44,902 nt of DNA from a virus. The notes below the pieces were generated by a model. That model had not been told where the DNA came from, made no database searches, and saw only the letters and a program-made list of their open reading frames with translations. Shown piece by piece: positions 1-44,902 of this stretch (its first letter is position 1; the number at the start of each line of letters is the position of its first letter). The stretch spans positions 1 through 44,902 of IMG/VR virus record IMGVR_UViG_3300031920_000284, one strand, 5' to 3'. Position numbers and translations under genes: made by a program.

Positions 1-1863
1 AAAGGTTCTAATAGATCTTTTAAAGATACAATTTCTATGTATACAGAAGAGATGAGAGATCTTTTTGATGCTAGACAACTATTACCAGAAGAAAGAAGAG
101 CAATAAATAAATCAGAAGATCAACAACGAGAAGTATATGATAGATTTGTAAGACAATCAGATGCTTTAAAAAGAGAAGCATTAGAAAAAAGAGGTACTAA
201 ACATTATGAAACTGATTTATCTGCAATAGCAATACAAGTAGCTTTTCAAGGAATAAAGAAAAATATTTTTGATCAAATATTGCCATTAGCAGCTAGTTAT
301 ATTAGTGAAATGCAGAAACTTGCAGGAAGCCAAAATAAAGATATAGCTAAAGAAATGGATTATTTAAGAAAACAAATTAAATTAGTTGTTTATGGAGCTC
401 CTATTATTGACACAGATTATGAACCTATAGTTGAAGCAACTTCTTTACTTAAAAGAATAACAACTGTTGCTATGTTAGCAGTACGTCCTGTATTAATGGT
501 GAAAGAATTAACATTAGGAATGTTTAAAGGTTTTAACATAGCTTCTACAAAAATGTTTGGTAGAGATTTATTTGGAATTAAAGATTTAGCAAAAGCGTTA
601 GAAAAATTCGTAAGAATTGATAATAAATTTACTACAGAATTTAATTTAATTGATGCTATAAATCATCATTATGCTTTTGCAAATATGGATATTAATAGTA
701 TAGCTGCTAAACTGCAACCAAATAGACGTGGTATCTTTTTAGGAACAAGTAGATTATTATATGCAACTAGTACATTACCTGATTATGCAAACAGATTGAT
801 ACTTTTCGTAGCAAAAATGATTCATGATGGTTCATATGAAGCGCATAGTCATGATGAAAATGGTTTATTGATATATGATCCCAGAAAAGATAAAAGGTTC
901 TTATATTACTTTGAAAAACGTGAGAGCACAGCAAATAAACATGGTGAATTTGCTCCAATTGCTGGAGATAAAAAATATAATGACCAAAGAAATTTATACT
1001 TACAATTACTTAAAGAATCAAATACAGAAAGAGAATTAACAAAAGAACCACAATTAAATGAAGTAAAGGATTTAGTTGAATATGCTTATTCAAACAGAGA
1101 GCGTTTAAGTTTTAAAACTTTAACTGATACTACTTTTGGATATTATGATTCAGATTTTCAGCAACAATTAACTAATACTACTTTTGGTATTATTTTTATG
1201 CAATTTATGCAATTTTGGCCTGGTAAGATGCAATTATGATTACAAAAGGAATATAAAGGAAAATCTGCTATTGCAAGTAAGTTTGTGCAGAAATCTAAAA
1301 AAGGACTCGATGGTAAAAAAATCCTTATGTGAAAAAAACCAATTTATAAGAATAATGATTCAAATGATACTATAATTGGATTTAATGAAGTTGAAGAAAA
1401 TACAGGAGATGCTGCTATGGAATTAATAGGAGATCCATATGAAGGACTTGTATATGCTATAGGACACACTTTAAGAAATGTATTAACAGGAGATATAAAA
1501 GGAGCTTTAGATAATAAAGATAGAATGGGAAAAGTCTATTTTGCTATGTTAGATGCAGCTGCAATGTTCTTCTTATTTAAACTTATTGTAGCTATCCTAA
1601 AAGGTTGAATTGATGAAAATGGAACTGAAGGACTTGATGGTAAAGTTGTTAACTTTTTATATGAAGTAGATAGAAGAGTACTAAATGAGGTTAGAGTATG
1701 AGATAATACTGTAGGAGCTATTAGAAATGAACCTGCTTTTTATAGTTATACAATGGGATTAGCTAGAGATATAGCTGATGTTATGACTGGAGATAAAAAC
1801 TTTATGCAAATGGTATCACTTAATTTAAAAGCTACTGAAATATTTGCCTTTGATTTAAGCTAG
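1..1863 (+). CDS. Late-type phage protein, C-terminal part, read with TGA as Trp
   Basis: The reading frame is open from the first base, so the start lies left of the window. It runs to TAG at 1861 only if TGA at 1237, 1330, 1606 and 1699 are read through. The stretch after each TGA continues the same composition and has no other stop, and one Trp is TGG (in QFWPGK), so TGA as Trp is the simplest reading. Visible features are charged helical stretches, and hydrophobic segments near codons 150-175, 380-395 and 510-525. I do not recognise the family. In crAss-like phages the strand opposite the replication genes carries virion proteins, including very large RNA polymerase or ejected cargo proteins, so a late virion role is inferred from context. 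A strong terminator follows directly. Confidence 0.75.
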
Positions 1864-1907
1864 AAAAAAAATACCCAAACACAATTAAGTGTCTGGGTAT
1901 TTTTTTT
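1864..1907. terminator. Bidirectional intrinsic terminator between convergent genes
   Basis: An A-rich run, then ATACCCAaACAC, a short loop, GTGTcTGGGTAT and a run of eight T. The stem is about 11 bp with one A/C mismatch. The A and T tracts on both sides let it work in both directions. It closes the plus-strand late gene and the minus-strand gene that ends at 1906. Confidence 0.9.
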
Positions 1908-2727
1908 ATTCTATTGTAGTACTACTTTCTATTTGTGCCATTATTTTGGCTAGTTTAAAAGTATCTATATCTTGTAAGGGAGTATCCATAGGTATATTTA
2001 ATGATTTTACTATTGTATTAATATAACTAGTCGTATCATTTTCAAAATTTGGAGCATATTTATTCACAAAAGTAGAAAGAGTGTGATTTCTTGGTTTTCC
2101 TTTTGAGTCTTTACCAAATTTATCAATTTCTATTTGACGAGTAAGTCCATCTAATCCTGCTTGTAATGAAGGATATCTAGCCCAATGACCACCTCCTTTT
2201 CTTGATTCTCCACGAGTAGCACCAGCTTGATTAGCAAACATTAAATTTCCTGGATTGTTATGTCTTTCAGCTATTGAATTTTTAGCTCTAATAGTAATTT
2301 TATATTTACCTGAATTACTTTTACTATTATTTTCTTTTATACTAGGCTTATATTCACCTGGTTTATCTTCAAAACTTCTATAAGGAACTTCTATTTCTTT
2401 TTCCTTTTTTAAAATAGAATTATTAAAAAATCTAGGAGTATAATGATCTGTTTTTTCAGAACTTTCTTCTGTTATATTAGATATTTGAAAATAATCATTG
2501 AAATATTTATTATCTGGTAATGGAATTTTATTATCCTTATGATATTTTAGCATTTCTTCTCTAGAATTGCTTATAATCGGATCAAATGTTGCAAAATCTG
2601 CCATAGTTAGTGTTTTAGTTAAAATTAAAAGTAAGCATAATTTTTGTAAAAAACTACACAGTCGAAAAAAATAACGGGAATTACAGCAGTTATGCCATAA
2701 TTCCCATTTTTTATTAAAAACTATCAT
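1906..2727 (-). CDS. Putative peptidoglycan-degrading or virion lysozyme-like protein
   Basis: 273 residues. The C-terminal half (about residues 150-270) begins RHNNPGNLMFANQAGA and continues with GGHWARYPSLQAGLDGL. This NNPGNL...F.....G...L pattern is typical of phage structural or muramidase-like domains that act on the cell wall. The N-terminus is basic, then hydrophobic (KLCLLLILTKTLTMA), and could be a signal peptide cut near residue 43; alternatively translation starts at the internal ATG there. The middle is low in complexity and charged. It is the last gene of a minus-strand operon and overlaps the previous gene by 14 bases. The domain call is by motif only; no catalytic residue can be assigned with certainty. 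Confidence 0.6.
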   Translation of the reverse strand: MIVFNKKWELWHNCCNSRYFFRLCSFLQKLCLLLILTKTLTMADFATFDPIISNSREEMLKYHKDNKIPLPDNKYFNDYFQISNITEESSEKTDHYTPRFFNNSILKKEKEIEVPYRSFEDKPGEYKPSIKENNSKSNSGKYKITIRAKNSIAERHNNPGNLMFANQAGATRGESRKGGGHWARYPSLQAGLDGLTRQIEIDKFGKDSKGKPRNHTLSTFVNKYAPNFENDTTSYINTIVKSLNIPMDTPLQDIDTFKLAKIMAQIESSTTIE

Positions 2728-3352
2728 CTATAATTGTTTCATACCAATTAAAATTAAAGTGTTCATCTTTATCAAACTCTTCTATAGTATAAGAAAAGTA
2801 ACCTTCTTCAGCTTCTTCAGCTTCATCTATTTGTTTTGTAGTATATTCTCCATCTTCTACATCCGGGAACATATCTTCCAAAACACCTTCAAATCCTGTA
2901 CCATCTATATAATTTTCATAAGCATACATTTGGCAAAGATTCTCTAAGTCATTAATACCTTTAGTAATAATTCCAAAAGTTTCTTCTTCACCACACCAAG
3001 AAGTGCTAGCTACCATAATATACTTTTTGTAACCATCTTCTTTTATTGCATCATATATGAGTTCTAAATTATTCCAATCATCATTAGTTCCTTCGAAAAG
3101 ATCAACTATCCACCCATAATATTCAAAATCTACTTCATAAACTTGTTCCCATTGTTCTTCACTAAGTTCTTTCACATTTGGAAACATTTCTTCAGCTATT
3201 CTACCTAATCCATCATGATCATTAAAATTAATAGCAGAAAGATCATCTGCTATAAAACATATATCGTCTCCATCTTTTGCTATAAAAGAATAACTTTCAT
3301 CATGTCCTGTCCAAGCAGTATTTATTGTTAATACATATTTATTATATTTCAT
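2714..3352 (-). CDS. Acidic protein with an internal duplication, unknown function
   Basis: 212 residues, very rich in Asp and Glu. Two halves repeat one pattern: TAWTGHDESYSFIAKDGDD then IAEEMFPNV in the first, STSWCGEEETFGIITKGIND then LEDMFPDVEDGEYTTKQIDE in the second. Each half has a beta-rich start, a G.EE motif and an EMFP/DMFP helix. No catalytic motif is visible. The strong negative charge would suit a DNA mimic or a protein-binding role, but that is speculation. It overlaps its neighbours on both sides in the operon. Confidence 0.75.
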   Translation of the reverse strand: MKYNKYVLTINTAWTGHDESYSFIAKDGDDICFIADDLSAINFNDHDGLGRIAEEMFPNVKELSEEQWEQVYEVDFEYYGWIVDLFEGTNDDWNNLELIYDAIKEDGYKKYIMVASTSWCGEEETFGIITKGINDLENLCQMYAYENYIDGTGFEGVLEDMFPDVEDGEYTTKQIDEAEEAEEGYFSYTIEEFDKDEHFNFNWYETIIDDSF

Positions 3353-3617
3353 ATAAATCTCTTTTTAAAATTTTTCCAGTTTTTGTGTCTATTATTTCGT
3401 ATGTCTGATAACCTAATTTAGCAGCAAATCTTTTAGCAGCATAGTATAAATCAAATTGTTTTGTTTGAATCATAAACATAATTTCTTGTAATTCATTTCC
3501 AGTAATAGTTTTATCCTTTTCTGCTTTTACATATTCTTCTATAAAAGTATGAATCTCTGTAAGAGTAGGTATTTTATTACGTTTACCTTGAATAATTTTC
3601 GTTATTATCTTAATCAT
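3342..3617 (-). CDS. Small unknown protein
   Basis: 91 residues, basic at the N-terminus, mostly helical, ending in a short beta-like stretch (YEIIDTKTGKILKRDLYEI). It overlaps both neighbours by about 10 bases, which supports it as a real operon member. I do not recognise the family. Confidence 0.7.
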   Translation of the reverse strand: MIKIITKIIQGKRNKIPTLTEIHTFIEEYVKAEKDKTITGNELQEIMFMIQTKQFDLYYAAKRFAAKLGYQTYEIIDTKTGKILKRDLYEI

Positions 3618-3969
3618 TTTGTGCCCATTTTGATATTTTTATAGTAATATCCTCAACATATTCATTAAAAAATACTTCTATTAATTTTCCATCTAATATT
3701 TTAAAAAGTTTTCCACAAAATCCTACATCATGACTAGCATAAGGATTTACAAAATCATTATTTATAATGTCTGCAATATTATTTGCTAAATCTGAATAAG
3801 AAATTTTTTCTAAGTCAATATCACAAACTTCATTTTCAAATTTTTCTGCAAGCAATTCTATAAAAATTTTATAAGTTAAATTTATATCACAACCTAACTC
3901 ACCACCCTTATAATCCCATACTTCAAATATACAATACAGTAAGTCTTTTTTATCAATTATATTACTCAT
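3610..3969 (-). CDS. Small acidic unknown protein
   Basis: 119 residues, acidic and mixed helical and beta in composition, with no motif I recognise. It starts 8 bases inside the end of the polynucleotide kinase gene (ATGAGTAATA overlap), so the two are translationally linked. Its end overlaps the next gene by 8 bases. Confidence 0.7.
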   Translation of the reverse strand: MSNIIDKKDLLYCIFEVWDYKGGELGCDINLTYKIFIELLAEKFENEVCDIDLEKISYSDLANNIADIINNDFVNPYASHDVGFCGKLFKILDGKLIEVFFNEYVEDITIKISKWAQND

Positions 3970-4381
3970 TATTTGATTTTAAAAATTGATTATACATTCT
4001 CATTATCACAGCCTTTCCGACTGGATTTTCACGACTTTCGTCTCTTCAAATACATTCTTCCACAGGAATATCAAAAAATTGTTCTCTGACTTTGCAGCTA
4101 TACTCAGAAGCAATTTTATCAATCCAACCTGAATATTTTGGGTTAAGATTTGTTGCATCAACTATTACACTATACCCATTTTCAAGTGCTTCTTTTACAG
4201 CAAAACGTTCTAATGTAGTTATATAACTTTCTCTACTTGGTACTCAATACTTACCACACATACTACGAATATCATCTCTGTTTACACGAATGTAATCAGT
4301 ATTTCCTTCTGTCAAATCTCTAGCAAATGTTGTTTTACCACTTGCTGGTAATCCTTTTAATATTATTACTTCTTGTTTCAT
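3962..4381 (-). CDS. pnk: Polynucleotide 5'-kinase (Pnkp-type kinase domain), with two in-frame TGA
   Basis: 139 residues if TGA at 4244-4246 and 4046-4048 are read as Trp. P-loop GLPASGKTTFARDL lies near residues 9-22, RVNRDDIR near 38, and the C-terminal CI-x-RDESRENPVG motif of the T4 Pnk kinase family near 110. Only the kinase domain is present; no phosphatase domain is seen. The enzyme would phosphorylate 5'-OH RNA or DNA ends from ATP. With the RNA ligase at 5970-7325 it can form an end-repair pathway, classically used by T4 to mend tRNAs cut by host anticodon nucleases. One TGA falls in KY-W-VPS, the other inside CI-W-RD. One Trp is TGG (SGWIDK). Under the standard code the protein would stop after about 45 residues. 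Confidence 0.88.
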
Positions 4382-4615
4382 TATTCTTGTTTTAATACTT
4401 CATCAGCTATTCTATAAGCATCTTCTGCTATATTTTTAAAATGTATATTAGTTGTTGGTGAAGTAGCTTGATTAGCCATTATGCCAGATATTGCAGCACA
4501 CAATATAAAATCTTTTTGATATACCATCATCATGCTCATCCCATTTGGCGCCATAACCATCTACTTGGCTATATGTTCCTGAAAATGCTGGTTCTTGTCC
4601 TAATTTATTTTCCAT
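4381..4615 (-). pseudogene. Small conserved phage protein broken by a +1 frameshift in an A run
   Basis: Two frames together make one familiar phage protein. The first frame gives MENKLGQEPAFSG ... YGAKWDEHDDGIS. The second gives KDFILCAAISGIMANQA ... IAEDAYRIADEVLKQE. The family pattern is GGPAF ... DGMTLRDYFAAAAL ... AYxxADxML. The switch is at a run of five A near 4518-4522; removing one A joins DDGIS directly to KDFILCAAI. It is either a genuine inactivating indel, a sequencing error, or less likely a frameshift signal. The start overlaps the previous stop (TAATG), and the end overlaps the kinase start. Confidence 0.65.
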
Positions 4616-4914
4616 TATCCAAAATAATTTAATGCTTCTAAACAACGTAATATACCATCAATGTCATTAGTTGCTAAAGAAAACATTTTTTCTACTACTT
4701 GTTTTGAAACTTGGTTATGTGTACTAATACTTATATCAAAACCTTCTCCATTTACCCATTCAGTACAACTAAAATATTTAGTTTCATATTTACCATTTCC
4801 TAACGGATCTCTACTTTCACATGAAACAGCATTGAGAAGTTCTGGTTTATCTGGGAAAAACCCATCATCTTCATTTGCCCATTCGTTTATTTTTCTTTTT
4901 ATTAAATGATGCAT
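4615..4914 (-). CDS. Unknown protein
   Basis: 99 residues with several aromatic and acidic residues; it ends in a helical stretch (IDGILRCLEALNYFG). No known motif. Its stop overlaps the next start as TAATG, a normal operon junction. Confidence 0.7.
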   Translation of the reverse strand: MHHLIKRKINEWANEDDGFFPDKPELLNAVSCESRDPLGNGKYETKYFSCTEWVNGEGFDISISTHNQVSKQVVEKMFSLATNDIDGILRCLEALNYFG

Positions 4915-4926
4915 TATAATTTATTT

Positions 4927-5328
4927 TTATTTTTCATTGCTTTGTTCATCTTTTAATTTTTTTGAATGGTAGTTATAGAAAAGTGCATTGCATTGTATGT
5001 GTCCCATATGTTCTATACCTGATTCACTGTCTACTTCTTCTCCATCCATTAATGCAGCTAAATGACGTTGCATTGATTCTAATATTTCCTTTAAGTCTAA
5101 TCCTTTTTTCCAATTCTCCCGCGAGTATTTTTTTGATCCATACTCCAAGACTCTTATCATAGGTACTAAAGATTCATAATGTACTAGAGACCATCTAGGT
5201 TTTCCTTCATTAAATCTGTCTCCTGTAAAAGTCCAATTTTTTTCTTTTAAATTATTATCTTTTAATGCTTTTAAAATAGGTATTACAGCTTCTTGATTAT
5301 AAAATTCAGTTATTTTTAATGATGTCAT
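4927..5328 (-). CDS. dATP/dGTP diphosphohydrolase-like protein (DUF5664, MazZ-like)
   Basis: 133 residues. The pattern GKPRWSLV ... VLEYGSKKYSRENWKKG ... ESMQRHLAALMDGEEVD ... SGIEHMGHIQCNALF matches the all-alpha NTP pyrophosphatase-like family DUF5664, which includes MazZ. Metal-binding Glu, Asp and His sit in RHLAA..GE..D and GIEHMGH. Members hydrolyse dGTP or dATP to the monophosphate and shape the phage nucleotide pool. No PurZ is seen here, so a role in 2-aminoadenine synthesis is not supported by this window. It lies near a deoxyribosyltransferase-like gene, which fits nucleotide metabolism. Confidence 0.8.
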   Translation of the reverse strand: MTSLKITEFYNQEAVIPILKALKDNNLKEKNWTFTGDRFNEGKPRWSLVHYESLVPMIRVLEYGSKKYSRENWKKGLDLKEILESMQRHLAALMDGEEVDSESGIEHMGHIQCNALFYNYHSKKLKDEQSNEK

Positions 5329-5588
5329 TGCTTATTATCTGAAATTAATTCATAATTTTCATTAAATAACTCTATAGTAGGTTCTAAACCATTATCTTCT
5401 GGATATATAAATGTCATAGTATCAAATATAATTTCACTAGTATCACAACTATCTGGAGCTTTATATTCATCATTTATATGTAACTTCATTTCTTTTACTG
5501 CTTCATCACATGATGAGGCTTCTATACTGTGTGATTCTTTCTCCCAAACAGTATATTTTTTTTCTAATTCAAAATTATATTCCATCAT
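5325..5588 (-). CDS. Unknown acidic protein
   Basis: 87 residues, acidic, with three Cys-containing segments and no recognised motif. The apparent stop is TGA in an ATGA overlap with the next gene. If UGA is Trp, the frame adds three codons (WHH) and stops at TAA, 5316. Confidence 0.65.
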   Translation of the reverse strand: MMEYNFELEKKYTVWEKESHSIEASSCDEAVKEMKLHINDEYKAPDSCDTSEIIFDTMTFIYPEDNGLEPTIELFNENYELISDNKQ

Positions 5589-5970
5589 TTATATTAATTA
5601 CTTCAACTAAAGCATCAAGCTTATTTGAAATTATAATATTAGCTCCTCTATTATGAGCTAAATTTAATACAGCTTCAAGACTTTTTAATTGTGAAGGATT
5701 AAAACCATCAGGCATTAATTGCACAAAAGTATCTTTTGATATATCCCAAGCACTATCAATAATTTCTGCTATAGAATATACACCAGTCATTTCCTTAGTA
5801 ATAACATATAAATGTATATTACATTCTCTTTTTTCTTGTTCTTCAATAACTTGGCATTCTGGAGTCCAATCTTCAACAACTGGATTAAAGTAATTCTTTG
5901 TTAATTTTGGTATTAATTCTTCTCTCCAAGTACTATTATTACAAGTTCCGCCTAAAAATATTTTTTCCAT
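5575..5970 (-). CDS. Nucleoside 2-deoxyribosyltransferase-like protein
   Basis: 131 residues. FLGGTCNNSTWREELIPKL near the start, then PVVEDWTP, then CNIHLYVITKEMTGVYSIAE. This is the pattern of the Nuc_deoxyri_tr2 family (PF15891), with the nucleotide-binding GGT loop, the middle aromatic and Asp pair, and the YSIAE catalytic Glu near residue 69. Such enzymes exchange or remove bases on deoxynucleosides, and distant members act in phage nucleotide salvage or base modification. It overlaps the RNA ligase and the next gene in the operon. The exact substrate cannot be told. Confidence 0.8.
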   Translation of the reverse strand: MEKIFLGGTCNNSTWREELIPKLTKNYFNPVVEDWTPECQVIEEQEKRECNIHLYVITKEMTGVYSIAEIIDSAWDISKDTFVQLMPDGFNPSQLKSLEAVLNLAHNRGANIIISNKLDALVEVININDGI

Positions 5971-7325
5971 TAGTTTTCTTCTTCTATATTAAAAGTTCCT
6001 TTATCCAATTCTTTAGTTTCTCTTTCATAAAATTTATTCGATTTAGCTTTATATGCTTCAAAATCTTCTTTCTCAATTCTTATTACACAACCTTCTTCTG
6101 GTACTATAGTATTACACATATAACAATCTTTTTCATTATATTCTTTTTTGATTCTTTCTAAAAAATCACTAGAAATAAATTCTTTATCAACTTTACAAGT
6201 AAGTTTTCCACTAGTATCAGGATAATTAGTAATTAATTCAAAATTATCAACAAAATCTTTTGCATAACCATAAAATAATTGTGGCACTGCATTTAATCCA
6301 TTAAAATGACACCAATCTTGAACTTGTTTAGCACTAAATTCAAATACTTTACCAGATATATTAGTATAAGTAATTCTATAAATATAGATTCCATAGTTTT
6401 TATTATTTATAGGATAGCCATAATCATAAGATTTTTGTATAGCTCCACCACCAGGTAGACTACCTACTATTTCATAATATAAAGTCATGCCATCTTGAAT
6501 AAATTCTTTAAGATCATTATGAGCAATTGTCCATATGTCTTCTTTATAGTAATGTATTGCATTAGGACTTAATAGTTCTTCATTCTTAATTACTTTACGA
6601 GAAGAAATAATATAATCATAATGTGTATCTACTATATCTACACCAATCCATTTTAAAAATCTTGCTCTCCTACTTAATTTCTTTTTACAAAGAATTCTAG
6701 AAGAGATACCAGATGTTCCATGTAATTTATAAGTAATACTTATAAGAGAATCTGGTTTAATTTTAAATAAGTTTTTATACAACATTGATGTATCTTGGTG
6801 AAATCTGAATTGATTATCAACAAGTTTTGATTCATATCCTTTTGCTTTCTTTTTATCTTTCTTTGAACCTGGAGCTCCCGGTATTCTTGAGTATTGTAGT
6901 ACATATTTATTACAGATTGGAATAGTTGCTAATTCATCAAATTCATCTCCTATTTTTAAATCTACTGGATTTACACCTAGAGACATTAAACTATCTATAG
7001 GCATAAATATACCTTCTGACTTATTTCCTCTAAACTTCATGCATTTTACACGTTTATTATCTTCAAAGTAGCCTACTTCATTTTCATCAGAATTTAATTC
7101 TTTATGTCTATATAAGTTATTTGCATGACAATACTCATGTGATAATTGTGTTTCTAAAGGAAAATACAATCCAATATCTCCTATTTTAGTATCTAATGAT
7201 ACTATTACTTGATTACCAAATATAATTGCTCCTTGTACTCTATCGGCATTCTCTAGTGGTTTTAGAGTTGTTATTTTTATTACTGTTGCACAGTAATTAC
7301 TATTTTTTGGTTCTTTAATTTTCAT
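5970..7325 (-). CDS. RNA ligase, DraRnl/Rnl5-like, with N-terminal OB-type domain
   Basis: 451 residues. The nucleotidyltransferase signature KLHGTSG puts the AMP-accepting lysine at residue 200. Motif III-like LYYEIVG is near 284, motif IV EEGCVIRIE near 417, and motif V YKAKSNKFYERE near 429. The N-terminal 140 residues (ATVIKITTLKPLENADRV...) look like the tRNA-binding or OB-like domain placed before the catalytic domain in Deinococcus RNA ligase. The enzyme would seal 3'-OH/5'-PO4 RNA ends. The polynucleotide kinase is 1.6 kb downstream in the same direction, so a two-step RNA repair pathway is likely. Confidence 0.88.
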   Translation of the reverse strand: MKIKEPKNSNYCATVIKITTLKPLENADRVQGAIIFGNQVIVSLDTKIGDIGLYFPLETQLSHEYCHANNLYRHKELNSDENEVGYFEDNKRVKCMKFRGNKSEGIFMPIDSLMSLGVNPVDLKIGDEFDELATIPICNKYVLQYSRIPGAPGSKKDKKKAKGYESKLVDNQFRFHQDTSMLYKNLFKIKPDSLISITYKLHGTSGISSRILCKKKLSRRARFLKWIGVDIVDTHYDYIISSRKVIKNEELLSPNAIHYYKEDIWTIAHNDLKEFIQDGMTLYYEIVGSLPGGGAIQKSYDYGYPINNKNYGIYIYRITYTNISGKVFEFSAKQVQDWCHFNGLNAVPQLFYGYAKDFVDNFELITNYPDTSGKLTCKVDKEFISSDFLERIKKEYNEKDCYMCNTIVPEEGCVIRIEKEDFEAYKAKSNKFYERETKELDKGTFNIEEEN

Positions 7326-7334
7326 ATTTTATAT

Positions 7335-7541
7335 TTAAGTACGAACCCAATCGCCTCCACATGTTTCTGTAGAAGGAGGTGTAGTATCATCATCAGTAAA
7401 AATTTTACTGAGTATAAAAAATATTACAATCAATCCTACAGTTCCCCATAATTTACCAAAAAGAGGTAATCCTAAAGGGATAGCCCATAAAAAGAGTATA
7501 ATTACTCCGGCCATTAATAATAATATGTCTTTTGTTTTCAT
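7335..7541 (-). CDS. Small membrane protein with two transmembrane segments
   Basis: 68 residues. Hydrophobic segments lie at about 7-24 and 28-46, then a short polar tail TDDDTTPPSTETCGGDWVRT. The start overlaps the stop of the upstream DUF3307-like gene by one base, so the two membrane proteins are probably made together. No known family. Confidence 0.7.
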   Translation of the reverse strand: MKTKDILLLMAGVIILFLWAIPLGLPLFGKLWGTVGLIVIFFILSKIFTDDDTTPPSTETCGGDWVRT

Positions 7542-7921
7542 TATTTTAATAGTTCAAATGTTAAAAATAACTGTACATAATGTAACAGTTGATCAAATCC
7601 TATAGAAGTAAAAAATTCATGAACTTTTGTTTCTTTCCATAAGACTGTATGTACTCTACTTGTATAGTAATCAATAGCAGTATGTGCTAAAAAAGTTATA
7701 AAACTAAATTTTATAGCAAATACAAAATAAGGTATAGTAAATACATTAGTTATTATACCTAAAAACATTAATACTGTTAACCAAACTGTAGAATACACTG
7801 CAGTATGAAATATAAGAGTATTAAAACTCGTACTTTTTTCTTTAGCCATTTTATCAGATTGCAATACAAAATCTGCAACCCAATGTATGACTAGTATCAT
7901 AATTATTAATCCTAAATTCAT
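7541..7921 (-). CDS. DUF3307-like membrane protein
   Basis: 126 residues with about three or four hydrophobic segments. Conserved polar residues inside the membrane segments match DUF3307: HWVADFVLQSDKMAKEKS at 13-30, an internal H at the IFHTAVY segment, LAHTAIDYYTSR near 80-92, and GFDQLLHYVQL near 108-118. The family is widespread in phages and bacteria without an assigned function. It is paired with a second small membrane protein directly downstream. Confidence 0.8.
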   Translation of the reverse strand: MNLGLIIMILVIHWVADFVLQSDKMAKEKSTSFNTLIFHTAVYSTVWLTVLMFLGIITNVFTIPYFVFAIKFSFITFLAHTAIDYYTSRVHTVLWKETKVHEFFTSIGFDQLLHYVQLFLTFELLK

Positions 7922-7937
7922 TCTTATTTTATTTTAT

Positions 7938-8210
7938 TTAATCTGTAAATATAAAATTTATATCATCTAGCCAAGGATGAGCTTCATAAAAAGCTAGCAT
8001 CCAATATTGAGCTTCATCTCCAATATGTTCATTATTTGCACATTCTCTAGACCAATTGGTATATTCTACATCATCATTAACAAGTGCTATTTCTTGTATA
8101 TAATCACCAGCTGTATTCCAATCCATATTAGAGTTAATATGAATAAATTGAATTAATTCAAAAATCTCTATAAAATGTGCTTGTTCTCCTTCTTTTAATA
8201 CTGGCTTCAT
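7938..8210 (-). CDS. Unknown acidic protein
   Basis: 90 residues, acidic, with many aromatic residues in the second half (YWMLAFYEAHPWLDDINF). No recognised motif. It stands between an endonuclease remnant and the DUF3307-like gene, with short spacers. Confidence 0.65.
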   Translation of the reverse strand: MKPVLKEGEQAHFIEIFELIQFIHINSNMDWNTAGDYIQEIALVNDDVEYTNWSRECANNEHIGDEAQYWMLAFYEAHPWLDDINFIFTD

Positions 8211-8213
8211 TTT

Positions 8214-8498
8214 TTATTTTTTTAATTTTTTATTTTTCCATACAAATTTACCAGAAGTTTTAGTTTTTCCAGTTACACAATTTCTAATTCCAGCATAAGA
8301 AATTCCTAATTCTTTAGAAGCTATTCTAGCATTATCCCATTCTTTAATAAATTCATTAACTAATGAATATTGAATTATAGGTATTGATCTAGAATTATTT
8401 TTTCCAGTTTTACCAAACATAGGAATTATATGATGTTTCTCATAGCATCGTAAATTTTTTGATAATTCATGTTTCTTTATATAAGTTAATATACACAA
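8214..8498 (-). pseudogene. Remnant of an HNH homing endonuclease with NUMOD1 DNA-binding motif
   Basis: The frame has YEKHHIIPMFGKTG, the beginning of an HNH motif, then jumps straight to IIQYSLVNEFIKEWDNARIASKELG, a NUMOD1 repeat, ending GKFVWKNKK. The middle of the HNH domain (second His, Asn, metal His) is missing. There is no ATG upstream; the first possible start is TTG, inside a promoter-like box. The parts and their order are those of phage homing endonucleases such as I-TevI-like or SPO1-type HNH enzymes. The internal deletion makes it very unlikely to cut. Confidence 0.65.
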
Positions 8499-8503
8499 AG
8501 ATA
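8496..8503 (-). promoter_or_regulatory. Possible Bacteroidota -7 element (TATCTTTG)
   Basis: Reading the minus strand, TATCTTTG fits TAnnTTTG. A TTTC-like -33 box stands about 18 bases upstream. It lies in a 70-base gap after the gene that ends at 8570 and would drive the genes from 8210 leftwards. The assignment is by motif only. Confidence 0.35.
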
Positions 8504-8569
8504 GTGAATTTCAATAAATAGAAATACTAAAATTATAGAAAAGTAAGATTATAAGAGGAAATAAGGTTT

Positions 8570-9202
8570 CTATGGAATAAATAAATTAGTTGGATTGTTT
8601 TTGTGGATGGTGACCTCAGGAAAATCTTTTACAAATTGTCTACTATCAAATCCTTTTACTATTAAATGATATCCGGATTTAGATGGTATATTTGCAATAA
8701 TTTTTTTTCCAGCAGTTATAGGTTGAGATGTTTCTATACAATGTATCATTGCAGAATTTCTTCTTCCTTCAGGATTATCAAACATAGCTAATATGTTAAC
8801 ATCAGTTATATTATCTACATCAAGTAACCATATTTTATCACCTCCATTGTGTACACCACATGAAGTATTCCACGATCTGTGAATAGTCTGGAAGTTTTTA
8901 TTATGCATTTGTTCAGCTATTCGCTTCAATGTATTAAATGCAGTTTTATAATAACTTCTCTTATTTAGATTTAATCCTACTCTAGCATTAAATGTCTTAG
9001 CAAGTAGTATCATTTCATCTTTTTGTCTATTAAATTTTTCTAATGAATTGATATAATATGCTTTTATTAATCGATTAGAGTTATTACTTCCATTGATGTT
9101 ACCAGGATTATCTTTTTTTCTTTGTAATATTTGTACAAAGTAAAATTCATCCTCTTTATCAAATGTAAGTAATTCTCTTATTTGGTCAAAGTTATTAATC
9201 AT
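8570..9202 (-). CDS. Conserved phage protein, faintly primase (AEP)-like, unknown function
   Basis: 210 residues, basic overall. Two patches recall archaeo-eukaryotic primases: KIWLLDVDN (an hhDhD metal motif) near residue 125 and KSGYHLIVKGF (an s-x-H motif) near 176. The end reads HKNNPTNLFIP. The third motif of primases is not evident and the N-terminal fold is unclear, so this may be a nuclease- or nucleotide-binding relative rather than an active primase. A separate DnaG-like primase is encoded at 24248-25285. It overlaps a small upstream ORF by 8 bases. Confidence 0.6.
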   Translation of the reverse strand: MINNFDQIRELLTFDKEDEFYFVQILQRKKDNPGNINGSNNSNRLIKAYYINSLEKFNRQKDEMILLAKTFNARVGLNLNKRSYYKTAFNTLKRIAEQMHNKNFQTIHRSWNTSCGVHNGGDKIWLLDVDNITDVNILAMFDNPEGRRNSAMIHCIETSQPITAGKKIIANIPSKSGYHLIVKGFDSRQFVKDFPEVTIHKNNPTNLFIP

Positions 9203-9275
9203 CTATTCTATCTCTATTATCTTTTATTCTATATTTGTTAAAAGCTATTAGTATTAAAATCATTAACGTTGTCAT
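9195..9275 (-). CDS. Very small membrane peptide
   Basis: 26 residues: a hydrophobic start (MTTLMILILIAF) followed by a charged tail (NKYRIKDNRDRIDD). It fills the gap between two genes exactly: its ATG overlaps the end of the metallophosphoesterase (9275) and its TAA overlaps the start at 9202. The fit is what supports it; no homology is claimed. Confidence 0.45.
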   Translation of the reverse strand: MTTLMILILIAFNKYRIKDNRDRIDD

Positions 9276-9967
9276 TATAAAAATTTTATTTCATTAGTAT
9301 TTTCATCCCAATTAAAAGTTAATGGAATATTTGCATATCTATATTGTTCATTTAAAACAGAAGCATTAATAAAATGTGTTCCATTTTTAAACTTATATCC
9401 ATATCCGCTATGTATATGACCAAAGATATGTATTTTAGGCTTAATTTTTTCAATTTTAGCCGTTAATAATTCACATCCTAAATGTTCAGTTCTTCCTTGG
9501 ACTACATCTAAATGTCCCCAAGCTGGCCCATGAGTTACTAATATATCAGTGTTAAGAGATATTTTATCCCATACTGATTCAAGTTCTTCTCCATTTCTTG
9601 ATAAATTAAAAGCCCAGTTACAAAATTCAGGTTGCCAAGGACTCCCCCAAATTTTAACAGAAGTTTGATATTCTGCTCCTATAATAGCTAAGTCGTCTTG
9701 TAAATAATGAATATTAGCATATTCTAATAAAGTCTCTGCTATTAAAGCAGGACTATCTTCAAATCCAAAATCATGGTTTCCTGCAATAAATATCTTATAT
9801 TCATAGTTTTTTAAATTATTAAACCAATCACAAAAATTCTTTATTTCTCCTATATATCCTCTACTACTTATATCTCCTGCACAAATTAATAAATCTCCAC
9901 CAGGAAGATCTTTTTCTATTTTTTTATGAAGTGTGTGAGTATCAGATATTACTGTTATTCTTATCAT
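9275..9967 (-). CDS. Calcineurin-like metallophosphoesterase
   Basis: 230 residues with all family motifs in order: SDTHTLH at 8-14, GDISSRG near 31, GNHDFG near 63, VTHGPAWGHLD near 146, and FGHIHSGYG near 178. The spacing and the THGP motif resemble the MPPED/YfcE-like group of cyclic-nucleotide or nucleic-acid phosphodiesterases. It is expected to bind two metal ions through these Asp, His and Asn residues. It lies three genes from a second metallophosphoesterase (10061-10777), and a third larger one is at 18475. Confidence 0.9.
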   Translation of the reverse strand: MIRITVISDTHTLHKKIEKDLPGGDLLICAGDISSRGYIGEIKNFCDWFNNLKNYEYKIFIAGNHDFGFEDSPALIAETLLEYANIHYLQDDLAIIGAEYQTSVKIWGSPWQPEFCNWAFNLSRNGEELESVWDKISLNTDILVTHGPAWGHLDVVQGRTEHLGCELLTAKIEKIKPKIHIFGHIHSGYGYKFKNGTHFINASVLNEQYRYANIPLTFNWDENTNEIKFL

Positions 9968-10061
9968 TTTGTTTATTTTTTCTATAAAAGTAATATATTT
10001 GTTCTAATACTAATATTGTTAATGAGATAGCTGTTGCTATTGCTGTTATTTCAGTACTCAT
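9924..10061 (-). CDS. Small membrane peptide, possibly with one TGA as Trp
   Basis: It begins at ATG overlapping the stop of the upstream gene (TAATG) and gives MSTEITAIATAISLTILVL followed by a basic tail. The first TGA comes after 39 codons; with UGA as Trp it runs to 45 codons (TAA at 9924). It overlaps the start of the next metallophosphoesterase by about 40 bases. One membrane segment is at about 5-24. Support is the start position and the hydrophobic pattern only. Confidence 0.45.
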
Positions 10062-10777
10062 TATGTTCTTTTTCTTATTTTATTATCTTCCACATTATTT
10101 GGACGTCCTAGTAATTGTTTAATATCTCTCCAAGAAAATGGTTTATATTCACCAAGTACTTTAAAAGCATTATCCATTCCTACATCAAGTCTTCCATTAC
10201 TATGTGGTATTCTACCGTGTACATGACCAAATAGATGATAAGATCTTTTGAACCTATCATTCCATTCCTGTATCGGATAGTGCATTAATACTACAAGTAT
10301 TTTATCAATACTTATTTCAAGATATTGTTGAGTAGATTTAAATAAATCTTGTGCGCCAACATAATAAGATGTTTCAGGAAGAATAGATTGTGGATCAATA
10401 TTAGTTATTATTTCTCCATAAGTATCACCATCATATAGATAATGACAATTAGGCAATATTCTATCATTAATAATATGATTATCGTGATTACCATATATTA
10501 AATGGATATTTTTACAAATAATTCTACTTCTAAAATTCCAAATATTACTTATACCTCCAAATGACCAATCTCCTAAATGAAATAGTATATCATTTTGACC
10601 AACATATTTATTAATTTGATCAATGATATGATGAGACATTTCTTGTGTAGTTTTAAAATCTCTACAATTTTTTTCTTTGTCTTTCCACACACTAACACCA
10701 AGAGTTATATTCTTATGCCAATAATGAGTATCAGAAGTCCACCATATATTTTGTTCTTTACTATTTAGTTTCAACAT
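10061..10777 (-). CDS. Calcineurin-like metallophosphoesterase
   Basis: 238 residues with the motifs SDTHYWHKNI near 15, GDWSFGG near 68, YGNHDNH near 93, LMHYPIQEW near 164 and HLFGHVHGRIPH near 181, followed by DVGMDN. This is the bacterial and phage YmdB/MJ0912-unlike short group often annotated as hydrolase or phosphoesterase in phages. It is a two-metal phosphoesterase; the substrate is unknown. Its start overlaps the upstream gene by 17 bases. Confidence 0.9.
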   Translation of the reverse strand: MLKLNSKEQNIWWTSDTHYWHKNITLGVSVWKDKEKNCRDFKTTQEMSHHIIDQINKYVGQNDILFHLGDWSFGGISNIWNFRSRIICKNIHLIYGNHDNHIINDRILPNCHYLYDGDTYGEIITNIDPQSILPETSYYVGAQDLFKSTQQYLEISIDKILVVLMHYPIQEWNDRFKRSYHLFGHVHGRIPHSNGRLDVGMDNAFKVLGEYKPFSWRDIKQLLGRPNNVEDNKIRKRT

Positions 10778-10973
10778 GTTCTCGTTTGTCTAGTAATTTT
10801 TTAATACTTTTCCAGTATTGCTCTGTTTCAATATAAAGTTTTGTGAAATCTCTTCTACTATTTATATCTGTTAAATCCTGATAAAGTTTAGTTTCCCAAT
10901 CGTGACCATGTTTTTTATAGTATGCTAACAATCGTGCTGTTGTTAATTCTTTTGCTTTGTCTATTGTTATCAT
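10761..10973 (-). CDS. Small basic unknown protein
   Basis: 70 residues, helical and basic (KAKELTTARLLAYYKKHGHD near the start). No known motif. It overlaps the metallophosphoesterase downstream by 17 bases. Confidence 0.65.
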   Translation of the reverse strand: MITIDKAKELTTARLLAYYKKHGHDWETKLYQDLTDINSRRDFTKLYIETEQYWKSIKKLLDKREHVETK

Positions 10974-10979
10974 TTTATA

Positions 10980-11162
10980 TTATTTAATTATCCAATCAAT
11001 AATATCTTCTAAATTATTTTCGGATAGTACATTATTTTTTTCTGAATTTTTTATCCAAGTATTGAATCGATCAATATCTTTAATAGGATATTGATACGAT
11101 TCTGTAATATACTTTAATGTTCCTCTGTCTGTGAGTCCCTGATATATAACAATTACAGTCAT
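10980..11162 (-). CDS. Small unknown protein
   Basis: 60 residues from MTVIVIYQGL. I choose this start, not the longer frame from 11207, because the ATG at 11162 overlaps the TAA of the zinc-ribbon gene (TAATATG) and the longer frame would run through that gene. Helical C-terminus, no motif. Confidence 0.65.
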   Translation of the reverse strand: MTVIVIYQGLTDRGTLKYITESYQYPIKDIDRFNTWIKNSEKNNVLSENNLEDIIDWIIK

Positions 11163-11163
11163 A

Positions 11164-11292
11164 TTAAGATGTTTTACCACATACAGTGCATGTAGTGTTT
11201 TTCTCACCTACAGTGTGAACTCTTTTTCCTTTACCGTAAACACGATCTTGAAAAGCATGTTTACAAGTACATTTTTTAACTGATGTTGCCAT
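11164..11292 (-). CDS. Tiny zinc-ribbon protein
   Basis: 42 residues. CTCKHAFQD near the start and CTVCGK near the end give four metal-binding Cys/His residues, with YGKGKRVHT between. This layout (KKCTCKH.FQD..YG.G.RVHN....CTVC) recurs as a small conserved phage protein of unknown role. It fits exactly between the ligase exon 2 end and the next gene. Confidence 0.8.
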   Translation of the reverse strand: MATSVKKCTCKHAFQDRVYGKGKRVHTVGEKNTTCTVCGKTS

Positions 11293-11304
11293 ATTAATCA
11301 TTTT

Positions 11305-12054
11305 TTATTCTCCCTCTTCTCTAATAGATTTAAATACTGGTTGTTGTGGTATTCCTTCATGTAATGAAAAATACGTAACAGTTGCCATTTTACCTACTAA
11401 TTCAGGCCAATTTTCTAAATAGTCTTTTTTAATCTCTCTATTTCCTACAGGTTTAGCATTAAACTTTTGACCAGCTTTAGTTTTCATTGTAAAAACCATA
11501 TCTTCATCACGAAGTTTTTCTTCTATTCCTATAATCTCAAATTCATCATCCATGTAATCTTTTACCTTTACCCAATCTGAATTTTTAGAACCTGGAGAAT
11601 ACTTTTTATTAGGTTTCCTAAGTACAACTCCTTCAAATCCTTCAGCAACATATTTGTCATGAAGTCTTTTAACACTACTCCAGCCTTCTACTAGAACATG
11701 TTCTAATATTATAACTTTTTCATTTTCTCCAAAATCTAAATGCATATCAGTTAGAATATCAAGTCTTTCATTGAAATTCATACTAGGATCTACTATATCA
11801 AATACCCAATATTCTAATGGAGCATGTCTAGATTCAACCCATTCTTTTTTCCGACATGTACCAGATATTTTTTGTAGTGTCCAACCATGTACATATAATT
11901 CTCCATCTAGAATTATATCAGGATTTTCTCTAAAGAATTCCAACAACTGTTCATCTTGTCTAATTAAAGTAGTTGGAATATCATAATCTCCACCACCTCT
12001 ACTAGCAGTTTTAATTATATCATTTTCTTTATCATATTTTTGTGTACATCTTAC
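11305..12054 (-). CDS. ATP-dependent DNA ligase, exon 2
   Basis: 249 codons after the intron, beginning VRCTQKYD. It carries motif Ia/II-like DGELYVHG, motif III EYWVFDIVD, motif IV EGFEGVVLRKP, motif V DWVKVKDY, and an OB-fold domain at the end. Alone it lacks the AMP-accepting lysine, which is in exon 1 (12957-13388). Joined, the protein has 393 residues and reads ...RKIDG-VRCTQKYD..., the normal K-x-DG-h-R motif. It seals nicks during phage replication. The apparent ATG at 12057 is an artefact of the intron end: the last intron G and the exon GTA give that context. Confidence 0.92.
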   Translation of the reverse strand, partial: VRCTQKYDKENDIIKTASRGGGDYDIPTTLIRQDEQLLEFFRENPDIILDGELYVHGWTLQKISGTCRKKEWVESRHAPLEYWVFDIVDPSMNFNERLDILTDMHLDFGENEKVIILEHVLVEGWSSVKRLHDKYVAEGFEGVVLRKPNKKYSPGSKNSDWVKVKDYMDDEFEIIGIEEKLRDEDMVFTMKTKAGQKFNAKPVGNREIKKDYLENWPELVGKMATVTYFSLHEGIPQQPVFKSIREEGE

Positions 12055-12956
12055 CAATTTTGTTATCGTAAAGGCTCTTTATCCTCTACTTCTACAGATT
12101 TTTCATTCCCTGCAGTTCGGACTATCTCTTTATTTTTCATATATTTATTTATATTATTAGAAAATGTAAGTAATTCTTTTTCAGAAGCTTCACTTTTCAT
12201 CATATTAGCTAACCATGAAATAATTTGTATATTACCTTTAACGTATCCTAATTTAGGGATAATTTTATCAAGACTTGGAGTATTTCTATCACGAGGTCCT
12301 CCTTCCCAATTTAAAGGTATTTGTAATATTGGACATACATCTATAGGTATTATATCAGATTTTTCTATATTAAAAGGAATTTGTTTTTCTAAAGCTCTAT
12401 TTTTAGCTCCAGTAAACATATTATCTATTTTTCTTTTTCCTTTTTTTATATTATCTCTATACCACATAGATTTACGTTCTATTACTTCTGGTTTACTATT
12501 ATATATAAAAGCTTTTTCTTGAAGCTGTTTTTTATGTGTTTCTCTATATTTTTTACCATGTTCTAGTTTCTTTTTATGATATTTTGGATCATTTTTTCTT
12601 TCATGGTATCTTTTTCTATCAGATTCTCTTTTACATTCTTTACATAAAGTACTTCTTCCATCTTTTCTTCTGTTGTCTTTTACAAATTCTTCTAATTTTT
12701 TCTCTTTTTTACACCTGTTACATATTTTCATAATTTATATTCTAGTTTGTTTAAAACATAAAATTACTAAAATATTTTGATGAAGTTAGGTGTTTTATGA
12801 AAAATATCCCGCTTTCGTGGAAGTATTATTTTCCTTAAAAATTTTAAGGAATCACTTCTAGTCTCTACACATTTATGCACATTACTATGCAATTTGGCTC
12901 GGGATTCCCATTTCAGGGTTCCCCGAATTAACGGAATTTAAAGACGGCGTAACTCC
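12055..12956 (-). ncRNA. Group I self-splicing intron in the DNA ligase gene, carrying an HNH ORF
   Basis: 902 bases. The exon ends GACGGT and the intron contains ACGCCGTC just after, forming P1 with a G-U pair at the splice site. A core piece AATCCCGAGCCAA (12894-12906) and the P7 halves GAGACTA (12859-12865) and GATAGTCC (12119-12126) are those of T4-type group I introns. The last intron base is G. Splicing joins codons GGT and GTA in frame. The HNH ORF lies between the P7 halves. Confidence 0.88.
12063..12731 (-). CDS. Intron-encoded HNH homing endonuclease (Endo VII-like fold)
   Basis: 222 residues. The N-terminus has a CNRCKKEK ... CKEC zinc knuckle, then a long basic region rich in Lys and Arg. 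The nuclease core reads CPILQIPLNWE ... PSLDKIIPKLGYVKGN ... ISWLANMMKSEAS, the pattern of phage intron HNH or Endo VII-like enzymes. It would cut an intronless ligase allele and spread the intron. The last residues (KEIVRTAGNE...) are the translation of intron P7 and nearby core, so protein and ribozyme share sequence. The stop is 8 bases from the exon. Confidence 0.85.
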   Translation of the reverse strand: MKICNRCKKEKKLEEFVKDNRRKDGRSTLCKECKRESDRKRYHERKNDPKYHKKKLEHGKKYRETHKKQLQEKAFIYNSKPEVIERKSMWYRDNIKKGKRKIDNMFTGAKNRALEKQIPFNIEKSDIIPIDVCPILQIPLNWEGGPRDRNTPSLDKIIPKLGYVKGNIQIISWLANMMKSEASEKELLTFSNNINKYMKNKEIVRTAGNEKSVEVEDKEPLR

Positions 12957-13388
12957 ACCGTCTATTTTTCTACTTGCAAACATTTCATTATCATAAATAC
13001 TTGTAGCACAATCATTTGAAGATTTAGCATTTTGTACTTTAATATTTCCATTTGCATCAGTTTTAATAGTAGGAACTATAGAATATAATTCATCTACATT
13101 TATAATATCAAATTTTGTTTTAGTTAAATCTGCTAATTTTTTATAACCTTTATCAGTAGACTTTTTTACTAAAGCTCGATATTCAAGTTCTGCCTGTTGA
13201 AGCACGGATCTTTTTGCTTTACCTTTTTCAATTGTTTTAACAGGTTGAGTAGTAATTTTTCCACCAAATTGTCCAGTAAATCTCCTAATAAAATAGGTGT
13301 TGCCTTCTTGTTCTAGTATATATCGTGCAGTTTGAATTTTATCTCTTGCATTTCTAATTACTAAAACAGTATCATATATTTGTACCAT
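12957..13388 (-). CDS. ATP-dependent DNA ligase, exon 1, with WGR-like domain and active-site lysine
   Basis: 144 codons ending MFASRKIDG, with the catalytic lysine at residue 141. Residues 20-90 (YFIRRFTGQFGGK ... KGKAKRSVLQQAELEY ... KGYKKL) resemble a WGR-like domain found at the N-terminus of some phage ligases, which may help bind DNA. The frame would continue 24 codons into the intron before TAG. The intron therefore cuts the gene at the most conserved point of the enzyme. The start overlaps the upstream stop (TTAATGG context). Confidence 0.9.
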
Positions 13389-13762
13389 TAAGCTTCTGTA
13401 TAAATATAATATTCTTCACTTTCTGTAACTGTTTCTAAATTATAATCATCAAGTTCATCATATGCAAAATCATATACAATAGTGTCTATAATTTCAGTAT
13501 ATTCAAGATTTTCTATAATTCTTTTATATTCTTGATCATAAGCAGAAATAAGTCTTTGAAAATCTTTACATAACTCTACATTTTGTTCTCTTATAATATT
13601 TTCTACACTAGCTCTATCAAATATAAAATAATATTTATCACCTACAGTATATTCATCTTCCTCTTGCATATCAAAATATTCTAATACTGCTTCGTTTCTA
13701 TCTTGTTGTGTAGGTTCAATAGCATCTAAGAATAATTGTAATTTTGTTTTATTGTCGTACAT
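13388..13762 (-). CDS. Unknown acidic protein
   Basis: 124 residues, strongly acidic, with many Tyr. It holds two similar tyrosine/acid-rich stretches (DEYTVGDKYYFIF and ESEEYYIYTEA). No motif that I recognise. It sits between the dUTPase and the ligase with one-base or four-base junctions. Confidence 0.7.
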   Translation of the reverse strand: MYDNKTKLQLFLDAIEPTQQDRNEAVLEYFDMQEEDEYTVGDKYYFIFDRASVENIIREQNVELCKDFQRLISAYDQEYKRIIENLEYTEIIDTIVYDFAYDELDDYNLETVTESEEYYIYTEA

Positions 13763-13765
13763 AGT

Positions 13766-13951
13766 TTATTTTTTTCCAGATGAACCAAATCCTCCTGATC
13801 CTCTATCAGTTTTATTAAGGATTTTTACTTCATTCCAATTAATTTTTTCGTATTTATTTAATACACATTGTGCAATCCTATCACCTTCATTTATAATAAA
13901 AGGTTCTTCTCCTAAATTCATAAGAATTACTCCAACGTTTCCTGTGTAATC
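13766..13951 (-). CDS. dut: dUTPase, exon 2
   Basis: 61 codons, from DYTGNVGVILMN, with motif IV (GDRIAQCVL) and the glycine-rich motif V (RGSGGFGSSGK) at the C-terminus that closes over the substrate in trimeric dUTPases. With exon 1 (14913-15215) it makes a 162-residue protein with all five motifs. The intron interrupts motif III: GTIDS / DYTG. The exon boundary was set to keep frame and to follow an intron-terminal G; the error could be a few bases. Confidence 0.9.
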   Translation of the reverse strand, partial: DYTGNVGVILMNLGEEPFIINEGDRIAQCVLNKYEKINWNEVKILNKTDRGSGGFGSSGKK

Positions 13952-14912
13952 CACTTTGTTATTCCAAAAGTTCTTTATCTCTTGGTTCTATAGTTTCTTT
14001 TGTTATACTATAGTTCGGACTATATCATCTTCAACAATTTCTACAATTTGTTGAAGCAAGGCGCTCGTGTTAACATTACTTCCCACAACATTACTTGTTT
14101 GGGATCGGTTATTAGTCTCTGAACCTTCAAAGATGTTTCCACCTAAGCTTGGCTGCTGATTGTCCACTTCTGGAGTTTCCAGCAATTCACCTTGTTTTAA
14201 GACTCCAATTATTTTGAAGTATTTTTTAATTATTTCTGCATTTTCTTTACTATGTAAAGCGCTATGAGCACTTCTAGTTAATACTTGTAAGTTTTCTATA
14301 TTATTATCTGTTTTAATTCTATTTTTATGATGTACATCATATTTAGATTTTAAAACAATCCATCCATTTATTTTTTCAAAAAAATCAGTATTAAATTTTG
14401 TATAATTTCTTTCCACTATCAACCTATGTTGTTTTACTCTATGTCCTTTTATAGAAATATCATGTGGTCTAGGGTGGTTAGGACAATACTCTAAAGCATA
14501 TCCATAATTTGTTATAATTAATTTATCTTTAAATGAAGAATTTTTATCACCTATAAGTCCATATTGATGATTTTTTATTCCTTTCATATAATCTGATTTA
14601 AGTTTACTTGAACATTCTATGGAACAAGTAATCTCATTTTTTATTCTTTTTAATCTAGATGGTTTTAAATACATTTCCTTTTTACAAATGAAACAAAAAC
14701 AGTTTGGTTCCTTATTAAATTTTTGCCATTCTCCATAACATTTATAAGAGCAAAATCTTTTGGGAAACTTACTTGTATCTATTTTATAATCTTCTTTTTT
14801 ACAAATTTCACATTTCATATTATATATTTTTAATTATATATAAATGTAGTGAAATTTATTTGAAAAATTTAGAAAATCAGAAATTTATTAAAAATTACCA
14901 GGAATATTGTTT
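13952..14912 (-). ncRNA. Group I intron in the dUTPase gene, carrying an HNH ORF
   Basis: About 961 bases. Core blocks are GACAATCAGCAGCCAAG (about 14148-14164), a P7 5' half GAGACTA (14113-14119) and a P7 3' half GATATAGTCC (14027-14036), all toward the 3' end, with a terminal G. Unlike in the ligase intron, almost the whole ribozyme core lies inside the 3' third of the HNH frame. Exact P1 pairing is not resolved, so the 5' boundary is less sure. Confidence 0.83.
14003..14818 (-). CDS. Intron-encoded HNH homing endonuclease with zinc fingers
   Basis: 271 residues. Two Cys4-type fingers (CEICKK ... FCSYKC, and CFICKKE ... CSIEC) lie in the first 75 residues. HNH_3-type core: HRVKQHRLIVERNY near 140, then VHHKNRIKTDNNIENLQVL and AHSALHSKENA. 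About the last 65 residues (from QGELLETPEVDNQQPS to EDDIVRTIV) are the translation of the group I ribozyme core, so they are probably under RNA rather than protein selection. It would promote intron homing into dut. Confidence 0.85.
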   Translation of the reverse strand: MKCEICKKEDYKIDTSKFPKRFCSYKCYGEWQKFNKEPNCFCFICKKEMYLKPSRLKRIKNEITCSIECSSKLKSDYMKGIKNHQYGLIGDKNSSFKDKLIITNYGYALEYCPNHPRPHDISIKGHRVKQHRLIVERNYTKFNTDFFEKINGWIVLKSKYDVHHKNRIKTDNNIENLQVLTRSAHSALHSKENAEIIKKYFKIIGVLKQGELLETPEVDNQQPSLGGNIFEGSETNNRSQTSNVVGSNVNTSALLQQIVEIVEDDIVRTIV

Positions 14913-15215
14913 AGAGTCAATTGTTCCAGGAGTATTTAGAACTGTAACTCCATCTTTTAATGCTAATCCACTTCTTGGTCTTATTTGTAATTCATGTCCT
15001 ATTGGAAGTTGTATAAATAAGTCAGTAGGAACGAGTGCTCTACCACCAGGAAATATAATTAAATACTTACCAGTATCATCCCAATCTGCAAATTGAAAAA
15101 ATTTATTTTTAAGATTGCCATTTGAAAAACTAGCTCTTAAATCCATTCCAGCTGCTCCACTAGTAGAGTATGCAGGTAGTACATTTTTTGAATTATTTAT
15201 TACTAATACTTCCAT
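14913..15215 (-). CDS. dut: dUTPase, exon 1
   Basis: 101 codons with motif I ([11 protein letters not shown], residues about 19-29), motif II ([12 protein letters not shown], about 79-90, including the conserved Arg-Ser-Gly) and the first part of motif III (NTPGTIDS). It hydrolyses dUTP to dUMP, keeping uracil out of phage DNA and feeding dTTP synthesis. Without splicing, the frame would end 5 codons into the intron (KQYSW then TAA). It overlaps the upstream gene by one base. Confidence 0.92.
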
Positions 15216-15448
15216 TATGGTTTTATCTCATTTGTTATTGGTTCTCCTTCTTGAGTTGGCACTGCTTCTTTTTGAGCCTTAATTACAGAATTAAACCAAG
15301 CAGTTAAATCAAATGGATTAACTGTTTCTAATACTTCATCTATTTTAGTTTCAGGAACTTCCTGAACTAAGTATGCTTTTTTTCTTGTTGGAGAAAGTAT
15401 AAAGTTTCCAAATGAAACTAAATCTTGTTCCGTAAAATACGTAATCAT
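15215..15448 (-). CDS. Small unknown protein
   Basis: 77 residues, with a mixed N-terminus and an extended, Pro- and Glu-rich C-terminus ([18 protein letters not shown]). It has no motif I recognise. It is placed between the helicase and dUTPase genes. Confidence 0.65.
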
Positions 15449-15463
15449 ATTATTTTTTATTTT

Positions 15464-16819
15464 TTATTGTAAAATATGTGCATTAGTTGTTGCTCTAGAT
15501 ACTGCTACATATTGTAATTGTCTTAATTCTTCTCTATCTCTACATATAGAAATATTCTTCATATCTATAAATACATTATTGATTGAAGAACCTTGCGATT
15601 TATGTACAGTAACCGCATAACCATGATCAAATGATTTTTTTCTTATTAATCTACCATCATAATAAATATCAAATGGAGTTGTAAAACTTTTTAAGATATT
15701 ATAATAATTTTTCCAAAGCATAGATGCTCTTCTATTATTTCTACCTTTACTATGAATAGCATCTACTCGCACATCTTCTATAAACATAGCAAGAGAATCT
15801 AAATAATCTTTATTTACATCTTTACTAATAATGCAAACTTCTTCTCTTCTTTTATTAGAAGAATTATATAAGTTTAATTTATAACCAGGTAATGTAATAA
15901 ATCCAGGAACAGCTATTGGAACTTTAATTGGTTTATCTATTATAATATAATCCATTGAATTCCAAAATTTTGTTCCATTAAATTCTAAATTTTCAGTACC
16001 TGTTATAGTACCAAATAAATCATATTCAGATTTATTTCCAAATAATACTTCTTTCATTTTAAGATTAAAAGCACTGGCTCTACTATTGGTATAAGCTAAT
16101 ATTTTTGTTTCTAATATATCATTAGTTTTCATAGCTTTTTTAGCATACTTAACAGCATCTGTAAAAAAATCTTTAACATCAGTATGACATAGTAATGATC
16201 CTTCTGTACCTATAGAAGTACTAAATCTATTAACAATACCTTCTCTTAATATTGGAAGTATATCTGATAATCCACTTTCTTCTTTCTGTCTAAAGATTTT
16301 AGTTAAAATAAATTGATCTTTTAAATCAAATACTTTAGAAATACTTATAGAAGTTACAGGTTTTAATTGCTTAGAATCTCCTATAAATATAATTTGCGAA
16401 TAATATTGTTCACATTTAGAAATTAATAATTCAAATAATTCATCATTAACCATAGAAGATTCATCACAAATAATTATTCCATGAGATGGAAATAACATTG
16501 AATTGCCATGTGTATAAAATTGCAAATCTTTAAAATCAAGATTTAAAATTTGTATATTTGGAGAAAGAGAGAGTAATTTATGTAAAGTCATACCTTCTCT
16601 TTCAGTAAATCTCTCTAAAACAGTTTTTGCTTTATGTGTTGGTACAGTTAATACATATTGTTTTCTTGCACTTTCAAGGTACTCTACAAGACTTTTTACT
16701 AAAAAACTTTTACCTGTTCCAGCATATCCAATTAATGAATATGCTATTTTATTAGATTTAGTAAATCTTATAATATCTTCTAAAGCAGCTTGTTGTTCTT
16801 CTCCTAATATTATATCCAT
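15464..16819 (-). CDS. SF1 DNA helicase, Dda/RecD-like
   Basis: 451 residues. Q-motif-like EEQQAALEDI at 8-17, Walker A GYAGTGKS near 31, Ia TVPTHKAK near 60, Walker B ICDESSM near 115, III IGDSKQLKPV near 147, a motif IV/V region and the signature VTVHKSQGSS near 401, and VI QYVAVSRAT at the end. This is the RecD2/Dda group that moves 5' to 3' on ssDNA and helps replication start or clears proteins. It is full length for this family. Confidence 0.93.
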   Translation of the reverse strand: MDIILGEEQQAALEDIIRFTKSNKIAYSLIGYAGTGKSFLVKSLVEYLESARKQYVLTVPTHKAKTVLERFTEREGMTLHKLLSLSPNIQILNLDFKDLQFYTHGNSMLFPSHGIIICDESSMVNDELFELLISKCEQYYSQIIFIGDSKQLKPVTSISISKVFDLKDQFILTKIFRQKEESGLSDILPILREGIVNRFSTSIGTEGSLLCHTDVKDFFTDAVKYAKKAMKTNDILETKILAYTNSRASAFNLKMKEVLFGNKSEYDLFGTITGTENLEFNGTKFWNSMDYIIIDKPIKVPIAVPGFITLPGYKLNLYNSSNKRREEVCIISKDVNKDYLDSLAMFIEDVRVDAIHSKGRNNRRASMLWKNYYNILKSFTTPFDIYYDGRLIRKKSFDHGYAVTVHKSQGSSINNVFIDMKNISICRDREELRQLQYVAVSRATTNAHILQ

Positions 16820-17097
16820 TACATTTCTTCTAATTTAGTTAAAATTTCTTTTATTCGTTTACCCCAATCTGGATCAGATTCTGACCATATTGCATCTACT
16901 TCTTCTAAATTTTCGTCTTCGAACACTAATAATGGGACTTTCTTTGTACCAAAATTTGTTTGTATTGATCTAGCTTGTTTTTGTTCTCTTCTAATATCAG
17001 TATTAAAAGTTTCAATAATAACCCTATTTTCAAATTCGTTTACTATATTTAATATATAACTAGTAGCATCATTAAAAACTACTTTAATTACTTTCAT
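16819..17097 (-). CDS. Unknown protein
   Basis: 92 residues, charged, with a beta-rich first third and a helical C-terminus (WGKRIKEILTKLEEM). No recognised motif. One-base overlaps with the helicase and the upstream gene place it firmly in the operon. Confidence 0.7.
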   Translation of the reverse strand: MKVIKVVFNDATSYILNIVNEFENRVIIETFNTDIRREQKQARSIQTNFGTKKVPLLVFEDENLEEVDAIWSESDPDWGKRIKEILTKLEEM

Positions 17098-17858
17098 TAT
17101 ATTCCTAATAGCCGATTAATAATCATAGTTTTCTCAAACTTATTCATTATATCTTTCTTATCATTAGTAATAATCTGTGTAAATGCATTATGAACATCAA
17201 ATAGAGTTGGATCATATCCTTCTGGAATATAATAATCGCTATCTTCATTTATAAATAAACTTTTATAAGCATCTATTGGAGTACTTACAGCAATCTTTAC
17301 TTTACCAAAGCCATAATTTTCACCTTCTCTTAAAGAATGATCTACCCATTCTCCTAAAAATCTTTTTCTTTCATTTCTATCTATGTACTCTTTTTTCATT
17401 CTATCTAACGTGATAGCAAAATCATTAGTACTTTCCATAAGATGTTTAATAGGACTAAAGTTAATTGGGTCTCCAGGTACTAGTTCTTGTATATTAATCC
17501 ATTGAGGATTAAAAACACATAAATTAGTACAAGCTTGATTTAAATAACCTCTATACATTTTTACAACAGGTTTTCTAACATCAATTCCATATAAAAATCC
17601 AATAACTTCATCATGAGAATCTATTGTATGTTCTGGTTTTAATTTTGCTTGAATTAAAACTCTATTATATGTAATATCTTCAGTACCATTTTCCATAGTC
17701 ATTTGATCTGGTAGTTTGACTTGTACAGAAAAATCATCTGTAAAAGCTGACATTCTTTCTAAAAATGGTTCTACATAAGTTTTAGTAGGATAAAATTCCC
17801 TATTTTTAATTATTGTAGAGCGTCCTTTTAAAAGATCTTGTATTGTTACTTCACTCAT
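17097..17858 (-). CDS. Conserved phage protein, possibly DUF932-like
   Basis: 253 residues. The centre (KPVVKMYRGYLNQACTNLCV followed by FNPQWINIQEL) recalls the R..CxN..V pattern of DUF932 phage and plasmid proteins, whose role is unknown. The C-terminal 90 residues are helical with an NEDSDYYIPEGYDP insertion. The similarity is weak. It lies between the helicase and a conserved DUF7352-like gene. Confidence 0.6.
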   Translation of the reverse strand: MSEVTIQDLLKGRSTIIKNREFYPTKTYVEPFLERMSAFTDDFSVQVKLPDQMTMENGTEDITYNRVLIQAKLKPEHTIDSHDEVIGFLYGIDVRKPVVKMYRGYLNQACTNLCVFNPQWINIQELVPGDPINFSPIKHLMESTNDFAITLDRMKKEYIDRNERKRFLGEWVDHSLREGENYGFGKVKIAVSTPIDAYKSLFINEDSDYYIPEGYDPTLFDVHNAFTQIITNDKKDIMNKFEKTMIINRLLGI

Positions 17859-17876
17859 TTTATTTTTTATTATAAC

Positions 17877-18143
17877 TTAGTTTGTTAAATATAAATGAAA
17901 AATAAAAGTACTTTCATTTAGTTGATATGTTCCAATATATTTACCATCAAATTCTTCTTCTATAGGATGCCCAGTACCAAATGTTCTAAAAGCATATGTT
18001 TTTTTAGGATTATGTATATCTACTTTTACCCAAATGTAAGGTATTCCATATTGTATTTGAACAGTAAGAATTTCTGCACCTATTGGCATATCAATATAAA
18101 AAAAATCATCAGTTTCTATTTCATATTTATAAATAGTTTTCAT
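17877..18143 (-). CDS. DUF7352-like small protein
   Basis: 88 residues, beta-rich. The pattern KTIYKYEIE ... IDMPIGAEILTVQIQYG ... WVKVD ... FRTFGTGHPI ... YIGTYQL ... FIFHLYL follows a small family common in phages and bacteria (KTIWKYEL...MP.GA.IL.V..Q...W..VD...F...GTGH). No function is known. Confidence 0.8.
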   Translation of the reverse strand: MKTIYKYEIETDDFFYIDMPIGAEILTVQIQYGIPYIWVKVDIHNPKKTYAFRTFGTGHPIEEEFDGKYIGTYQLNESTFIFHLYLTN

Positions 18144-18475
18144 TATTTAAGTTTTTTACCACATTCTGAACAATAATTACCTGTTTTAAAATTACAACAA
18201 TTTTCTATAGTAATTAAATGTTTATAAGTTTCAATTATTTGCTTTTCATTAAGAAGAGTAAGTTCTAAAGATTCCTCATCAAATAATCTATCTCTTACTT
18301 CTACATATTCAGCTCCTTCCCAAGAAAAATAATCTAATACTTCTGATAATAATTGATCTTCATTATAAAAAATAACATTATAATGTTTCACATATATTTC
18401 AAAATCAAAATCAATTGATACAGTATCAAATTTATTTTCAAGTATGGTGTATTCACGTTTTATTTTTATTTTCAT
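18143..18475 (-). CDS. Unknown protein with C-terminal zinc ribbon
   Basis: 110 residues from ATG at 18475. The longer reading needs a TTG start. The C-terminus has CCNFKTGNYCSECGKK, a likely metal-binding knuckle. The rest is acidic and beta-rich. Its start lies inside the end of the metallophosphoesterase gene (TTGATGAAA), so the two are linked in translation. Confidence 0.7.
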   Translation of the reverse strand: MKIKIKREYTILENKFDTVSIDFDFEIYVKHYNVIFYNEDQLLSEVLDYFSWEGAEYVEVRDRLFDEESLELTLLNEKQIIETYKHLITIENCCNFKTGNYCSECGKKLK

Positions 18476-20040
18476 CAATATAGTGTTGTGTAAGTTAGTG
18501 TATTTTTATTAAAAGTAATAGATTGTCTTTTGCCATATCTATTAAGAGTTACTCCATTATATGCCCATCCGGATAATCCATTATTATAACCATGTTTCAT
18601 GCCACAAGATATTCCTACCTGATAACATCCCCATTTAATAGATGGACTATGACTATGACCAATAATAGTTTTAGTAGAAAGTTTAGCAAAAGAATTAACA
18701 CTACCTCTTGATCCATTAGGTCCTTTATGTCCATGTAATGCTAATTGAACTCCATGTCTAATATAAGAATCATTTAAACCTAATGCTTTAATAAATCTAA
18801 ACTTCTTATTAATAAAATAAGGAATAATACCATCTGGTGCCTTTCCATCTACAACTAATTTTTCTAATTTTACAAATGCTTGTGCATTATAAGGTGGGTA
18901 GTCTCTCCAACTAGTAGTAACTATAGCTCTATCAAGCATATCATCATGATTAGAAGCTATCACTAAAGTTTCATCCATATTATTCTCAAACCAAGTAAGT
19001 TCTTCTTGCATTTGTAATAATTCATCTTTTAAAATTGCTTTTCCATCTTTCCAAAGTTCTACTTGTACAACGGGATTTTTAATATTATGTACATTAATAC
19101 ATGCACTATCCCAAACATCATGTAATACAGATTTTTCAATGTCTAAATCTCTACAAAGTTTTTTAAAAGATCTAGTAACTAAAGAATTTTTTTGTGCAAA
19201 ATGGCTATCTCCCCATACTAAAGTTTCAGTACTTTCTGTAGATATTTTACCTTCTTTTATTCTATAAATAAGATCATTAAAACTACCATCTTTATGAGCA
19301 GAAACATTTCTAATATGAACTGTATCATCACTTTCTATTTCTACTACAACAAAACCATATGAATGATGTTCTGCTGCTTTACCACCTGCTACTGAATCTG
19401 TAAAACTCGGTACAGTTACTGTTCCTGTAGAATGTATAAATTCTTGTTCTTGTTCTTCTAATACAGCAATAGATCTCATTTCTATTCTGGGAGCTCCTAC
19501 AATAACAGAAGAGCCTTTTGCAAATACTTCAATTCCATTAGTTGGATTTGGAGAAGTTGCTTGTATTTTTAAATCTGCTAATAGCAATACCCTTTTATGT
19601 AAAAGTTGTCTTTTAGCTGTTAAATATGGATGAACTACTTTATCCCAAGTATCTCCTTCTTCTTTCCAAATAGAAGTAGGATTCTTATAACGAGTTGCTA
19701 TTATACCTATTTCCGCATTAATATGTTTAGCATATGCTTTCATATTATTTAATAAAGGAACATTAGCAGGGCAAGCATTTTGTGCACTTGAAATTAAATA
19801 TCTTTTACTTTCTTTAAGAGTATGAAATACTGCATCAGAAAATTGAGAAGGAGCTAAAGTTAAATCATAATAATCTAGCCATTCTTTTAAAACATCTTTT
19901 GTTATTACAAAATGATCCATTAACATATATGTTTTTTCATCTTTTGTTTTAGTAGGAGCACTACACACCTGCTTGAGATACTTTAATTGACTTTTATTTA
20001 AATTAATTTTCTCTTCTATTTCTTCTTTTTCTTTATCCAT
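18475..20040 (-). CDS. Large metallophosphoesterase, possibly T5 A1-like nuclease group
   Basis: 521 residues. Motifs in the second half: LVWGDSHFAQ near 283, VIASNHDDMLDRA near 360, LALHGHKGPNGSRGS near 442 and IIGHSHSP near 470. These are the metal ligands (D-x-H, N-H-D, H-G-H, G-H-x-H) of the calcineurin superfamily. Size and layout, with about 250 N-terminal residues of other fold, recall phage T5 first-step transfer protein A1, a nuclease that takes over the host; that is only a resemblance. Two TGA codons in a row end the frame at 18475; if UGA is Trp it continues WWK to TAA at 18466. It is transcribed after the terminator at 20085. Confidence 0.8.
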   Translation of the reverse strand: MDKEKEEIEEKINLNKSQLKYLKQVCSAPTKTKDEKTYMLMDHFVITKDVLKEWLDYYDLTLAPSQFSDAVFHTLKESKRYLISSAQNACPANVPLLNNMKAYAKHINAEIGIIATRYKNPTSIWKEEGDTWDKVVHPYLTAKRQLLHKRVLLLADLKIQATSPNPTNGIEVFAKGSSVIVGAPRIEMRSIAVLEEQEQEFIHSTGTVTVPSFTDSVAGGKAAEHHSYGFVVVEIESDDTVHIRNVSAHKDGSFNDLIYRIKEGKISTESTETLVWGDSHFAQKNSLVTRSFKKLCRDLDIEKSVLHDVWDSACINVHNIKNPVVQVELWKDGKAILKDELLQMQEELTWFENNMDETLVIASNHDDMLDRAIVTTSWRDYPPYNAQAFVKLEKLVVDGKAPDGIIPYFINKKFRFIKALGLNDSYIRHGVQLALHGHKGPNGSRGSVNSFAKLSTKTIIGHSHSPSIKWGCYQVGISCGMKHGYNNGLSGWAYNGVTLNRYGKRQSITFNKNTLTYTTLY

Positions 20041-20084
20041 TCAATTTTGTTATAGCTGTTACGCTGTTAATAATTGTTATTCGT

Positions 20085-20116
20085 GAAAAAAGGTCAGTAA
20101 ATTTAATTACTGACCT
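20085..20116 (-). terminator. Strong intrinsic terminator
   Basis: A perfect 10-bp stem (AGGTCAGTAA / TTACTGACCT) with a 6-base loop, followed on the minus strand by six T. It stands 32 bases after the gene that ends at 20148. Confidence 0.92.
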
Positions 20117-20147
20117 AATTTGTTATCTTATAACTTATTTTTGTTTC

Positions 20148-20849
20148 TTATTCAGAAACGAAGAACATAAATTTACCTTCTTTTGCAGATTTAGATGGTG
20201 TATAAACTCCATATCCTGCATACTTTTGACCATCAGTTACCTCTTTTACGATTTCAACTACATAATCTTTTTTATTTTCTTCAATAAGCTCTTTCATTAA
20301 TTTGAAAGCTGTATCTTTTCTGTTGGCTTTTCCTTCGACACTCCCTACATTGTGTATAGTTACATCAGTTACGTCAATTTCTTTTTCTTTTTCAATTTCT
20401 AAAACCTCACCAGTTTCTTCATCTTTTGTTTTAGATGTAACTGTAATAGTTTCTTTGTGATAAGGAGTAAGTATATCTACTACTTTTTCTTCACCAGTTT
20501 CTTTATTAACTACAATTTTAGTAGCTTTAGTGTATTTTACTACAAAATCAGCTTCTTTAATTTGATAAGTTGTTGTTGACTTTCTTTTTCCATTTGTTAC
20601 CTCATTGATAACGTTATAAGGACGTAATCTTGTATCATCAGCCGCAGCTTCAATTACAATATAAGCACCAACTGCTTTTTTATCCTTAATATAATTTTCC
20701 ATGAACTTATTAAGTTCTCTGGTATTGATAGGAGATCCTGCTTTTTTCCATGCTAAGGAAGCATTTTTTAACATTCCTAAATCCACTCCTAAATTAGTTG
20801 TTTCAAACGCTTTTGTTTTACTATAACCTACTGCTTCTACTGTTTTCAT
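20148..20849 (-). CDS. Unknown protein in its own strong transcription unit
   Basis: 233 residues, rich in Lys and Glu, mostly beta with charged loops. It starts MKTVEAVGYSKTKAFE and ends KEGKFMFFVSE. A central segment alternates charged strands (KETITVTSKTKDEETGEVLE). No catalytic motif. It differs from its neighbours in having its own promoter (TAnnTTTG box) and a textbook terminator, and by more GC-ended codons. Those features suggest very high expression early in infection. An abundant structural, DNA-binding or host-inhibiting protein are all possible; none can be chosen from sequence. Confidence 0.8.
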   Translation of the reverse strand: MKTVEAVGYSKTKAFETTNLGVDLGMLKNASLAWKKAGSPINTRELNKFMENYIKDKKAVGAYIVIEAAADDTRLRPYNVINEVTNGKRKSTTTYQIKEADFVVKYTKATKIVVNKETGEEKVVDILTPYHKETITVTSKTKDEETGEVLEIEKEKEIDVTDVTIHNVGSVEGKANRKDTAFKLMKELIEENKKDYVVEIVKEVTDGQKYAGYGVYTPSKSAKEGKFMFFVSE

Positions 20850-20914
20850 ATTTCATTTTCATTTTAAATTAAAATTATCTATTTTATCTATATAGTATTC
20901 ATCTTATTACCTTA

Positions 20915-20947
20915 CAAAAATAGCGATTATTTCATTATAAAACAACC
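20915..20947 (-). promoter_or_regulatory. Bacteroidota-type promoter for the gene at 20849
   Basis: On the minus strand there is GGTTG, then 20 bases, then TATTTTTG. This matches the Bacteroidota consensus TTTG (-33), about 19 to 21 bases, TAnnTTTG (-7). The -7 box is at 20915-20922. It leaves a leader of about 60 bases, and no Shine-Dalgarno site is seen. Confidence 0.65.
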
Positions 20948-20960
20948 TATATCATATAAA

Positions 20961-20980
20961 AATATGTTAAAAAATGTTAA
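20961..20980. repeat. Shared 20-bp element, copy 1, two ATGTTAA units 10 bp apart
   Basis: AATATGTTAAAAAATGTTAA is identical to 31465-31484. Inside it ATGTTAA is repeated with a 10-bp period, so both units face the same side of the helix. It lies about 40 bases upstream of the -7 box of the gene at 20849 and overlaps the stop codon of the upstream gene. Confidence 0.7.
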
Positions 20981-21888
20981 ATTCCAAATTTCGCTTTAGC
21001 TTTTTTCCGAGAATTATAATTTTTTTTAGTTCGAGGTAACTTAATTTTTTCAATTGCATCTACAATAGTATAATCAAGTAAATATATACTAGTGTAGATC
21101 TCTTTTAAATCTGCAAGACTAAGGTCTTTAGATAAATCAACTAATTCTTCTACATCTTTTTCTGGAACATTCTTTTTATTAAAATATTCTTTTCTGGTAA
21201 GTTCAGAAGGAAGAGGAATTTCTATTTTTAAATCTAATCTACTAGGTCTTAAAAAGGAATCTGGTATATTTTTAGTATTATTGGATGTAGCTACTACTAC
21301 ATGATGGTCAATACTTAATTTACCATCTAAAAAGTCTAATAAATCATCAACTTCTTCATATTTATCAATATCTTCTATGATTGAAATTATAGGTGTATTT
21401 GGTTCAATAATTCTAAAATTATTAACTACAAATTCAACATATAAATTAAGATTGTTAGGACTAGAAACTTTAAATACAATTCCTTTTCTTTTTATAATTT
21501 CACTTGATAACATAGAAATAATAGAACTTTTACCTGTTCCTGGGTATCCTTCTAAAAGAATTCCTCTTTTATGTATCAAATTATTTTTTTTGTATAAATC
21601 TCTTTTTTCCCAAAAAACATTAATTTCTTCTAATAAATCATTAATAATAGAATTAGAGAATGTAAATAATTGATCAGATTTTATTTCAATTTTTTTACAA
21701 TAAATTCCATATTCTCTATTAGCTTCTACTTTATAAATACCAGGTTTTAATTTATTTTGAGTACTTAAATTTCCTGAAGGTCTTAAAATACCACCTTCTT
21801 TAATCCATTGTGATGCTTTTTCTATAGGATCTTCTAAATCATATTCTGCTCCTACTACAATAAATGGGCTGTCTAAAACGGTATCCAT
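20977..21888 (-). CDS. AAA+ ATPase (BCS1-like arrangement)
   Basis: 303 residues. Walker A LEGYPGTGKSSII near 113, Walker B ISIIEDIDK near 166, sensor 1 VVVATSNNT near 197, and an arginine finger region SFLRPSRLD near 211. The order and the R-P-S/G-R-hD motif match classical AAA ATPases of the BCS1/FtsH-like branch. The N-terminal 90 residues are beta-rich and may bind a partner. Role unknown; it is common in large phages. It heads toward the promoter region of the next gene and overlaps the previous gene by 16 bases. Confidence 0.88.
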   Translation of the reverse strand: MDTVLDSPFIVVGAEYDLEDPIEKASQWIKEGGILRPSGNLSTQNKLKPGIYKVEANREYGIYCKKIEIKSDQLFTFSNSIINDLLEEINVFWEKRDLYKKNNLIHKRGILLEGYPGTGKSSIISMLSSEIIKRKGIVFKVSSPNNLNLYVEFVVNNFRIIEPNTPIISIIEDIDKYEEVDDLLDFLDGKLSIDHHVVVATSNNTKNIPDSFLRPSRLDLKIEIPLPSELTRKEYFNKKNVPEKDVEELVDLSKDLSLADLKEIYTSIYLLDYTIVDAIEKIKLPRTKKNYNSRKKAKAKFGI

Positions 21889-22253
21889 GCTGATAATATT
21901 TCTTTAATTTTATTAATAATTTCTTCAGAACTTTTTAATCCACAAGAATCTGCTTTTTTACAATTATAAGAAAGTTCTTCTACCATAATAGCTAAGTTTT
22001 CTAACATTTCATAATAACCAGAATTGTCTACTTTTTGTTTAGTTATTTTTAGTAGTATTTCTAAAGAAGTAACTGCTTTATCCTTTGCTTTTAATTTGAT
22101 ATACATTAAAGAAAGTAGAGAAATAAGAACAAGCTTATCATTAACGTTTTCAGAAGAGAATGTACCTAAAGAAAATGAATGACTATACACACTTTTTTTT
22201 TCTACATATGTAGCATCATAAAGACTTTGTACAATATCATCTATCTTGTCCAT
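21873..22253 (-). CDS. Unknown helical protein
   Basis: 126 residues, almost all predicted helix, hydrophobic and repeating leucines (KLVLISLLSLMYIKLKAKDK). No motif. It overlaps the AAA ATPase downstream by 16 bases and the nuclease upstream by 13 bases, so a partner role with either is possible. Confidence 0.7.
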   Translation of the reverse strand: MDKIDDIVQSLYDATYVEKKSVYSHSFSLGTFSSENVNDKLVLISLLSLMYIKLKAKDKAVTSLEILLKITKQKVDNSGYYEMLENLAIMVEELSYNCKKADSCGLKSSEEIINKIKEILSAWIPF

Positions 22254-23281
22254 TCTATTGCTTTAATTAATAATTCTTTAAATTCTTCTTTACCTCTATT
22301 AATATAATTGCCATTTACTTTACATACTCTAGTATTAAAGTTTGGTATAGTTTCTACTAAAAGAATATTTGCTTCAAGACTATATCCAGGGCCATGTAAA
22401 TTTACCATTGCTGCATTAAGTAACCAAAGATACATACCCAGTTGTCTATAGTAATGATACTTTTGAAAAGAGCCATTTAACCAAATAATTTTTTTAGTAC
22501 CATCTTCTAATATATCCGTAATATTACCTCCCATAAAAAATTTAGCAGGTTTTCCAGTAGTTTTTAAATCATTTAAAGTAATTACTTTTAAATCATGATC
22601 TACTGTAAAATTATCAAGCTTAGCTTTTAATTTCACAAGATGTACATTTCCATTATCTAATTCTACTTCTATTTCACAAAGTATAGCATATTCATTAAAA
22701 AATGAAATTGGTTCAAAGATTCCTTGAGGATATAATAATTTATTAATAGCTTTATTTTTAGATATAGCTTCCATACATAATTCATGTTTAGCTTTCATTG
22801 TAGCAGATAAATAAATAATCTCTTTATTTTCTTCAAATTCTTGAGTATGTCTTCGAGCTAAATAATAACCAAGAGCCTTTTTAATAGCTGTTCTTTGTCT
22901 AGTTATTGTTAAAGTATTTTTATAATAATCTGCTTCTACTTTAGCTTCATTTATAGCATCTTGAATTTTATATCCTTTATCTCTTAATTTTAATATTGCA
23001 TGTACAAATTCTCCTAATTTACCAGTAGTTTTATCAAGTTTACTAATAAAAAAGTCATTTGGTTGTAGTAAAGAGCAATGAACCGCTGTTCCTAATGCAA
23101 ATGAATCTGTATAAGTATTTATAAATCCTATATTAAATTTCTCAATACTGCCATCTTGAGCAGGATTAATTAATCCAAGTTTAGAATTTGATATATAATC
23201 AGAATATTTATCCGAGAAATATTGTTCATCTGATAATCTAATTAATTGAATACTTTCTGGTTTTATTTTAATTTGTGCCAT
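22241..23281 (-). CDS. PD-(D/E)XK exonuclease, RecB/Cas4-like
   Basis: 346 residues. Near residue 225 KAKLDN then, about 15 residues later, ITLNDLKTTGKPA give the D ... D-x-K catalytic triad pattern. HYYRQLGMYLWLL near 280 is the Q-x-x-x-Y motif of RecB-family nucleases. The N-terminus has FALGTAVHCSLLQP, the G-x-x-x-H motif of the same family. Together these are the RecE/exonuclease VIII-like or Cas4-like class, which makes 3' ssDNA for annealing. The Sak4-like ATPase and SSB-like protein nearby fit a recombination module. Confidence 0.85.
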   Translation of the reverse strand: MAQIKIKPESIQLIRLSDEQYFSDKYSDYISNSKLGLINPAQDGSIEKFNIGFINTYTDSFALGTAVHCSLLQPNDFFISKLDKTTGKLGEFVHAILKLRDKGYKIQDAINEAKVEADYYKNTLTITRQRTAIKKALGYYLARRHTQEFEENKEIIYLSATMKAKHELCMEAISKNKAINKLLYPQGIFEPISFFNEYAILCEIEVELDNGNVHLVKLKAKLDNFTVDHDLKVITLNDLKTTGKPAKFFMGGNITDILEDGTKKIIWLNGSFQKYHYYRQLGMYLWLLNAAMVNLHGPGYSLEANILLVETIPNFNTRVCKVNGNYINRGKEEFKELLIKAIEWTR

Positions 23282-23780
23282 TTAATTCTTCGTATAATTT
23301 CATTATATTGTTAATATCTAAATCATAAATTCTATACTTAGTTTTTACTTTTTGATTATGAGGAGCATCCATTAGTAAACAAAATATATTATTTTCATTA
23401 CATTCATTAAATGTTGTAATTTTATCGTCTATAAAGATATCACATTTTAGACTTTTCAATAATTTTATTTTACTTTCTCCCCAATAAACCTGATTTATAT
23501 TACTCCTTCCAGGTACATTATTGATTTGTAAAGACTCTTTAGTCCATGCTTTAGGAATGCCTCTAGCACTTACATATCCTTTAGGAGTAAAATTAGGCAT
23601 ATTTTTAATTGGTAAATTTAGCCAAAAATCCTTTTCTGAAGAAATCTCAAATAATCTTTTCTTGATTAAATTAGAGTTACTCCATGATTTTAATACTTTT
23701 GTATTAAATCTTTTAGCAAAGGCTTCAAACCAGCTAAAAATGACATCATCAATGTCTAAATAAATAATAGGTTTTATCAT
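23268..23780 (-). CDS. HAD-type 5'(3')-deoxyribonucleotidase-like protein
   Basis: 170 residues. HAD motif I YLDIDDVIFSW at 7-17 and motif IV CDIFIDDK near 118 are clear; a Lys-containing motif III (WGESKIKLL) precedes it. Proteins of this type dephosphorylate deoxynucleoside monophosphates, which fits the nucleotide genes elsewhere in the window. It overlaps the nuclease gene by 14 bases. Confidence 0.82.
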   Translation of the reverse strand: MIKPIIYLDIDDVIFSWFEAFAKRFNTKVLKSWSNSNLIKKRLFEISSEKDFWLNLPIKNMPNFTPKGYVSARGIPKAWTKESLQINNVPGRSNINQVYWGESKIKLLKSLKCDIFIDDKITTFNECNENNIFCLLMDAPHNQKVKTKYRIYDLDINNIMKLYEELNGTN

Positions 23781-23790
23781 ACTTCAATTT

Positions 23791-24246
23791 TTATAATTGT
23801 TTATTTAAGTAATTTTCTAAAAGTGTATAAAAAAATTGTTTTGGAATAATTGCATACTCTCCTAAAGATGTAATATTTACATTACCTTCTTTTTTTAGCT
23901 GGATATTCCATAATATACATAATGGTTTATCTTTTAAGCCAACATCAGCATTAATTTTTTTAACAGAAGGTGTAGTTTGTGTTTTCTTTAATTGAAAATA
24001 ACATGGTAATATATTATCACCATCATAAATATCAATCTTCATGTTATCTAATGCTTTACTCGCTGATCGAGATGTACATATATTTTCATTGCTATAAAGT
24101 TCTTTAAGTTCATTAACTATTTGCCTTTCATAGGCTGATCCTTTATTTTTACTATATGCACCAGATCTTTTCTTACGAGATTTTGGTTTTTGTATTATAG
24201 GTGGTTTATCTTCCACTCATTTTATAGTTTCTTGTTTTTCTGTCAT
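23791..24246 (-). CDS. Resolvase-like PD-(D/E)XK nuclease, with one N-terminal TGA
   Basis: 151 residues from ATG at 24246, which requires TGA at 24217-24219 to be read as Trp (ETIK-W-VEDK). A start at GTG 24216 avoids the TGA and loses 10 residues. Core: KGSAYERQIVNELKELY, SASKALDNMKIDIYDGDN and PCYFQLKKTQ, which give the E ... D ... Q-x-K pattern of Hjc-like Holliday junction resolvases and related nucleases. It would cut branched DNA before packaging. It lies within the recombination block. Confidence 0.75.
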
Positions 24247-24247
24247 A

Positions 24248-25285
24248 TTAAAGTATGTAAAAGTGTTTTGTTTTTTTAACTTTATTATTTTCTATAATTT
24301 CAGTTAATTCATCTACAATTCTCCAAAAAACAGTATTACTAACCTTTTTATATAAATCAGAAATATCTTTAGCATATTTTCGTTTAATAAAAATACATCT
24401 TATATTATATTCTTTCTTATATTTCTTTGCTCCTCTAACTCCAGCTAAATCGTTATCAAAAAAGACCATAATATTATTTTTAAATTTTGTAGAAATTTTC
24501 TTGTACTGTAATTCAGAGATTAAAACATTTTCTGAAGTAGTAGCACTAGAAATAAAACCAAATTCATATAATAACATTAGGTCTTTCATAGATTTAATTA
24601 AAATACAATGAGATCCTTCTTTTGGTAATTGTCTAGAACCTTGTAAAGTAGTAGACGACCAATTACTAAGAAAACGATATTTTCTTTTAGTTGGCATATA
24701 AAGTCTCCAGAGTTCATTACCTTCAGAGTTAGTTCCACCATAATAGCCATATATGGGAGAAGTTGTTGAAGAACTGGAGTAATAATTACCATTAAGAAAA
24801 ACAGATTTTATAGAAAAAATCTTAAATTTGTTAAGTGTCCCAATAGATATTCCAAAGGAACTCCACCATTTTAATTCTCTTTCACTAAAATCTTGAATTT
24901 CAACTTGTATTTTTGCTTTTTCAGTTTGTTTTAAAACGAATCCACTGTAATCTATTTTACGAAGATTTTTTTGTAATTTTAATTCGATAAAATTAAAATC
25001 ATTCGCAATTATTCTTAATGCTTTATAATAAGAACAATTAAAGAGGTACATTACTGCTCCCGCAAAATCAAAACTTGGTCCTGCGAAATCTTTATATATT
25101 AACATACCTCTTTTATTCTTATAAAATGCACAAGTAGGAGTATTGTCTTTTCTTATTATTGATGGACTACAAAACAATCCATTCTTAACAGGTACTCCTA
25201 GATAATGTTCAAAATAAGTTTCTTGAGAATTTTTTGAAAGTAAGAGTTCTTTTGTTATCTTTTTTGTAACTGTTAATTTAAACAT
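24248..25285 (-). CDS. DnaG-like primase with TOPRIM domain
   Basis: 345 residues. The N-terminal half (CSPSIIRKDNTPTCAFYK and YKDFAGPSFDFAGAVMYLF) has the DnaG zinc-domain framework without the CHC2 cysteines, a common phage variant. TOPRIM: HCILIKSMKDLMLLYEFG near 228, where the usual Glu is replaced as in other phage members, then MVFFDNDLAGVRGAKKYKK near 275 with the D-x-D pair. It makes RNA primers, working with the DnaB-like helicase at 28107. It is followed by the resolvase-like gene with a single base between. Confidence 0.85.
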   Translation of the reverse strand: MFKLTVTKKITKELLLSKNSQETYFEHYLGVPVKNGLFCSPSIIRKDNTPTCAFYKNKRGMLIYKDFAGPSFDFAGAVMYLFNCSYYKALRIIANDFNFIELKLQKNLRKIDYSGFVLKQTEKAKIQVEIQDFSERELKWWSSFGISIGTLNKFKIFSIKSVFLNGNYYSSSSTTSPIYGYYGGTNSEGNELWRLYMPTKRKYRFLSNWSSTTLQGSRQLPKEGSHCILIKSMKDLMLLYEFGFISSATTSENVLISELQYKKISTKFKNNIMVFFDNDLAGVRGAKKYKKEYNIRCIFIKRKYAKDISDLYKKVSNTVFWRIVDELTEIIENNKVKKTKHFYIL

Positions 25286-25307
25286 TACTTAAAAGATACA
25301 AAAAATA

Positions 25308-26006
25308 CTATAAGTCTCCTATATCAAAATTAAGGTCTACTTTATCAGTATCAGTACTGGTTAAATCCAAATCATTCATATTAGTAGGTTTAGCATTTGT
25401 TTCTGCTTGAATTTTTTGTAATTCATAAGGAGTAAATGCTATTTTATTACCAATAAAATTATTTCTAACATAAGCAGCTCCATCTCTGTTTATCGCAGTG
25501 AAAAAGCCAGGAAATCTACCTTCTCCATTTTTGTCTTTCATTAATTTTATTTTATTTTCTCTACCTTTGGCTTTATCAAAGATTTGAATCATAAGATTTC
25601 TTAAAGCATCCCAAGTAGGAGCTCCTAAATTCTTAGTTTCACTATCAATTTCTTTTCCTAATTCAGGAAGATACCCATCAATGACGTGTTTGAAAAATAA
25701 CATCATTGTTTCTATTCCTGATGGTTGAGGTATTTTATTCTTTTTACCTGTTTTGTCGGTATACTCAGTTTCAGTCCTTTCAAAGTCTACATCTGGCCTA
25801 GGCTCAAAAACTGTGTGTTCATATGCACCATCTTCATTAGAAAAATTAATTTTTAGTACTTTGTAAACTGTACCAGGTTTTTTAACGCCATCTATATCTT
25901 GAATTTCACACTTGTCTAATTTGACAGTATGAATCATGTTGCCTTCTAATTTTGGTTTTGCTGTACTTTGCGATGCTCCCGCTGTTTGTCCGAATGAAAA
26001 ATCCAT
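25308..26006 (-). CDS. Putative single-stranded DNA-binding protein
   Basis: 232 residues. N-terminal low-complexity start, then a beta-rich region with charged strands (VYKVLKINFSNEDGAYEH), and an acidic tail ending LNFDIGDL. Such an acidic, hydrophobic-ended tail is typical of SSBs, which use it to recruit partners. In crAss-like phages a protein of this size sits beside the Sak4-like ATPase and is predicted to bind ssDNA. The call rests on tail and location, not on a visible OB fold. Confidence 0.65.
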   Translation of the reverse strand: MDFSFGQTAGASQSTAKPKLEGNMIHTVKLDKCEIQDIDGVKKPGTVYKVLKINFSNEDGAYEHTVFEPRPDVDFERTETEYTDKTGKKNKIPQPSGIETMMLFFKHVIDGYLPELGKEIDSETKNLGAPTWDALRNLMIQIFDKAKGRENKIKLMKDKNGEGRFPGFFTAINRDGAAYVRNNFIGNKIAFTPYELQKIQAETNAKPTNMNDLDLTSTDTDKVDLNFDIGDL

Positions 26007-26012
26007 GTAATT

Positions 26013-26582
26013 CTATAATTTATAAGTCATTTCTTCTATTGCTATCTCGTCTGGTCCTTCATCTGTTATAATTTTTATATCTATTTTTTCTGCTTCTGCA
26101 ACATCTTTATAAGATAAATCTGTAGGAACTTCTGAAGTAGAAATTAACCTCCAAATTCCTTCTTTATAAGGAATAATCTTAAATTCAATACCATGCTTTT
26201 CAAGAATAGCATTAGCTTTTCCTCGATATGCAATGGAATTAGTTTTGGTAACCTTATTACCTGATCCTTCTTGATCAAAAGAAGTATCTTTACCTACAAT
26301 TGGCATTGGTAAATTCTCACCTTTAAACTTTTCATATTTAACAATAACGCGGTTTTCCCATTCAAGCCCCATTTCTGCAGCACATCTATTATTAAATACA
26401 ATTTTATTCTTTTCTAAAGTGACAAGTGCTTCATCTTCTAAAACGATCTCTTTAGGTTTTGCCTTTCTTGCAGTAGTTTTTTTCTTCTCAATTCCATCTA
26501 CGAAACAAGTTAAATTAGACGTTGTTTCTGTTTCTACATCAAACTCAAATGTTACTGTTATTTTTTTATTCATTATATTCAT
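26013..26582 (-). CDS. Unknown protein in the recombination block
   Basis: 189 residues, beta-rich and charged, with a Thr/Lys-rich N-terminus (FVDGIEKKKTTARKAKPKE) and an acidic C-terminus. No motif. It lies between the Sak4-like ATPase (17-base overlap) and the SSB-like gene, so a role in recombination or annealing is likely by position. Confidence 0.7.
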   Translation of the reverse strand: MNIMNKKITVTFEFDVETETTSNLTCFVDGIEKKKTTARKAKPKEIVLEDEALVTLEKNKIVFNNRCAAEMGLEWENRVIVKYEKFKGENLPMPIVGKDTSFDQEGSGNKVTKTNSIAYRGKANAILEKHGIEFKIIPYKEGIWRLISTSEVPTDLSYKDVAEAEKIDIKIITDEGPDEIAIEEMTYKL

Positions 26583-26964
26583 TAATTTTCTCTATAACAT
26601 ATTGCAAGTCATTATCAATATAAAAATCATCAAAACAACCCATTGGTGTTTTTGCGGTTGTTGTACCGTCTGATTGAGTGATAAATTTATATTTAATTTC
26701 ACCTTCTAATCCTTTATCTATATGAGTAAATAAAACATAAGTAAATAGTCCTTCTACTGTAATCATATTGTCAATCATTTTACCCATCGTTTTAATTTTA
26801 TAACGAGGATTTAATGCATCACCAATATCTTCAGCATGAGCTAAAATACAAACTTTTAAGTCATCTCTCATACCCATTGCTTCTTTTAGTACACTGTAAA
26901 AGTTGCTAGCCATTTGCGTGAATTTCTCGTAGCCCTTCTCGGATGATCTATCCATAGCTTCAAA
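26566..26964 (-). CDS. Sak4-like RecA-fold ATPase, exon 2
   Basis: 132 codons, beginning FEAMDRSSEKGYEKF, then VCILAHAEDIGD and YKIKTMGKMID, motifs of the C-terminal half of Sak4/AAA_24 phage ATPases. Its apparent ATG at 26967 is intron sequence: the G is the last intron base. Joined to exon 1 (27813-28103) the protein has 229 residues, and the junction reads YIMA-FEAMDR, matching the family spacing. It ends inside the start of the next gene. Confidence 0.88.
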   Translation of the reverse strand, partial: FEAMDRSSEKGYEKFTQMASNFYSVLKEAMGMRDDLKVCILAHAEDIGDALNPRYKIKTMGKMIDNMITVEGLFTYVLFTHIDKGLEGEIKYKFITQSDGTTTAKTPMGCFDDFYIDNDLQYVIEKINEYNE

Positions 26965-27812
26965 CATTTACATTCAACAATGGTCGTTAATCATTGCCCG
27001 CTACAAGTTGTAGCTGCTGCATATTACTATGCAGATTAGACTATATCATCATCTTATTTCTAAGATGTCTGGCGCTTCCACTCACTTGAGTGTACTCTCT
27101 TTCGAGATAGTCGTTGCACCTTCCTCTGTAATAGAGGCTTGGCTCAGGATTGTCCATATAGGAGTTTCCCTGAATTCACCAGATTTGCTACTAACCATTA
27201 CTGATTAGTGGGCCTTTGAAAGCTTGGTCGTAAGACCAATAAAAATTTTTATATAATTTACCACTTTTTAATGCTCTATTAATTCCTTTACTTGCTCCAC
27301 CAGGTTTTATTTCAAATTCAGAAGCTCATGCTTCTATATTAGGTTTTATACCTTCGTAAGTAGTTATTATTTCTAAAGATTCATTGAAACGATATATAGT
27401 TTTATATCTTTTCTTTAAATTGTCTGGATTTGAATAGTATTTCTTATTCGCTTCAGATAATTTCTTTTTTGTTTCTTCAGTAGGAATATGTGTAAGAACA
27501 TCCAATTCTTTATTATAAATTGGGTGTAATAAATCAATATAATGTTGTTCTTTTAAATATTGTTCATCTATATTACAAGTTTCTATAAGTTCTAGGTAAA
27601 AACATTCTTCTCCATGCTTATTATAGGCATTTTGTAAATGTTCATTCTTATGAATTCCTTTTCGGAGTTCATATCTATGTTTACGGAATCTTTGTTGTAT
27701 GTTTTTAGAACTTCCTATATAAAATTTTGTATTATTACAAATAATTTTATAAATTCCACATACATTTTTATATTGTAACATAGACTCACTAAATTTCATT
27801 TCAATTTAGTTT
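26965..27812 (-). ncRNA. Group I intron in the Sak4-like gene, carrying a GIY-YIG ORF
   Basis: About 848 bases. The ribozyme core is compact at the 3' side (26965-27190): GGACAATCCTGAGCCAAG (27138-27155), P7 5' half near 27106-27114 (ACGACTATC), P7 3' half GATATAGTCT (27038-27047), with several perfect hairpins between. The endonuclease ORF occupies the 5' side, starting about 14 bases after the splice site. The last base is G. The 5' boundary could be a few bases off. Confidence 0.87.
27191..27799 (-). CDS. GIY-YIG homing endonuclease, with one in-frame TGA
   Basis: 202 residues when TGA at 27326-27328 is Trp. N-terminal GIY-YIG domain: CGIYKIICN, FYIGSSKNIQQRFRKH (catalytic Arg) and the Glu in ECFYLELIE, within residues 14-78. 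After a linker, a DNA-binding tail reads GIKPNIEA-W-ASEFEIKPGG, ending GKLYKNFYWSYDQAF, the usual NUMOD-type end (GKLYKGFYW). The TGA falls right before this tail, so early termination would leave the nuclease domain without most of its DNA-binding part. It would drive homing of its intron. Confidence 0.88.
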
Positions 27813-28103
27813 AGCCATAATATATTGGGCATCCTCTATAATAACTACTTTTATTTCTGGTCTTGTCTTGTCAATAACTTTTAAAATTTTAGTTATTTGT
27901 TCAACATCTGAAGTATTATAAAGATTACCTTCAAATTGACCTTTTGTATTTTTTCTTAGAGGTATATAATCTTTCTTTGCTCTCCTAAATGGTAAAGATT
28001 TACCAGCTATATTAATAATAAATGTTTCAGCTGGATTTAAATTTCTAATTGAAGTGGACTTACCACTCCCAGAATTTCCTATGATTCCAATTAAGTCCGC
28101 CAT
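27813..28103 (-). CDS. Sak4-like RecA-fold ATPase, exon 1
   Basis: 97 codons. Walker A GIIGNSGSGKSTSIRNL at residues 6-22, then NPAETFIINIAGKSLPF, and the Walker B-like VVIIEDAQYIMA at the end. This is the phage Sak4 pattern, a short RecA-like ATPase that works with SSB or annealing proteins in single-strand annealing. The intron lies right after Walker B, so unspliced mRNA gives an inactive fragment. Four bases separate it from the DnaB-like gene. Confidence 0.88.
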
Positions 28104-28106
28104 ACT

Positions 28107-29177
28107 TTATAACATAAATACGTTTTTTTCTTTGTCATTTTCTTTTTTCTCTTGTATCTTTTTTTTATTATAATCTAAGTTTAAATAAGGTTCATAATCG
28201 CCAATTTCTTCTGGTTTTGGTAAGTCTCTAAACATACTTATTTCACCATAAAAAGCTGAACCTATATTAACATCAGATTGTCCATATCTATTTTTTAGAA
28301 CTTGTATGAGCCTAAATTTTTTCTTTAAAACGTTTTGAATAGGATAACCTTCACACCTTGCTATCTTTTCTCTATAGGGAAAATATAAGGCAATTACTAC
28401 TTCAGAACCATCAGTTGTACCTGATGTATCTTTAAAGTCATCTAGTTGAACTAATTCATACCCATTAGTTTTCCTATCCATTGATTTTTGATTTCTATTT
28501 AATTGTTGAATAAAAACACCAGTAATATCACATTTATTTCTAAAATAAATCATAAAATCAACTGTTAAATCTATTCTTTCTTTTTTTGATCCCGGACCTC
28601 CAATAAGTCCAACATGATCAATAAGGACAACTTTATACTCTGATGAGTCCTTTTCATGATATTCTTCTTTGTGCTCTCCAAGAGCAACAAATTCTCCATG
28701 TTGTTTCAACCACTTTTTACAAGTAGCATAAACTCCTTTAGGAGTTAAAGATTTATCATATATAACTATATATTTAGAAATTTGTCTAAGCCATTTTTCA
28801 GATTTTTGAATTAATAATTCATGTTCTGAAGATATTGGTTTAGTTAAAGACAAAATGTCTTCATATGTTACAATTTCATCAAATTCATCATATATATATC
28901 TTGATAATATTTTTGCAAAAAGAGTATCAGCGGACATTTCAAAGGAATAATACAGAATTGATATTGGAGTATTTTTAGAGTGCTTTAATAAATTATAAAC
29001 AAATATATCCATAGCAAATGAAGTTTTACCTCCAGCAGTATCAGCACCTATAGTGTATAAATACTTTTTTTGTATGCCATAAATTATTTTATTTAATTTT
29101 TCAGAACCCGTGCTAATCCCAATATTTTTTCCTAGTTTTCCATTTTTAATATTTTTTAGAAGTTTATCAATAGCCAT
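28107..29177 (-). CDS. Replicative DNA helicase, DnaB-like
   Basis: 356 residues. Only the C-terminal ATPase domain: Walker A GADTAGGKTSFAMDI near 43, YYSFEMSAD (motif H1a) near 76, Walker B VVLIDHVGLIGG near 185, and a QLNRNQKS motif near 221 with the DFKDTSGTTDGSEVVI region (H4-like). A Lys-rich tail follows. No N-terminal collar domain is present. It would unwind DNA ahead of the polymerase; the preceding gene may be a partner or loader. Confidence 0.9.
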   Translation of the reverse strand: MAIDKLLKNIKNGKLGKNIGISTGSEKLNKIIYGIQKKYLYTIGADTAGGKTSFAMDIFVYNLLKHSKNTPISILYYSFEMSADTLFAKILSRYIYDEFDEIVTYEDILSLTKPISSEHELLIQKSEKWLRQISKYIVIYDKSLTPKGVYATCKKWLKQHGEFVALGEHKEEYHEKDSSEYKVVLIDHVGLIGGPGSKKERIDLTVDFMIYFRNKCDITGVFIQQLNRNQKSMDRKTNGYELVQLDDFKDTSGTTDGSEVVIALYFPYREKIARCEGYPIQNVLKKKFRLIQVLKNRYGQSDVNIGSAFYGEISMFRDLPKPEEIGDYEPYLNLDYNKKKIQEKKENDKEKNVFML

Positions 29178-29792
29178 TTATAGTAATTCAGAATTTTTGA
29201 AGCCATTTACATTTCCACTATTTCTAATGAATTCAATCTCTTCATGCTTTCTTGAAGCAATAAATTCTATGATAGAATAATTAATTAAGTCATTATCCTT
29301 AGCATATTCTAAAATTTCCATAATTCTTTCATGTCTTACACTAGAACTTTTTAAAGCTCTTGTATAGAACAAACAAAAATCTTCAAATGAGAATAATCCT
29401 GCTTTAGTAAAATTCTTAATACTTATCAATTTTCCTTTAATATTTATAAAAGGAGGATAAGCGTCAAAGAATTCTTTACCAATTTCATTAGACTCTCTAA
29501 TATACTTCTTAATGAAGTTTTTATTAAAGGGTATAAGTTTTGGATTTAATTGTTTCCCTTCTTCTGGTATTTTATAAGTAGCATTGATTACTTGTTTTGA
29601 TTGTAAAGATTCTAAGACATTTCTAAATAATTGTTTACCATTCGATGTATTTGAAAGGTAATTAACTAAATATTCTTTATCTCCATCTATAGCTAAAAAT
29701 AACAACCTTAAAACAAATAATTCAGTAGGTGTTAACCCACTATTAATATAAATATTGATTTCTTCTTTAAGTGATAATTCAAAATGCTGCAT
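29178..29792 (-). CDS. Unknown protein next to the DnaB-like helicase
   Basis: 204 residues, helical, with ELSLKEEINIYINSGLTPTE at the start and a winged-helix-like SNGKQLFRNVLESLQSKQVI segment. The position directly before the helicase (adjacent, no gap) would suit a helicase loader or origin-binding protein, but no motif proves it. Confidence 0.65.
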   Translation of the reverse strand: MQHFELSLKEEINIYINSGLTPTELFVLRLLFLAIDGDKEYLVNYLSNTSNGKQLFRNVLESLQSKQVINATYKIPEEGKQLNPKLIPFNKNFIKKYIRESNEIGKEFFDAYPPFINIKGKLISIKNFTKAGLFSFEDFCLFYTRALKSSSVRHERIMEILEYAKDNDLINYSIIEFIASRKHEEIEFIRNSGNVNGFKNSELL

Positions 29793-29820
29793 TAAATGTA
29801 GATTTTAAATTACATAAGTT

Positions 29821-30006
29821 CTAATCCGGTAGGGGATTTTTATTAAGGTCTGTCAGTAATTTGTACTTTGTTAATAATTTGCTTACTAGTTCACGATACC
29901 TTTTAAGTATTGTATCTAGTACATCATCTTCAATCCCTTGACTAATAAATCTATCATTTAGGACGAGATTTAAATTTGATAATTCTATCTGTTCTTCAAT
30001 TGTCAT
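29821..30006 (-). CDS. Small helical unknown protein
   Basis: 61 residues, helical and coiled (DTILKRYRELVSKLLTKYK). No motif. It ends with TAG and is 28 bases before the next gene. Confidence 0.6.
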   Translation of the reverse strand: MTIEEQIELSNLNLVLNDRFISQGIEDDVLDTILKRYRELVSKLLTKYKLLTDLNKNPLPD

Positions 30007-30007
30007 A

Positions 30008-30175
30008 TTATAAGACTTTTATTTCTACTTCTTTATCATCATTGATAAATTCTTCATCAAACATATAAGCTGTAAGAAAACCATCAGAATCTGTTTCCAA
30101 ATAAATGTGTTCAGGATTTATTGCTTTCATTGTATCTTTATTAATAAAAGATACTTTTAGTTTAGTTATTTTCAT
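30008..30175 (-). CDS. Small unknown protein
   Basis: 55 residues: MKITKLKVSFINKDTMKAIN, then an acidic beta-like tail with YLETDSDGF. The ATG overlaps the helicase stop (TAATG) and its TAA is one base before the next gene, so it fits as an operon member. Confidence 0.65.
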   Translation of the reverse strand: MKITKLKVSFINKDTMKAINPEHIYLETDSDGFLTAYMFDEEFINDDKEVEIKVL

Positions 30176-31401
30176 TATAATCTAAATAATAATTGTGATT
30201 CTTTTGCAATCTGTTTTGGGTATTCTATATCATTACGATTTAAAATACCATCTAATTCTGCTTCAGTTATTTCCATATAACTTTTACCAGCAGTAGAAGT
30301 ATTATACCAATTTTCTTCATTTGTTCCAGCAAGAACTAAAGTAAAAATTTCAGCTTCTTTACCTTCTTGGTATCTAATAACTCTTCCAATTCGTTGTGTT
30401 TTTTGAGTTTGTGATGAGGTATTACATAATATAACGGCTAAATTTAAACCACTAATATCAGCTCCTTCATCTAAACTTTTAGCAGTATTAACTACACCAG
30501 TAGAATTTCTAGAAAATTCTTCCATAGTTATCCTATTTCTTTTCTTTCCTCTGCCAGAATGTACAATTCTACCTCTTTTAATTTTCTCTGCTTGTTTAAT
30601 AGTAGCAGAAAATGTAATAGCTTTACTATTGAGTCTTGCATCTAAAATTCTTTGTGCAACTTCAACCTTTTTAGGATGATTTGTTACGAATTTTTTACGT
30701 GCTTTAAGAGCTCTATTCCAAGTAAATACTATTGCATCCATTTCTGCTACTGGAACTCCCATCATTTTACCATATCTTCTTCGTTGGATGATATTAGTAA
30801 GACAACCTAATGCCTGATGAAAATCAAAATCGAAGAAACTAAAAGCATCTTGGAATTGTCTATTATGTTCATTATATTCTTCTATATCATCAACATAAAT
30901 TAAAACTTTATATTCTTTATAAGGAGATAGCCATTTATTTTCTACTGCTTCATCTATCTCTATAACATCACAAACAGGACAATATCGATTTAACATTTCG
31001 TGTCGTCCATCTAATCTACTAAATGTAGCAGATAGACCTAATACAATACTAGGAGTTCTAACTCTAAATATAGCATAAAAAGTATTACTAGGAATTCTGT
31101 GAGCCTCATCTAAAATAAGAAAATCAATTTTACTTTCTACTTTAACAGCAGAGTTAATAATTTCTACACCTACTTCATTAAAGAATCCAGCTTTACTTAA
31201 TTCCTGAGACCATTGTAGCTTCAAATATTCAGTTGGAACTACAACTACTATTTTTTTATCTCTATTTTTTGTTAAAAAAACTTTTATAGCAAGTATTGCA
31301 GCTCTGGTTTTACCAGTGCCGGTTGCCCATTGTAAAGTTCCTCTACATTTTTGATCTATCCATTTTTTTACTCCTAATTTTTGTCTTTTATCTCTTGTCA
31401 T
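30175..31401 (-). CDS. SF2 DNA/RNA helicase (DEAH-type, SNF2/RAD25-like)
   Basis: 408 residues. Walker A QWATGTGKTRAAI near 24, Ia VVVPTEYLK near 52, Walker B FLILDEAHRIP near 94, III LGLSATFSR near 117, then KAITFSATIKQ near 257, NTAKSLDEGADI near 305 and QRIGRVIRY (motif VI) near 336. It is the compact helicase of crAss-like and other phage replication modules. Its own upstream gap carries the shared 20-bp element and an inverted repeat, so it may head its operon. Confidence 0.92.
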   Translation of the reverse strand: MTRDKRQKLGVKKWIDQKCRGTLQWATGTGKTRAAILAIKVFLTKNRDKKIVVVVPTEYLKLQWSQELSKAGFFNEVGVEIINSAVKVESKIDFLILDEAHRIPSNTFYAIFRVRTPSIVLGLSATFSRLDGRHEMLNRYCPVCDVIEIDEAVENKWLSPYKEYKVLIYVDDIEEYNEHNRQFQDAFSFFDFDFHQALGCLTNIIQRRRYGKMMGVPVAEMDAIVFTWNRALKARKKFVTNHPKKVEVAQRILDARLNSKAITFSATIKQAEKIKRGRIVHSGRGKKRNRITMEEFSRNSTGVVNTAKSLDEGADISGLNLAVILCNTSSQTQKTQRIGRVIRYQEGKEAEIFTLVLAGTNEENWYNTSTAGKSYMEITEAELDGILNRNDIEYPKQIAKESQLLFRL

Positions 31402-31429
31402 TGACGTAATAAATATTTGTGTAAGCTTA

Positions 31430-31460
31430 TAAAGATACGAAAAATATTTGGATATTTTTC
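31430..31460 (-). promoter_or_regulatory. Possible promoter with a perfect 9-bp inverted repeat (operator-like)
   Basis: 31439-31460 reads GAAAAATAT-TTGG-ATATTTTTC, a perfect inverted repeat with a 4-base centre. Directly downstream on the minus strand is TATCTTTA (31430-31437), one base off the Bacteroidota -7 box. The arrangement suits an operator overlapping the -10 to -33 region of the helicase promoter. Confidence 0.45.
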
Positions 31461-31464
31461 ATTC

Positions 31465-31484
31465 AATATGTTAAAAAATGTTAA
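31465..31484. repeat. Shared 20-bp element, copy 2, two ATGTTAA units 10 bp apart
   Basis: The same 20 bases as 20961-20980, in the same orientation, and also directly at the stop codon of the upstream gene and ahead of a promoter-like box (about 28 bases away here, about 39 in copy 1). Confidence 0.7.
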
Positions 31485-31817
31485 TTATTCAAATTCTGAA
31501 GATTTAACTTTTATAAGAGTATAGGTAGAATTTTCAGTTTTAAATTCAGTTTCACTTACAATTTCTATTACAGGAGAAGTATTAAGATATTCAGTAAGTC
31601 TGCTTCCTCGAATAATAAATCTTTCTCCAATTGTAGGAGGATTTGCAAATGTACCAACAACAGTATAACCTTTATCAATCCCATTAGGATGTAATTCTCC
31701 AATATTTGCAAAAGTATCTATAGTTTTTTGTAGTTCATAGACATCTCCTAAAATTTTTTGTGCTTCAAATTCTGTACTTATACTAACATGATATTTTTCT
31801 CTTTCAATTTTTTCCAT
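31485..31817 (-). CDS. Unknown beta-rich protein
   Basis: 110 residues: a charged helical start (ERYHVSI-like), then beta strands with NPPTIGERFIIRGSRLTEYL. No motif. It lies just after the DNA polymerase gene, 10 bases downstream, so it may be co-expressed with it. Confidence 0.65.
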   Translation of the reverse strand: MEKIEREKYHVSISTEFEAQKILGDVYELQKTIDTFANIGELHPNGIDKGYTVVGTFANPPTIGERFIIRGSRLTEYLNTSPVIEIVSETEFKTENSTYTLIKVKSSEFE

Positions 31818-31827
31818 AATTTTTTAT

Positions 31828-33807
31828 TTAATGTATCCAATGTGTTCCTATATCAGCAGTTGCATCTAAAGGAATTATTGGACAAAACGGTTTTCCTGCT
31901 TTAATCATACAATCAATTAATATTTTTGTAGCTTCATGTATTAGTTCTTTAGGTGCTTCAATTACTATTTCATCATGTATTAAATTAACAATTTTTACTT
32001 TTAACCACCATTCTTTTTTAAGAATTTCTTTAAAAAATAAAATACAAGCATATTTAGTAATATCTGCTGCAGAACCTTGAATAGGATAATTTTGTGCTAA
32101 TCTAGCTATAGCACCTTTAGCTTTATTATGTTTACCTATAATAGATCTTGGATTATCAGTTAATTGCCAAAAATAAGGATCTTCCACATCTTCTTTATAT
32201 TTAAAATAATCATTTTCATTAGAAAAGAAATATTTTCTTCCAGTAATATTATTAAATTGAACATATCTAAAATGAGATGCTCTATGAAATACTAAATCAA
32301 AATAAGTTCTTAATCCAGGAAATGCTTCAAAATAAGAATCATATACAAATTTTCCATCACTTTTAGAAATATTACAATTTTTAGCTATAGTACTTCCATT
32401 ACCACCATAATTAATTGCGAATCCAGCATTCTTAGCTAATTTTCTTTTTGCTGGATATTCTTTTTTAATATAATCCAAACTAGTAGGTTGCAATTCTTCT
32501 ACTTCACATTTTCTAATAGCGGGATACATTAGAAATGCTACATAACTATGCATATCACTAAAGCCTCTATGATAAAAGTTAATTAAATTATCTTCTTTAC
32601 TAAAATTAGCTAATATAATCTGTTCTTGACTTTTGTAATCAACAGCAGCCATAAGATTATTAAAATCACTAATAAAACAACTTCTTGTTAGTGTATCTGA
32701 AGGTAAATTTTGTAAATTAGGAGTACCATCTCTTTTATTACCAGAAGATAATCTTCCAGTATCCATTAATTGTTGAAAGGTTGTATGAATTCGCCCTGTC
32801 ACGGGATTAATAAACCTTTTCCAATTATAGCCATAAGTAGATACTTCTTTTCTTGCGGCTTTATATTTTAAATATGGTGTTAATATAGGAAAGTCATTTT
32901 CTTGTGGTTCTAGTACTTTAGCATCAATAGATTCTTTGCTAATACCTTTCATCATGATAGTAGTATTAATTCCATAACTATGAAATAATTTTAATACTTG
33001 TTTAGGAGAATCCCAATTAAGAATACAATCCTGAACTCCTGTCCATAAATCAACCATTCCAGAAAAACATTGATGTTTACCATCTTCCCATAATTTTTCT
33101 TCTAATACTTTTTTAAGTCCTATAGTTTTTCCAACATTTGCATCTGTTTTTATTTTCCACTTATCATAGTCTAATTTTATACCACAGTATTCGACATAAG
33201 CGAGAACAACTACAAAAGAATTATCTAAACCAATAGCTTTTTCTAAACTATCATAAGAAGCAGTTTTTAATTGCTTTCTTTTAATTATAGGTAAATATTC
33301 TACATCTTTAGCACCATATACTAATACTCTATCAGTTAGTCCTTTTTTTATGATTTCTCCTCTTACAGATTTATCAAGAATAACATTACAGTATTTATTT
33401 GCAAGAGTTGCTAAATCTCTTCCAGCATATTGTAAACCATTAGTAATAATGATTTCAGCTAACATTGTATCATATACATTTTTAATTAATACATCTTGTA
33501 TAAATAAAAATTTTAAATCAAATTTAGCATTTTGAAGAATAAATAAAATTTTTGTGGTATTTAAAAATTCTTTTAATTCTTTAGGTATCTTTCCTCCAAA
33601 ACTTTGAATATCAAATAATACTTGAAATTCTTCTATACCTATTTGTAATAATAGTAACTTTTTAGTAAAACAATCTAATCCAGTAGTTTCAGTATCTAAA
33701 CCTAATTCTAATTCTTTTTTAAGAATATCAATAGCATCTGTTATAGAAATTAATTCATACAGAGATTGATCAAAAATAGTTATTCTATTAGTTACTAGAT
33801 AAATCAT
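31828..33807 (-). CDS. Family A DNA polymerase with 3'-5' exonuclease
   Basis: 659 residues. Exonuclease: LGLDTETTGLD (Asp38, Glu40), then a second Asp in NAKFDLKFL and the GAKDVEYL motif III. Polymerase: motif A MAAVDYKSQEQIILA, motif B RKLAKNAGFAINYGG, motif C LIHDEIVIEAP, and the GRLSSGNKRDGTPNLQNLP segment. The length is typical for T7-like phage PolA without a 5' nuclease. A-family polymerases occur in a subset of crAss-like phages, others have B-family. No intron or intein interrupts it. Confidence 0.95.
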   Translation of the reverse strand: MIYLVTNRITIFDQSLYELISITDAIDILKKELELGLDTETTGLDCFTKKLLLLQIGIEEFQVLFDIQSFGGKIPKELKEFLNTTKILFILQNAKFDLKFLFIQDVLIKNVYDTMLAEIIITNGLQYAGRDLATLANKYCNVILDKSVRGEIIKKGLTDRVLVYGAKDVEYLPIIKRKQLKTASYDSLEKAIGLDNSFVVVLAYVEYCGIKLDYDKWKIKTDANVGKTIGLKKVLEEKLWEDGKHQCFSGMVDLWTGVQDCILNWDSPKQVLKLFHSYGINTTIMMKGISKESIDAKVLEPQENDFPILTPYLKYKAARKEVSTYGYNWKRFINPVTGRIHTTFQQLMDTGRLSSGNKRDGTPNLQNLPSDTLTRSCFISDFNNLMAAVDYKSQEQIILANFSKEDNLINFYHRGFSDMHSYVAFLMYPAIRKCEVEELQPTSLDYIKKEYPAKRKLAKNAGFAINYGGNGSTIAKNCNISKSDGKFVYDSYFEAFPGLRTYFDLVFHRASHFRYVQFNNITGRKYFFSNENDYFKYKEDVEDPYFWQLTDNPRSIIGKHNKAKGAIARLAQNYPIQGSAADITKYACILFFKEILKKEWWLKVKIVNLIHDEIVIEAPKELIHEATKILIDCMIKAGKPFCPIIPLDATADIGTHWIH

Positions 33808-34054
33808 CTTTTTCTTTTTTAACTAGCCAAAATGATCCAGTACCAAAACCTTGATATATTGTATCAATTAAAGGAGACTTTGCAACATCACATAATGGAA
33901 GTAAATTTTCTATAAGATCAATAAAATTTTGAATATCAATTCCATATTCATGATATATAAAAGATTCTAAATCTTCATACTTAATATCTTTATAAAGAAT
34001 AGGATCTTTTTGTTTAGCTAGATAAGCTATTAATTCATATATTTCCCAATTCAT
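33788..34054 (-). CDS. Small unknown protein
   Basis: 88 residues, acidic, helical. It overlaps the polymerase start by 20 bases. No motif recognised. Confidence 0.65.
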   Translation of the reverse strand: MNWEIYELIAYLAKQKDPILYKDIKYEDLESFIYHEYGIDIQNFIDLIENLLPLCDVAKSPLIDTIYQGFGTGSFWLVKKEKDDLSSN

Positions 34055-34413
34055 TACTTTTCAATTACTTCACCCCATTCATCAATTTCTACTTCATTAT
34101 CTATTTCTTCAACATAATAATCAGTCCAATTTTCTCTTGCTTCTGTTTCTAAATTACTAGCAATTTTTTCTAAAGCTTCTTGATAACCTTCATCATCATC
34201 TTCATAAGTTTCTATACTAACTTCAGATTTAGCTTCTTCTATAAAATCTTCCCATCCATCCATTCCACAACCTAATTGTCCCTCAAAATGCTCACAAGCA
34301 TATTGATAAGCAGACTGTAATGCTTGATCTTCTGTATCATGTTCTTCAACACATTCAAATTGTGGCCCACCATAACCACCTCCTAATCCTGCATATATTT
34401 TATACTTTGGCAT
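34054..34413 (-). CDS. Acidic unknown protein
   Basis: 119 residues, with MPKYKIYAGLGGGYGGP at the start and then very acidic (YEDDDEGYQEALEKIA ... DNEVEIDEWGEVIE). Similar small proteins starting with GLGGGFGG are seen in phages; function unknown. One-base overlaps with both neighbours. Confidence 0.75.
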   Translation of the reverse strand: MPKYKIYAGLGGGYGGPQFECVEEHDTEDQALQSAYQYACEHFEGQLGCGMDGWEDFIEEAKSEVSIETYEDDDEGYQEALEKIASNLETEARENWTDYYVEEIDNEVEIDEWGEVIEK

Positions 34414-34670
34414 TACTCTTTGACTTTATAGCGATATTCATACTCAAATCCTTCACATACTTCTGCTAAAGAATCGTCACAATATTCATCATTAAAAGTA
34501 GATAAAGTCCATTCATCATTATAATAAACAACGGAGCCAACTAATTCTCCACTTTTTTGATCATGTACAAATATAAGACCTCTACCTTCTTCTACTATAA
34601 GATTTTTTACTGTATTTACATCAATAGTATAATCAGTAGTTCCTGGAAATGTTATTATTTTTGTTGTCAT
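34413..34670 (-). CDS. Small unknown protein
   Basis: 85 residues, beta-rich then acidic (DEYCDDSLAEVCEGFEYEY). No motif. Its start lies in an ATGA overlap with the end of the gene at 34667. Confidence 0.65.
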   Translation of the reverse strand: MTTKIITFPGTTDYTIDVNTVKNLIVEEGRGLIFVHDQKSGELVGSVVYYNDEWTLSTFNDEYCDDSLAEVCEGFEYEYRYKVKE

Positions 34671-35518
34671 ATTTTTATATTATTGTGTTCAGCAACCATT
34701 TCAATCTTTTCCATTCTTTTCTCCCAAGAATATATATGATTTTTAACAGTTTCTTCTAAATTAAAAAGAATTCGATTTCTCAAAGTTTCTAATTGATTAG
34801 TAGTTAAATCAGTATATTTTTTATTAGGCTTTAATGTTAGCATTGCCCTCATTTGAGTATAATTAATACCACGAGAATTAATATATAATTTCTCTATATC
34901 TTTTAAATTTAGATGTTCTCTAATTATTTCAAGATGATCCTTCATAGCACTTTTATCAGGTACAATTAAGTCTTTTGATTCAGAAGGAGTTAACCAAATA
35001 CCTTGTTTTAAAATAAAAGTTCTAGTTATATGTTTTTTATTAAATGCTCCTAATTGATCTAAACATCCATCAACAATTAAGTCTAGATATAAAGCTTCAT
35101 ATTCATCAGGGATTTGATCAAACATATTATTAATAGTAGCTTTCTTATCACTAAAAACTTCTTTATTAATACTTAAAAAGTCTTTTATGTGATTCATTAA
35201 AGAAAATCTACTTAAACCATGATTTTGTTCTACATATCGTAAAAATAATTCAGTGCCACATTTATCCTTTTGTTCTGAAATAAGCTCTAAAACAAGATAA
35301 CGTCCAGGATTTTGATTTTCTTTATTAAATAGCATTTTTTTGCAGTGGTCATAACATACATTTAAGTCATGCATATTCATATCAACTAATCTGCGTTCTA
35401 TTTGTGTATAATTTCCTTCTTTATCTAGTGTTTTAACTCCCTTCCACAGGAAACTGGTAACATCCATACTTTTTTTCTCGATAGCTTCAGTAAGCTTCTC
35501 TTTTAGTAATGTAGTCAT
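34667..35518 (-). CDS. Unknown helical protein
   Basis: 283 residues, mainly helical, with many Leu and charged residues; segments include CYDHCKKMLFNKEN and YLDLIVDGCLDQLGAFNKK. No motif. The apparent stop is TGA in ATGA; with UGA as Trp the frame adds WQQK and stops at TAA 34655. Confidence 0.7.
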   Translation of the reverse strand: MTTLLKEKLTEAIEKKSMDVTSFLWKGVKTLDKEGNYTQIERRLVDMNMHDLNVCYDHCKKMLFNKENQNPGRYLVLELISEQKDKCGTELFLRYVEQNHGLSRFSLMNHIKDFLSINKEVFSDKKATINNMFDQIPDEYEALYLDLIVDGCLDQLGAFNKKHITRTFILKQGIWLTPSESKDLIVPDKSAMKDHLEIIREHLNLKDIEKLYINSRGINYTQMRAMLTLKPNKKYTDLTTNQLETLRNRILFNLEETVKNHIYSWEKRMEKIEMVAEHNNIKI

Positions 35519-35522
35519 AATC

Positions 35523-35816
35523 TTATAAATTTATATTTGAATTATTTGTATCTTGTTCTTTCATAAAATTAATAATATATATATTACTATAATTATATAA
35601 TTGCTTTTTACCAGTTCCAGGATGAAAATACTCTTCTCCTGCAGTTACTTGTATATATTTAAGAAATCCTCTTTCTCCAATATTCATATTTGGTATATTC
35701 CAATTAGGCAACATAGTGCACATAATATAACTGTTATCTTTTAAATTAGTAAATACATATATACTATAAGTACCATTTCTAATAGCTAATATTTCTACAT
35801 GTACTATATATTCCAT
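35523..35816 (-). CDS. Unknown small beta-rich protein, possibly OB-like
   Basis: 97 residues of alternating hydrophobic strands (YIVHVEILAIRNGTYSIYVF and GERGFLKYIQVTAGEEYF), ending with a polar tail. The strand and turn pattern is like a small OB fold, but this is a guess. Confidence 0.6.
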   Translation of the reverse strand: MEYIVHVEILAIRNGTYSIYVFTNLKDNSYIMCTMLPNWNIPNMNIGERGFLKYIQVTAGEEYFHPGTGKKQLYNYSNIYIINFMKEQDTNNSNINL

Positions 35817-36001
35817 TATTTATAAAAGTTTTCTTCATGAGAATTAAATTCTAAGTTTGCTGTATCATCATTTAACTTTTGTGCAAGTTCTAAATAATAT
35901 TCTAGATTATTATCCTCATAAGTTTGTTTTTCTTTTTCATCTTTTAACTGAATTATATCAATTAATTCATCTGTTTCTTTATTATAAATTAAATAATCCA
36001 T
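35816..36001 (-). CDS. Small acidic unknown protein
   Basis: 61 residues, helical, acidic (IIQLKDEKEKQTYEDNNLEY). No motif. It overlaps the next gene by one base. Confidence 0.6.
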   Translation of the reverse strand: MDYLIYNKETDELIDIIQLKDEKEKQTYEDNNLEYYLELAQKLNDDTANLEFNSHEENFYK

Positions 36002-36003
36002 AA

Positions 36004-36507
36004 TTAATCTAATAATTCTAATACTCTATTAGATTTATTAAAAATACCACCATCTACTTCCATAATAGTTCTAGCCATTCTAGAAGTATTTTCTTCTTCT
36101 CTTTGTTCTTTAATTAATCCATTAAGTAACCACTCAGCAGTCATATAATCTTTTTGTTCAAGAGCAAGTTCATGTATTTTATAAATTAATTCGGTAGTTT
36201 CTATTTCTCTTTTTACAGTTGCAACAAAAGGAGTAATAACAGAATCAATTTTTTGTTCTTTATTAATTTCAATAATAGGATATTCAATCCTACAATCTGC
36301 TTCAGATAAAAATTTATGTATCCAATCATGGTGTACCATTTCTTCTGTTGCTCTTTTATGAAAATAAGTTTCTAATTTTACAATTCCCTCTAATCCATAA
36401 TAGTTTGCAAAACTTTTATAAAGAGTATAATTTTTTAATTCATGAGCCATTTGTGCAACCAAAAGAGCTCCTATTTCAGGACTTATTAATTTTAATTGTC
36501 TATCCAT
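36004..36507 (-). CDS. Ferritin-like non-haem iron protein
   Basis: 167 residues, four-helix bundle. The diiron pattern lines up with E. coli FtnA: AHELKNYTLY near 21-30 (Glu23, Tyr30), RATEEMVHHDWI near 52-63 (Glu56, His59), a central EIETTELIYKI helix (Glu101 to Glu106), and LIKEQREEENTS near 131-142 (Gln135, Glu138). FtnA ligands are Glu17, Glu50, His53, Glu94 and Gln127. The protein probably oxidises and stores iron, or protects DNA from peroxide. It sits between unknown genes and a ClpP gene. Ferritins are uncommon in phages. Confidence 0.85.
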   Translation of the reverse strand: MDRQLKLISPEIGALLVAQMAHELKNYTLYKSFANYYGLEGIVKLETYFHKRATEEMVHHDWIHKFLSEADCRIEYPIIEINKEQKIDSVITPFVATVKREIETTELIYKIHELALEQKDYMTAEWLLNGLIKEQREEENTSRMARTIMEVDGGIFNKSNRVLELLD

Positions 36508-36537
36508 TTTATTTTTGTTTAATAATTTTTTCGTACA

Positions 36538-36822
36538 TTAGCCATTACCTTTTAATTTAGATAATTCTTCTGTTAGTTTATCTTGTATCTTACTATACCT
36601 TTGAATATATCCTTTTAAATCAATTATATCAATTTCCTTATTAATTCTATAATTAATAATTACTTTCATACAACTTTTTAAAGACATTCCATAACCATTA
36701 AGTTTAAAGTCCTCTCTTCTTTTTTCAGGATCTTTAGCATTAATAACATGTAATAGATATAAATCAAAACAATAATTAGTTTCATTTAATTCTAATTTAA
36801 AGTCTTTTTCTTCTATTGTCAT
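36538..36822 (-). CDS. Unknown protein
   Basis: 94 residues, helical, charged (FKLELNETNYCFDLYLLHVI). No recognised motif. It overlaps the start of ClpP's stop by one base, so it is co-translated with it. Confidence 0.65.
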   Translation of the reverse strand: MTIEEKDFKLELNETNYCFDLYLLHVINAKDPEKRREDFKLNGYGMSLKSCMKVIINYRINKEIDIIDLKGYIQRYSKIQDKLTEELSKLKGNG

Positions 36823-37376
36823 TATAATATTTCAGTTATCATTCCATTTTCTAAAGCATCTTTTGAACCAAACCACATATCAAATTTTAGATTTTCTTCT
36901 AAATTTGGAATACTTATTTTTTCTTTGACAATACTATAAAACATATTTTGGAGTATTACCATTTCTTCATAATGAATTCGAGTATCCTCAGTAGTTCCTA
37001 CCATTCCTCCAGCAGCTTGATGTAATAAAAATCTTGAATGTTTTAATCCACATCTTTTATCTCCCACTAACATTAAAACAGCTGCTATAGAAGCAGCCAT
37101 ACCAACACATACTGTTTTAATAGGAGATTTACTTAATTTTGCTACATCATATATAGCTAATCCTGCAACTATACTTCCTCCAGGAGAATTAATATAGATT
37201 TGTATTTCATCATTGCTATCAGAATTAAGATGAATTAATTGGGCAATAACACCATTAGCTAATTCATCATCTATAAGGTCTCCAATATAAATGATTCTTT
37301 CTTTAATAAGATTAGAAAATACATCCATTACAATTATATTTTCTGGACTTTGTTCTACTATTGTTCTATAACTCAT
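36822..37376 (-). CDS. clpP: ClpP-type serine protease
   Basis: 184 residues, the full ClpP fold. Catalytic triad by position: Ser96 in VGMAASIAAVL, His119 in FLLHQAAGG and Asp166 in KFDMWFG. Oligomer and oxyanion features are INSPGGSIVAGLAIYD near 62-77. E. coli ClpP uses Ser97, His122 and Asp171. As no ClpX is seen, it may use host Clp ATPases, alter host proteolysis, or mature phage proteins. It lies in the accessory operon, not with capsid genes, which argues against a dedicated prohead protease. Confidence 0.92.
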   Translation of the reverse strand: MSYRTIVEQSPENIIVMDVFSNLIKERIIYIGDLIDDELANGVIAQLIHLNSDSNDEIQIYINSPGGSIVAGLAIYDVAKLSKSPIKTVCVGMAASIAAVLMLVGDKRCGLKHSRFLLHQAAGGMVGTTEDTRIHYEEMVILQNMFYSIVKEKISIPNLEENLKFDMWFGSKDALENGMITEIL

Positions 37377-37377
37377 A

Positions 37378-37566
37378 TTAGTAATGTACTATTGTTTTTT
37401 CTTCAACCATTCTTATTTCTACTTCTACTTTGATTTCTTTAGCTGCATAAAATTGACATTCATCAACGTCTACACTTTCTCCAACAGCTTTTAAGTTATC
37501 ATAAGCTTCTATAATAGTTTTTCCAACTCCTACATAATCTTCAAATATACAAATATATTTATTCAT
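37378..37566 (-). CDS. Small unknown protein
   Basis: 62 residues, with hydrophobic and acidic stretches (YICIFEDYVGVGKTIIEAYD). The GVGKT string is short and lacks P-loop context. It stands two bases before ClpP. Confidence 0.6.
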   Translation of the reverse strand: MNKYICIFEDYVGVGKTIIEAYDNLKAVGESVDVDECQFYAAKEIKVEVEIRMVEEKTIVHY

Positions 37567-37570
37567 AATT

Positions 37571-37969
37571 TTAATCTTTTAAATGTGATGCATGTACAGC
37601 TAACATATCACAATAATCATTTAGGGAATTTCCACTGTGCCCTTTTACATGTGTCCAAGTAATGTCTAATTCTTCAACAGTATCAAACATTTGTATCCAT
37701 AAGTCAACATTTTTCTTTTTCTTCCAATTTTTTGTCATAGTTCCTATAACATACATTGAATCCGTAAAGATTGTTGCTTTTGTATAATCATTTTCTTTTA
37801 ACCAAAGCATAGATTGTAAACAACCCATAATTTCCATTCGGTTATTAGTAGTTGCGTCTATATCTCCAAAAGAAGAATGCTTCTTTTTACCTTCTTCAGT
37901 TATAACAAAAGCCCATCCCCCATGATCTCTCGATGAGGAATAAGCTCCATCTGTATATATTTCAATCAT
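37571..37969 (-). CDS. rnhA: Ribonuclease HI
   Basis: 132 residues. Active-site residues in order: IYTDGAYSS (Asp7), TTNNRMEIMGC (Glu near 45), TIFTDSMYV (Asp near 69) and VKGHSGNSLNDYCDMLA (His and Asp near 110-118). This matches bacterial RNase HI. It removes RNA primers from Okazaki fragments, complementing the PolA, which lacks a 5' nuclease. Confidence 0.93.
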   Translation of the reverse strand: MIEIYTDGAYSSSRDHGGWAFVITEEGKKKHSSFGDIDATTNNRMEIMGCLQSMLWLKENDYTKATIFTDSMYVIGTMTKNWKKKKNVDLWIQMFDTVEELDITWTHVKGHSGNSLNDYCDMLAVHASHLKD

Positions 37970-37972
37970 ACT

Positions 37973-38257
37973 TTAATAACCATACCAATATGATGAAAAT
38001 GTTTTAGCATATATATCTCCTTCAGTATATCGAATATGATTCAAAATACCTAAAGATTTTTTAGATAACTTGCCAATTAATTCTGGCATTAATTTATTAA
38101 AATCAATTTTACAAAATAAAGATCCTTCATGTAATTTAGAAGAATTTTCAAGTAATTTATTAACTTTTAGTACAAATTGTCTAGTTCCATAACCTATTAT
38201 AGTTATATGAACAGCTGTGATTATTTCTCCTTCTTTATTATAAAGTTGTAATTCCAT
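37973..38257 (-). CDS. Unknown protein
   Basis: 94 residues, beta-rich start and end (VHITIIGYGTRQFVLKVNKL ... FSSYWYGY). No motif that I recognise. Confidence 0.6.
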   Translation of the reverse strand: MELQLYNKEGEIITAVHITIIGYGTRQFVLKVNKLLENSSKLHEGSLFCKIDFNKLMPELIGKLSKKSLGILNHIRYTEGDIYAKTFSSYWYGY

Positions 38258-38260
38258 AAT

Positions 38261-38647
38261 TTAAATTTTATAGTGTCCTAATTCGATTAGGTATTGTTTA
38301 GTTTCTGGGTAAGTCATCATTCTTTCTTTTAATGCACAAGGTAATTCAATTACCGGTATTTTATATTGAATGGCTTTGTCAATTTCAAAGCTAATTCCAC
38401 TAAGTATATCATTATTAGGTAAACTTCTAAAAGCAAGTATATCACAACTCATAACAATAGCACCAAAGAAATCCATTACATCTCCATATTCAAGAACATA
38501 TTCTTGACATTGTTCTTGATATTCAGGAGTATTAGGATTTATTACTTCAAATCCTAATTCTTCAAGAGTTTCAATATCTTGTTTTTCAATAGTTGAACCA
38601 TACGAAACCATCGTATGTGCATAATAACATTTTAATTTTCTATTCAT
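38261..38647 (-). CDS. Nucleoside 2-deoxyribosyltransferase-like protein (DUF4406-like)
   Basis: 128 residues. CYYAHTMVSYGSTIEKQDIE at 7-26, EVINPNTPEY near 34, FFGAIVMSCDILAF near 60, then GISFEIDKAIQYKIPVIEL near 84, the last with the family Glu. This is a Rossmann-like NDT fold, distinct from the protein at 5575. Such proteins are linked to nucleotide salvage or base change. It overlaps the NMN adenylyltransferase gene. Confidence 0.75.
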   Translation of the reverse strand: MNRKLKCYYAHTMVSYGSTIEKQDIETLEELGFEVINPNTPEYQEQCQEYVLEYGDVMDFFGAIVMSCDILAFRSLPNNDILSGISFEIDKAIQYKIPVIELPCALKERMMTYPETKQYLIELGHYKI

Positions 38648-39221
38648 AATTCAATTCTTTTTATTATTTTAGAATGTTTTTGATTTATTACAAAATGTTG
38701 AAATGGCTCATAAAACCAATAGTCTTCTGATTTATATATATGAATATAAAATCCATGTTCTTGTAATCTTAAGATATCTTCTTCACTAAACCAGCCAAGA
38801 AGAGTAAGTAAACTATCAGTTGCAGATATATAACTTTCTGGCTCTAATTCACAAATTTGATGTTTGCCAGCATAAAATGGAATAAAAGAATCTCTTGATC
38901 CATATAAAGTTGCTTCATCATGCCCAAAAACTTCTGATATTTTTTGATCAATTCTATATGACCAAATACCATCATTTTTTACATCAGGTAAAGGAAGTAC
39001 AATTGAAATTGATTTTCCAAATTTATTTTCAATCATAACTTTTCGAGTTATGAAATCCAATGGATTTTTTCTTGTTCCTATGGCAGTTGTAATACCTAAG
39101 AACATAATAACTTTATCATGCCGAGCAATTACACTTTCAATAAGTTTAATATGCTCAGAATGAAGATAATGTACTTGAAACCTACCGATGATTACACTAT
39201 TTCTGTTGTTTTTTCTTGCAT
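38644..39221 (-). pseudogene. NMN adenylyltransferase (NadM-like), frameshifted near its start
   Basis: From ATG 39221 the frame ends early (MQEKTTEIV then TAA). One base over, it reads SVIIGRFQVHYLHSEHIKLI, then IMFLGITTAIGTRKNPLDF and RKVMI, then YGSRDSFIPFY and a YISATDSLL motif. These are the nucleotide-binding H-x-x-H, the T-R-x-x-N-P motif and the SGT-like loop of NMNAT. One extra A in the run of six near 39208-39213 would join MQEK to NNRNSVIIGRF. The enzyme would make NAD+ from NMN and ATP, a known phage way to refill NAD+ after host NADase defence. A broken gene or a sequencing error; a start inside is unlikely, as it would drop the active site. Confidence 0.78.
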
Positions 39222-39227
39222 AATATT

Positions 39228-39386
39228 TTAATTTTTTTCTTCAATTTCAAATTCTTCTTCTTTTATAAGATAATTAACACCATCTTCAGTAGTTCTTGGT
39301 TCAAATCCAATAGGAGCTCTCTGTATATCATCTGGCCCTATTAAATTTAAAAAAGGAAGTGTAACTGCTAGTATTATTATTTTCAT
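39228..39386 (-). CDS. Small protein with possible signal or membrane segment
   Basis: 52 residues: MKIIILAVTLPFLNLIG then a polar, acidic tail (EPRTTEDGVNYLIKEEEFE). Hydrophobic N-terminus could be a signal anchor. The ATG overlaps the apparent TGA of the upstream gene (GAATGA). Confidence 0.6.
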   Translation of the reverse strand: MKIIILAVTLPFLNLIGPDDIQRAPIGFEPRTTEDGVNYLIKEEEFEIEEKN

Positions 39387-39760
39387 TCTATTAATTTTAA
39401 TCCTTCTAATAATCCTTTTTCAAGAGCATGTTCATATTTATAAAATCTAATACCATTCCATCTTTTATTATTTATTTCAAAATTATATAAATTAGGTTTA
39501 GATTTTATAAAATAAGGTTCTACATGAATATCATGTATTTCTCTTAGCCATTTTTGTAATATATGTTGTCCAGAAGCATCATATACTACAGTTCCTTTTT
39601 GTGATTGAATTCCTCCTTCTTTTTTAAGAGAAATAGTAATTAATTTATTAGGAGATCCAGAACTGGGATTATCACAGCCATAAAAAGATTTAGTTGTTAT
39701 ATCAAATCCTTTTTTCTTAGCTAATTTAGCTACTTCTAATGATATTAATTGTTCAATCAT
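39383..39760 (-). CDS. Paralog 1 of a three-gene family (IHV/LLEGLKLI proteins)
   Basis: 125 residues. Shared signature with the next two genes: AKLAKKKGFD near the start, LLQKWLREIHDIHVEPYF in the middle and YEHALEKGLLEGLKLIE at the end. Common in crAss-like and other Bacteroidota phages in tandem groups; function unknown. If UGA is Trp, it adds WK and stops at TAA 39377. Confidence 0.75.
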   Translation of the reverse strand: MIEQLISLEVAKLAKKKGFDITTKSFYGCDNPSSGSPNKLITISLKKEGGIQSQKGTVVYDASGQHILQKWLREIHDIHVEPYFIKSKPNLYNFEINNKRWNGIRFYKYEHALEKGLLEGLKLIE

Positions 39761-40170
39761 AGCTTAATTAGTTTTAATCCTTCTAATAATCCAGCTTCTA
39801 ATGCTTGCTCATAAGATCTAAATCCAGTAATATAACCTATACGAGTAATACCATATTCTGCATTATTATCTTTAATAATAATAGATACTATATATAATGG
39901 AGCATTTAATACAATCATTTCAATAATAGGATATACATGAATATTATGTTTTTCTCTTAACCATTTTTGAAGTAATGATTGCATTGGAGCTGATGGACCT
40001 GTTTCATCATTTCCTAGACTTTCATATTTAGGTATTAAACTATTTTTTAATTGCATCCAAACATGAATTTTATTTTCATATTTTCCATAAGCACCTGTAG
40101 GACATGGTTCATCAAATCCTTTTTCTTTAGCTAATATAGCTGTTTCAAAATTTACTAATTGTTCTTTCAT
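39757..40170 (-). CDS. Paralog 2 of the three-gene family
   Basis: 137 residues with ILAKEKGFDEPC, LLQKWLREKHNIHVYPII and YEQALEAGLLEGLKLIKL. Closest to paralog 1 in the middle and end motifs. Ends in TGA inside ATGA; with UGA as Trp it continues WLNN to TAA 39745. Confidence 0.75.
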   Translation of the reverse strand: MKEQLVNFETAILAKEKGFDEPCPTGAYGKYENKIHVWMQLKNSLIPKYESLGNDETGPSAPMQSLLQKWLREKHNIHVYPIIEMIVLNAPLYIVSIIIKDNNAEYGITRIGYITGFRSYEQALEAGLLEGLKLIKL

Positions 40171-40433
40171 TATATTTTCTTTAGCATTTCTTTTAAAGCT
40201 AATTCTAAAGCATCATAATAATCTTCAAATTTTTTATTTGAATAATCCCATTCAATTCTCTTACCTTTTTTAGTATCTATAAGATAGTTATTTACAGACC
40301 AAGTTTTATGAAAAGTACTGAAAAATACTTCAGCATATATTTGATGCTTTAATAATAACCATTCTTTTATTAGAAAATAAGAATCAATACCATCAAATCC
40401 TTTTTCTTTCGCAATTTTATATACTTCAGTCAT
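40170..40433 (-). CDS. Paralog 3 of the three-gene family, shorter
   Basis: 87 residues: KIAKEKGFDGID, then FLIKEWLLLKHQIYAEVFF, ending YYDALELALKEMLKKI. It keeps all three signatures with a shorter loop, so it is the most diverged copy. Confidence 0.72.
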   Translation of the reverse strand: MTEVYKIAKEKGFDGIDSYFLIKEWLLLKHQIYAEVFFSTFHKTWSVNNYLIDTKKGKRIEWDYSNKKFEDYYDALELALKEMLKKI

Positions 40434-40794
40434 ATGTTTTTTGTTTTTCTTTTAATACAGCATTATGAGTATGTATAAAAACAGATACAGCATAATATAC
40501 ATTTAATAGTTTATCAGCATCTACAGGATCTGTAAAAATATTATCATTCATAACACAATGTCTTTTATGAATAATAAATACTCCTCCAAGTTCTTCACAT
40601 TTAGTTATAACAGACATTATCCATTCCCAATTATAATGATATTTTAATTCTGAGGAACTCCAATATCTTTTATTTTGAGTACGTTTTTTTCCCATATCAA
40701 GTAAAACATGCTTAGGATATTCTCCATCAATAACAGCTCCCATAAAAAGTGCTATCATTAAATTATTATTAATTACTGGCTTTTTTATTTCCAT
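40426..40794 (-). CDS. Unknown protein
   Basis: 122 residues, helical and basic. No motif recognised. It ends with TGA overlapping the next ATG; with UGA as Trp it adds WSI to TAA 40417. Confidence 0.65.
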   Translation of the reverse strand: MEIKKPVINNNLMIALFMGAVIDGEYPKHVLLDMGKKRTQNKRYWSSSELKYHYNWEWIMSVITKCEELGGVFIIHKRHCVMNDNIFTDPVDADKLLNVYYAVSVFIHTHNAVLKEKQKTYD

Positions 40795-41021
40795 GATATT
40801 GTATATTCGGTATAATGGTCTCTAGGATCAGACATATTTTTTATATCATATCCATCATATTCTAATCGTTCTTTCAAAAAACTAGATATTCGTGATTTAG
40901 TGACTTGAAACTCAGCTTTCGCTATAGCTTCTTTAATAAGAATTATCATCTCTTTATACTCTTGTGTATCTATCTGATTTTTTAAGAAATTTGTTTTTTC
41001 TCTTGCTTCCTCTGCTTTCAT
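40785..41021 (-). CDS. Unknown small protein
   Basis: 78 residues, helical, charged (EEAREKTNFLKNQIDTQEYK), with a small C-terminal beta-like end. It is the first gene after the terminator at 41040, yet no promoter box is visible in the 20-base gap, so it may depend on read-through or a promoter inside the RNA region. Confidence 0.65.
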   Translation of the reverse strand: MKAEEAREKTNFLKNQIDTQEYKEMIILIKEAIAKAEFQVTKSRISSFLKERLEYDGYDIKNMSDPRDHYTEYTISWK

Positions 41022-41039
41022 AGTTTTAATTTTTTAAAT

Positions 41040-41073
41040 GAAAAAAGGCAACCCTAATTAAAGGATTGCCTTT
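41040..41073 (-). terminator. Intrinsic terminator after the hairpin RNA
   Basis: AAAGGCAA(T)CC, a loop, GG(G)TTGCCTTT followed by more T on the minus strand. The stem of about 10 bp has small irregularities. It ends the transcript that comes from the tRNA region. Confidence 0.85.
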
Positions 41074-41271
41074 ACCACAGATTCATGTAATCTTAATGTG
41101 GCTACTGCTTAGAGATTCCATCCTCTACCTGCGTAGTATACAGTTTACTACGGATTATGTTTTCTTCGTTAAAACATGATAAAAATTACGCATACTAAGT
41201 TAACGAGTAATATATCCTCGATATGTTATTTCACCAAAACATATAAAACGTACTCTTGGAAAACAGAGTCG
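41040..41271 (-). ncRNA. Candidate structured non-coding RNA: seven consecutive hairpins and a terminator
   Basis: Directly after tRNA-Thr and without an ORF. Reading the minus strand: ACTCT/AGAGT; ATATGTT/AACATAT; CGAG/CTCG; ATGTTTT/AAAACAT; CGTAGTA/TACTACG with a 7-base loop; AGAG/CTCT; CCAC with an inner AGATT/AATCT ending GTGG; then the terminator stem. Four of the stems are perfect with 7 bp or more including an inner helix. I do not recognise a known RNA family. Confidence 0.45.
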
Positions 41272-41345
41272 AGCCCGATGTGAGATTCAAACTCACGACA
41301 TCTTCATTACAAGTGAAGCGCTCTGATCAACTGAGCTAATCGGGC
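41272..41345 (-). tRNA. tRNA-Thr(TGT)
   Basis: 74 bases. Acceptor GCCCGAT/ATCGGGC, D-arm GCTC..GAGC, anticodon arm CTTCA-CTTGTAA-TGAAG (anticodon TGT), T-arm GTGAG-TTTGAAT-CTCAC, discriminator T. CCA is not encoded. Confidence 0.93.
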
Positions 41346-41437
41346 TTATCTAAAATTACTAATGCAGCTACTAACATCATACAAAAACAAACACATAAAA
41401 TTATCATAGCTATTATTGTTAAATATTTTTCTATCAT
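41336..41437 (-). CDS. Small membrane peptide next to tRNA-Thr
   Basis: 33 residues: MIEKYLTIIAMIILCVCFCM, then VAALVILDKPD. One transmembrane segment. Its last codons lie inside the 5' end of tRNA-Thr. Support is the ATG, the hydrophobic pattern and a fit to the gap only. Confidence 0.4.
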   Translation of the reverse strand: MIEKYLTIIAMIILCVCFCMMLVAALVILDKPD

Positions 41438-41451
41438 AATAAAGATTTTAG

Positions 41452-41475
41452 TATCCGAGGGTGGACTTGAACCAG
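41452..41475 (-). other. Isolated tRNA 3' half (T-loop and acceptor strand)
   Basis: GGTTCAAGTCCACC then CTCGGAT and A, the T-arm end and 3' acceptor strand of a tRNA. No matching 5' half lies within tRNA distance; the HNH gene ends two bases to the right. The 5' half at 42385-42415 (GTCCGTG) can pair with this acceptor strand at 6 of 7 positions. Confidence 0.65.
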
Positions 41476-41477
41476 GG

Positions 41478-42224
41478 CTACATGATATTATCATTAGGTA
41501 AATCAGATAGTGCTAAATTACTTTTTAGTAATTTAATATCATTATATTTAAAAGGAAGATCATATGCTTTACACCATTTCCTAATAGCATTATCAGAAAC
41601 ACCAAATTGTTTAGCAATAGTAGTGAATGGTTTAGTAATAATCAACTTAAGTAATTGTTCTTTTGTAGGTCTCTCAATAGTTTGTCTAGATTTGTCAAAA
41701 CAAGGTTTACATTGTTTAGCATCATAGCTAATTTCTATTCCACATTTACAATATTTTTTAGGTCGAATATAATCCGGATCAAAAGTTTTTTTATTAAAAT
41801 TTATCTTATTATCCATTTTAAATTGAATCATGTTATCCATAGTTGCTTCAGGATTGTGAATTTCTCTATGACAATTTGCACACAACAGTATACATTTATC
41901 TACTTCTAATAAAATCCTTTCCATAGATGTATTCCCTAAAGTTCTTTTATCTAACTGAAATTCTTTAGTTGATGAATCTATGTGGTGAAAATCTAAAGCG
42001 GATATATTATTATTATACCCACATATAGAACATCCATTTCCTTTTAATTCAATCAATTGTAATTTCCTAATTATTCCTCTTGAATCTTCTTTAAATAAAG
42101 AATTACTATTTAATTCTTTTCTTTTTTTATAATTATCTTTTTGTTTACAATTATTACAACAAAACTTTTTTTGAAGTCCTGTTAATTCTTTTTTACACAC
42201 TATGCAATATAGTTTTTCTTTCAT
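41478..42224 (-). CDS. HNH endonuclease with N-terminal zinc finger and C-terminal helix-turn-helix
   Basis: 248 residues. Zinc finger CIVCKKELTG ... FCCNNCKQ at 8-30; HNH core CSICGYNNN, ALDFHHIDSS and LLCANCHREIH within 75-140; a second cysteine pair KKYCKCG ... CKPC; and an HTH FTTIAKQFGVSDNAIRKW near 202-219. Typical free-standing or intron homing endonuclease. It has inserted in a tRNA region, its stop codon adjoining a tRNA 3' half. No group I core is visible around it. Confidence 0.85.
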   Translation of the reverse strand: MKEKLYCIVCKKELTGLQKKFCCNNCKQKDNYKKRKELNSNSLFKEDSRGIIRKLQLIELKGNGCSICGYNNNISALDFHHIDSSTKEFQLDKRTLGNTSMERILLEVDKCILLCANCHREIHNPEATMDNMIQFKMDNKINFNKKTFDPDYIRPKKYCKCGIEISYDAKQCKPCFDKSRQTIERPTKEQLLKLIITKPFTTIAKQFGVSDNAIRKWCKAYDLPFKYNDIKLLKSNLALSDLPNDNIM

Positions 42225-42302
42225 ATATAGTTTTTAAGTTATATATAAAAGTAATAAAAAAATTTAAGAAAAATTCATAAATAGTTCAATTTTTAAATTA
42301 AG

Positions 42303-42415
42303 TAGGGAAGAAGGGAATTGAACCCTTATGTAACCAAATTACTCTTTCTACACGGTATCAGCGTGAGGAGATACATCCCTATATTTAGTGCTCTAACCAA
42401 CTGAGCTACACGGAC
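42303..42415 (-). tRNA. Chimeric tRNA-like locus, Ile(GAT)-type loop, 113 bases
   Basis: 5' GTCCGTG and D-arm GCTC-AGTTGGTTA-GAGC are normal. Then come about 22 extra bases, a hairpin CACG-CTGATAC-CGTG whose loop would hold anticodon GAT, a small GTAA/TTAC stem, a proper T-arm AAGGG-TTCAATT-CCCTT and acceptor CTTCCCT-A. The 5' and 3' acceptor strands do not pair with each other. 113 bases is too long for a tRNA, so it looks like two tRNAs joined, or a tRNA with an insert. Confidence 0.45.
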
Positions 42416-42425
42416 ATAATTAAAA

Positions 42426-42578
42426 TTACGTAAGCATGTAAATTGCTTTTATAAATTGATTTGTGGTTAAATCAAACATAGTCCAATTTTCTGTTTCTTC
42501 ACCTTTTATAAAATGCTTTTCTTTATATCTTTTTCTTCGTTTAATTTCTTTATTTAAATAATCAAGTACTTTTTCCAT
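42426..42578 (-). CDS. Small basic unknown protein
   Basis: 50 residues: MEKVLDYLNKEIKRRKRYKE, then ENWTMFDLTTNQFIKAIYML. It ends just before the chimeric tRNA. No motif. Confidence 0.55.
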   Translation of the reverse strand: MEKVLDYLNKEIKRRKRYKEKHFIKGEETENWTMFDLTTNQFIKAIYMLT

Positions 42579-42580
42579 TG

Positions 42581-42799
42581 CTACATTTTTAACATCCTTT
42601 TAATACTAGATATTCTTTTTTCTTCTACTCCACCATCACCATGCTTATCACCATGAGTTAAATTATATAAATAACCATATCTAATCTCTGTCATAAGTTT
42701 GTTAATAGTATCTGTTCCTTTAGCTTCTGCACCAATAAGTGCATATCCAATCTTAACTAAAAGTTCTCTTAATGCTTCTAATTCTTCTTTTTCTGTCAT
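42581..42799 (-). CDS. Small unknown protein
   Basis: 72 residues, helical (EKEELEALRELLVKIGYALI), then polar (HGDKHGDGGVEEKR). No motif recognised. Confidence 0.65.
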   Translation of the reverse strand: MTEKEELEALRELLVKIGYALIGAEAKGTDTINKLMTEIRYGYLYNLTHGDKHGDGGVEEKRISSIKRMLKM

Positions 42800-42801
42800 A
42801 A

Positions 42802-43026
42802 TTAATGTTCATTTGTTTCTCCACATCGTAGACAAATATAATTATCTTTATACACACCACTACACCAAAATTGATAAATATGATCACATTTATCTTGTTC
42901 TTTTTGTATAGCTTTACGAGTACTTTCTAATCTATCTTTTAGATTTTTTTCATCATTTCTTAAATGTATTACAGTTTGATTTATAATATATCCTTGATAC
43001 TCTTCATATCTTCTAAAGATTGTCAT
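42802..43026 (-). CDS. Small zinc-ribbon protein
   Basis: 74 residues, basic helical first part, and the metal-binding set CDHIYQFWCSG ... CLRCGE at the C-terminus, a short zinc ribbon. It overlaps the next gene upstream by 14 bases. Confidence 0.7.
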   Translation of the reverse strand: MTIFRRYEEYQGYIINQTVIHLRNDEKNLKDRLESTRKAIQKEQDKCDHIYQFWCSGVYKDNYICLRCGETNEH

Positions 43027-43243
43027 CTATTTCAATACTAATTATTTCTTCAGATCCTCCTAGAAGACAATTATCTCTATAAACATGTCCTGAAGAACGC
43101 ATATTTAAAGGATATTGTTTAAACCATTCTTCAATTAAATCTTCAAGACTACTAGATTCATAATCTCTAATAAGAAAATCTAAAGTAAGTGTTACTCTTA
43201 TTAAATCTTTTGCTCCAAATAATTTTAATTCTTTTTTTGTCAT
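43013..43243 (-). CDS. Small unknown protein
   Basis: 76 residues from ATG 43243 (MTKKELKLFGAKDL). The longer frame from 43267 would run into tRNA-Arg and is not used. Acidic, helical, no motif. Confidence 0.65.
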   Translation of the reverse strand: MTKKELKLFGAKDLIRVTLTLDFLIRDYESSSLEDLIEEWFKQYPLNMRSSGHVYRDNCLLGGSEEIISIEIDDNL

Positions 43244-43258
43244 GATTTTAAAAGTTAG

Positions 43259-43330
43259 TACCCCCACCTGGACTCGAACCAGAATTTAGAGTTTAGAAAA
43301 CTCTTGTTCTATCCCTTGAACTATAGGGGC
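43259..43330 (-). tRNA. tRNA-Arg(TCT)
   Basis: 72 bases. Acceptor GCCCCTA/TGGGGGT with two G-T pairs, D-arm GTTC..GAAC, anticodon arm AGAGT-TTTCTAA-ACTCT (TCT), T-arm TCTGG-TTCGAGT-CCAGG, discriminator A. It reads AGA, a codon used heavily here. Confidence 0.92.
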
Positions 43331-43536
43331 ATATAAATTCTTCATAATTGTTGAATCAGGTGCTTCTAATTAAGGTGAAAACATCCATTCTGAATTACTT
43401 CGCGAAGAATTTTTTATATTTTTAGAGAGCTGCAAGGTCAAATACTTCTATTCTATTTAAAATTTATCATCTTAAATAATATTCATTTCCATCACGCATT
43501 TAATTCTCTGAACATAAACCTGAGAAACTCTTTTTG
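43331..43536 (-). other. Spacer of about 200 bases between tRNA-Arg and tRNA-Asp
   Basis: No convincing gene. It contains a TTCTC/GAGAA hairpin right after tRNA-Asp and a CTTCGCGAAG palindrome (43398-43407) with AATT flanks. A 20-codon frame (MFRELNA...) is open only if two TGA are Trp; I do not call it. Confidence 0.5.
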
Positions 43537-43614
43537 CGGCTCTAGAGGGATTTGAACCCTCGTTTTTGTAGAGTGACAGTCTAAATCCCGCACGCCAGTC
43601 GAGCACATAGAGCC
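43537..43614 (-). tRNA. tRNA-Asp(GTC), with a weak D-arm
   Basis: 78 bases. Acceptor GGCTCTA/TAGAGCC is perfect, T-arm GAGGG-TTCAAAT-CCCTC is perfect, anticodon loop CTGTCAC gives GTC on a 4-bp TAGA/TCTA stem. The discriminator is G, as in tRNA-Asp. The D region is long and has no clean 4-bp stem. Confidence 0.68.
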
Positions 43615-43657
43615 GTTTGTTTAAAGTCTGCTAGTTGCTTTCCAATTCGCTTCGAGA

Positions 43658-43789
43658 CTATTTATGTAAACGTTTAGTTTTTATCTTTCTTTTAAATCTG
43701 CTCCATAAGAATTTATGATAGTTACGTCCTATCTCTTTTATTCTAAAAAATTCAGTAGCATTTATTTTACCTTTTCTATGTACTTTCAT
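43658..43789 (-). CDS. Very basic small protein
   Basis: 43 residues, with MKVHRKGKINATEFFRIKEI and then SRFKRKIKTKRLHK. The charge suggests nucleic-acid binding. It follows the membrane peptide with 7 bases between. Confidence 0.55.
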   Translation of the reverse strand: MKVHRKGKINATEFFRIKEIGRNYHKFLWSRFKRKIKTKRLHK

Positions 43790-43796
43790 TTCTATT

Positions 43797-43937
43797 CTAA
43801 TGAAGTTTAGTTAATTTATAATATCCTAATATAAAAGCAAAAAGTATTGCAAAAGTTGGAGTGCTCCATCTCATTAAGAATATACATACTATTAATCCTA
43901 ACCAAAAAGGATAATATTCTAAAAATTTATTTTTCAT
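43797..43937 (-). CDS. Small membrane protein
   Basis: 46 residues, two hydrophobic segments (YYPFWLGLIVCIFLMRW and FAILFAFILGYY). The ATG overlaps the end of the macrodomain-like gene. Confidence 0.6.
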   Translation of the reverse strand: MKNKFLEYYPFWLGLIVCIFLMRWSTPTFAILFAFILGYYKLTKLH

Positions 43938-44349
43938 AATTCATTAATTTAAAAAATTCTTCTTCAAACACAATATTATTAGGAATATTAATAAATACAG
44001 AAAACATATTTGCCATTTGTTTAGAAGTATAACCATTTAAGTTAATTTCAATTCCACTATAAACTATTAAAAATTCTTTTTCTATCATTAATTTAGCAAT
44101 AGTATATAATTTATCTATTTGTAGTAAAATATAAATAGGAGATATACTAGGATGAAATATTTGAGTTAAATCTTTAGTTACAATAGCATAAGATTGTCCT
44201 TGTAATCCTCTGTCTTTTCCATAGATTGCACCAAATTTTTGTTTAGCTAATAAAGCAGCACCTTTTCCATGTCTGCCTTGGATATTACTACCAAAAACAA
44301 ATATTTGATTATCTTTTAATTCTGTTATTTTTCCTTTATAAGTTTTCAT
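43927..44349 (-). CDS. A1S_2505-type, macrodomain-like phage protein
   Basis: 140 residues from MKTYKGKI at 44349. The core IFVFGSNIQGRHGKGAALLA, then FGAIYGKDRGLQGQSYAIV followed by TKDL, is the signature of a common phage family annotated as A1S_2505 non-structural protein, distantly like macrodomains that bind ADP-ribose. A role against ADP-ribosylation defences is possible but unproven. I chose the start after the TACTTTTG box at 44395; the longer frame to 44397 would begin inside that box. Confidence 0.78.
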   Translation of the reverse strand: MKTYKGKITELKDNQIFVFGSNIQGRHGKGAALLAKQKFGAIYGKDRGLQGQSYAIVTKDLTQIFHPSISPIYILLQIDKLYTIAKLMIEKEFLIVYSGIEINLNGYTSKQMANMFSVFINIPNNIVFEEEFFKLMNYEK

Positions 44350-44394
44350 TTCTTTTTTTTTTATTCCTTGAATTATTTTTCTTGTTAAATTGCA

Positions 44395-44402
44395 CAAAAG
44401 TA
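44395..44402 (-). promoter_or_regulatory. Possible Bacteroidota -7 element (TACTTTTG)
   Basis: A perfect TAnnTTTG lies 46 bases before the start at 44349. The expected -33 position falls in tRNA-Met and has no TTTG, so the support is partial. Confidence 0.4.
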
Positions 44403-44408
44403 AAAGAG

Positions 44409-44481
44409 TGGGTCCACCCGGCCATGATCCGGAAACAATGGGTTATGAGCCCAACGTTTTGACCAATTAAACTACAGACCC
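44409..44481 (-). tRNA. tRNA-Met(CAT), with an unusual T-loop
   Basis: 73 bases. Acceptor GGGTCTG/TGGACCC (two wobble pairs), D-arm GTTT..AAAC, anticodon arm TTGGG-CTCATAA-CCCAT (CAT), T-arm stem TCCGG/CCGGG, discriminator A. The T-loop is ATCATGG instead of TTCRANN: the T54-A58 pair has become A54-T58. Ile2 use of CAT cannot be excluded. Confidence 0.85.
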
Positions 44482-44516
44482 TATTTTATTAGTTTTATAT
44501 ATTATTTTTATTTTCT

Positions 44517-44591
44517 TCTGTACATATTATCTCAACTAAAGGCGATACGGCACTAAAATTTATATGCATTGACCAACTATGCTACAGATCC
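44517..44591 (-). pseudogene. Degenerate tRNA-like sequence
   Basis: 75 bases, a tRNA length. 5' GGATCTG, TA, and a D-arm GCAT-AGTTGGTCA-ATGC are intact. The 3' strand ends TACAGAAG, pairing with only part of the acceptor. No good anticodon stem or T-loop is visible. A decayed or heavily edited tRNA. Confidence 0.45.
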
Positions 44592-44598
44592 TTTTATT

Positions 44599-44811
44599 TT
44601 AAAATAATTCAATATCTAATTCACTAAGTACATCTTTTTCCATATTCAAATGTTTTCGTTCTAAATTAGTTAAAAGATCTCCAAATTGTTTTTCTATTTC
44701 TTCTCTATTTATCTGACTAGCTTCAATTATACTATTCATACATTGAAGTTGTATATAAGGAGGATCAGGATGATCTATAAGATATAGATTTGGATAATAA
44801 TGTTTTTTCAT
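44599..44811 (-). CDS. Small unknown protein
   Basis: 70 residues, with MKKHYYPNLYLIDHPDPPYI and then a helical, acidic end (LNMEKDVLSELDIELF). No motif. The 90 bases to its right hold only weak tRNA-like sequence. Confidence 0.6.
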   Translation of the reverse strand: MKKHYYPNLYLIDHPDPPYIQLQCMNSIIEASQINREEIEKQFGDLLTNLERKHLNMEKDVLSELDIELF

Positions 44812-44902
44812 AATTTTAATTTTTAATAAATATTTTAAGTATTCTACTCCTCGCGCAGGAATTGTATCTTACTTAGTCCTACTGTGCGATACGGGTACTT
44901 AA

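Follow-up and report, generated by a model that had tools for sequence, protein, structure and literature searches.

A hairpin-rich noncoding stretch behind the tRNA array of a phage near the crAss-like phages: probably a 3' trailer with a terminator

What is the hairpin-rich noncoding stretch that lies between the end of a phage tRNA array and the next gene, and does its structure mark it as an RNA with a function of its own? The locus belongs to a 44.9-kb virus record, which was analyzed over its whole length and is referred to as the window. Four of its proteins, the DNA polymerase, the helicase, the DNA transfer protein and the RNA ligase, place it near the crAss-like phages, and the nearest IMG/VR records share 66%, 58% and 51% identity in the polymerase. 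A query with a conserved 283-aa protein led to eleven loci, ten of them at 62–65% identity; the protein-led search for closer relatives returned none above 66% polymerase identity and none in bacterial genomes. From 1.9 kb to the right end of the window the minus strand carries nearly all genes, and the right end is occupied by a tRNA array (Table 1). Elsewhere, the same strand holds a group I intron at 27017–27244 (Rfam RF00028, 113.7 bits). The final tRNA of the array in the window is tRNA-Thr, in which CCA is not encoded, and 231 noncoding bases (41270–41040, minus strand) follow its 3' end.

The initial annotation had described this stretch as free of ORFs, directly downstream of tRNA-Thr on the same strand, folded into seven hairpins and closed by an intrinsic terminator, and all of these features were recovered. 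No ORF of at least 40 aa is present; the hairpins are all short, and two of them, hairpins 4 and 5, are perfect 7-bp stems with 7-nt loops (41177–41157 and 41152–41132). The terminator combines a G+C-rich stem with a U tract and is one of only five strong ones that the 45-kb window carries on its minus strand. The further wording, according to which the RNA is undescribed, adjoins tRNA-Thr, would be released by tRNA 3' processing and ends in a terminator, fits this anatomy. Coding in another frame of 41040–41270 was rejected because stop codons occur in all frames, and a degenerate tRNA was rejected because neither strand matches the tRNA model.

Table 1. Features of the tRNA array and of the stretch that follows it; coordinates are those of the window unless a relative's locus is named.
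Feature	Position	Strand	Remarks
tRNA array	right end of window		order Met, Asp, Arg, unusual tRNA-like element, HNH endonuclease gene, tRNA-Thr
tRNA-like RNA without D arm	42303–42381	minus	1 kb upstream of the putative trailer; conserved in clade
Same element in relatives	L098:312-390, L113:7015-7092, L112:2864-2941, L114:11476-11553
Same element in relatives	L122:1501-1578, L123:1501-1577 (-), L127:3002-3079, L128:1493-1570
tRNA-Thr	41271–41345	minus	anticodon TGU; ARAGORN; Rfam RF00005, 68.2 bits
Noncoding putative 3' trailer with short hairpins	41074–41270	minus	no ORF of at least 40 aa; hairpin excess
Hairpin 1	41252–41269	minus	5 bp, 8-nt loop
Hairpin 2	41221–41244	minus	7 bp, 10-nt loop; MFE only, absent from centroid
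Hairpin 3	41204–41220	minus	4 bp, 9-nt loop; MFE only, absent from centroid
Hairpin 4	41157–41177	minus	perfect 7 bp, 7-nt loop AACGAAG
Hairpin 5	41132–41152	minus	perfect 7 bp, 7-nt loop AACUGUA
Hairpin 6	41110–41127	minus	5 bp, 8-nt loop
Hairpin 7	41074–41102	minus	outer 6 bp and inner 4 bp
Intrinsic terminator	41040–41073 (41073–41044 without the last 4 nt)	minus	12-bp stem, 6-nt loop, U tract; -17.1 kcal/mol
Next ORF	40785–41021	minus	78 aa, no family; start 18 nt past U tract

The stretch had also been called more structured than expected, a claim that stands for the number of hairpins and falls for the folding energy. Seven perfect Watson-Crick hairpins of at least 5 bp were counted where 1.7–1.8 are expected, a number reached in none of 500 dinucleotide shuffles. 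The density in this area, 7–8 such hairpins per 231 nt, is matched at only a few other places of the window, and the stretch ranks with the densest clusters there. Its ratio of observed to expected hairpins was unmatched in 107 noncoding stretches (180–320 nt) of related phages, whose own baseline is 1.54 times that of shuffled sequence. Trailers of tRNAs in the clade show no general hairpin excess over other spacers (observed/expected 1.48 vs 1.54, from seven trailers, the stretch 41040–41270 being left out).

As for folding energy, the whole stretch on the minus strand gives z = -2.5 to -2.7 against shuffled sequence. This low energy (z about -2.6) is due entirely to the terminator: once it is excluded, the signal vanishes and the remainder folds no better than its shuffles (z = -0.08 and +0.44 in two runs). 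When G-U pairs are forbidden, z becomes -2.2, which restates the surplus of plain Watson-Crick hairpins. The plus strand reaches z -4.0, or -2.4 without the terminator, a relatively better value because the minus strand is rich in G+U and its shuffles therefore fold well. The plus strand was rejected as a real RNA, given that the terminator has the orientation of a minus-strand transcript, all neighbours lie on the minus strand and there is no promoter evidence. The case illustrates that a strong terminator alone can lend an AT-rich stretch a structured appearance.

Sequence searches returned no homolog. Rfam was scanned with 41040–41270 at curated and lax thresholds (E up to 10), a check proposed at the outset, and gave no family, GOLLD, ROOL and hammerheads included; weak sRNA matches were judged to be chance. 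A blastn search of 50,697 phage records with the stretch as query produced no convincing sequence relation, and its best matches, fragments of about 35–43 nt with one at E 5e-3, were likewise attributed to chance. No similar sequence was found by blastn in the relatives, the closest of which has 66% polymerase identity, and the exact pattern of hairpin 5 had no match in IMG/VR. A single-sequence covariance model built from hairpins 4–7 detected no homolog in 19 loci of relatives or in 19 whole records; apart from the stretch itself, its strongest hit (E 0.029) falls on the antisense strand of a tRNA-Glu, where three successive hairpins occur by chance. As no homolog was found in these relatives, there is no covariation to show.

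The arrangement of the locus does recur. In L112 (record G019) and L113 (record G025) the last tRNA is tRNA-Asp, and only a few nt behind it comes a strong hairpin with a T tract, ahead of a gene. In L098 (record G001), tRNA-Pro and such a terminator stand 265 nt apart, the sequence between them being noncoding and unrelated, and a gene comes next. The order of last tRNA, terminator and next gene (within about 50 nt) is thus common to three relatives, and it appears from these comparisons that the position recurs while the RNA does not. Since two relatives have the terminator directly after the last tRNA, the roughly 195 nt present here are an addition, and since the arrangement recurs without similar sequence, the extra sequence is lineage-specific.

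We therefore favor, with a probability of roughly 0.6, a reading in which the tRNA-array transcript ends in this stretch, as its 3' trailer and terminator. Transcription would run leftward on the minus strand through the tRNA genes and past tRNA-Thr, and would stop at the intrinsic terminator; cleavage by host RNases at the 3' end of the tRNA would then leave a fragment of about 230 nt with a row of weak local hairpins. These hairpins would probably shield the end of the transcript, or merely set the tRNA operon apart from the next gene, and no sequence-specific job is indicated for them. A dedicated structured RNA, which the initial annotation had imagined as a sponge, a nuclease decoy or a regulator, is left unsupported: none of the relatives found conserves the stretch and its energy is ordinary without the terminator, outcomes that largely agree with two of the refuting conditions set in the initial annotation. 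Neither 7-nt loop, AACGAAG or AACUGUA, has the U33 that an anticodon loop carries, and a decoy for anticodon nucleases accordingly gains no support. Three observations speak against the trailer reading: a neutral spacer has no need for such a density of hairpins, the two adjacent 7-bp/7-nt hairpins of identical geometry look designed, and about 195 nt have been added compared with the two relatives whose terminator directly adjoins the last tRNA. If the stretch is a trailer only, its significance hardly goes further than showing where the tRNA operon ends.

The hairpin excess over shuffles and over noncoding DNA of related phages is also what would commend an orphan phage small RNA, excised from the tRNA transcript and binding protein or RNA through its loops. 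Other noncoding stretches, partly conserved or strongly folding, lie between the tRNAs of related phages, and one of them holds a RAGATH-1 hammerhead; however, with no homolog found and hence no covariation to show, an ordinary energy outside the terminator and no Rfam family, we consider this origin unlikely. Somewhat less credible again is its bolder form, in which the 195 nt from tRNA-Thr to the terminator would be a fast-evolving small RNA, freed by tRNA processing, whose row of hairpin loops of identical geometry would be offered to a protein or an RNA of the host; trailers of this kind would be a general, lineage-specific cargo of the tRNA operons of crAss-like phages. Were a small RNA released here, RNAs directed at the host could originate from phage tRNA arrays.

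The gene downstream suggests other roles. The terminator ends 18 nt ahead of the start codon at 41021 and is equally close to the next gene in L098, L112 and L113, so that the stretch might act as a 5' leader or attenuator, switched by pairing of 41127–41120 (UAGAGGAU) with the 5' arm of the terminator (AUCCUUUA, 41066–41059). This 8-bp complementarity, with one G-U, can be read from the sequence, but by a rough estimate a match of 8 bp is unsurprising by chance at such a length; the downstream ORF has neither a family nor a relative that we could find and promoter evidence is lacking, which makes attenuation improbable. At the DNA level, the perfect 21-bp dyads (41157–41177 and 41132–41152) could be protein-binding sites, for example operators of a promoter of the downstream operon, which would need one nearby if the terminator works. 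Their stems are Watson-Crick only and they share an identical 7-7-7 geometry at a distance of 25 bp; nevertheless, no Bacteroidetes-type promoter is recognisable around the stretch and sigma-70-like matches occur there at chance frequency only, and we rate operators as more improbable still. A self-cleaving theta or HDV-like ribozyme that trims the tRNA 3' end would sit in exactly the position such ribozymes occupy in other phages (PMC10879173). A permissive HDV-like descriptor, which as many as 24% of shuffles satisfy, detected no such fold that begins at the end of the tRNA, and Rfam was negative even at E up to 10, so this is the most improbable of these readings by far.

A better candidate for an undescribed RNA than the putative trailer is the tRNA-like element in the same array. 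It comprises an acceptor stem, an anticodon arm and a T arm, with 8–9 nt in place of the D arm and a UUGG-containing stretch ahead of the T arm, and a 3-bp helix surrounds the anticodon arm (ACC/GGU, UCC/GGA, CUC/GAG or CAC/GUG). An alignment of nine distinct phage sequences, fitted to a model of the other three helices that leaves out the 3-bp helix, has 98.1% of its cells paired and shows changes on both sides of 16 of the 18 pairs; it scores 1.02 for covariation, where shuffles score 0.24. The anticodons are GAU and UAU, with ACG in records G030 and G031. A descriptor of the element recovered the known copies and had no match in 1.87 Mb of shuffled sequence; the few additional hits fall within ordinary tRNAs. 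ARAGORN misses the element, the Rfam tRNA model scores the copy in the window at threshold, and counterparts of about 80–85% identity occur in about 78 Streptomyces phages, where they lie in the tRNA array and are mostly unannotated.

Several further observations concern the tRNA arrays. The HNH gene of the window (41478–42224) is flanked on the minus strand by sequences like tRNA halves: a 5' half (GTCCGTG TA GCTC AGTTGGTTA GAGC, 42415–42383) precedes the D-armless element, and a 3' half (GGTTCAAGTCCACC CTCGGAT, 41480–41450) directly follows the HNH gene. Their acceptor strands can pair at 6 of 7 positions, the T stem is imperfect, and the two halves give the impression of a tRNA gene interrupted by the insertion. 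Endonuclease-like ORFs with in-frame TGA where Trp would fit are found in the arrays of relatives (L102:4217-4952 and L113:16780-17269), the one in L113 being followed by a group-I-intron-like sequence and a tRNA 3' half. A+T-rich helices of 9–13 bp close spacers immediately upstream of tRNA genes in related phages (L098:6712-6860, L098:1873-1986 and L111:1845-1895), and the second of these spacers folds with z -4.3. Array stretches 77–87% conserved between two phages (L112:1875-1960 with L113:5045-5131, and L112:2214-2363 with L113:10484-10623) are at least partly noncoding and belong to no Rfam family, and a RAGATH-1 hammerhead ribozyme lies within a phage tRNA array at L115:11156-11247 on the minus strand.

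Among known systems, the sponge RNA 3'ETS-leuZ of E. coli derives from a tRNA 3' trailer with a terminator at its end. The stretch is alike in being a tRNA 3' trailer with a terminator, in so far as the preferred reading holds, but it shows no conservation. Phage T4 encodes the small stable RNAs C and D in its tRNA cluster; the likeness is that of a noncoding stretch in a phage tRNA array, whereas the stretch described here has no convincing sequence relation to any phage record searched, and its transcript is a putative one. GOLLD and ROOL likewise occur as noncoding RNAs of phages close to tRNA islands (PMC12286853), but both are large and conserved and show covariation, whereas the present stretch has no Rfam match. 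Theta (HDV-like) ribozymes, whose place is the 3' end of tRNAs in phages (PMC10879173), adopt a double-pseudoknot fold, of which none was found at the end of tRNA-Thr. With the 3' trailer and terminator of a tRNA operon the stretch shares its place directly after the last tRNA, its strand and a hairpin followed by a U tract; in the relatives G019 and G025 such trailers measure a few nt, whereas the stretch extends over 231 nt and carries more small hairpins.
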